A DNA stretch of 23,509 nt from a virus: the IMG/VR virus record IMGVR_UViG_3300045964_000135, positions 1 through 23,509 of that record, one strand, 5' to 3'. The notes under the pieces are model-generated. The model made no database searches and was not told the DNA's origin. It worked only from the letters and a program-made list of their open reading frames with translations. Each line of letters opens with the position of its first letter. Position 1 is the stretch's first letter. Below are positions 1 to 23,509 of this stretch, piece by piece. The translations under genes and the position numbers were made by a program.

Positions 1-516
1 CGTCAGCGCCCGGCCATAGCGCAGTTCATTCTGTCCCAGGGCGCGCCCGTATGCCGCGCCGTACTCCTGGCTGCCCATCTGCTGGCCGAGGTCCAGCGCC
101 CCGCGCAGGGCCCCGCCACTGAGCAGCCCGCCGCGCGCCGCGGCACTGCCTTCGAGGGCTTGCATCCCCGTCTGGAGGCGGAACTGGAAGCCGGGGTCCT
201 GTTGGAGCGTCGCGGCGGTCGGGGGCACGAAGGTGTACTGCCGCGGATCGAGCCCGCGCGGCGCCTGAAACGGCTGCCCGGGCCCCTGCGTGATCATCTG
301 TTGCAGGCGCGGCAGGGCCCATGCCCCGGCTTCGCGCCACGGCGCCAGGTCGGCGCGCCCTTGCGCCCACATCTCGCGTTGCAGGGCGGTCGCCTCATCG
401 GCGGACTCGGCCTGCATTTTGGCGGCCTTTTTGGCGGCACTCGACTGGATGGCGGAGGTTGCCACCGCACCCGCTATCGCCACACCGCCGGCTACGGCCG
501 CGGCAAGAAATGACAT
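1..516 (-). CDS. Ejection / DNA transfer protein (P22 gp7-like), 3' end outside window
   Basis: The visible 172 residues run to the window edge without a stop. The N-terminus MSFLAAAVAGGVAIAGAVAT is a Gly/Ala hydrophobic segment. It is followed by a charged stretch (SAAKKAAKMQAESADEATAL), then RADLAPWREAG, and a GFQFRLQTGMQALEGSAAAR / GGLLSGGALRG block. This arrangement is typical of phage proteins annotated as DNA transfer or injection proteins, which leave the virion with the genome and help it cross the envelope. The ATG at 516 has AAAGGAGA about 8 nt upstream and overlaps the end of the cupin gene by 25 nt. A nearer ATG at 520 is in another frame and gives no family-like protein. Being last in a P22-like tail order agrees with the role. 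Assignment is by motif and position. Confidence 0.8.
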   Translation of the reverse strand, partial: MSFLAAAVAGGVAIAGAVATSAIQSSAAKKAAKMQAESADEATALQREMWAQGRADLAPWREAGAWALPRLQQMITQGPGQPFQAPRGLDPRQYTFVPPTAATLQQDPGFQFRLQTGMQALEGSAAARGGLLSGGALRGALDLGQQMGSQEYGAAYGRALGQNELRYGRALT

Positions 517-1187
517 CCATCGTCTCCTTTGCGTTCAGGCCAGGGCTCTCCGGCGTCCAGCGCCGTCCGCCACGCCGCATAGGCGGCAAATGAGGGGGCA
601 ATGATCTCGGCTTCCAACGCCGCCAGATCCTGGGTGTCGGACGGGTTGGCGTGACAGGTCACCCAGACCGTATCTTCCAGGGCCAGCGCGGCGCGTTTGG
701 CGCCGGCCGGCGACTGGAGCACCTGCGGCGCACGCACCTCCTGGAGCCCCCCGGCCTCGGTATAGAGCCGCAGGGCGCCTTGCAGGAGCACCACCAGGTG
801 CGCCTGCTTGTGGATCTTCCCCACCAGCAGCGATCCCGCCGGAATCTGGATCGCCCGCAAGTACATGCCTGGCGCGAAATAGTGCGTCAGAGGAAACTGC
901 TCGCTATCGCCGTGCACGGCCCGGGGATGCTGCCGGAGCGTGGCTTCAAAGGCCAGGATCTGCTCCCGGCGGGCCAGGGCGTCCGTGCGGGGCACCAGGG
1001 TCGTGAGCATCGTCTGCACCTCGGCAGCCACCGCGGGGGGGATCACGTAGACCTCCGTCGTGTGATAGTCCGGATAGCGCGCCAGGAGCCGCGCCTGCAC
1101 CTGCACACACACGTGAAACAACCGCCGCTCGCGCTCCGCCCGGCTCCACGTCACCAGCGGCCTGACGAGATCCCAGATACGCACCAT
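492..1187 (-). CDS. Cupin-domain phage structural/accessory protein
   Basis: 231 residues. The N-terminal half is helical (about 1-90). The C-terminal half carries a cupin-like beta barrel at about residues 102-182: HYFAPGMYLRAIQIPAGSLL, then GKIHKQAHL (His126, His130), QGALRLYTEAG (Glu144), and EDTVWVTCHANP near the end. The spaced His/His/Glu/His pattern is what a metal-binding cupin would show; the metal and any reaction are unknown. Homologous cupin proteins are common beside P22-type tail genes, and here the gene fills the slot P22 uses for gp14. The start lies 3 nt after the upstream stop (TGAGCCATG), so translation is probably coupled, since no clear Shine-Dalgarno is visible. Its end overlaps the ejection-protein start. 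Confidence 0.7.
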   Translation of the reverse strand: MVRIWDLVRPLVTWSRAERERRLFHVCVQVQARLLARYPDYHTTEVYVIPPAVAAEVQTMLTTLVPRTDALARREQILAFEATLRQHPRAVHGDSEQFPLTHYFAPGMYLRAIQIPAGSLLVGKIHKQAHLVVLLQGALRLYTEAGGLQEVRAPQVLQSPAGAKRAALALEDTVWVTCHANPSDTQDLAALEAEIIAPSFAAYAAWRTALDAGEPWPERKGDDGCHFLPRP

Positions 1188-1190
1188 GGC

Positions 1191-1763
1191 TCACGCCGCC
1201 AGCGCATTGCGGATCGCGTTCACCCCGGTCGCTAACCCGGCATCATTCGTCTCTAACACGCCTTCCCAGGCACTGGTGAGATTATCGCGTAAGGCGTCCG
1301 CACTCGCCGGGGCGTCGGTCAACGTCGGCAGCGCGGTCACACTCACCACCGCGGGTAAACCCGCCACCACCGCCGCGCGCCACGCCTCCAGCGCCTGAAG
1401 CCGCGTCTCCTGATCGGCCTGGCTCGTCTCCAGCGCGCTGACCGTGCCCTCCAGGGTGGTCACCCGTCCGGTGAGGGCCTCGACGTCGGCGGCGAGATCG
1501 AGGAACGATGCCTGCAACGCCGTCAGTTCCGCCTCCAGGCCCTCCACCGTGGTATTGGTGCTGCCGAGATCGTCTTCCACCTGGCTGATGTGCCCGGCAT
1601 TGAGGAGGACGCCGCCGGCTAACTCCGTATTGGTCGCGGCTTCCTGCCCGCCCTGCCGTTCGTACGATTGCTGGAACCAGGCCAGCCACGGGCGCGACAG
1701 GCGGAGCGTGTCCCGGTCGACCACGGGGGCTTGCAACAGGACCGGGGCCAAGGTGGTGGGCAT
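1191..1763 (-). CDS. Coiled-coil structural protein in the tail-needle (gp26) position
   Basis: 190 residues. The N-terminus (LQAPVVDRDTLRLSRPWLAW, then FQQSYERQGG) resembles the 'SRPW..FFQ..' start of a common phage structural family found beside gp10-like genes. Residues about 62-132 show heptad-like leucine, valine and alanine spacing (VEGLEAELTALQ, VEALTGRVTTLEGTVSALE), predicting a long, probably trimeric coiled coil. The last 50 residues form a short Ala-rich globular tail. In P22 the gene after gp10 is the trimeric tail needle gp26, which plugs the portal channel. Length, coiled coil and synteny fit that role, but I see no direct gp26 sequence motif, so the function is inferred. The ATG has AGGAGG 5 nt upstream. 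Confidence 0.7.
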   Translation of the reverse strand: MPTTLAPVLLQAPVVDRDTLRLSRPWLAWFQQSYERQGGQEAATNTELAGGVLLNAGHISQVEDDLGSTNTTVEGLEAELTALQASFLDLAADVEALTGRVTTLEGTVSALETSQADQETRLQALEAWRAAVVAGLPAVVSVTALPTLTDAPASADALRDNLTSAWEGVLETNDAGLATGVNAIRNALAA

Positions 1764-1772
1764 GGGGACCTC

Positions 1773-3209
1773 CTACGCAATCGATGCGCCGATAAACGCC
1801 ACAGGCACCGGATCACTCACGGTCACTTCGGCCACGAGCTGCCGCGCCCGCCCTAAGCGCCGCCACTCCACCGTCCGGCCATACTGCCCCTGGCGGTGCG
1901 CCGTGGCCCAGCGGCCATTGTCCCACGTGTGGCCGTTATCGCGGGACAGCCGTAACAGGACCTGCGGGTCCGTCCCTGGCACCACCCCGCCGTCCAGGCC
2001 GATGCCCGTCTCCATGAGCACCCGCAAGCGCTGGAGCGTCAGCCACTCCTGCTCCTGCCGGAGCACCGGGGTGACCCGCTGGCGCACCAGCGGGAACGTG
2101 TCATCCGTATAGCAGGTCGGGTCCAGGGTGTACAGCGTGCCGTCCTCCCAACTGCCCACCAGATGCTGCCCGAAGGCAAACGTGTGCAGGTACGGGCGCC
2201 ACGGATACCACACCGGGTCCGGCTCGGGGAGCCGGAGACTGTTGGCCACCAGCGTCCCGCGCTCACTCCAGTGCTGCGTCGAGAGATCATACCACCAGGA
2301 GGTTTCCAGGTCCGGCACATACAACCCGTACCAGCTATGCCCCTCCTGCGCATACGTCAGGCCAACGGCCTCCGCCAGGCGCGTCGACTGCGCCAACGCC
2401 CACTCCACCGGCGGCGTACTGATCCGCTGCGGCTGATAGCCCTGGGCCTGCACCACGGTGCCGTGCCCGCGCGGGCTGCTGGTCACCCAGAACACCTGAC
2501 CCACGAGGGAGCGCGCCACGTACGGTCCGACACTGCCGACTTCCATCAGGCCGCCCGGCAGCCGCTGAAAGGGCGTGAAGGGATCGCCGGTCGAGTACAG
2601 GACTTCCGTCGTCTGCGTGCCAAAGAGCCACAGCTCGCGGTGATCGACCAGCAGCCCGACGAGCGGATCGGCGCGTGCTTCGGCGGTGGCAAAGGCGAGG
2701 CCGTCGATACTCGGGCTATAGAGCTCGCTCCACTGATACTGGCCGGTGCCAGCAATGTCCCAGACGAAGCGTCCGTCCAGGAAGCCGATGGTCCGTCCCG
2801 GGCGGAAATCCGGGTCGGCGTTGGCGCTGAAGGCGTTCGTCGCCAGCGTCAGGCCATACCCCTGGGTGCCGTCCACCAGGGCCACCATCAGGCCATTATC
2901 GGCCATGGAGACGAGCCCCGCGCGGCTCTGGAGCGTCCCACGCGCCACCAGCGGGCCGGCGCTGGCCAGCTCGTATAGCGTGGGACCGGCGACGACGAAG
3001 GTGCGCCCGGTGGTGCTGGTATAGAGGCCGCGAATCGGTCCCACGGTCGCGTGTGCCCGCCGCCGTAGGCCGGGAATCCCGTACAGGGCCAGCGTCGGGG
3101 GACGCACGCCGCTGGCGCAGACCTCGGTGAACAGGTTTATGGTTCTGTCAGGACTGACATCCAGGCTTCTTGAGCGATAGCCTGGCCCGCAAAACCCCTG
3201 GAAGTCCAT
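1773..3209 (-). CDS. Packaged-DNA stabilization protein (P22 gp10-like tail hub)
   Basis: 478 residues from the chosen start (MDFQGFCGPGYRSRSLDVS). Family features are the early DRTINLFTEVCASG, LALYGIPGLRRR and GPIRGLYTSTTGRTFVVAG, then repeated beta-blade-like segments (FLDGRFVWDIAGTGQYQWSE, HRELWLFGTQTTEVLYSTGD), and a C-terminal LLRLSRDNGHTWDNG region. P22 gp10 forms the tail hub that closes the portal after packaging and carries the needle and tailspikes. The ATG at 3209 shares one base with the upstream stop (TAATG), which decides the start; an in-frame ATG 13 codons upstream would overlap the gp4-like gene. Order gp4-like, gp10-like, coiled coil matches P22. Confidence 0.88.
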   Translation of the reverse strand: MDFQGFCGPGYRSRSLDVSPDRTINLFTEVCASGVRPPTLALYGIPGLRRRAHATVGPIRGLYTSTTGRTFVVAGPTLYELASAGPLVARGTLQSRAGLVSMADNGLMVALVDGTQGYGLTLATNAFSANADPDFRPGRTIGFLDGRFVWDIAGTGQYQWSELYSPSIDGLAFATAEARADPLVGLLVDHRELWLFGTQTTEVLYSTGDPFTPFQRLPGGLMEVGSVGPYVARSLVGQVFWVTSSPRGHGTVVQAQGYQPQRISTPPVEWALAQSTRLAEAVGLTYAQEGHSWYGLYVPDLETSWWYDLSTQHWSERGTLVANSLRLPEPDPVWYPWRPYLHTFAFGQHLVGSWEDGTLYTLDPTCYTDDTFPLVRQRVTPVLRQEQEWLTLQRLRVLMETGIGLDGGVVPGTDPQVLLRLSRDNGHTWDNGRWATAHRQGQYGRTVEWRRLGRARQLVAEVTVSDPVPVAFIGASIA

Positions 3210-3937
3210 TACCGCCTCCAGACATAGTGCCCGCTCGACGCCTCCCACGCCCCGGCCTGCCGGCCGCTCATCGCCGGGTCCATCCCCAGGGTGGGCACGA
3301 CCGTATTGGTGCGCTTGATCGCGGAAAAGGCCTGGGCAAACGCCCCGACGAGGGCGGTGGACGCCTCACGGTCGTACTCGGGCGCCAGGTCGAGCGCCAG
3401 GCCGAAGCGTAACGCGCGCTCATACCCCGGCGGAAACGTCAGCTCCGTATCGAGTGACGCAAACCGCGTGAGTGGCACCCACGGGAACAGCCCCAGCGTG
3501 TGCGCCTGCTGCGGCACCGGCCACATCCGCAGCTCCCCCAGCGGATACGTCGGGGTGTACTGCCACAGCTGCGGATACAGGCTCGTCATGCCCTTCTGCG
3601 CTAACGCCTGATACTCCGCCTGGCTGTATGCGGTGAGGGGCCATTCCATATCCGGTTGATCGGTGAGCCGCAGCACCACGCCTTCGACCTGGAGCGGGCG
3701 CGGGTGCGCAATCATCCCCCCTGGCACGCCCCACGTATAGAGCGCCTGGCCGACGATCAAGGGCACGTCCAGGCGCTCGATGGCGTAGAGGGTGAGCCGC
3801 TCATTGCTCCACGAGTCCACGAGCTGATTCAGCGTCTGCAAGCCGTCAAAGGCTTCCTCGGCGGTCGGCGGCTCGTTGGACGCCAGGACGCCAAGCAGCC
3901 GGAGCGTGCTGGCAATCAGGGCGCGCGCGGTGGTCAC
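3209..3937 (-). CDS. Tail accessory factor (P22 gp4-like head-completion protein)
   Basis: 242 residues. Diagnostic stretches are the N-terminal ALIASTLRLLGVLASNEPPT, then EEAFDGLQTLNQLVDSWSNE, YTWGVPGGMIAHPRPLQVEG and LRMWPVPQQAHTLGLFPWVP, followed by LTFPPGYERALRFGLALDLA. P22 gp4 binds beneath the portal ring and forms the platform for gp10. The start is GTG, overlapping the stop of the upstream HTH gene as GTGA, with GGAGGAGG a few bases upstream. The downstream junction is the TAATG overlap with the gp10-like gene. The three genes therefore look translationally coupled and made in fixed ratio. Confidence 0.87.
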   Translation of the reverse strand: MTTARALIASTLRLLGVLASNEPPTAEEAFDGLQTLNQLVDSWSNERLTLYAIERLDVPLIVGQALYTWGVPGGMIAHPRPLQVEGVVLRLTDQPDMEWPLTAYSQAEYQALAQKGMTSLYPQLWQYTPTYPLGELRMWPVPQQAHTLGLFPWVPLTRFASLDTELTFPPGYERALRFGLALDLAPEYDREASTALVGAFAQAFSAIKRTNTVVPTLGMDPAMSGRQAGAWEASSGHYVWRR

Positions 3938-4245
3938 GGGGCCTCCTCCTCCAGCAAGCGGCGCACCCTGGCGCGACTGATCCCCAACGTCTCCGCCATG
4001 GCCTGCTGACTCATCCCCTCAGCCTGGAGATCTCGTATCCGCTGCCACTCACTCGGCTGCTCCCGTGTCGGGCCCGGACGGCGATCCGCCGGCGCCGGGG
4101 CCTCCGGCACGGCAGGAAAGGGCCCCGCCCGACTGTCCGCGTGCCCCGGCTCCAAGGCGTCCCACTCGTCGAGCGTATGGACGATCCGCGCCCGGCCATC
4201 CGGCCAGAAACGCCAGGTGGGCAACGTGGACGGGCGCTCAGCCAT
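3934..4245 (-). CDS. Small helix-turn-helix protein between coat and gp4-like genes
   Basis: 103 residues starting MAERPSTLPTWRFWPDGRAR. The middle is a Pro/Ala-rich linker. The C-terminal 35 residues (EWQRIRDLQAEGMSQQAMAE then TLGISRARVRRLLEE) form a resolvase/Hin-type helix-turn-helix: recognition-like helix SRARVRRLL after the GMSQQAMAE turn. It is expected to bind DNA; the role is unknown. The ATG at 4245 is preferred because GGGAGGTG lies just upstream; a longer in-frame start would run back through the 13-bp tandem repeat and into the coat gene. A DNA-binding protein here is unusual, since P22 has no gene between coat and gp4. It could be a late regulator or a structural protein with a recycled HTH fold. 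Confidence 0.65.
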   Translation of the reverse strand: MAERPSTLPTWRFWPDGRARIVHTLDEWDALEPGHADSRAGPFPAVPEAPAPADRRPGPTREQPSEWQRIRDLQAEGMSQQAMAETLGISRARVRRLLEEEAP

Positions 4246-4262
4246 CAGACACCTCCCTCTTT

Positions 4263-4311
4263 CGTCGCCCGTGGGCGTCGCCCGTGGGCGTCGCCCGTGG
4301 GCGTCGCCCGT
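4263..4311. repeat. 13-bp tandem repeat, about 3.8 copies
   Basis: The unit CGTCGCCCGTGGG is repeated three times in full plus 10 bases, filling most of the gap between the coat stop and the next start. Each junction contains GGGCG-T-CGCCC, a perfect 5-bp inverted repeat, so the transcript can form several alternative short hairpins. It may tune the coat to downstream-gene ratio or be a slippage product. Confidence 0.9.
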
Positions 4312-5528
4312 CACGCCACGGCTTGCCAGAGCCGGCAGGCCCATTCCGGCCGTGGGACCGATTCGCCATGGAGCATTTCGACGCGGGTGATCCATTGATC
4401 GGAGAGCGCGGCCCACTGACGCGTCACGCGTAAACTGATGCCGAGCTGGTCATCCGTGGCCCGGCTGGCCTCGGCGCTCTGGCTCGGCAGATCGAGATCC
4501 ACCGAGGCCAGCGTAAAGGCATCGCGGTGGAAGGCCAGCCCCTGCACATAGGGCGTGTTGGCCGTGCCGACAAAGGTGAGCGCGGCGCCATCCACCGGAC
4601 TGGCCGTGACCGTCTGGTACGGCCCGGTCACGGTGATGGCCGGTTGAATACTGAGCGTCGCGGCGCCGCCGATATCGGACGAGGCGTTGGCCGTGGCAAC
4701 GAACTGTTGCAGCTTGCCCGTCGATTGTTTGGTCTGGGGATTGACGCTGTAGACGTCGTCGATGGTGAACACATCGCCTTTGCGCACCCGTAATGCCGCC
4801 GCGGCCGTCCAGCCATCGGTGAGCAGACTGCTGCCGGTCTGACTGTTGGTATTCACCGCCGGGGCGCCCCCGAGCGGGCCCACCGTATGCGTCACGATGT
4901 TTTGGTCCATCGACCAGCGCCAGCCGCCGGCGAGGCCCATGGTGCCCGTCTCGTACTGGTTGGCAATCTGCTCGGACGATTGGAAGAGCCCCTTCAGTTG
5001 ATCGACCACATCGACCTGTTGCCACGGCCCGATCACCACACTGCGAAAGCGGTCGCGCGGCGCGGCGTTGTCGTCGAGCCGGGCGCCGGCCTGCAGGAAG
5101 GGCAGAAAGTAGTTGGTGGTCGCTTGCGGGATTTCGACGCTATTCCAGACGCTACTGTACAGCTCGCAGACCTTGCGGTCGACGTCGTTGGCGAGGGTGG
5201 CAATGGCCGGCTCGAGGACACGCTGGCTATAGTCGTCGAGGGACAGGGCGCGCTCGGCCGAGGTGAACTGCACGGGCACCACCGGCTGCCACTGGATGGT
5301 GAGCGGCGTCGAGGTCTCGATGTAGTCCTGCGGCGTCACACTCGGGCCATTTTGCACGGTAAAGCGGGCCGGCGCCCGGATGTTTAGGGTGGCGCCGATT
5401 TTGGCGCCGGATTGGGCGAATTGATTATCGTAACTGCGGTTCACCTGGCTCGCCATCTTCAGGTTGTTGCGCAGGATCGACAGCGCGCGGCGGGTGACCA
5501 TCGAGATCGTGAGCAGCGTGTTGGGCAC
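4311..5528 (-). CDS. Major capsid protein (P22 coat gp5-like)
   Basis: 405 residues, close to the 430 of P22 gp5. The N-terminus (NTLLTISMVTRRALSILRNN) and the following NRSYDNQFAQSGAKIGATLN, then PARFTVQNGPSVTPQDYIET, are characteristic of this coat family, as is VPVQFTSAERALSLDDYSQR. A Gly/Thr-rich segment near residues 195-330 probably corresponds to the inserted I-domain and P-domain. The start is GTG; GAGG lies 6 nt upstream and a stronger AAAGGAGG lies 15 nt upstream, so initiation may be complex. It follows the scaffold by 21 nt, the expected order. The 13-bp tandem repeat begins at its stop. Confidence 0.88.
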   Translation of the reverse strand: MPNTLLTISMVTRRALSILRNNLKMASQVNRSYDNQFAQSGAKIGATLNIRAPARFTVQNGPSVTPQDYIETSTPLTIQWQPVVPVQFTSAERALSLDDYSQRVLEPAIATLANDVDRKVCELYSSVWNSVEIPQATTNYFLPFLQAGARLDDNAAPRDRFRSVVIGPWQQVDVVDQLKGLFQSSEQIANQYETGTMGLAGGWRWSMDQNIVTHTVGPLGGAPAVNTNSQTGSSLLTDGWTAAAALRVRKGDVFTIDDVYSVNPQTKQSTGKLQQFVATANASSDIGGAATLSIQPAITVTGPYQTVTASPVDGAALTFVGTANTPYVQGLAFHRDAFTLASVDLDLPSQSAEASRATDDQLGISLRVTRQWAALSDQWITRVEMLHGESVPRPEWACRLWQAVA

Positions 5529-5549
5529 AATGGGCCTCGCTTTCCTCCT

Positions 5550-6533
5550 TTACCGCGAATCCGGATACATGCGCTTATAGATCGCATCGTATTCTTTCTG
5601 CGACATGGCCATAATTTCCTCCTCGGTCATGTCGTAGAGCGTTCGCGGCCCCGGATTCCCGGCGCCACTGAGCGGCGTCGGCGGGGCAGGTTTGGGGGTC
5701 GGAGGCGTCGGACGGGGACTGGTGCCGTTCGGGGGCGGGCTGAGCCGCATCTCGATCTTGCCGATCTCGCGCGCCATGGCCAGCGGGCGCTCGCGCGCCA
5801 CCTCGTTCAGGCGCGTGATCTCGTCGGGGTGCTGCGCCAGGTAGTAGGCCAGTTCGGCGCCGAGCTCGCTGTCCTGCACGCAGGCATCCAGCGCCGGAGC
5901 GCTATAGATGCCGCTCAAGCGGTCCAGCACGGCATCAAAATCGGCATACTTCTGGCGCGCCGCGGTGGCTTGCTCCTGCAGGCGGCTCAGGCGCTGCTGC
6001 TCGGCCTGCTGCTGGCGGGCGGCCTGCTGCTCCAGGGCCAATTCCTGCTTCAGTTGCGCCTTGTCCCAGTCCCGCACGGCTTTGAACCACTCCTGCTGCG
6101 AGGGGTAGTCTTCTTCGCGCGGTTCGGGTTGCTGGTGCAGCGGCACCGGGGGCGTCTCGGCAGGCGGTTTCCGGTAGCCTTGCTCCAGCATGGCGAGCTG
6201 GGCCTTCAAGGCGGCGGCGTCGCGGCGGGCCTCTTCCCGATCACGGCGCATGCGAGCGAAACTCCGCTCTTGCTTGCTCGTCATCGGCTCTGCACGGCTG
6301 TCCTCGTCGTGGTCCTCCGGGGGCATAGGGGTCGCGGGAACATCCGGGGCTGATTCGGAGGACTGCCCAGTCTCCGCAGGAGCGGGCACAGCCGGGGGCG
6401 CAGGGGCAGGCGGCGGGGCTGAGGCACCAGGGTCGCCCACCTCACCGGGAGGGGGCGCAGCCGGGTCGGGGGATGGCTCGGCCACAGTCTGCAGCGTGCC
6501 ATCAGGGCCGGGTTCGGTGACCGTGATCGGCAT
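5550..6533 (-). CDS. Scaffolding protein (P22 gp8-like)
   Basis: 327 residues. Residues 1-75 are a Pro/Ala/Glu-rich disordered arm. A long charged helical region follows (RSFARMRRDREEARRDAAAL through a Gln-rich stretch, EQQAARQQQAEQQRLSRLQE). A family-like block, KYADFDAVL ... DSELGAELAYYLAQHPDEIT ... REIGKIEMRL, is followed by a Pro-rich linker and a C-terminal DMTEEEIMAMSQKEYDAIYK that would be the coat-binding end. Scaffolds drive procapsid assembly and exit before packaging. Position between portal and coat is decisive. The ATG has AGGAG about 11 nt upstream, a loose spacing. Transcription can start at the promoter at 6692-6720 but must pass the terminator at 6588-6631. Confidence 0.85.
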   Translation of the reverse strand: MPITVTEPGPDGTLQTVAEPSPDPAAPPPGEVGDPGASAPPPAPAPPAVPAPAETGQSSESAPDVPATPMPPEDHDEDSRAEPMTSKQERSFARMRRDREEARRDAAALKAQLAMLEQGYRKPPAETPPVPLHQQPEPREEDYPSQQEWFKAVRDWDKAQLKQELALEQQAARQQQAEQQRLSRLQEQATAARQKYADFDAVLDRLSGIYSAPALDACVQDSELGAELAYYLAQHPDEITRLNEVARERPLAMAREIGKIEMRLSPPPNGTSPRPTPPTPKPAPPTPLSGAGNPGPRTLYDMTEEEIMAMSQKEYDAIYKRMYPDSR

Positions 6534-6587
6534 AGGATGGGTCGCTCCTATGAGGCGTTGGGGGACTTTCTGCGCCCTGCCGAGCGC

Positions 6588-6631
6588 AAAAAAAAGGCAG
6601 GCGAAGGTGTCACGTGACCTTCACCTGCCTT
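6588..6631 (-). terminator. Strong rho-independent terminator, minus strand
   Basis: On the minus strand a 13-bp stem (GGCAGGTGAAGGT against ACCTTCGCCTGCC, one G-U pair) with an 8-nt loop is followed by eight U residues. The T-run is on the minus-strand side only, so it stops leftward transcription. It lies inside the late operon, between the small Trp-rich gene and scaffold. Confidence 0.9.
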
Positions 6632-6685
6632 GCAAGGCGCGCGCTCAACCGGCGCTAGCTAGGCACCGGGAGCGCAGAAAGTTTG
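6588..6685 (-). ncRNA. Predicted short transcript or attenuated leader upstream of scaffold
   Basis: A near-consensus promoter (6692-6720) and the terminator at 6588-6631 bound a segment of about 98 nt with no credible open frame. Either it is a small phage RNA or it is a leader whose read-through sets scaffold and coat expression. The first 11 transcribed bases region (6672-6682) is complementary to 6565-6575 just past the terminator, which would allow a read-through-specific fold. Confidence 0.45.
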
Positions 6686-6691
6686 CGGCTA

Positions 6692-6720
6692 ATTACACAA
6701 GGTTCTCCGGCACTTGTCAA
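6692..6720 (-). promoter_or_regulatory. Sigma70-like promoter upstream of scaffold
   Basis: Minus strand: -35 TTGACA (6715-6720, perfect), 17-bp spacer, -10 TGTAAT (6692-6697, 5 of 6). The -35 overlaps the stop codon of the small Trp-rich gene. Predicted start is near 6685. Confidence 0.72.
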
Positions 6721-6881
6721 GACCTGGAGCGGTCCGTATACCGCAGAGCGTGCGCCAGTCGGGTCAGCTCGCGATCCAGTCGGCCGGCCCGCTGATGCGC
6801 CCGGAACCAGCCCCACCAGCCGCCGAGCACCAGGGCGTACCACCCCAGCCACCCCAGCCAGTCCCAGAGCCAGGCGAGCAT
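6717..6881 (-). CDS. Small tryptophan-rich membrane protein
   Basis: 54 residues. Residues 1-28 (MLAWLWDWLGWLGWYALVLG then GWWGWFRA) form one hydrophobic span with eight tryptophans, followed by a basic amphipathic tail (HQRAGRLDRELTRLAHALRY). It starts 3 nt after the portal stop, and the portal's own last codons supply GGAGG at good spacing, so the two are probably co-translated. No family recognised. It would sit in the inner membrane with the charged tail in the cytoplasm; a spanin- or holin-like job is possible but has no direct support. The gene is too short for many ORF filters. Confidence 0.72.
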   Translation of the reverse strand: MLAWLWDWLGWLGWYALVLGGWWGWFRAHQRAGRLDRELTRLAHALRYTDRSRS

Positions 6882-6884
6882 CCT

Positions 6885-8996
6885 CTAGCCCTCCGACCCA
6901 TTGCGGCTGAGCTGCTCGGCCTTGAGCGCCAGCTCCTGCTCTTTGACGCCAATCTGCCAGGCGTTATACTCGCGCTCGATCTCCAATTCCCGCGCTTTGA
7001 GGGCGTTCTGCTCGGCCTTGTCCTTGACCTGCAACTCCAGCTCATTGTTGCGCTGCGTGAGTTCTTGCAGTTGCCGCTCGGCCATGGTCGCGTACTGATT
7101 CAGCGCCTCCAGTTGCCCGCCCATCTGCTGCACCTGCTGTGTCAGCTCCTGGATCTGCTGCGCCTGCGACGGCTGGCCGCCCTCGCCCTCTTGCAGCTGG
7201 GGCGGCAACTGCTTCTGCAAGCGCTCCACCAGCGCCTTGCCGCCGGGCAGGTCCATGTTTTTGACCAGCAAATCCACCGTATTGGCCATCACCTCCGGCA
7301 GCGCTTGCGTGAGCTGCATCATCACGGCTACGGCTTCCTGCCGCTTCGTGGCGTAGCCCGGTCCGGCGCTCACCACCACGTCATACCGCCCCACGGTGAG
7401 GTCGTACAGCGTCGGCAATCCGGAGAGCGGATCGACATAGCTGGCCCCCACGATCACCTGTCTGAGGGTGTCGTCCGGGCCCAGGATGCGTAAAGCGCGG
7501 CGGCCATCGTAGAGGTGCGGGATCAGCTCCACCAGGATCTGCCCCACCCGGCGCACACTGCGGCGCAGGTTATCCAGGTAGTGGAACTGCCCGAGCTGCC
7601 CCTGGCTGCGCTGCTGGTAGACGGTGCTCGCCGCTTCGCCCGGCGGGCCCTGCTGGCCGAGCTGCGGCTGATAGATGCCGGTGGTGGTCGAGAGGTCCTG
7701 CGCCGCCAGAAGCCGTGCCTGGGCAATCGCTTGCACCGGCGGCTCCAGGGTCTGGCGCTGCGGGGGAGGGACCGCCACCCCCCCGATGGTCAGCGGTTTA
7801 TAGGGCAAATAGGCATGATTGCGCGTGTTCGCCGTGGCCCACCACTGGTCATAGCCCTCGATCTGCCCCTCGGCCAAAATAAAGGGCGCTTTCGGGGCCA
7901 GGGCAATCATTTCCGCCTCGGCTGAGGCCCACAGGTCATAGGCGTACTGCGAGTCCTTGGCGTGGCGCACCACCCCCGTGTAGTCGAGCTGCCCCTCGTC
8001 CGTGAGCCGTTCTTCGCCGGTTACCCGCACCAGCGGCAGCGACGAGCCGAGCCATCTGGTTTGCTCAATCACCTGATAGCCGCAGATTTTCGCCCAGTGC
8101 ACGATGGGGATCTGCGCCGTGCGGGTCTGCACCACAGGGGCGCCCTCGGGCAGCTGGTCCACGCGCTGCACGCTCCCATCCGCCAGTAAGGCCAGGCGGA
8201 CGCCCTCCCACTCGCGCCAGTAATACTCCGCCACCCGCACCGTATCTGGGGTAATCCAGGTGTCGCCGGTGGTTTCCCAGGCGCTTGCCTCGGGGGGTAA
8301 GCGGCCGTACTGGCTCTCGTAGACATCTTTGGCCATGACCTGCACGATAAACGCCCAGTTGGCGTCGGCGCCGGTGGGCTCGGTACTGGTGGGGTCGAGG
8401 TAGATGCTCAGGGGGTTGATGATGCGCTCGATGGTGGGCTCCTGGTCGAAGCTCAGGGGGCCGACGTAGCGCACGTTGACCCGTAGGTAGCCCAGCCCGC
8501 AGGCGGCCACGCTGTCCGCGGCGGTATCGTAGGCAATATCGGCGTTCGAGGCGTTCTGGATCTGCCGAATCAAGCCTTCGATCACCTCGGCGGTCGCGAC
8601 GTCGGCCTGGTCGTCCACCGGCTGTATCGTGATACTGGGCCGATTCTGGCGCTCTTCGTTGACCACTTGCCGGACAAACTGGGGGAGTTGATTGATGGTG
8701 AGACAGGGCCGGCCATCGGCGGTGCGCTGCGCTTCGACGGCATCGGGCCACTGCTGCCCCTGGAGGAAGGCGAGATCATCGCGCGCCTGGGCGCGCCAGG
8801 CGGCCTCGGCCTGCTCGGCGGTGCGAAAGCGGGCACGCGCCACGCGCAACAGGGCCTCCCGATCACGGGCCTGAGCGGCACGGTCTGCCGCCTCCGATCC
8901 CTGCGGGGCCTGCCCCTGGATCGGAGTCCAGAGCTTGCCCCTGGCTCGACCAGGGGGCGGGCCCGTACGGCGATACGGGGCCTCCGGTTCGGCCAT
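6885..8996 (-). CDS. Portal protein (P22 gp1-like)
   Basis: 703 residues, near the 725 of P22 gp1. The N-terminal third shows the family pattern: AARDDLAFLQGQQWP-type helix (here QARDDLAFLQGQQWPDAVEA), CLTINQLPQFVRQVVNEERQ, then NADIAYDTAADSVAACGLGY with LRVNVRY, and IERIINPLSIYLDPTSTEPT. The C-terminal 150 residues are a long Gln/Glu-rich coiled coil (QIQELTQQVQQMGGQLEALN, AEQNALKARELEIEREYNAW), fitting the helical barrel of P22 portals. The dodecamer forms the DNA channel and docks the terminase. The ATG follows the upstream stop by a few bases, with GGAGGAG upstream. It is flanked by terminase-side genes upstream and scaffold downstream, as in P22. Confidence 0.92.
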   Translation of the reverse strand: MAEPEAPYRRTGPPPGRARGKLWTPIQGQAPQGSEAADRAAQARDREALLRVARARFRTAEQAEAAWRAQARDDLAFLQGQQWPDAVEAQRTADGRPCLTINQLPQFVRQVVNEERQNRPSITIQPVDDQADVATAEVIEGLIRQIQNASNADIAYDTAADSVAACGLGYLRVNVRYVGPLSFDQEPTIERIINPLSIYLDPTSTEPTGADANWAFIVQVMAKDVYESQYGRLPPEASAWETTGDTWITPDTVRVAEYYWREWEGVRLALLADGSVQRVDQLPEGAPVVQTRTAQIPIVHWAKICGYQVIEQTRWLGSSLPLVRVTGEERLTDEGQLDYTGVVRHAKDSQYAYDLWASAEAEMIALAPKAPFILAEGQIEGYDQWWATANTRNHAYLPYKPLTIGGVAVPPPQRQTLEPPVQAIAQARLLAAQDLSTTTGIYQPQLGQQGPPGEAASTVYQQRSQGQLGQFHYLDNLRRSVRRVGQILVELIPHLYDGRRALRILGPDDTLRQVIVGASYVDPLSGLPTLYDLTVGRYDVVVSAGPGYATKRQEAVAVMMQLTQALPEVMANTVDLLVKNMDLPGGKALVERLQKQLPPQLQEGEGGQPSQAQQIQELTQQVQQMGGQLEALNQYATMAERQLQELTQRNNELELQVKDKAEQNALKARELEIEREYNAWQIGVKEQELALKAEQLSRNGSEG

Positions 8997-8999
8997 GGG

Positions 9000-9329
9000 C
9001 TACAGCTCCTCCGGCGCGGGCGGCGCCGTGGCGGTCTGCTGGGCCTGGCCGGCTGCCGTCACCACGTCCTGCGTCAGTTGCTGCGTCTGCCGCCGCAACA
9101 GGCCACTGAGCACGGCCGGCATGGTGTCGAGGGCCAGGATGGCGTGTCCATAGGCATCCTGCACCGCGTGGTCATTGCTCCAGCGTGCCTGGAAGGCGCG
9201 CAGGCTCTCAGCGGCCTGGGCGCAGAATTTTGCCTCGCCACTGACGTCCTGATCGAGCTGGGCAAGCGTCTCCATAAGGACGGGATCGGCCACAATCAAG
9301 GGCGCGGGGGGTGTCGCGGTCGTGTCCAT
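9000..9329 (-). CDS. Hypothetical protein upstream of portal
   Basis: 109 residues, mostly helical: Pro/Ala-rich ends around a core VLMETLAQLDQDVSGEAKFC and LRAFQARWSNDHAVQDAYGH. No family recognised. The ATG shares one base with the upstream stop (TAATG), and the gene ends just before the portal start, so it is translationally coupled on both sides. The position between terminase and portal suggests a packaging or portal-assembly helper, but nothing in the sequence shows this. Confidence 0.7.
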   Translation of the reverse strand: MDTTATPPAPLIVADPVLMETLAQLDQDVSGEAKFCAQAAESLRAFQARWSNDHAVQDAYGHAILALDTMPAVLSGLLRRQTQQLTQDVVTAAGQAQQTATAPPAPEEL

Positions 9330-9511
9330 TACTTTTTGCCTTTCTTCGGGCGGGAGAGTCCCGCTTCACTGAGGCCGATCGCCATGGCCTGTTTCGGGTT
9401 GGTCACTTTCTGACCACTGGAGGAGCGGAGATCCCCCGCCTTGAACTCGCTCATGACGGTCTCCACTTTGCGCTGCTTGCCGGCTTTGGTGCGTGGAACG
9501 GTCCTGGCCAT
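9329..9511 (-). CDS. Small basic protein, DUF6496-like
   Basis: 60 residues from MARTVPRTKAGKQRKVETVM. The core MSEFKAGDLRSSSGQKVTNP then KQAMAIGLSEAG closely fits the DUF6496 pattern (K-x-V-M-x-E-F-K-x-G-x-L-x-S-S-S-G-x-x-V-x-N-x-x-Q-A-x-A-I-A), whose function is unknown. It is very basic and could bind nucleic acid. The ATG at 9511 has GGAGG 8 nt upstream; a longer in-frame start extends into the gap after the terminase with no family match. Ends in a TAATG coupling to the next gene. Confidence 0.78.
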   Translation of the reverse strand: MARTVPRTKAGKQRKVETVMSEFKAGDLRSSSGQKVTNPKQAMAIGLSEAGLSRPKKGKK

Positions 9512-9616
9512 GGAGAGATCCTCCTGCTGGGGGGGGGAGAGGCTGCCGGGCACCCGGAGGAACTGCGCTGGGTTCCCGAGATGGTCAGAGTGACGTCGCA
9601 GCGCCCGGCTGCTGCG

Positions 9617-9645
9617 AGGGTACAACGGGCCAGCAGGGGTGTCAA
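9617..9645 (-). promoter_or_regulatory. Possible promoter after the terminase gene
   Basis: Minus strand: perfect -35 TTGACA (9640-9645), 17-bp spacer, weak -10 TACCCT (9617-9622, 3 of 6). The rest of the 141-bp gap between the large terminase and the DUF6496-like gene shows no ORF. Similar in layout to the stronger promoter at 6692-6720. Confidence 0.4.
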
Positions 9646-9652
9646 GCGGCCC

Positions 9653-11137
9653 CTAGCCCGTAAAGGTCGACCGCCATCCCCCACCCCCCCGGCCGGCGGT
9701 CACGACCAGCGGCGCATCCGGCGTGCGGGCCACGGGCACGGCGCGCGCCACGTCCAGGCCCGACACGAGGAGGTAGCGGGTGCCATCCATCAGGTGGTCG
9801 TCTGTTTTCACGATCCGGCCCTTGGCATCGCGCCTATACAACCGGGCTTCCTTGCGCCAGTTGCTCAGGGGCTCAAATACCTTCAACCGGCCTTGCGTGA
9901 GGCGCTCCAGCACCTGATAAATCCCGGCTTCGACCGCATTGACCGCCACGGAAAGATGCAGCCCGAGATCCTGATACGTCTCCAGCAGCACCACCCCATC
10001 ACCCTGGCTCCGGCCCCGCGCCGCCGGATCAATGACGCCGGGGATCCAGTCACCCGGCGCTTTACAGGCGGCGGCATGCACCGACGGCTCGGCTTCGCCG
10101 CGGGAGTGCTCGTGGTACAGATACCAGGTATCCGCCTCGGCATCGTAGGCGCCCCACACGGCAGCGGTGCGGTTCCAGCCCACATCGAGCGCATAGGCGC
10201 GCTTCCAGTGCTTCGGCAGGGCGAACGGCTCCACCAGATAGGCCGATTCCTCCACGGGATAGATGACCCCGGCGCCAAGCACCGGGATGCCGCGCGTGCG
10301 GGCGTCGCGCTGGTAGGCCGGGATGGCGGCCAGCATCTCGGCTTTGGTGGCGGCGTCGAGATGCGGCACATCGTCCCAGGTAGCATTGCCGATCCACTTG
10401 GCGCCCTGGCTCGGCTGCGCCGGGATCTCGCCGTCCGGCAAGAAGTGCAGGACCGTCTCGCTCAACCCCTCCAACGGCGTGAAGGTGGTGAGCACCAGGC
10501 CGTTGCCCGTGCCCGTGCCGGTGGTATCCATGGTGCGCAAGACACACTCGGTATGGATGTCCAGCGGCGGTTCCTCGTCTTCCAGGATCACATGCTGGAA
10601 GGTGCCTTCAAAGGCGGTCCGCCCTTGCTCGTAATATTTGAGGGTGAGGAGCGAGTGTCCGCCGCTGGCGTGGAGGATGGTCACGCTGTCGATCAGATCG
10701 GCCACACTGCTGGCCGCCTTGGTGGGCGGGCGCACAAAGGTGTCGAGGGGCAGCACGCCGGTGCCCCACTGCCCGACCGGCCCGAACAGTTCTTCCTGGA
10801 CGATCTCTTTGACTTTTTTGCTCGTGGTCCCTGCAGCCCAGGCACGAATAGGCCCCGGAAAGCGCCGCCCAGCCCACCAGGCCGGGTACTGGCCGGTGAG
10901 ATGCACCGCCAGCTCGTAGCAGGCGGCGCGCGTCTTGCCGACCCGGTTGGCGGCGATAAAGAGGCGTTCGCGGTGGGTGGCGCCGGCAGCGAAGAAGGCC
11001 AGGTGTTGCGGATAGTAATGGCGCGCAAAGCGCCCGGTGGCGGGAAAGCGCGTGAGGATCTGGTGCGTGCGCTGATAGGCGTCCTCGGCTTCAAGCAGCG
11101 CCACCAGTTCCAGTTCCTCAGCCAGCGTCAGGGCCAT
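9653..11137 (-). CDS. terL: Terminase large subunit
   Basis: 494 residues from MALTLAEELELVALLEAEDA. ATPase: P-loop IAANRVGKT (about 61-69), Walker B VILEDEE (183-189), and a coupling-type motif LVLTTFTPLEG (about 214-224). The nuclease domain is RNase H-like with acidic residues in ALDVGW (D318), GVIDPAARG (D370) and DDHLMDGTRY (D451). The P-loop has Ala where the classical motif has Gly, as is usual in this branch of phage terminases. It translocates and cuts DNA at the portal. The start at 11137 overlaps the upstream gene by 20 nt; an in-frame ATG 21 codons earlier would overlap more and adds a Arg-rich tail unlike the family. Little Shine-Dalgarno is visible, suggesting coupling. Confidence 0.93.
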   Translation of the reverse strand: MALTLAEELELVALLEAEDAYQRTHQILTRFPATGRFARHYYPQHLAFFAAGATHRERLFIAANRVGKTRAACYELAVHLTGQYPAWWAGRRFPGPIRAWAAGTTSKKVKEIVQEELFGPVGQWGTGVLPLDTFVRPPTKAASSVADLIDSVTILHASGGHSLLTLKYYEQGRTAFEGTFQHVILEDEEPPLDIHTECVLRTMDTTGTGTGNGLVLTTFTPLEGLSETVLHFLPDGEIPAQPSQGAKWIGNATWDDVPHLDAATKAEMLAAIPAYQRDARTRGIPVLGAGVIYPVEESAYLVEPFALPKHWKRAYALDVGWNRTAAVWGAYDAEADTWYLYHEHSRGEAEPSVHAAACKAPGDWIPGVIDPAARGRSQGDGVVLLETYQDLGLHLSVAVNAVEAGIYQVLERLTQGRLKVFEPLSNWRKEARLYRRDAKGRIVKTDDHLMDGTRYLLVSGLDVARAVPVARTPDAPLVVTAGRGGGGWRSTFTG

Positions 11138-11489
11138 CGTGGCCGTTCTCGCCCCGTTTCGCCAGGAGCGCGGCAATGCGCGCCTGGCGCAGGGTGGCAT
11201 CGGTGAGGACGAGCGGCTTGTCCGGATCGCCGCTCAGTTCCACGGCTTTCAGTTTGGGGAGCATGCGGTCAAATAACGCACTGGCCGCCGTCAGGCGGTC
11301 GGCCGTGCTGCTCGTCGGGCTCGTCATGATCGTCGTGAACAGGCGCACCGGATGCGCCATCGCATCGCCCGCGGCCTGGCTCTCCACATAGTCCCAGAGG
11401 GCTTCGCGGGTGCGCACGCTGCATTTATTCGGGGTGCCTTTGGTGCGGCCGCCGGTTTTGGGCGTGCCCGGCTTTCGTCCACGCGGCAT
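11118..11489 (-). CDS. Putative terminase small subunit / DNA-binding protein
   Basis: 123 residues. The N-terminus MPRGRKPGTPKTGGRTKGTP-NK is the 'GGR.KGTPNK' basic start typical of small phage proteins directly upstream of terL. A helical middle (REALWDYVESQAA ... DRLTAASALFDRMLPKLKAV) and a C-terminal ELSGDPDKP follow. In P22 the small terminase recognises pac and stimulates the large subunit. Assignment rests on position and this N-terminal pattern, so moderate confidence. No clear ribosome site precedes the ATG; upstream, the short direct repeat GTAGAAAA-CA-GTAGAAAA immediately abuts it. Confidence 0.6.
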   Translation of the reverse strand: MPRGRKPGTPKTGGRTKGTPNKCSVRTREALWDYVESQAAGDAMAHPVRLFTTIMTSPTSSTADRLTAASALFDRMLPKLKAVELSGDPDKPLVLTDATLRQARIAALLAKRGENGHDGPDAG

Positions 11490-11561
11490 AATTTTCTACT
11501 GTTTTCTACTTTAGAGAGTGCGGACGCCTGCCCGCAAGCCTAGCCCACCGCCGCCGCGGCG

Positions 11562-11786
11562 TCAAGCCGGCTCCTTCTTCGCCCGCCGTACATCGGTCTC
11601 GATCAGCCGCAGCACCTGGCCTTGCATGGAGCGGTGCTGCTCACGGGCACGCTCCTCCAGCGCGGTATAGACCTCCTCCGGCAACCATACGTTTAACCGC
11701 CGTCCCACCGGGCGGCGTGGCCGGCGCCGGCGGATGAGTCTGTTGATAGTCAATGAGTTATCTGGAGTTACAGTTAAGATGTGCAT
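11562..11786 (-). CDS. Ribbon-helix-helix (Arc/CopG-type) DNA-binding protein
   Basis: 74 residues. An Arg-rich N-terminal arm (INRLIRRRRPRRPVGRR) leads into RLNVWLPEEVYTALEERARE then QHRSMQGQVLRLIETDVRR, the beta strand plus two helices of an Arc/FitA-type ribbon-helix-helix. Such dimers bind palindromic operators and often repress their own promoter. It is the first gene of the leftward late block, 72 bp ahead of the terminase gene. A near-palindrome at 11804-11820 just upstream of the start is a natural operator. The start is uncertain (no strong Shine-Dalgarno). No toxin partner is visible beside it, so a late-gene regulator is preferred over an antitoxin. Confidence 0.75.
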   Translation of the reverse strand: MHILTVTPDNSLTINRLIRRRRPRRPVGRRLNVWLPEEVYTALEERAREQHRSMQGQVLRLIETDVRRAKKEPA

Positions 11787-11803
11787 GGATGATATCTCGG
11801 CAC

Positions 11804-11844
11804 TATACGAGACCTCTATATATTTTTAACTCTAGCAATATCAA
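11804..11844 (-). promoter_or_regulatory. Promoter and dyad operator upstream of the ribbon-helix-helix gene
   Basis: Minus strand: -35 TTGATA (11839-11844), 16-bp spacer, -10 TATATA (11817-11822). Overlapping it is an imperfect dyad at 11804-11820 (TATA, GAG, two-base centre, CTC, TATA, with one extra base). The region is markedly AT-rich. It is the probable late-operon promoter with autoregulation. Confidence 0.45.
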
Positions 11845-11859
11845 GACGCTTCATGCTTA

Positions 11860-12305
11860 TGACACTCCCCACGGCTCAAGCCGGGGGTTTCTTGGAAAGC
11901 GCAATGGAAACTCCTTCCAAGCGACAGACTTCCATCCGTGACAGAAGTCTGGCAGGTGTCCGCTGCAACGACGCATACTCCGCTTCCTCCCGAAGGAGGA
12001 GCCGGTCTACGATACGTGCGAGAGTTCGTCGCACCCCGGCCTACCGGGATATCGGACAGTTCCTCTTTTACGCCGGGGACTGCTTCCTCCCGGCAACCGC
12101 CTCTAGGAAAGAGCATGCAATCCCGTCCCCGTTTGGCAGTCGGACGAGGTTGCTCCCCGGATCTGCCGGGGTTCATACAAAAAGTGTATCCAATGCTTTC
12201 AAGCACTTGCCACAGAAAGTATGGTCGAAATCTGTGGCCCTTGCAGGGCCAGTGCTGCTTGACCCCACATCGCAAGCAGGGGGTTTGCGCAGCACATGCG
12301 ATCAC
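11860..12305 (-). mobile_element. IS200/IS605-like end without transposase; structured, omega-RNA-like segment
   Basis: On the minus strand the element ends in a hairpin (CCCCCGGCTTGAGCCGTGGGG, then AGTGTCA) typical of the right end of IS200/IS605-family elements carrying TnpB-type nucleases. Hairpins cover most of it: 11891-11897/11915-11921, 11925-11932/11944-11951 (8 bp), 11985-11990/11995-12000 (closing a UUCG tetraloop), 12210-12216/12231-12237 and 12235-12241/12245-12251 (7 bp each). One frame reads LPNGDGIACSFLEAVAGRKQ before a stop, faintly like a TnpB C-terminal tail. No intact tnpA, tnpB or iscB is present. It interrupts the GIY-YIG gene at its left (upstream) boundary, which is approximate. 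Alternatives are an IscB-type (HEARO) RNA or an unrelated structured RNA. Confidence 0.5.
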
Positions 12306-12431
12306 CTTTCGTGGGGAGGCATGCTGTAACGCAGCAAGACGCACAGCAACGGGCCTCTTGGTATAACCGATTTTGAGAGAGCTGGGACCAACCGCCTGAA
12401 TGGCATAGATATAGCCTGCGTCACGCGGCAT
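12300..12431 (-). pseudogene. GIY-YIG (MUG113/T5orf172-type) protein, truncated by insertion
   Basis: The ATG at 12431 begins MPRDAGYIYAIQAVG, then LKIGYTKRPVAVRLAALQHA: the GYIY and KIGYT strands and the Arg-containing helix of a MUG113/T5orf172 GIY-YIG fold. Homology fades near 12305, where the structured IS-like segment begins; the reading frame continues through it only as non-homologous sequence. The fold's later catalytic residues are missing, so it is most likely inactive. Its start overlaps the end of the XRE repressor gene by 11 nt, so the two were once co-translated. Repressor plus GIY-YIG pairs are known in phage immunity regions. Confidence 0.7.
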
Positions 12432-12678
12432 GTTCGTGTTCTTCCTCCTCGTCGTCTGGTTCATCGCCAAGCAAGAGGTACTGCACACTGACACCAAGCG
12501 TTCTGGCCAGGTCTGGAACGTTTTCGACATACATGGAGCGGCGCCCGCGTTCGATCATCGAGAGATTGGTATAGCTCATTCCGGCGCATTCCGCGCATGC
12601 CTTCAACGTCAACCCCTTGAGAATGCGCGCGGCACGAACCCGACGGCCAAAGTGTTGCAGAAACTTTGCTCGTGTCAT
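12421..12678 (-). CDS. XRE-family repressor (first switch)
   Basis: 85 residues from MTRAKFLQHFGRRVRAARIL. HTH_3 fold at residues about 10-65: KGLTLKACAECAGMSYTNLS, MIERGRRSMYVENVPDLART, LGVSVQYLLLGD, followed by an acidic tail (DEPDDEEEEHEHAA). The ATG at 12678 has a perfect AGGAGGT at 5 nt; the longer in-frame start lies inside the operator region. It faces away from the rightward promoter at 12766-12794, and a perfect 16-bp inverted operator pair lies between them, so it very likely represses that promoter and its own. Its own -10 has no matching -35, a lambda PRM-like arrangement. Confidence 0.85.
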   Translation of the reverse strand: MTRAKFLQHFGRRVRAARILKGLTLKACAECAGMSYTNLSMIERGRRSMYVENVPDLARTLGVSVQYLLLGDEPDDEEEEHEHAA

Positions 12679-12693
12679 AGATACCTCCTGCCG

Positions 12694-12797
12694 TATAATA
12701 TACATCATCATATAAAATTGTGGGGTATTTTTTAGAAAAAATTCTCGACTAGTGCATTTTACCACTTGACGGTATTTATTCGATGATGTATATTATA
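12694..12797. promoter_or_regulatory. Paired 16-bp inverted operators of the first switch
   Basis: TATAATATACATCATC at 12694-12709 is repeated as a perfect inverse (GATGATGTATATTATA) at 12782-12797, 72 bp apart. Each copy overlaps a -10 element, one per direction. The interval is AT-rich. Two identical operators at this distance could allow repressor-mediated looping. Confidence 0.75.
12766..12794 (+). promoter_or_regulatory. Rightward promoter of the small-gene operon
   Basis: -35 TTGACG (12766-12771, 5 of 6), 17-bp spacer, -10 TATATT (12789-12794, 5 of 6). The -10 lies inside the right operator copy, so repressor binding should block it. Predicted start near 12801. Confidence 0.75.
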
Positions 12798-12798
12798 G

Positions 12799-13041
12799 TT
12801 ATAACACGGCAGCGACGAGGGGAGCAGAAGGTAGGCGCTCCCGAGAAACCTCCAGCCAAAGTCGCTCCCCAGCCCCGGCGAGAGCAAGACCTAAACCGGG
12901 TGGAAGAGAGCAGGTAAGCCGCGACGACCAGGCGAGCGGCACAGGGGGATACGAAGAGCTACGGTCCCCCACGCAGTGGAGTGTGTCGCCGTGGAAGGCA
13001 CGGCCTGAGGAGCAACGCGAAACACACGAGGAGACGCGACG
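12799..13041 (+). other. 243-nt untranslated leader with competing hairpins
   Basis: No supported gene. GGGGAGC (12819-12825) can pair with GCTCCC at 12837-12842 or with GCTCCCC at 12864-12870, while AGCGAC (12811-12816) can pair with GTCGCT (12861-12866), which shares bases with the second option. The folds are mutually exclusive. The leader ends in GAGGAGACGCGACG just ahead of the first gene. Confidence 0.5.
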
Positions 13042-13401
13042 ATGAGAACACTGGAACAGATCACCACAGACCTGACCGCCCTGAAAGCCACCGCCCGCCG
13101 CTACGATGCTGGACTCAACGAGGGCGGCGAGGGCTTTACCCCCCACGCTGACGCCATCCGCCGCCTGGAGCGCGAGTATGACGCGGTCGCGGAAGCCACC
13201 GCTGCGGCACGGATGGCGGCCATCCAGCAGGCGGAAGACGCCGAATGGACGCACGAAGTAACCATGGCGCGGCGGGCGGCGTGGAACGCCTGGGTCCAGA
13301 GCCAGGGGACCGTCACGCCGGCGCAGCTCGCGGCGCAGATCAAGCGCCAGGGCTGGCGGATCGAGGCCCTTAAAGCCGCCATCGTGCGGCACGGATTGTA
13401 G
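13042..13401 (+). CDS. Hypothetical helical protein, first gene of small-gene operon
   Basis: 119 residues, almost entirely helical: MRTLEQITTDLTALKATARR, IRRLEREYDAVAEATAAARM, WTHEVTMARRAAWNAWVQSQ, and a C-terminal TVTPAQLAAQIKRQGWRIEA-LKAAI that could be a small winged-helix or coiled-coil end. No family recognised. The start has GAGGAG at 8 nt inside the recurring leader module. It is the first gene after the repressible promoter, so it should be the earliest and most abundant product of this operon. Confidence 0.7.
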   Translation: MRTLEQITTDLTALKATARRYDAGLNEGGEGFTPHADAIRRLEREYDAVAEATAAARMAAIQQAEDAEWTHEVTMARRAAWNAWVQSQGTVTPAQLAAQIKRQGWRIEALKAAIVRHGL

Positions 13402-13412
13402 GAGACGCGACG

Positions 13413-13589
13413 ATGACCCCCGACGACGTAGAAGCCCTGCTCCAGAGCCTGGCCCGCACCATGGAGCATCAACGCAGCATCAACGACGATTTACGGGCGA
13501 TAGCGGCCAACCATGAGGGGAGGATGCGGTATGCGGAAGAAACCCTCCGCCTCGTGAAAGACATTCTCGAACGCTTCAACGGGCGCTAA
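13413..13589 (+). CDS. Small hypothetical protein
   Basis: 58 residues: MTPDDVEALLQSLARTMEHQ, RSINDDLRAIAANHEGRMRY, AEETLRLVKDILERFNGR. It is one continuous amphipathic helix-like sequence, possibly a coiled-coil dimer. Its ATG lies 11 nt after the previous stop and uses the same GGAGACGCGACGATGA initiation module. No family recognised; translation signal and operon position support it. Confidence 0.65.
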   Translation: MTPDDVEALLQSLARTMEHQRSINDDLRAIAANHEGRMRYAEETLRLVKDILERFNGR

Positions 13590-13605
13590 GCCCAGACGCA
13601 GCAAC

Positions 13606-13667
13606 GCCCTTGCGAGCCTGCCTGGAAAACATACTCGCAAGGGCATCAGTCAAGTCCCACATGTGGG
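13606..13667 (+). promoter_or_regulatory. Two hairpins preceding the SWIM gene
   Basis: Perfect 11-bp inverted repeat GCCCTTGCGAG (13606-13616) and CTCGCAAGGGC (13634-13644), then the perfect palindrome CCCACATGTGGG (13656-13667) directly against the AGGAG of the next gene. No U-run follows, so control of mRNA stability or ribosome access is more likely than termination. Confidence 0.6.
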
Positions 13668-13679
13668 CAGGAGATGACG

Positions 13680-14264
13680 ATGCAGATTTTAGCACAGTAC
13701 ACGACAGCGCACACGGTTGCCTTTGATGAAGCCTTGCGTGATGCGCGGGCACAGTTGCCCATGACCGCCGATGCACGCAGGGCTGATAAAGGCTTAGTCC
13801 TTGCTTTGAATAACCATGTGACCCTGGAGGGCGGGGCCGTGGCGCACGTCACCAGTGAGCGCGATCCCGAGGTAGTCTACCAGGTCACCCGCACGGGGTG
13901 TGACTGTTACGACGCCAGACGGCGGGAAGAGCAGATGCCCGACGCCCGGCCTGGCGTCCGCGGCTGCAAACACTACTACGCGGCGGTGCTGGTGGCGATG
14001 GCCCACGTCAATCTGGTGCTCAAGGGCTATGTGCCGGCGCCGGTGGATCTGATCTACCCCGCCGTATCGCTGGAGGAGTGGGCCTACGGCGTCGGCGGCT
14101 GGGCCTTCCCGCTCGATGATGGCTCGTACTGGTTCGAGCCCCGGAGTGAGCGTCCCGGCTGGTACACGGACAGCCTTAGTCTGGAGCTATGGGACAAACG
14201 GCCGTTCCACGAGACCGAGTGGTACGGCGCGGTAAGCCGGTGGGAACGCTGGTTGCAAGGCTAG
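13680..14264 (+). CDS. SWIM zinc-finger domain protein
   Basis: 194 residues. The pattern TGCDCYDARRR ... GVRGCKHYYAAVLVAM (Cys74, Cys76, Cys96, His98) is a CxCx(19)CxH SWIM zinc finger, a fold that binds DNA or protein partners. The N-terminal 70 residues precede it with short strands (VAHVTSERDPEVVYQVTRTG), as in other SWIM proteins. The C-terminal half is rich in aromatics (EEWAYGVGGWAFPLDDGSYW) and unlike anything I recognise. The ATG at 13680 is preferred to the one at 13674, since AGGAG would otherwise touch the start codon. It might act on replication or on host targets; function is unknown. Confidence 0.75.
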   Translation: MQILAQYTTAHTVAFDEALRDARAQLPMTADARRADKGLVLALNNHVTLEGGAVAHVTSERDPEVVYQVTRTGCDCYDARRREEQMPDARPGVRGCKHYYAAVLVAMAHVNLVLKGYVPAPVDLIYPAVSLEEWAYGVGGWAFPLDDGSYWFEPRSERPGWYTDSLSLELWDKRPFHETEWYGAVSRWERWLQG

Positions 14265-14284
14265 CCAGGAAAGGAGGAGTGACC

Positions 14285-14665
14285 ATGACCGATGTAACCC
14301 TGACCAGCACCCCCGCCACGCCGGCAGCGGCGCCGACCGGCGAGTATCCCCTCTCGACGCTGTGTCTGCGCCTTGAGGTGGACGGCGTGTCGCTGTCGTG
14401 GACGCTGCGTGGCGACGATAACGACGTCGCCTCCAGGCTGCCGCGCATCCTCGAGTACATCAAGCGCCTGCAGGCGAAGCTCCCCCGGCCGGCGCCGGCG
14501 GCGCCCGCCGCGGCACCGGCGCCGCCGCTGGAGGAGCGCGAGGACTGGTGCCCGATCCATCAGCACGCCATGGCGAAACAGTCGAACGAGCGCGGATCCT
14601 GGTTTTCCCACCGCGTGCCCGGCGAGGGCTGGTGCCGCGGCAAGCGCCGCAAGGCTGGAGCGTAA
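14285..14665 (+). CDS. Small zinc-binding-like phage protein
   Basis: 126 residues. After a Thr/Pro/Ala-rich start, residues about 22-60 (STLCLRLEVDGVSLSWTLRG, LPRILEYIKRLQAKL) form a small alpha/beta unit, then a Pro/Ala linker. The C-terminus DWCPIHQHAMAKQSNERGSW then FSHRVPGEGWCRGK carries a C-x2-H ... H ... C pattern seen at the end of many phage early proteins and probably binds zinc. The ATG has a strong GGAGGAG 7 nt upstream; the upstream in-frame extension overlaps the SWIM gene and is rejected. Confidence 0.7.
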   Translation: MTDVTLTSTPATPAAAPTGEYPLSTLCLRLEVDGVSLSWTLRGDDNDVASRLPRILEYIKRLQAKLPRPAPAAPAAAPAPPLEEREDWCPIHQHAMAKQSNERGSWFSHRVPGEGWCRGKRRKAGA

Positions 14666-14754
14666 CCCCAGACGGGGCCTGCCCCGTACCACGATACGGG
14701 GCCACTGGCGTGCACCAGTGCAGGCCTGCGTGGCCCCGCAGCGAGGAGACAACG

Positions 14755-15072
14755 ATGAGACGACAACGCGACCTGACCCCCTGGCCCCTGGCCACCCCAG
14801 AGCAGGCCAGGCAGTACACCGTCGAATATAGCCGCACCACAGCGGGAAGCGCCCTCTTTGAGGCGGGCGTCCCCCTCGCTGCCCTCCCCGCCCGGCTGGA
14901 GATCCGGCTGGAATCGATCCGCGTCGATCCCGTCGGGGAGGCGACCGGGATCGTGTGGACGCGCCTCGATGGCGGGCCCTGGATCCGTGAGGGGGGCTAT
15001 CTATTGAGCAAGCGCTTCCGCACGGAACCACCGACGGGGCCCTCCGGCCCCGCAGAGGAGACGCGACGATGA
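14755..15072 (+). CDS. Hypothetical protein
   Basis: 105 residues: MRRQRDLTPWPLATPEQARQ, YTVEYSRTTAGSALFEAGVP, then LEIRLESIRVDPVGEATGIV and WTRLDGGPWIREGGYLLSKR. Basic at the start, with beta-strand-like alternation later. No family recognised. The stop overlaps the next start as ATGA. The 89-bp gap before it contains two perfect hairpins (CCCCGTA/TACGGGG and CACTGG/CCAGTG), then GCGAGGAGACAACG, a variant of the recurring leader. Confidence 0.65.
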   Translation: MRRQRDLTPWPLATPEQARQYTVEYSRTTAGSALFEAGVPLAALPARLEIRLESIRVDPVGEATGIVWTRLDGGPWIREGGYLLSKRFRTEPPTGPSGPAEETRR

Positions 15073-15305
15073 GAACGATTCGATTATCGGATGGCACGGA
15101 GCTGGGGACCAACGAGCACGACGGCGGCGTGTTTGCCCGCCGCCAGGATGGCACTTGGCAACAGTGGACGGGCACGGGCCAGACGCCGTGCTTTCGCAGT
15201 CCCCAGCAGTTCTGGCGCTGGCTGCAACGGCACTATGATGGGTTGGAGGGCTGCCGCCTGCAGACCAGTCGCGGATGGTGAAGCGTGGCAACGGCCACGA
15301 GAGAC
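15046..15305 (+). repeat. 260-bp direct repeat, copy A
   Basis: By reading, 258 of 260 bases match copy B at 15956-16215, exactly 910 bp away. It spans half the leader hairpin, the ribosome site, a complete 70-codon gene and 24 bases after its stop. The two differences are one silent (TCG/TCA) and one Glu/Asp change. Confidence 0.97.
15069..15281 (+). CDS. Hypothetical protein, duplicated gene copy A
   Basis: 70 residues: MRTIRLSDGTELGTNEHDGG, VFARRQDGTWQQWTGTGQTP, CFRSPQQFWRWLQRHYDGLE, GCRLQTSRGW. A small alpha/beta domain with strand pairs followed by a Trp-rich helix (PQQFWRWLQRHYDG). No family recognised. The start overlaps the previous stop (ATGA) and has GAGGAG in the leader module. 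The copy at 15979 differs by one residue, so both copies are probably under the same selection or the duplication is very recent. Confidence 0.75.
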   Translation: MRTIRLSDGTELGTNEHDGGVFARRQDGTWQQWTGTGQTPCFRSPQQFWRWLQRHYDGLEGCRLQTSRGW

Positions 15306-15355
15306 AGCGGGGCACTCCCGAGGGGCCCCGCAGAGAGGAGACGAGGAGGAGAGAG

Positions 15356-15700
15356 ATGAGCAACTATAGCCACGACAAACGCACCAGATTCCTCGCCCAG
15401 CTCACCCTGGCCGGGGTGGATTATCCCCTGCGGCAGCGCACCGGAGAGCTGCGGCTCCTCAAGCCCACGGGCAGCGTCCGGGTGCTGTGTCCGCTGACCG
15501 CCGTGGCCTGGCACAGCCTGAGCGATATCTATCCGCTGGAGCGCTACCGGAGTGCCGGCGAAGCCCTGGGGCTGCCCAGCGGCATGGTCCGGGCCATCCA
15601 GCAGGCCTCCGACATGGCGCTCCACCCCCGTAGCGCCTGGTGGCGCAGGCAGCTCGAGGCCGCGCTGGGCAGCGCCGCCGCTGCTGGCGCGCTGGCGTAA
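15356..15700 (+). CDS. Hypothetical protein within duplicated cassette
   Basis: 114 residues starting MSNYSHDKRTRFLAQLTLAG. Contains a beta-rich first half (VDYPLRQRTGELRLLKPTGS, VRVLCPLTAVAWHSLSD) and a helical second half (GMVRAIQQASDMALHPRSAW, WRRQLEAALGSAAAAG). No family recognised. The ATG has GGAGGAG upstream; preceding in-frame codons overlap copy A of the repeat. With the next gene it lies between the two 260-bp repeats and could be lost together with it by recombination. Confidence 0.65.
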   Translation: MSNYSHDKRTRFLAQLTLAGVDYPLRQRTGELRLLKPTGSVRVLCPLTAVAWHSLSDIYPLERYRSAGEALGLPSGMVRAIQQASDMALHPRSAWWRRQLEAALGSAAAAGALA

Positions 15701-15711
15701 AGGAGCGACGC

Positions 15712-15903
15712 ATGCTGAAACCACGGTGTCCCCATCATCCCAGGGTGCACCCGTGCACCTATATCCTGATCGGTACGAGCCTCTTTATGCTTGGCCATGC
15801 CGGGCTGTTTGGCGGCCTGCTGTTTGGCGGCATGACCGCGGTCATGCATCTCGTCTGGGATTTGTGTATCCGCGGCCATATAGAAGAGTGCAAGGGGTCT
15901 TAG
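15712..15903 (+). CDS. Small membrane protein within duplicated cassette
   Basis: 63 residues. A short Cys/His/Pro-rich start (MLKPRCPHHPRVHPC) is followed by a hydrophobic span of about 35 residues (TYILIGTSLFMLGHAGLFGG, LLFGGMTAVMHLVWDLCI), long enough for one tilted or two short membrane helices, and a charged tail RGHIEECKGS. The AAGGAG lies 7 nt from the ATG, 11 nt after the previous stop. No lysis or exclusion motif is recognisable; a superinfection-exclusion or holin-like role would be a guess. Confidence 0.65.
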   Translation: MLKPRCPHHPRVHPCTYILIGTSLFMLGHAGLFGGLLFGGMTAVMHLVWDLCIRGHIEECKGS

Positions 15904-15945
15904 GGCTGCGCTGGCGCTGTAACCCACGGGCGCTAACCCCCACGC

Positions 15946-15961
15946 GGGGCCCCGGGGCCCC
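15946..15961 (+). promoter_or_regulatory. Perfect 16-bp GC palindrome in recurring gene leader
   Basis: GGGGCCCCGGGGCCCC is fully self-complementary and abuts GCAGAGGAGACGCGACG and the next start. Related leaders are at 15036-15051 (GGGGCC, 4-nt loop, GGCCCC), 15322-15329 (GGGGCCCC) and 14733-14754. The pairing of a GC hairpin with the same ribosome site recurs across the operon. Confidence 0.7.
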
Positions 15962-16215
15962 GCAGAGGAGACGCGACGATGAGAACGATTCGATTATCAG
16001 ATGGCACGGAGCTGGGGACCAACGATCACGACGGCGGCGTGTTTGCCCGCCGCCAGGATGGCACTTGGCAACAGTGGACGGGCACGGGCCAGACGCCGTG
16101 CTTTCGCAGTCCCCAGCAGTTCTGGCGCTGGCTGCAACGGCACTATGATGGGTTGGAGGGCTGCCGCCTGCAGACCAGTCGCGGATGGTGAAGCGTGGCA
16201 ACGGCCACGAGAGAC
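15956..16215 (+). repeat. 260-bp direct repeat, copy B
   Basis: Second copy of 15046-15305, offset 910 bp, two substitutions. Its boundaries fall inside the leader hairpin and 24 bases past the stop of the small gene. Confidence 0.97.
15979..16191 (+). CDS. Hypothetical protein, duplicated gene copy B
   Basis: 70 residues, identical to the gene at 15069-15281 except Asp for Glu at position 16 (GTNDHDGG). Same leader and ribosome site. The 75-bp gap before it carries the 16-bp palindrome and no other gene. Having two working copies could double dosage of a small early protein; alternatively the duplication is a transient rearrangement or an assembly artefact, though two differences argue against a simple artefact. 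Confidence 0.75.
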   Translation: MRTIRLSDGTELGTNDHDGGVFARRQDGTWQQWTGTGQTPCFRSPQQFWRWLQRHYDGLEGCRLQTSRGW

Positions 16216-16241
16216 GAGGATTATTCAGGAGGAGAGAGACG

Positions 16242-16487
16242 ATGCGCACGCCCTATCCCTGTGGGTGCCGCTCCCATACGCATACGACGGTCCAAGACCG
16301 AGACCGGTGCGCACGGGGAGACATCCCGTGTAGCGAGACCCATCCCTGGCCGCCGCTGCCTGCCGGGGGCGGGATCTATGTCCGACAAACCTGTCCACAC
16401 TGCGGCCTGACCCGCCTGGTCACTCGCCGGCAGCAGGAGTCTGACGATGGCTTTTCCCAATCTGACCTGGGTCTGGGTGACCTCTAG
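16242..16487 (+). CDS. Cys-rich putative zinc-ribbon protein
   Basis: 81 residues from MRTPYPCGCRSHTHTTVQDR. Cysteines occur as PCGC, DRC and DIPC, then a CPHCG knuckle (TCPHCGLTRLVTRR) near the end, preceded by GGGIYVRQ. This suggests a zinc ribbon with RNA, DNA or protein binding. The ATG follows CAGGAGGAGAGAGACG. Its last 41 nt overlap the next gene in another frame. No named family recognised. Confidence 0.65.
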   Translation: MRTPYPCGCRSHTHTTVQDRDRCARGDIPCSETHPWPPLPAGGGIYVRQTCPHCGLTRLVTRRQQESDDGFSQSDLGLGDL

Positions 16488-16656
16488 CAAGGCGATCAAT
16501 CTCGATCTCGTGACCACGGTCACGGTGCAGGAGGGGAGCGTGCGGCTGTGGACCATCGACGAGCAGCACGGCCCCCTGTGCACGCTCACGGGCGACGACG
16601 CGGCGCGCTTCCTGTCCTGGTTCAACCGCCGCGCCGCCTCCAGCCTGGACGGCTAA
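16447..16656 (+). CDS. Small hypothetical protein
   Basis: 69 residues: MAFPNLTWVWVTSSKAINLD, LVTTVTVQEGSVRLWTIDEQ, HGPLCTLTGDDAARFLSWFN, RRAASSLDG. Alternating strands followed by a helix resemble a small phage family with an 'INLxxVTxV ... L.G.DA..L..WL' layout, no assigned function. AGGAG is 7 nt before the ATG although it lies inside the previous gene. It is the last gene of the rightward run and meets the integrase gene tail to tail, with only 15 bp between. Confidence 0.68.
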   Translation: MAFPNLTWVWVTSSKAINLDLVTTVTVQEGSVRLWTIDEQHGPLCTLTGDDAARFLSWFNRRAASSLDG

Positions 16657-16671
16657 GCCCCCCCGGCGGCC

Positions 16672-17853
16672 TCACGTCCGTGGCGCCGCCCCCTCCCCTT
16701 CCCCCCGGAGCACCCGCGCCAGCGCCGCGCCGGTCTGCACCGCGGCGGCGTGGGCCACGGCGGGCGCAATGTGTGCGTAGCGGGCTGTGGCTTGCGGGTG
16801 TTTATGCCCCAGGAGCGCGCCAATCTGCGGCAGCGTCACGCCGGCGCCCGCCGCATAGGCGGCATACGTATGCCGCAGATCATGCAGCCGCACATCGTCC
16901 AAGCCCACCCTACGCCGGAAATGTTCCCAGGTATTGCGCAAGCCGGTGTAGGGCCGCCCCGTTCTGGCGCCTGGCAGGACGTATGGATTGTCGAGCGCGC
17001 GGGGGAGGTGTCGGAGCACCGCGAGCGCCTCCGGCGCAAAATAGAGCGATTTGGGACCGGTCTTCGACTCCGGCAATCGTGCCTGCCCCTGCTGCCAATC
17101 GATCCACCGCCATTGCAAGCCCAGGATTTCTCCCGCCCGTGCCCCGGTGAGCAGTAAGAGGCGGATCCCCATGGTAAAGCGCCAATGCTGCGTGCGTGCC
17201 TGGTCAGCCTGCGCCAGCGCCTCCCAGAGGCTCCCACATTCTTCTGGGGTGAGATAGCGCTCGCGGGCGTGCTCGCGATAGGTCTGGAGACCCCGGGCCG
17301 GATTGGTGCCGAGGGCGCGCCAGCCCCAGCGTTCCGCAAGCCGAAACATGCGCGACAGCAGGGCGAGCATGCGGTTGGCTTGATAGGGTGTCGCATGCAT
17401 GGCCGCGTGGAGCGCCAGCACCTCGGCGTGCGTCACCTCCTGGACGCGGTACGCCTCCAGGGCGGGCAGGATATGGATCCGCAGGAGACTCCGCGTCCCC
17501 CGTTGGGTGCTGGGTTTGGTATGCCGCTGGCTATACTCGACGACAAAGCGCGCGGCCAGATCCGCCATGGTATGGCGGGCAGAGGCCACCATCACGGGAT
17601 CACTCCCCTGCGCCACCTGGGAAAGCCAGAGGCGCGCCTGCGTGCGGGCTTCCTCGACCGTGAGGACGCCATAGGCACCCAGCTTGCGGCGGCGTTGCTG
17701 GCCTGGGGGGAGGCGGTACTGGACGTAAAACATTTTGTGCGGACTGCCTGGACGCAAGCGAACGCCGAAGCCGGTGAGCAAGCTATCCCAGACGGTGGCA
17801 TCTTTCGCGACTGGGGGGAGCCCATCGAGCAGGGCTTTGGTGAGTCGTGGCAT
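16672..17853 (-). CDS. int: Tyrosine recombinase / phage integrase
   Basis: 393 residues. An N-terminal arm-binding-type region (LTGFGVRLRPGSPHKMFYVQ, KLGAYGVLTVEEARTQARLW) resembles the P4-type integrase N-terminus. A SAM-like core-binding domain lies at about 95-190. The catalytic domain carries Arg239 (LTGARAGEI), Lys264 (ESKTG), His324 and Arg327 (HDLRHTYA), His350 (LLGHKHPQ) and the nucleophile Tyr359 (ATARYAHI), so all active-site residues are present. GGAGGAG is near the ATG. It integrates and, with a small excisionase, excises the phage genome. It lies between the small-gene operon and the CI gene. Confidence 0.95.
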   Translation of the reverse strand: MPRLTKALLDGLPPVAKDATVWDSLLTGFGVRLRPGSPHKMFYVQYRLPPGQQRRRKLGAYGVLTVEEARTQARLWLSQVAQGSDPVMVASARHTMADLAARFVVEYSQRHTKPSTQRGTRSLLRIHILPALEAYRVQEVTHAEVLALHAAMHATPYQANRMLALLSRMFRLAERWGWRALGTNPARGLQTYREHARERYLTPEECGSLWEALAQADQARTQHWRFTMGIRLLLLTGARAGEILGLQWRWIDWQQGQARLPESKTGPKSLYFAPEALAVLRHLPRALDNPYVLPGARTGRPYTGLRNTWEHFRRRVGLDDVRLHDLRHTYAAYAAGAGVTLPQIGALLGHKHPQATARYAHIAPAVAHAAAVQTGAALARVLRGEGEGAAPRT

Positions 17854-18119
17854 GGCCTCTCCTCCTTGGGAAGCATGGGGGAAGCAGCGAAATCGTCACG
17901 GAGCGTTTTCCAGCGTCACCAGTGACGTGCTGCCTCGTAGTGTTACGTCATGCAACACTCGTCATAGCGCCTTATAGCGTCGTGCGGCGCTATGCAGCGT
18001 CGTACAGGGTGGAATGAATAGAACGATGTTTTCTCAGCGCAAGGGTGGCCTGAGGGCCAGCACGACCGGGCAGGATCCCGCAGGAGGCAGGAGCGGGGAA
18101 GCGAGGGGGAAGCAGCTCT
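17854..18119. other. Repeat-rich intergenic region, candidate attP and integrase arm sites
   Basis: No gene seen. Dyads include AGTGTT/AACACT around 17938-17958 and ATAGCGCC/GGCGCTAT within about 17964-17993. A short word AGCGTC recurs (CCAGCGTCAC, TAGCGTCGTG, CAGCGTCGTA). Such repeats next to int are typical of arm-type sites, but no att core can be identified without the host sequence. Confidence 0.4.
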
Positions 18120-18488
18120 CTAGGCCGAGACGACCACCAGCTTGATCTCATCCAGGAGCACCTGAAACAGCTCCACAATGCGACGTTGCTCGTGGGACGG
18201 CAACTGCATCAGCCGGTGCAGGAAGTGTGGCGTCGTCCCCATCGCCGGCGTGCTGAGCAGGGGGTACAGTAAGCGATCCAGGGGTACCCTAAGCTCGTTG
18301 GCGATACTGACGGCTTTATCAAACGTGGGTAAATCGCCATTTTCAATCTCACTCAGGCGCGTCCGGGAATAGCCAACGGCCTCAGCGAGCACTTCCTGTT
18401 TCATGCCGAGGGATTTGCGCACGTGCCGCACCGATGCCCCAAACACCTGTCCTACAAGATCGCTATTCACCATCATCGCTGTACTCAT
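18120..18488 (-). CDS. CI-like XRE-family repressor (second switch)
   Basis: 122 residues from MSTAMMVNSDLVGQVFGASV. HTH_3 at residues about 20-75: RHVRKSLGMKQEVLAEAVGY, SRTRLSEIENGDLPTFDKAV, SIANELRVPLDRLLYPLL. The C-terminal 45 residues (FLHRLMQLPSHEQRRIVELF, QVLLDEIKLVVV) are helical and could dimerise. No LexA-like Ser/Lys protease domain is present, so RecA-triggered cleavage is not expected; induction may need an antirepressor. The ATG at 18488 has AAAGG at 8 nt. It is divergent from a Cro-like gene, with dyad operators between. Confidence 0.85.
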   Translation of the reverse strand: MSTAMMVNSDLVGQVFGASVRHVRKSLGMKQEVLAEAVGYSRTRLSEIENGDLPTFDKAVSIANELRVPLDRLLYPLLSTPAMGTTPHFLHRLMQLPSHEQRRIVELFQVLLDEIKLVVVSA

Positions 18489-18515
18489 TGTGTCGCCTTT
18501 CACGACTACTCCATA

Positions 18516-18625
18516 TGTCGATAACATCGACATTATACCTCAAGAGGAAGCGGCCTCACGCTGGGAAGTGAAGAAAAAAGGTTGCCAGAATCGACATCCA
18601 TGCTAAAATGTCGGCATTACCGACG
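18516..18625. promoter_or_regulatory. Divergent operator region with 17-bp dyads
   Basis: TGTCGATAACATCGACA (18516-18532) is a perfect 7-bp dyad next to a leftward TATAAT-like -10. TGTCGGCATTACCGACG (18609-18625) is a related dyad at the rightward start. A lone half-site, ATCGACAT, lies at 18590-18597. The set resembles a lambda-type OR region. Confidence 0.78.
18582..18609 (+). promoter_or_regulatory. Rightward (PR-like) promoter of the replication operon
   Basis: -35 TTGCCA (18582-18587), 16-bp spacer, -10 TAAAAT (18604-18609), each 5 of 6. The -10 touches the second operator, so repressor binding should block it. Confidence 0.7.
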
Positions 18626-18638
18626 CACGGAGGACTCA

Positions 18639-18848
18639 ATGAAGCTCGCAATCAAACAGTGGCGCAAGTCGCGTGGGATGACCCAACAAGTGCTGGCAGA
18701 CAAACTCGGCAAATCCCGCTCCCTGATTGCGGAGTATGAGGCTGGCACGGTCGGGGTCTCCAGTCTCGTGCTCTATGACCTGGCGAAGGCCCTCGAGGTT
18801 TCGGTTGAGGCCTTGTATGACGAGGAGGAGCGTGCGGATGATACCTGA
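18639..18848 (+). CDS. Cro-like XRE-family regulator
   Basis: 69 residues from MKLAIKQWRKSRGMTQQVLA. HTH fold: GMTQQVLADKLGKSRSLIAE, YEAGTVGVSSLVLYDLAKAL, EVSVEALYDEE. Single-domain size, divergent orientation from the CI-like gene and first position after the rightward promoter match a Cro role: shutting off the repressor gene and moderating early genes. The ATG has GGAGG at 6-7 nt. An in-frame extension upstream overlaps the promoter and is rejected. Its end overlaps the next gene by 11 nt. Confidence 0.8.
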   Translation: MKLAIKQWRKSRGMTQQVLADKLGKSRSLIAEYEAGTVGVSSLVLYDLAKALEVSVEALYDEEERADDT

Positions 18849-19104
18849 TCCCCAGGCACCCCCAGGACCTCTCGACCCCAACCTGATCTACCTCCCGAGC
18901 GAGATCGCGGCCTACCTGCGGGTAGCGGTGCGCACGCTGCAAAGCTGGCGCCACCGGGGCGGCGGCCCGCCGTTTCGCAAGTACGGCGAGCTCGTGCGCT
19001 ATCACGGCGGGGATGTGCTCGCCTGGGACGCCTCCCGCCGCCGCCGCACCACGGCGGAGGCCGCGGGCCTGCGGATGGTGGGCGGGAAGAGTCTGGGGCC
19101 GTAA
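18838..19104 (+). CDS. AlpA/excisionase-like helix-turn-helix protein
   Basis: 88 residues. After a Pro-rich start, YLPSEIAAYLRVAVRTLQSW then RHRGGGPPFRKYGELVRYHG and DVLAWDASRRRRT form the MerR-like winged HTH (HTH_17) of AlpA and Xis-type factors: recognition helix VRTLQSWRHRG, wing PPFRKYGELVRY, and the DVLAWDAS end helix. It could be the excisionase for the integrase or an early activator; the sequence cannot decide. GAGGAG is supplied by the end of the Cro-like gene. Confidence 0.75.
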   Translation: MIPDPQAPPGPLDPNLIYLPSEIAAYLRVAVRTLQSWRHRGGGPPFRKYGELVRYHGGDVLAWDASRRRRTTAEAAGLRMVGGKSLGP

Positions 19105-19150
19105 GAGGAGCACGGGTTGCACAACCATCTGATTGTGAAGTGAGGCACGT

Positions 19151-19393
19151 ATGCGCACGGTGCTGGATGGGGCCCTGGTGCGCCGGCTGCGCCACCGGCT
19201 GCAGCTCACCCAGCGCGAGCTGGGTGCGTCCATGGACTGGGCGCAGCAGTACGTGAGCGCGCTGGAGTGTGGCAAGCGGCTGTACGTCTACCCGCAGACG
19301 CTGGCCAAGCTCGCCCAGGTGCTGGGGGTGGCGAGGGAGGAATTGGTGTGTGAGGAGCGGCAGGCGCCGCACCGCCCCGGGGGGAAGGGATAA
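19151..19393 (+). CDS. Small XRE-type HTH protein
   Basis: 80 residues: MRTVLDGALVRRLRHRLQLT, QRELGASMDWAQQYVSALEC, GKRLYVYPQTLAKLAQVLGV, AREELVCEERQAPHRPGG. A full HTH_3 domain with no further domain. This is the third XRE-type gene in the window, possibly a late-early regulator or an antirepressor partner. The upstream 46 bp have no strong Shine-Dalgarno (TGAAGTGAGGCACGT precedes the ATG), so the start is less certain. A 87-bp gap with a repeated CGCCGGCG word follows. Confidence 0.75.
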   Translation: MRTVLDGALVRRLRHRLQLTQRELGASMDWAQQYVSALECGKRLYVYPQTLAKLAQVLGVAREELVCEERQAPHRPGGKG

Positions 19394-19480
19394 CCCCCCG
19401 GGGCGACAGAGACGGAACAATACTTGCGGCAAGACACGCCGGCGGCAAGAGACGCCGGCGCAGCAGAAAGGATAGCAGAA

Positions 19481-19675
19481 ATGAAGGCGAAAACAACCGC
19501 ACAGGGACCGGAGCTGAGTCGTGAAGCAGTACTGGAAGCCCGCGAAGCCCGCGTGCAGGAACAGGAAGCACAGCTCAAACACCGGGAAGCCGTGTTGAAA
19601 ATCCGCATGGATTCGCTCAAAAAACGGGTCGCGGATCTCAAGCGGCGTCTCGCGTTGATGGAAGACATGTACTAG
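19481..19675 (+). CDS. Small coiled-coil protein
   Basis: 64 residues: MKAKTTAQGPELSREAVLEA, REARVQEQEAQLKHREAVLK, IRMDSLKKRVADLKRRLALM, EDMY. Residues 13-60 are a continuous charged coiled coil with leucine/valine heptads. AAAGGA lies 8-9 nt before the ATG. It lies directly before the replication initiator; a role in replisome or regulator assembly is possible but not shown. Confidence 0.65.
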   Translation: MKAKTTAQGPELSREAVLEAREARVQEQEAQLKHREAVLKIRMDSLKKRVADLKRRLALMEDMY

Positions 19676-19696
19676 ATACCAGGTGGAGCACTGGCA

Positions 19697-20836
19697 GTGA
19701 GCGTCAAAGTCATGGCCTATGTGTGGGACCATAGCCAACAGACGGGCACCAATCTGCTCATGATGCTGGCCATCGCCGATATGGCCAACGATGCCGGACG
19801 GTGCTGGCCGACTATGGACCGGCTGGCGCAAAAATGCCGCATGGAGAGACGCCAGGCGCAATATCTGATTAAACATCTGGTCGAAGTCGGTGAACTGCTT
19901 GTTGAGCATGGCAGAGGACGTGGGTATCCGTCGATCTATGTCGTAAAGGGTGCAGCCGAGTGCACCCTTTCTGGACCTGCCGAAGAAAAGGTGCAGTCCA
20001 GTGCACCCTTTCTCGAAGAAAAGGTGCAGTCCAGTGCACCCTTTCCAGAGATGAGCAACGAAAAGGTGCAGTCCAGTGCACCCTTTCTCGAAGAAAAGGT
20101 GCAGTCCAGTGCACCCTTTCCAGAGATGAGCAACGAAAAGGTGCAGTCCAGTGCACCCTTTCTCGAAGAAAAGGTGCAGTCCAGTGCACCCTTTCCAGAG
20201 ATGAGCAACGAAAAGGTGCAGTCCAGTGCACCCTTTTCCGCTGTCAACCAGGAATTGTTACAGATTCAGGATCTTCAAGATCTAAGACTAAAGACAAGAT
20301 CTAAGACAAGAAAAGATCCTAAGCAGCCGATACCTCCTCCTCCCTCCTCCTCCGAGGAGGCGATAGAGCTGGCGACGATTACCAGCGCAGAAGCGTTTGT
20401 GGCCCTATACAACGCGAATATCCCCCCAGGCATCCCCATGGCCAAAACCCTGTCACCAGAGCGCCGTCAGCGCATTGAGAAGCGTCTCAAGGACTTTCCC
20501 GACCGCCTGTTCTGGCTGACCTGCTTTCGCGCTCCTGCGAATTCTGCCTTTCTCCGGGGAGAACGCAATGGGCCAGGCCATCCACGATTCAAGTTCACTC
20601 TGAACTTCCTCCTCAGCAAAAAAGACGGCATCGAAAACTGTGTGAAAGTCTACGAAGGCAATTACGCCGATGATCCTCCACAGGAAGCGAGCCAGCCAGA
20701 CAACCAGGAGGCGATGGCCGCCCTGAGTCCCCGCATGCAAGACCTGACGCGCCAGGCGCAACAATCCGCCCAGCGCATGAAAAACGATCCCCGCTGGAAT
20801 CCAGCACTGCGAAAGGATGTGCATGAACAGCCCTGA
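19697..20836 (+). CDS. Replication initiator (lambda O-like) carrying the origin
   Basis: 379 residues, GTG start (MSVKVMAYVWDHS, the usual start of phage O-like proteins); ATG at 19712 is an alternative. Residues 15-85 form a winged helix (LMMLAIADMANDAGRCWPTM, DRLAQKCRMERRQAQYLIKH, LVEVGELLVEHGRGRG), the iteron-binding domain. Residues about 83-180 are the translated iterons: EKVQSSAPF appears seven times, separated alternately by LE and PEMSN. A basic linker (RLKTRSKTRKDPKQ) follows, then a helical C-terminal domain with TSAEAFVALYNANIPPGIPM and FWLTCFRAPANSAFLRGERN plus FTLNFLLSK. Known lambda logic: the N-terminus binds iterons, the C-terminus recruits the helicase loader. Confidence 0.85.
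   Translation: MSVKVMAYVWDHSQQTGTNLLMMLAIADMANDAGRCWPTMDRLAQKCRMERRQAQYLIKHLVEVGELLVEHGRGRGYPSIYVVKGAAECTLSGPAEEKVQSSAPFLEEKVQSSAPFPEMSNEKVQSSAPFLEEKVQSSAPFPEMSNEKVQSSAPFLEEKVQSSAPFPEMSNEKVQSSAPFSAVNQELLQIQDLQDLRLKTRSKTRKDPKQPIPPPPSSSEEAIELATITSAEAFVALYNANIPPGIPMAKTLSPERRQRIEKRLKDFPDRLFWLTCFRAPANSAFLRGERNGPGHPRFKFTLNFLLSKKDGIENCVKVYEGNYADDPPQEASQPDNQEAMAALSPRMQDLTRQAQQSAQRMKNDPRWNPALRKDVHEQP
19945..20236 (+). repeat. Replication origin: eight 26-bp palindromic iterons
   Basis: Iterons begin at 19945, 19986, 20019, 20061, 20094, 20136, 20169 and 20211. Each is a 10-bp arm (AAAAGGTGCA; AAAGGGTGCA in the first), a 6-bp centre (GTCCAG; GCCGAG in the first) and TGCACCCTTT. Seven are identical. 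Start-to-start spacing alternates 33 and 42 bp (a 75-bp higher-order period), about 3 and 4 helical turns. Confidence 0.88.
20261..20320 (+). other. AT-rich stretch beside the iterons, probable unwinding element
   Basis: About 35% GC by count, far below the neighbourhood. Contains a 13-bp direct repeat CAAGATCTAAGAC at 20276-20288 and 20295-20307. Placement just after the iterons matches lambda ori, where the AT-rich region opens first. Confidence 0.65.
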
Positions 20837-21401
20837 CGATATCGATGCCTTCCATGCGCTCATGACCACTCTGGCGGCGTTTTATCCCAACAGCAAACCC
20901 GATTTTGCCGCAGTCCTCGAAGGCTACTTCGAAGACCTCAAGCATCTCACGCTGGAGCAAGTCAAGATCGTCTTCGTGCTGGCCCGACGCCGCTATGACT
21001 TTTTCCCGCAGATTTCCCAACTGCTCAAAGTCGCCGGCGAAGCCTTCGCCTCTCCTCCCGCGCTGCCGGCACGCGACCGGGCACTTGAAGCTTGGAGCGA
21101 TCTGCGCCGCTTCAGTGGCATGCCGTACCGCGAGGTGGCGCTTGAGGATCCTATCACGCGCCGCTGTTTTGAGGCACTAGGGGGCAAAGCCGCCTTTGGG
21201 ACGTGGGATTTTGAGCGCGAGGAAAGCCGCATGCGACAGTATTTTTGCGACCTCTATCGCACCTATGTCGAACGCGGCGCCCAGTGGACGAGCAAAGAAG
21301 AGGCCGAGGCGCTGCTCAAAAACCTGGGCTTCGATCACCTGTTTGGCGGCCACTGGCTTGGCGCAGGAGATGACGATGACGCGCTCACACCCAGAGATTG
21401 A
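20823..21401 (+). CDS. Replication protein, probable helicase-loader type
   Basis: 192 residues from MNSPDDIDAFHALMTTLAAF. The N-terminal half, YPNSKPDFAAVLEGYFEDLK-HLTLEQVKIVF then RRRYDFFPQISQLLKVAGEA, resembles G39P/DUF6475-type phage replication proteins with the 'FP....L' step. The C-terminal half, ALEAWSDLRRFSGMPYREVA, LEDPITRRCFEALGGKAAFG, REESRMRQYFCDLYRTYVER, matches the same family's second domain. Directly after the O-like gene, it would bring the host DnaB helicase to the origin. The start at 20823 is chosen because AAAGGA gives proper spacing; it overlaps the O-like stop by 14 nt. Family naming is from memory of patterns. Confidence 0.7.
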   Translation: MNSPDDIDAFHALMTTLAAFYPNSKPDFAAVLEGYFEDLKHLTLEQVKIVFVLARRRYDFFPQISQLLKVAGEAFASPPALPARDRALEAWSDLRRFSGMPYREVALEDPITRRCFEALGGKAAFGTWDFEREESRMRQYFCDLYRTYVERGAQWTSKEEAEALLKNLGFDHLFGGHWLGAGDDDDALTPRD

Positions 21402-21777
21402 GACCACGCCGGCACGCTACCCGCCGTCCCACGGCACGCGCTACCTGCTGCCCGCCGCGGTGCTGGGGCTGGGCGGGCTGTACGAGTACGTCCTGATCGA
21501 TCTGGAGATGGCGCGGCGCTGGCTGCTCGCCGGGCCGTGCACGTCGTATGTCACGCACCCGCAGCTCAAGGGCGAACTCGATCGCGTCGTGGGGATGTTT
21601 ACGCCGCCAGGGCAGGGAGGGGCCCTGCCGACGCTGGGCTATCACGATGATGCGCTGCTGTGGCAGGTCGAGGGCTTTGAACTCCTCGCCTGGCAGGCGC
21701 GCGGCAATAGCAAGCGTCTGCGGGCGCTGGTGGAGGCCGGCAGGTGGACACTCGGGCTGCTGCGGCGGCTGGCTTAG
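21376..21777 (+). CDS. DUF1874 / STIV B116-like protein, candidate AcrIII-1 ring nuclease
   Basis: 133 residues. The order RYLLPAAVLGLGGLYEYVLI, DLEMARRWLLAGP, TSYVTHPQLKGELDRVVG, YHDDALLWQVEG, and the C-terminal GRWTLGLLRRL follows the DUF1874 plan (LLN..V...G.Y.Y..I.L.EA...L, then S.IGH...... L..LLG, GD.ALV..L, and ...FGLLRR). His61 falls where AcrIII-1 places its catalytic His. AcrIII-1 enzymes degrade cyclic tetra-adenylate and so switch off type III CRISPR ancillary defence. The IGH context is changed (VTH), so activity is uncertain. Start 21376 is preferred over 21370 because CAGGAG is then 6 nt away; it overlaps the previous gene. Confidence 0.5.
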   Translation: MTRSHPEIETTPARYPPSHGTRYLLPAAVLGLGGLYEYVLIDLEMARRWLLAGPCTSYVTHPQLKGELDRVVGMFTPPGQGGALPTLGYHDDALLWQVEGFELLAWQARGNSKRLRALVEAGRWTLGLLRRLA

Positions 21778-21853
21778 GGCGTTTTTGGGCCTTGAGAGGG
21801 CCAGCACGCCCTGTGGCGCAGGCGCCGCGTATCCAGAGAGGGGGGATCCAGTC

Positions 21854-22063
21854 ATGACCATCCTCGACGCAAAAAACGATAAAAGTGACGCACCCGTCCG
21901 CTATTGTCCTCCGGGGCGGCACCGCTGGGCGCCGCGGCTTGCGGCCGATCACCCGAAGCAGTGTTGGGACTGTCCGGCGGTGGAGCGCCAGGCGCCGCAG
22001 CCCCGGCTGCTGCCGGAGCCGCGGCCGTGGGGGGAGACGACAACCGAGCGCAGAAGGAGGTGA
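21854..22063 (+). CDS. Small zinc-knuckle protein
   Basis: 69 residues: MTILDAKNDKSDAPVRYCPP, GRHRWAPRLAADHPKQCWDC, PAVERQAPQPRLLPEPRPWG, ETTTERRRR. The pattern C-x4-H ... C-x2-C (YCPPGRH, CWDC) could hold one zinc. Basic C-terminus. No strong Shine-Dalgarno is visible beyond GAGGGGGG. Its TGA stop is the first pentamer of the repeat array that follows. No family recognised. The 76-bp gap before it has a GGGCGT/ACGCCC dyad (21777-21811) and nothing else. Confidence 0.6.
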   Translation: MTILDAKNDKSDAPVRYCPPGRHRWAPRLAADHPKQCWDCPAVERQAPQPRLLPEPRPWGETTTERRRR

Positions 22064-22243
22064 CGCGACTCGACTCGACAGGACCGGACGAGACGCGACT
22101 CGACTCGACGTGACACGACATGAGACGCCGCCCGCCGCCGCGCAGAACAGGCAGGACGCGACATGACTGGACGCGACTGGACGCGACTAGACATGACGCG
22201 ACGCGACCTGACTGGACGCGACACGACCTGACATGACCCGAGA
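22061..22243 (+). repeat. Degenerate pentanucleotide (NGACN) array 1
   Basis: A phased run of 5-bp units, each centred on GAC, starts at the stop codon (TGACG CGACT CGACT ...). Twelve units conform over 22061-22120. A 30-bp GC-rich interruption follows, then 17 consecutive conforming units from 22154 to 22238. Outer positions vary (A, C, G, T). No frame is open as a credible gene. Confidence 0.9.
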
Positions 22244-22259
22244 CAAGAAAGGAGACCCT

Positions 22260-22790
22260 ATGGCCGACCCGATTCGCCGCATTTCGCCGAACCCGCCCGC
22301 CCGGCGCTGGGGCTGGAAGACGCGCCAGATCGTCGATTGTATCCGCGACCTGGTAGCCATTGGCGAGGTGTTTAGCTATGCCATGTGTCTGGACCTCTGC
22401 GGCATCGACCTGCAACGCGAAGAGCATCTGCGGGAGTCGGTGAAACTCCTCGCCCTGGACTACGATATCGTCCTGGAAGCCGTACCCGGGGTGGGCTATC
22501 AACGGCTCTCGGAGCCGGCCAAGGTGGACAAAGGCGACAGCGATTTCCAGCGCATCTATCGCAAAGCCCGCCGGATCCAGGCCGAGCAAGCCACGGTAGA
22601 GGTGCTCCAGCTCTCCGATCTGGACCGCCATCGCTATCTGTCCCAGCAAACCCTTGCCGGGTGCCTGACCCTGTGGACCGATCCGCGCGTGCGCCGGGCC
22701 CTGCCGCAGGCGCCTGAGCCGCCGGCGCTGCCCGTGCCGTTCGATTTTGCGGCGCACAAGGATTTGTTCACGCGGAAGCAGACGTCGTGA
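22260..22790 (+). CDS. Hypothetical protein with a probable winged-helix fold
   Basis: 176 residues from MADPIRRISPNPPARRWGWK. TRQIVDCIRDLVAIGEVFSY, AMCLDLCGIDLQREEHLRES, VKLLALDYDIVLEAVPGVGY then QRLS looks like a winged-helix DNA-binding domain ending in the GVGYxRL wing seen in some regulators. The rest (DFQRIYRKARRIQAEQATVE, LDRHRYLSQQTLAGCLTLWT) is helical. AAAGGAG is 7 nt upstream. Its stop codon TGA opens the second pentamer array, so it is bounded by arrays on both sides. A regulator acting on the arrays is possible but untested. Confidence 0.65.
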   Translation: MADPIRRISPNPPARRWGWKTRQIVDCIRDLVAIGEVFSYAMCLDLCGIDLQREEHLRESVKLLALDYDIVLEAVPGVGYQRLSEPAKVDKGDSDFQRIYRKARRIQAEQATVEVLQLSDLDRHRYLSQQTLAGCLTLWTDPRVRRALPQAPEPPALPVPFDFAAHKDLFTRKQTS

Positions 22791-22872
22791 CGCGACATGA
22801 CTTGACTCGACTCGACTCGACGCGACTGGACTCGACTCGACCTGACTCGACACGACTTGACGCGACATGACA
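22788..22872 (+). repeat. Degenerate pentanucleotide (NGACN) array 2
   Basis: Seventeen consecutive 5-bp units, all NGACN (TGACG CGACA TGACT TGACT CGACT ...), begin at the stop codon of the preceding gene and end 48 bp before the next start. No unit departs from the GAC core. Confidence 0.92.
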
Positions 22873-22920
22873 CGCCGGGGCGCGCCGCCATACGCCCCGC
22901 GACGCCAGAAAGGAGGCCCC

Positions 22921-23205
22921 ATGCCTGAGCCCCTCACCGTGATCCGCACCCCCCACAGCCGCAACCCCTGGCGCCTCGCCGTGCACGGCCAGCCGCTCGA
23001 CAGCGCGTACTGCTGGCCCACGCGGCGGCTGGCCGAGCAGGTACGGCAGCAGGTCATCGCGCTCGCTGACTGGACCCAGCCACCAGCGACCTGGGACGCC
23101 GCGACGCAGGCGCGGGTGCTGGCGGTGCTGGAGGCGTGCGACAGTGCGCTTGCCCTCCGGCGGCTACAAGTCCGAAAACTCCAAGGAGATCTCTATGGCC
23201 ATTGA
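22921..23205 (+). CDS. Hypothetical protein
   Basis: 94 residues: MPEPLTVIRTPHSRNPWRLA, VHGQPLDSAYCWPTRRLAEQ, VRQQVIALADWTQPPATWDA, ATQARVLAVLEACDSALALR. Beta-rich start, then helices. No family recognised. AAAGGAGG sits 6 nt before the ATG, the strongest ribosome site in this part. The gene overlaps the next one by 11 nt, indicating coupling. Confidence 0.65.
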   Translation: MPEPLTVIRTPHSRNPWRLAVHGQPLDSAYCWPTRRLAEQVRQQVIALADWTQPPATWDAATQARVLAVLEACDSALALRRLQVRKLQGDLYGH

Positions 23206-23479
23206 CGCCACCACCGGATCGGCGTCCGGTGCAAGCCTGACGACCCAACAACCCGGCCAGCCGCCGGTCGTCCGCCCGGTGCCGCCCTCGTGGGCCACGG
23301 TAGCGCCGCTCCTGGAGCGCTGGCAGATCGCCCTGGCGCCGCACCGGGACGGCACGTGGGACGTGGTTGCGTTCCACACCGGCATCGGTCCCCCGCACGA
23401 CGCCCGGCAGGTGCCGTTTGCGCGGCTGCCGCAGACCATTGCGGACCTCGCTGCGCAGTGCGAAGCCGCCCCTGGATGA
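23195..23479 (+). CDS. Hypothetical protein
   Basis: 94 residues starting MAIDATTGSASGASLTTQQP. A Thr/Ser/Pro-rich disordered start precedes WATVAPLLERWQIALAPHRD, GTWDVVAFHTGIGPPHDARQ and RLPQTIADLAAQCEA, a small alpha/beta unit. No family recognised. AAGGAG is 6-8 nt upstream. The last 30 bp of the window hold GC-rich hairpin sequence (CCTGG-CTCGA-CCAGG) and no gene. Confidence 0.6.
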   Translation: MAIDATTGSASGASLTTQQPGQPPVVRPVPPSWATVAPLLERWQIALAPHRDGTWDVVAFHTGIGPPHDARQVPFARLPQTIADLAAQCEAAPG

Positions 23480-23509
23480 CACTCCAGGGCAGGCCCTGGC
23501 TCGACCAGG

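What the first reader, a model, noticed from the sequence alone, without database searches (positions are those of the whole stretch)
22061..22872. Two degenerate NGACN pentanucleotide arrays, each starting at a stop codon
Two spacers flanking one gene consist of phased 5-bp units with an invariant GAC core and free outer bases: 17 consecutive units in array 2, 17 plus 12 in array 1. Both begin with the TGA stop of the preceding gene (TGACGCGAC). A conserved core with drifting edges is unlike simple slippage and suggests selection on spacing or on GAC itself, for example a protein binding every half-turn, a methylation-rich tract (GACTC is a GANTC site), or an unstructured RNA linker.
Basis: seen in the sequence. 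Interest (0 to 1): 0.8.

Follow-up and report, generated by a model that had tools for sequence, protein, structure and literature searches.

The report
Phage guide-RNA arrays with GAC code
The odd five-base repeats are almost certainly guide-RNA genes of VIPR, a recently described phage-against-phage system related to CRISPR, here with a GAC rather than a GGY framework and with no Vipr effector gene found in the 34-kb contig.

Summary
The window holds three uninterrupted runs of GACNN units: 12 (22062-22119), 17 (22155-22237) and 17 (22789-22871); Markov shuffles never exceed 3 units. Degenerate GAC arrays recur in dozens of IMG/VR contigs, beside a ~187-aa Cas7/Csm3-fold RAMP protein (50 of 63 loci; 0 of 55 loci with monomorphic or low-diversity GAC repeats) and often the winged-helix family encoded between the window's arrays. 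Starting from the RAMP instead, many homologs are flanked by period-5 arrays with lineage-specific cores: GGC, GAC, GTC, CGC, GTT, CTC. This matches VIPR (PMC13142463), in which vrRNAs made of GGY/NN repeats are RNA guides and the free NN pair with DNA targets. Phage SUSP1's vipr and vap1 (identified by locus architecture) hit my two family profiles. Near-identical loci keep every GAC but replace most NN, as guides should. The window gene is a Vap1-like accessory. Differences: the core is GAC, and no vipr gene was found in the 34.4-kb version of this phage, which may be a fragment. No natural target was found. The winged-helix-binding, methylation and linker ideas are not supported.

The parts
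22062..22119 (+). GACNN array 1a, 12 units; candidate vrRNA guide; NN = GC TC TC AG CG GA GC TC TC GT AC AT
   Evidence: exact period-5 GAC run, shuffles max 3; association with Vipr/Vap loci
22120..22154 (+). 35-nt non-periodic stretch between arrays 1a and 1b, possible 3' tail of 1a
   Evidence: sequence; no significant fold (z 0.67)
22155..22237 (+). GACNN array 1b, 17 units; candidate vrRNA guide; NN = GC AT TG GC TG GC TA AT GC GC CT TG GC AC CT AT (CC); NN order is unusually self-complementary
   Evidence: NN-order shuffles 0 of 400 fold as stably
22260..22790 (+). vap-like gene (winged-helix plus helical C-terminus, 176 aa)
   Evidence: profile built without the window hits it at E 1.7e-13; the same profile hits SUSP1 vap1 at 5.2e-5; AF2 pLDDT 87.8, best PDB hits are winged-helix DNA-binding domains but only E 0.04
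22789..22871 (+). GACNN array 2, 17 units; candidate vrRNA guide; NN = GC AT TT TC TC TC GC TG TC TC CT TC AC TT GC AT (AC); first unit overlaps the vap stop codon
22872..22920 (+). GC-rich stretch with potential hairpin after array 2, then ribosome-binding site for the next ORF; possible 3' tail
   Evidence: RNA fold -19.6 kcal/mol but z 0.11, so not above chance

Best explanation
The arrays are genes for VIPR guide RNAs (vrRNAs) with a GAC framework. Transcribed from the plus strand, each would be a series of GAC anchors read by Cas7-like Vipr subunits, one per 5 nt, separated by NN dinucleotides that pair with a double-stranded DNA target with one skipped base per step, blocking transcription of a competing phage or satellite; the 176-aa winged-helix Vap would assist. 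Shown here: the arrays, their sense-strand association with Vipr/Vap families across phages, the Cas7 fold of Vipr (predicted model), core specificity tracking Vipr phylogeny, and guide turnover with a frozen core. Inferred from the published system: expression as RNA, RNP formation, the 1-nt skip rule and target repression for this GAC member. No vipr gene was found in the 34.4-kb contig, so the effector is either outside the fragment or supplied in trans.
For: Runs of 12, 17 and 17 GACNN units. Degenerate GAC arrays co-occur with the RAMP family in 50 of 63 loci against 0 of 55 loci with monomorphic or low-diversity (GACxx)n repeats. Family B model pLDDT 96.3 with Cas7/Csm3 fold: Foldseek 1.6e-7 to type VII Cas7, VIA Z 12.5, 161 residues, rmsd 3.6 to Csm3. 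Protein-first searches retrieve period-5 arrays with other cores; sense-strand cores GGC 41, GAC 32, GTC 13, CGC 6, GTT 2, CTC 1. Core label needs 18 changes on the Vipr tree against 44.9 shuffled, 0 of 200 as low. Published VIPR: phage RAMP, Vap, tandem GGY/NN vrRNAs 'or a related consensus', NN pair with DNA. SUSP1 vipr (28474-29061) hits my B profile at 1.4e-15 and vap1 hits the A profile at 3.5e-6; without the window 5.2e-5, and the window protein hits at 1.7e-13. L017 and L026, with 99% identical vipr DNA, keep every aligned GAC and the last AA units plus tail but replace most NN.
Against: No Vipr in the window or the 34.4-kb contig, even with unfiltered hmmsearch. The core is GAC, not GGY; the paper's list of related consensuses (fig. 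S17) could not be read. No natural target of the window's guides was found, and a skip-rule test against the fetched loci gave no signal. No sigma-70-type promoter-like site near the arrays and no tail with significant structure in the window. No transcription data. The SUSP1 gene assignments rest on gap and length match to the paper's description, as its annotation reads 'hypothetical protein'.
Confidence: 0.88

Rival explanations
1. RNA-binding-protein target array: the GAC triplets in the untranslated leaders are bound by a ring or filament protein (as TRAP binds NNGAG repeats) to control translation of vap and the downstream gene; the NN are mere spacers.
For: Arrays sit in spacers just upstream of ribosome-binding sites and on the coding strand; 5-nt period and triplet core resemble TRAP targets (recalled knowledge).
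Against: NN are replaced wholesale between loci with 99% identical flanks while 3' units stay fixed, more than spacer drift would give; the partner protein is a Cas7-fold RAMP; the homologous published system uses NN as guides.
Confidence: 0.05
2. Relic or guide-only locus (compatible with the best explanation): the arrays and vap are leftovers or parasitic guides of a VIPR locus whose vipr was lost, either decaying or using a Vipr made by another element in the same cell.
For: No Vipr in 34.4 kb; related loci have the order array-vipr-array-vap-array, so a vipr would be expected; six other contigs of 34-93 kb have degenerate GAC arrays without a profile-detectable Vipr; L048's contig has a vipr with an in-frame TGA. 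The preprint reports satellites that encode their own vrRNAs.
Against: The contig shows no terminal repeat and may be incomplete; Vipr is diverse (seven types) and could escape my profiles; all GAC cores in the runs are intact, which is unlike decay.
Confidence: 0.35
3. Simple slippage or chance low-complexity repeat.
For: Many (GACxx)n monomorphic satellites exist in viral contigs (45 loci); NN diversity in the window's arrays is modest.
Against: Slippage gives uniform units; here core and edge evolve differently; none of the 55 monomorphic or low-diversity loci carries the RAMP or Vap families.
Confidence: 0.02
4. DNA-level element: GANTC methylation tract or a half-turn DNA-binding site for the winged-helix protein.
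For: Winged-helix gene lies between the arrays.
Against: Homologous arrays use GGC, CGC, GTT, CTC cores without GANTC and on one strand relative to vipr.
Confidence: 0.03

Closest known systems
VIPR (Viral Interference Programmable Repeat) systems, Escherichia phage SUSP1 and Pseudomonas fulva prophage (PMC13142463)
   Same: Tandem pentanucleotide repeats, three fixed and two hypervariable bases, in long intergenic regions beside a small Vap gene in a phage; the homologous Vipr RAMP is present in most relatives; SUSP1 vipr and vap1 hit profiles built from these loci.
   Different: Core is GAC instead of GGY; arrays of 12-17 units directly flank vap; no vipr in the available 34.4 kb; no demonstrated RNA, tail structure or target.
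Class 1 CRISPR effectors (Csm3/Cas7, type VII Cas7)
   Same: Vipr-family model has the Cas7/Csm3 fold; RNA-guided RAMP filament logic.
   Different: No CRISPR repeats or spacers, no cas operon; 5-nt instead of 6-nt period; guide information in gapped dinucleotides (per PMC13142463).
TRAP (trp RNA-binding attenuation protein) target sites
   Same: Repeated triplets separated by about 2 nt, in leader RNA (recalled knowledge).
   Different: Different fold and biology; TRAP spacers carry no guide information; TRAP genes were not searched for.
EBPR podovirus 1 (JF412294)
   Same: Closest named relative of the phage by TerL, about 50% identity.
   Different: Carries no comparable arrays.

Membership tests
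VIPR system | Tandem ~5-nt repeats with a fixed triplet and hypervariable NN | tested here: met
VIPR system | Core triplet GGY 'or a related consensus' | tested here: inconclusive
   strict GGY is not met: core is GAC throughout; the paper allows 'a related consensus' whose list (fig. S17) could not be read; relatives with the same protein families use GAC, GTC, CGC, GTT, CTC
VIPR system | vipr (ancestral RAMP) gene in the locus | tested here: inconclusive
   absent from the window and 34.4-kb contig; contig may be a fragment; present beside homologous GAC arrays in 50 loci
VIPR system | vap accessory gene of a known Vap family | tested here: met
   window protein E 1.7e-13 and SUSP1 vap1 E 5.2e-5 to a profile built without either
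VIPR system | Arrays expressed as small RNAs bound by Vipr | not testable with these tools
   needs small-RNA sequencing or pull-down
VIPR system | NN specify a DNA target by the 1-nt skip rule | tested here: inconclusive
   no target in viral contigs by exact 9-10-NN seeds or in 299 genomes of one family with up to 3 mismatches; local test without signal; NN composition resembles codon positions 1-2 more than genomic background, but base composition explains most of it
VIPR system | Structured invariant 3' tail | tested here: inconclusive
   invariant 3' units and tail between L017 and L026; window tails fold no better than shuffles
Cas7/Csm3-like RAMP (family B, in relatives) | RAMP fold | tested here: met
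TRAP target array | (G/U)AG core triplets | tested here: not met
   core is GAC; presence of a TRAP gene itself was not searched

The most novel reading that the evidence does not exclude
A guide-only VIPR locus: a temperate phage that carries GAC-coded vrRNA guides and a Vap but no effector, and loads its guides into a Vipr made by another element in the same cell, so that guides act in trans; within the wider family, the framework triplet is an evolvable code that keeps the guides of one Vipr clade apart from another.
Probability: 0.25. Interest if true: 0.82.

Novelty: new variant of a known kind. Interest (0 to 1): 0.58.

Why it matters
VIPR was described only in 2026, as GGY-coded. These loci show, from sequence alone, that the framework triplet is itself evolvable (GAC, GTC, GGC, CGC, GTT, CTC, one CAC) and follows Vipr phylogeny, that NN guides are swapped as blocks between otherwise near-identical phages, and that some phage contigs carry arrays without a detectable effector. 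This makes the specificity of Vipr for its anchor triplet directly testable by swapping arrays and Viprs between clades, and suggests mutually orthogonal guide scaffolds.

Tried and rejected
blastn and tblastn of the region and the Vap against INPHARED phages: nothing; B gave one hit, phage DSL-LC04, whose own array turned out to be GGY, which first showed that the core varies. TRAP-like leader control was my first idea; dropped after the Cas7 fold and the VIPR paper. An apparent antisense orientation of arrays in about 12 loci was resolved as a GTC core in the sense strand. A suspected DUF1874/AcrIII-1-like ORF upstream (21397-21774) had no Pfam or PHROG support. Target searches for the window's guides found nothing convincing; the single seed hit L306 matched 26 of 34 NN bases, with 6 of 14 outside the seed, judged chance. 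Rfam matches in 21500-23509 were all below gathering score. The profile match of family A to PHROGs was weak.

Full report
Observation. The window contains three perfect period-5 runs of GAC: 22062-22119 (12 units), 22155-22237 (17) and 22789-22871 (17). The longest in 200 order-2 Markov shuffles was 3, and no other run of 4 or more GAC or GTC units exists in the window. Arrays 1a and 2 share their first GA with the TGA stop of the preceding ORF. The unit is three fixed bases plus two free ones.

Recurrence. About half the loci hold degenerate arrays. Sixty-four of the fetched loci apart from the window pass the degeneracy cut or lie close to it; 63 are classed degenerate (at least 4 different dinucleotides in a run of 8 or more). 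Fifty of the 63 encode one ~187-aa protein family (B) within the fetched DNA; 27 of these plus one other (L048) also encode the winged-helix family (A) to which the window's 22260-22790 gene belongs. None of the 55 loci with monomorphic or low-diversity GAC repeats has either. This built-in control separates the degenerate arrays from ordinary simple repeats. Some of the 63 are fragments of the same contig or near-copies, so the counts are not fully independent.

The partner protein. An AlphaFold model of family B (pLDDT 96.3, pTM 0.88) matches Cas7/Csm3 RAMP proteins: Foldseek best 1.6e-7 to type VII Cas7; VIA-align Z 12.5, rmsd 3.6 A over 161 residues to Csm3. It has no Pfam match and falls in PHROG 4652 of unknown function.

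Searching from the protein. Two family-B alignments retrieved 243 and 322 relatives in IMG/VR, 80 kept each. Scanning their surroundings for any period-5 array showed many with three conserved and two free columns, but the core differs: GGC, GAC, CGC, GTC, GTT, CTC. After dereplication, 95 Vipr proteins with a clear sense-strand core gave GGC 41, GAC 32, GTC 13, CGC 6, GTT 2, CTC 1 (the GAC and GTC numbers are inflated because the first scan was for GAC); one MAG shows CAC. Reverse-complement forms such as GCC or GCG were never the best core, so the arrays are strand-specific relative to the gene. About half of the protein-retrieved loci had no run long enough for a strict call, partly because some cores are looser (for example G-any-C, visible). 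The core label clusters strongly on the Vipr tree: 18 changes against a shuffled mean of 44.9, 0 of 200 as low (near-copies contribute, and several long branches are unsure). Phage DSL-LC04, found by protein only, has a GGY-type array beside its homolog.

Identification. A literature search found VIPR (PMC13142463): a phage-encoded ancestral RAMP (Vipr), accessory vap genes, and vrRNAs of 9-16 repeats with a GGY core and hypervariable NN, which bind double-stranded DNA by pairing the NN with a one-base skip and repress competing elements. In SUSP1 (KT454805) two adjacent genes at 28474-29061 and 28031-28471, flanked by long gaps and matching the paper's locus description (my inference from length and gaps; the record calls both hypothetical), hit the family-B profile at E 1.4e-15 and the family-A profile at 3.5e-6. 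With the window left out of the profile, the window protein scores 1.7e-13 and SUSP1 vap1 5.2e-5 among 2,076 reading frames. Family B is therefore Vipr and family A a Vap1-like family. Five bacterial MAGs found by Vipr (Ca. Accumulibacter, Competibacteraceae, Rhodospirillales, Methylococcaceae, Pantanalinema) each have exactly one family-A match.

Guides with a GAC frame. Loci L017 and L026 have 99.1% identical vipr DNA. In the alignment, every aligned GAC of both arrays is kept, while most NN are replaced; the last AA units and the following tail (AAGACAAGAC then AGCAGTTTTC or AGCAATTTTC) are preserved. Similar guide differences occur between L050 and L091, L113 and L116, L258 and L259, L294 and L295, and partly L183 and L191. 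This is what a programmable guide with a fixed anchor and 3' tail predicts. NN in GAC and GGC arrays resemble codon positions 1-2 more than genomic background does (50 of 89 GAC/GTC guides against a background maximum of 41), but re-dealing second letters within guides gives nearly the same, so this is only suggestive.

The window itself. The phage is a temperate podovirus-like virus (TerL about 50% identical to EBPR podovirus 1, integrase, O-like initiator). A second contig, L298/G001 of 34,395 bp, is nearly identical and extends past the window. No Vipr was found in it, even with unfiltered profile searches. The contig has no terminal repeat and may be a fragment, so absence is not proven. 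Elsewhere a common order is array-vipr-array-vap-array; the window shows array-array-vap-array. Six other contigs of 34-93 kb also carry degenerate GAC arrays without a profile-detectable Vipr, and one (L048) has a vipr with an in-frame TGA. Either divergent Viprs were missed, or guide-only loci exist.

Targets. Exact seeds of 9-10 NN with one skipped base for arrays 1b and 2 gave no hit, or one that looks like chance, in IMG/VR (69, 75). Full guides with up to 3 mismatches gave none in 299 genomes of the Accumulibacter family; that host is only a guess from the TerL relative. A test of skip lengths for 319 array readings (GAC-type arrays counted on both strands) against the fetched loci showed no signal, as expected for a few Mb of mostly unrelated sequence.

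Array 1b. Its dinucleotide order is palindromic: no NN-order shuffle of 400 folds as stably (-29.5 against a mean of -19.1 kcal/mol). Three arrays were tested, so this is notable but may be chance; if real it implies a dyad-symmetric target or a self-folding guide.

Conclusion. The arrays are very probably VIPR vrRNA guides in a GAC dialect. Steps shown: array, association, predicted fold, homology, core-clade link, guide turnover. Steps inferred from the published system: RNA, RNP, skip rule, repression.

Noticed in passing
window 19945-20236: About four 75-bp in-frame repeats holding GGTGCAGTCCAGTGCACC palindromes inside an O-like replication initiator gene (19697-20836), iteron-like; copy number seems to differ between the window and L298.
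   Followed up: partly
window 15028-15305 and 15940-16215: A 278-bp duplication at 97.5% identity that includes two nearly identical 70-aa ORFs.
   Followed up: no
window 22155-22202: The NN order of array 1b is palindromic; 0 of 400 NN-order shuffles fold as stably.
   Followed up: partly
window 4263-4311: Perfect 13-bp tandem repeat CGTCGCCCGTGGG, 3.8 copies.
   Followed up: no
L305 (record of L048, G002:C1:12850-13401): A vipr homolog with one in-frame TGA beside intact GAC arrays and vap.
   Followed up: no
L018, L021, L023, L036, L077, L100 (records G004-G007, G010, G011): Contigs of 34-93 kb with degenerate GAC arrays but no Vipr detectable by profile: divergent Viprs or guide-only loci.
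   Followed up: partly
L188/L191 and L183/L192/L193: CGC-core arrays share a sub-guide (GA AT TC AA CA GA AT CC) while the neighbouring guides differ, hinting at a retained common target.
   Followed up: no
L001-L119: 45 loci carry monomorphic (GACxx)n simple repeats that are unrelated to Vipr.
   Followed up: partly
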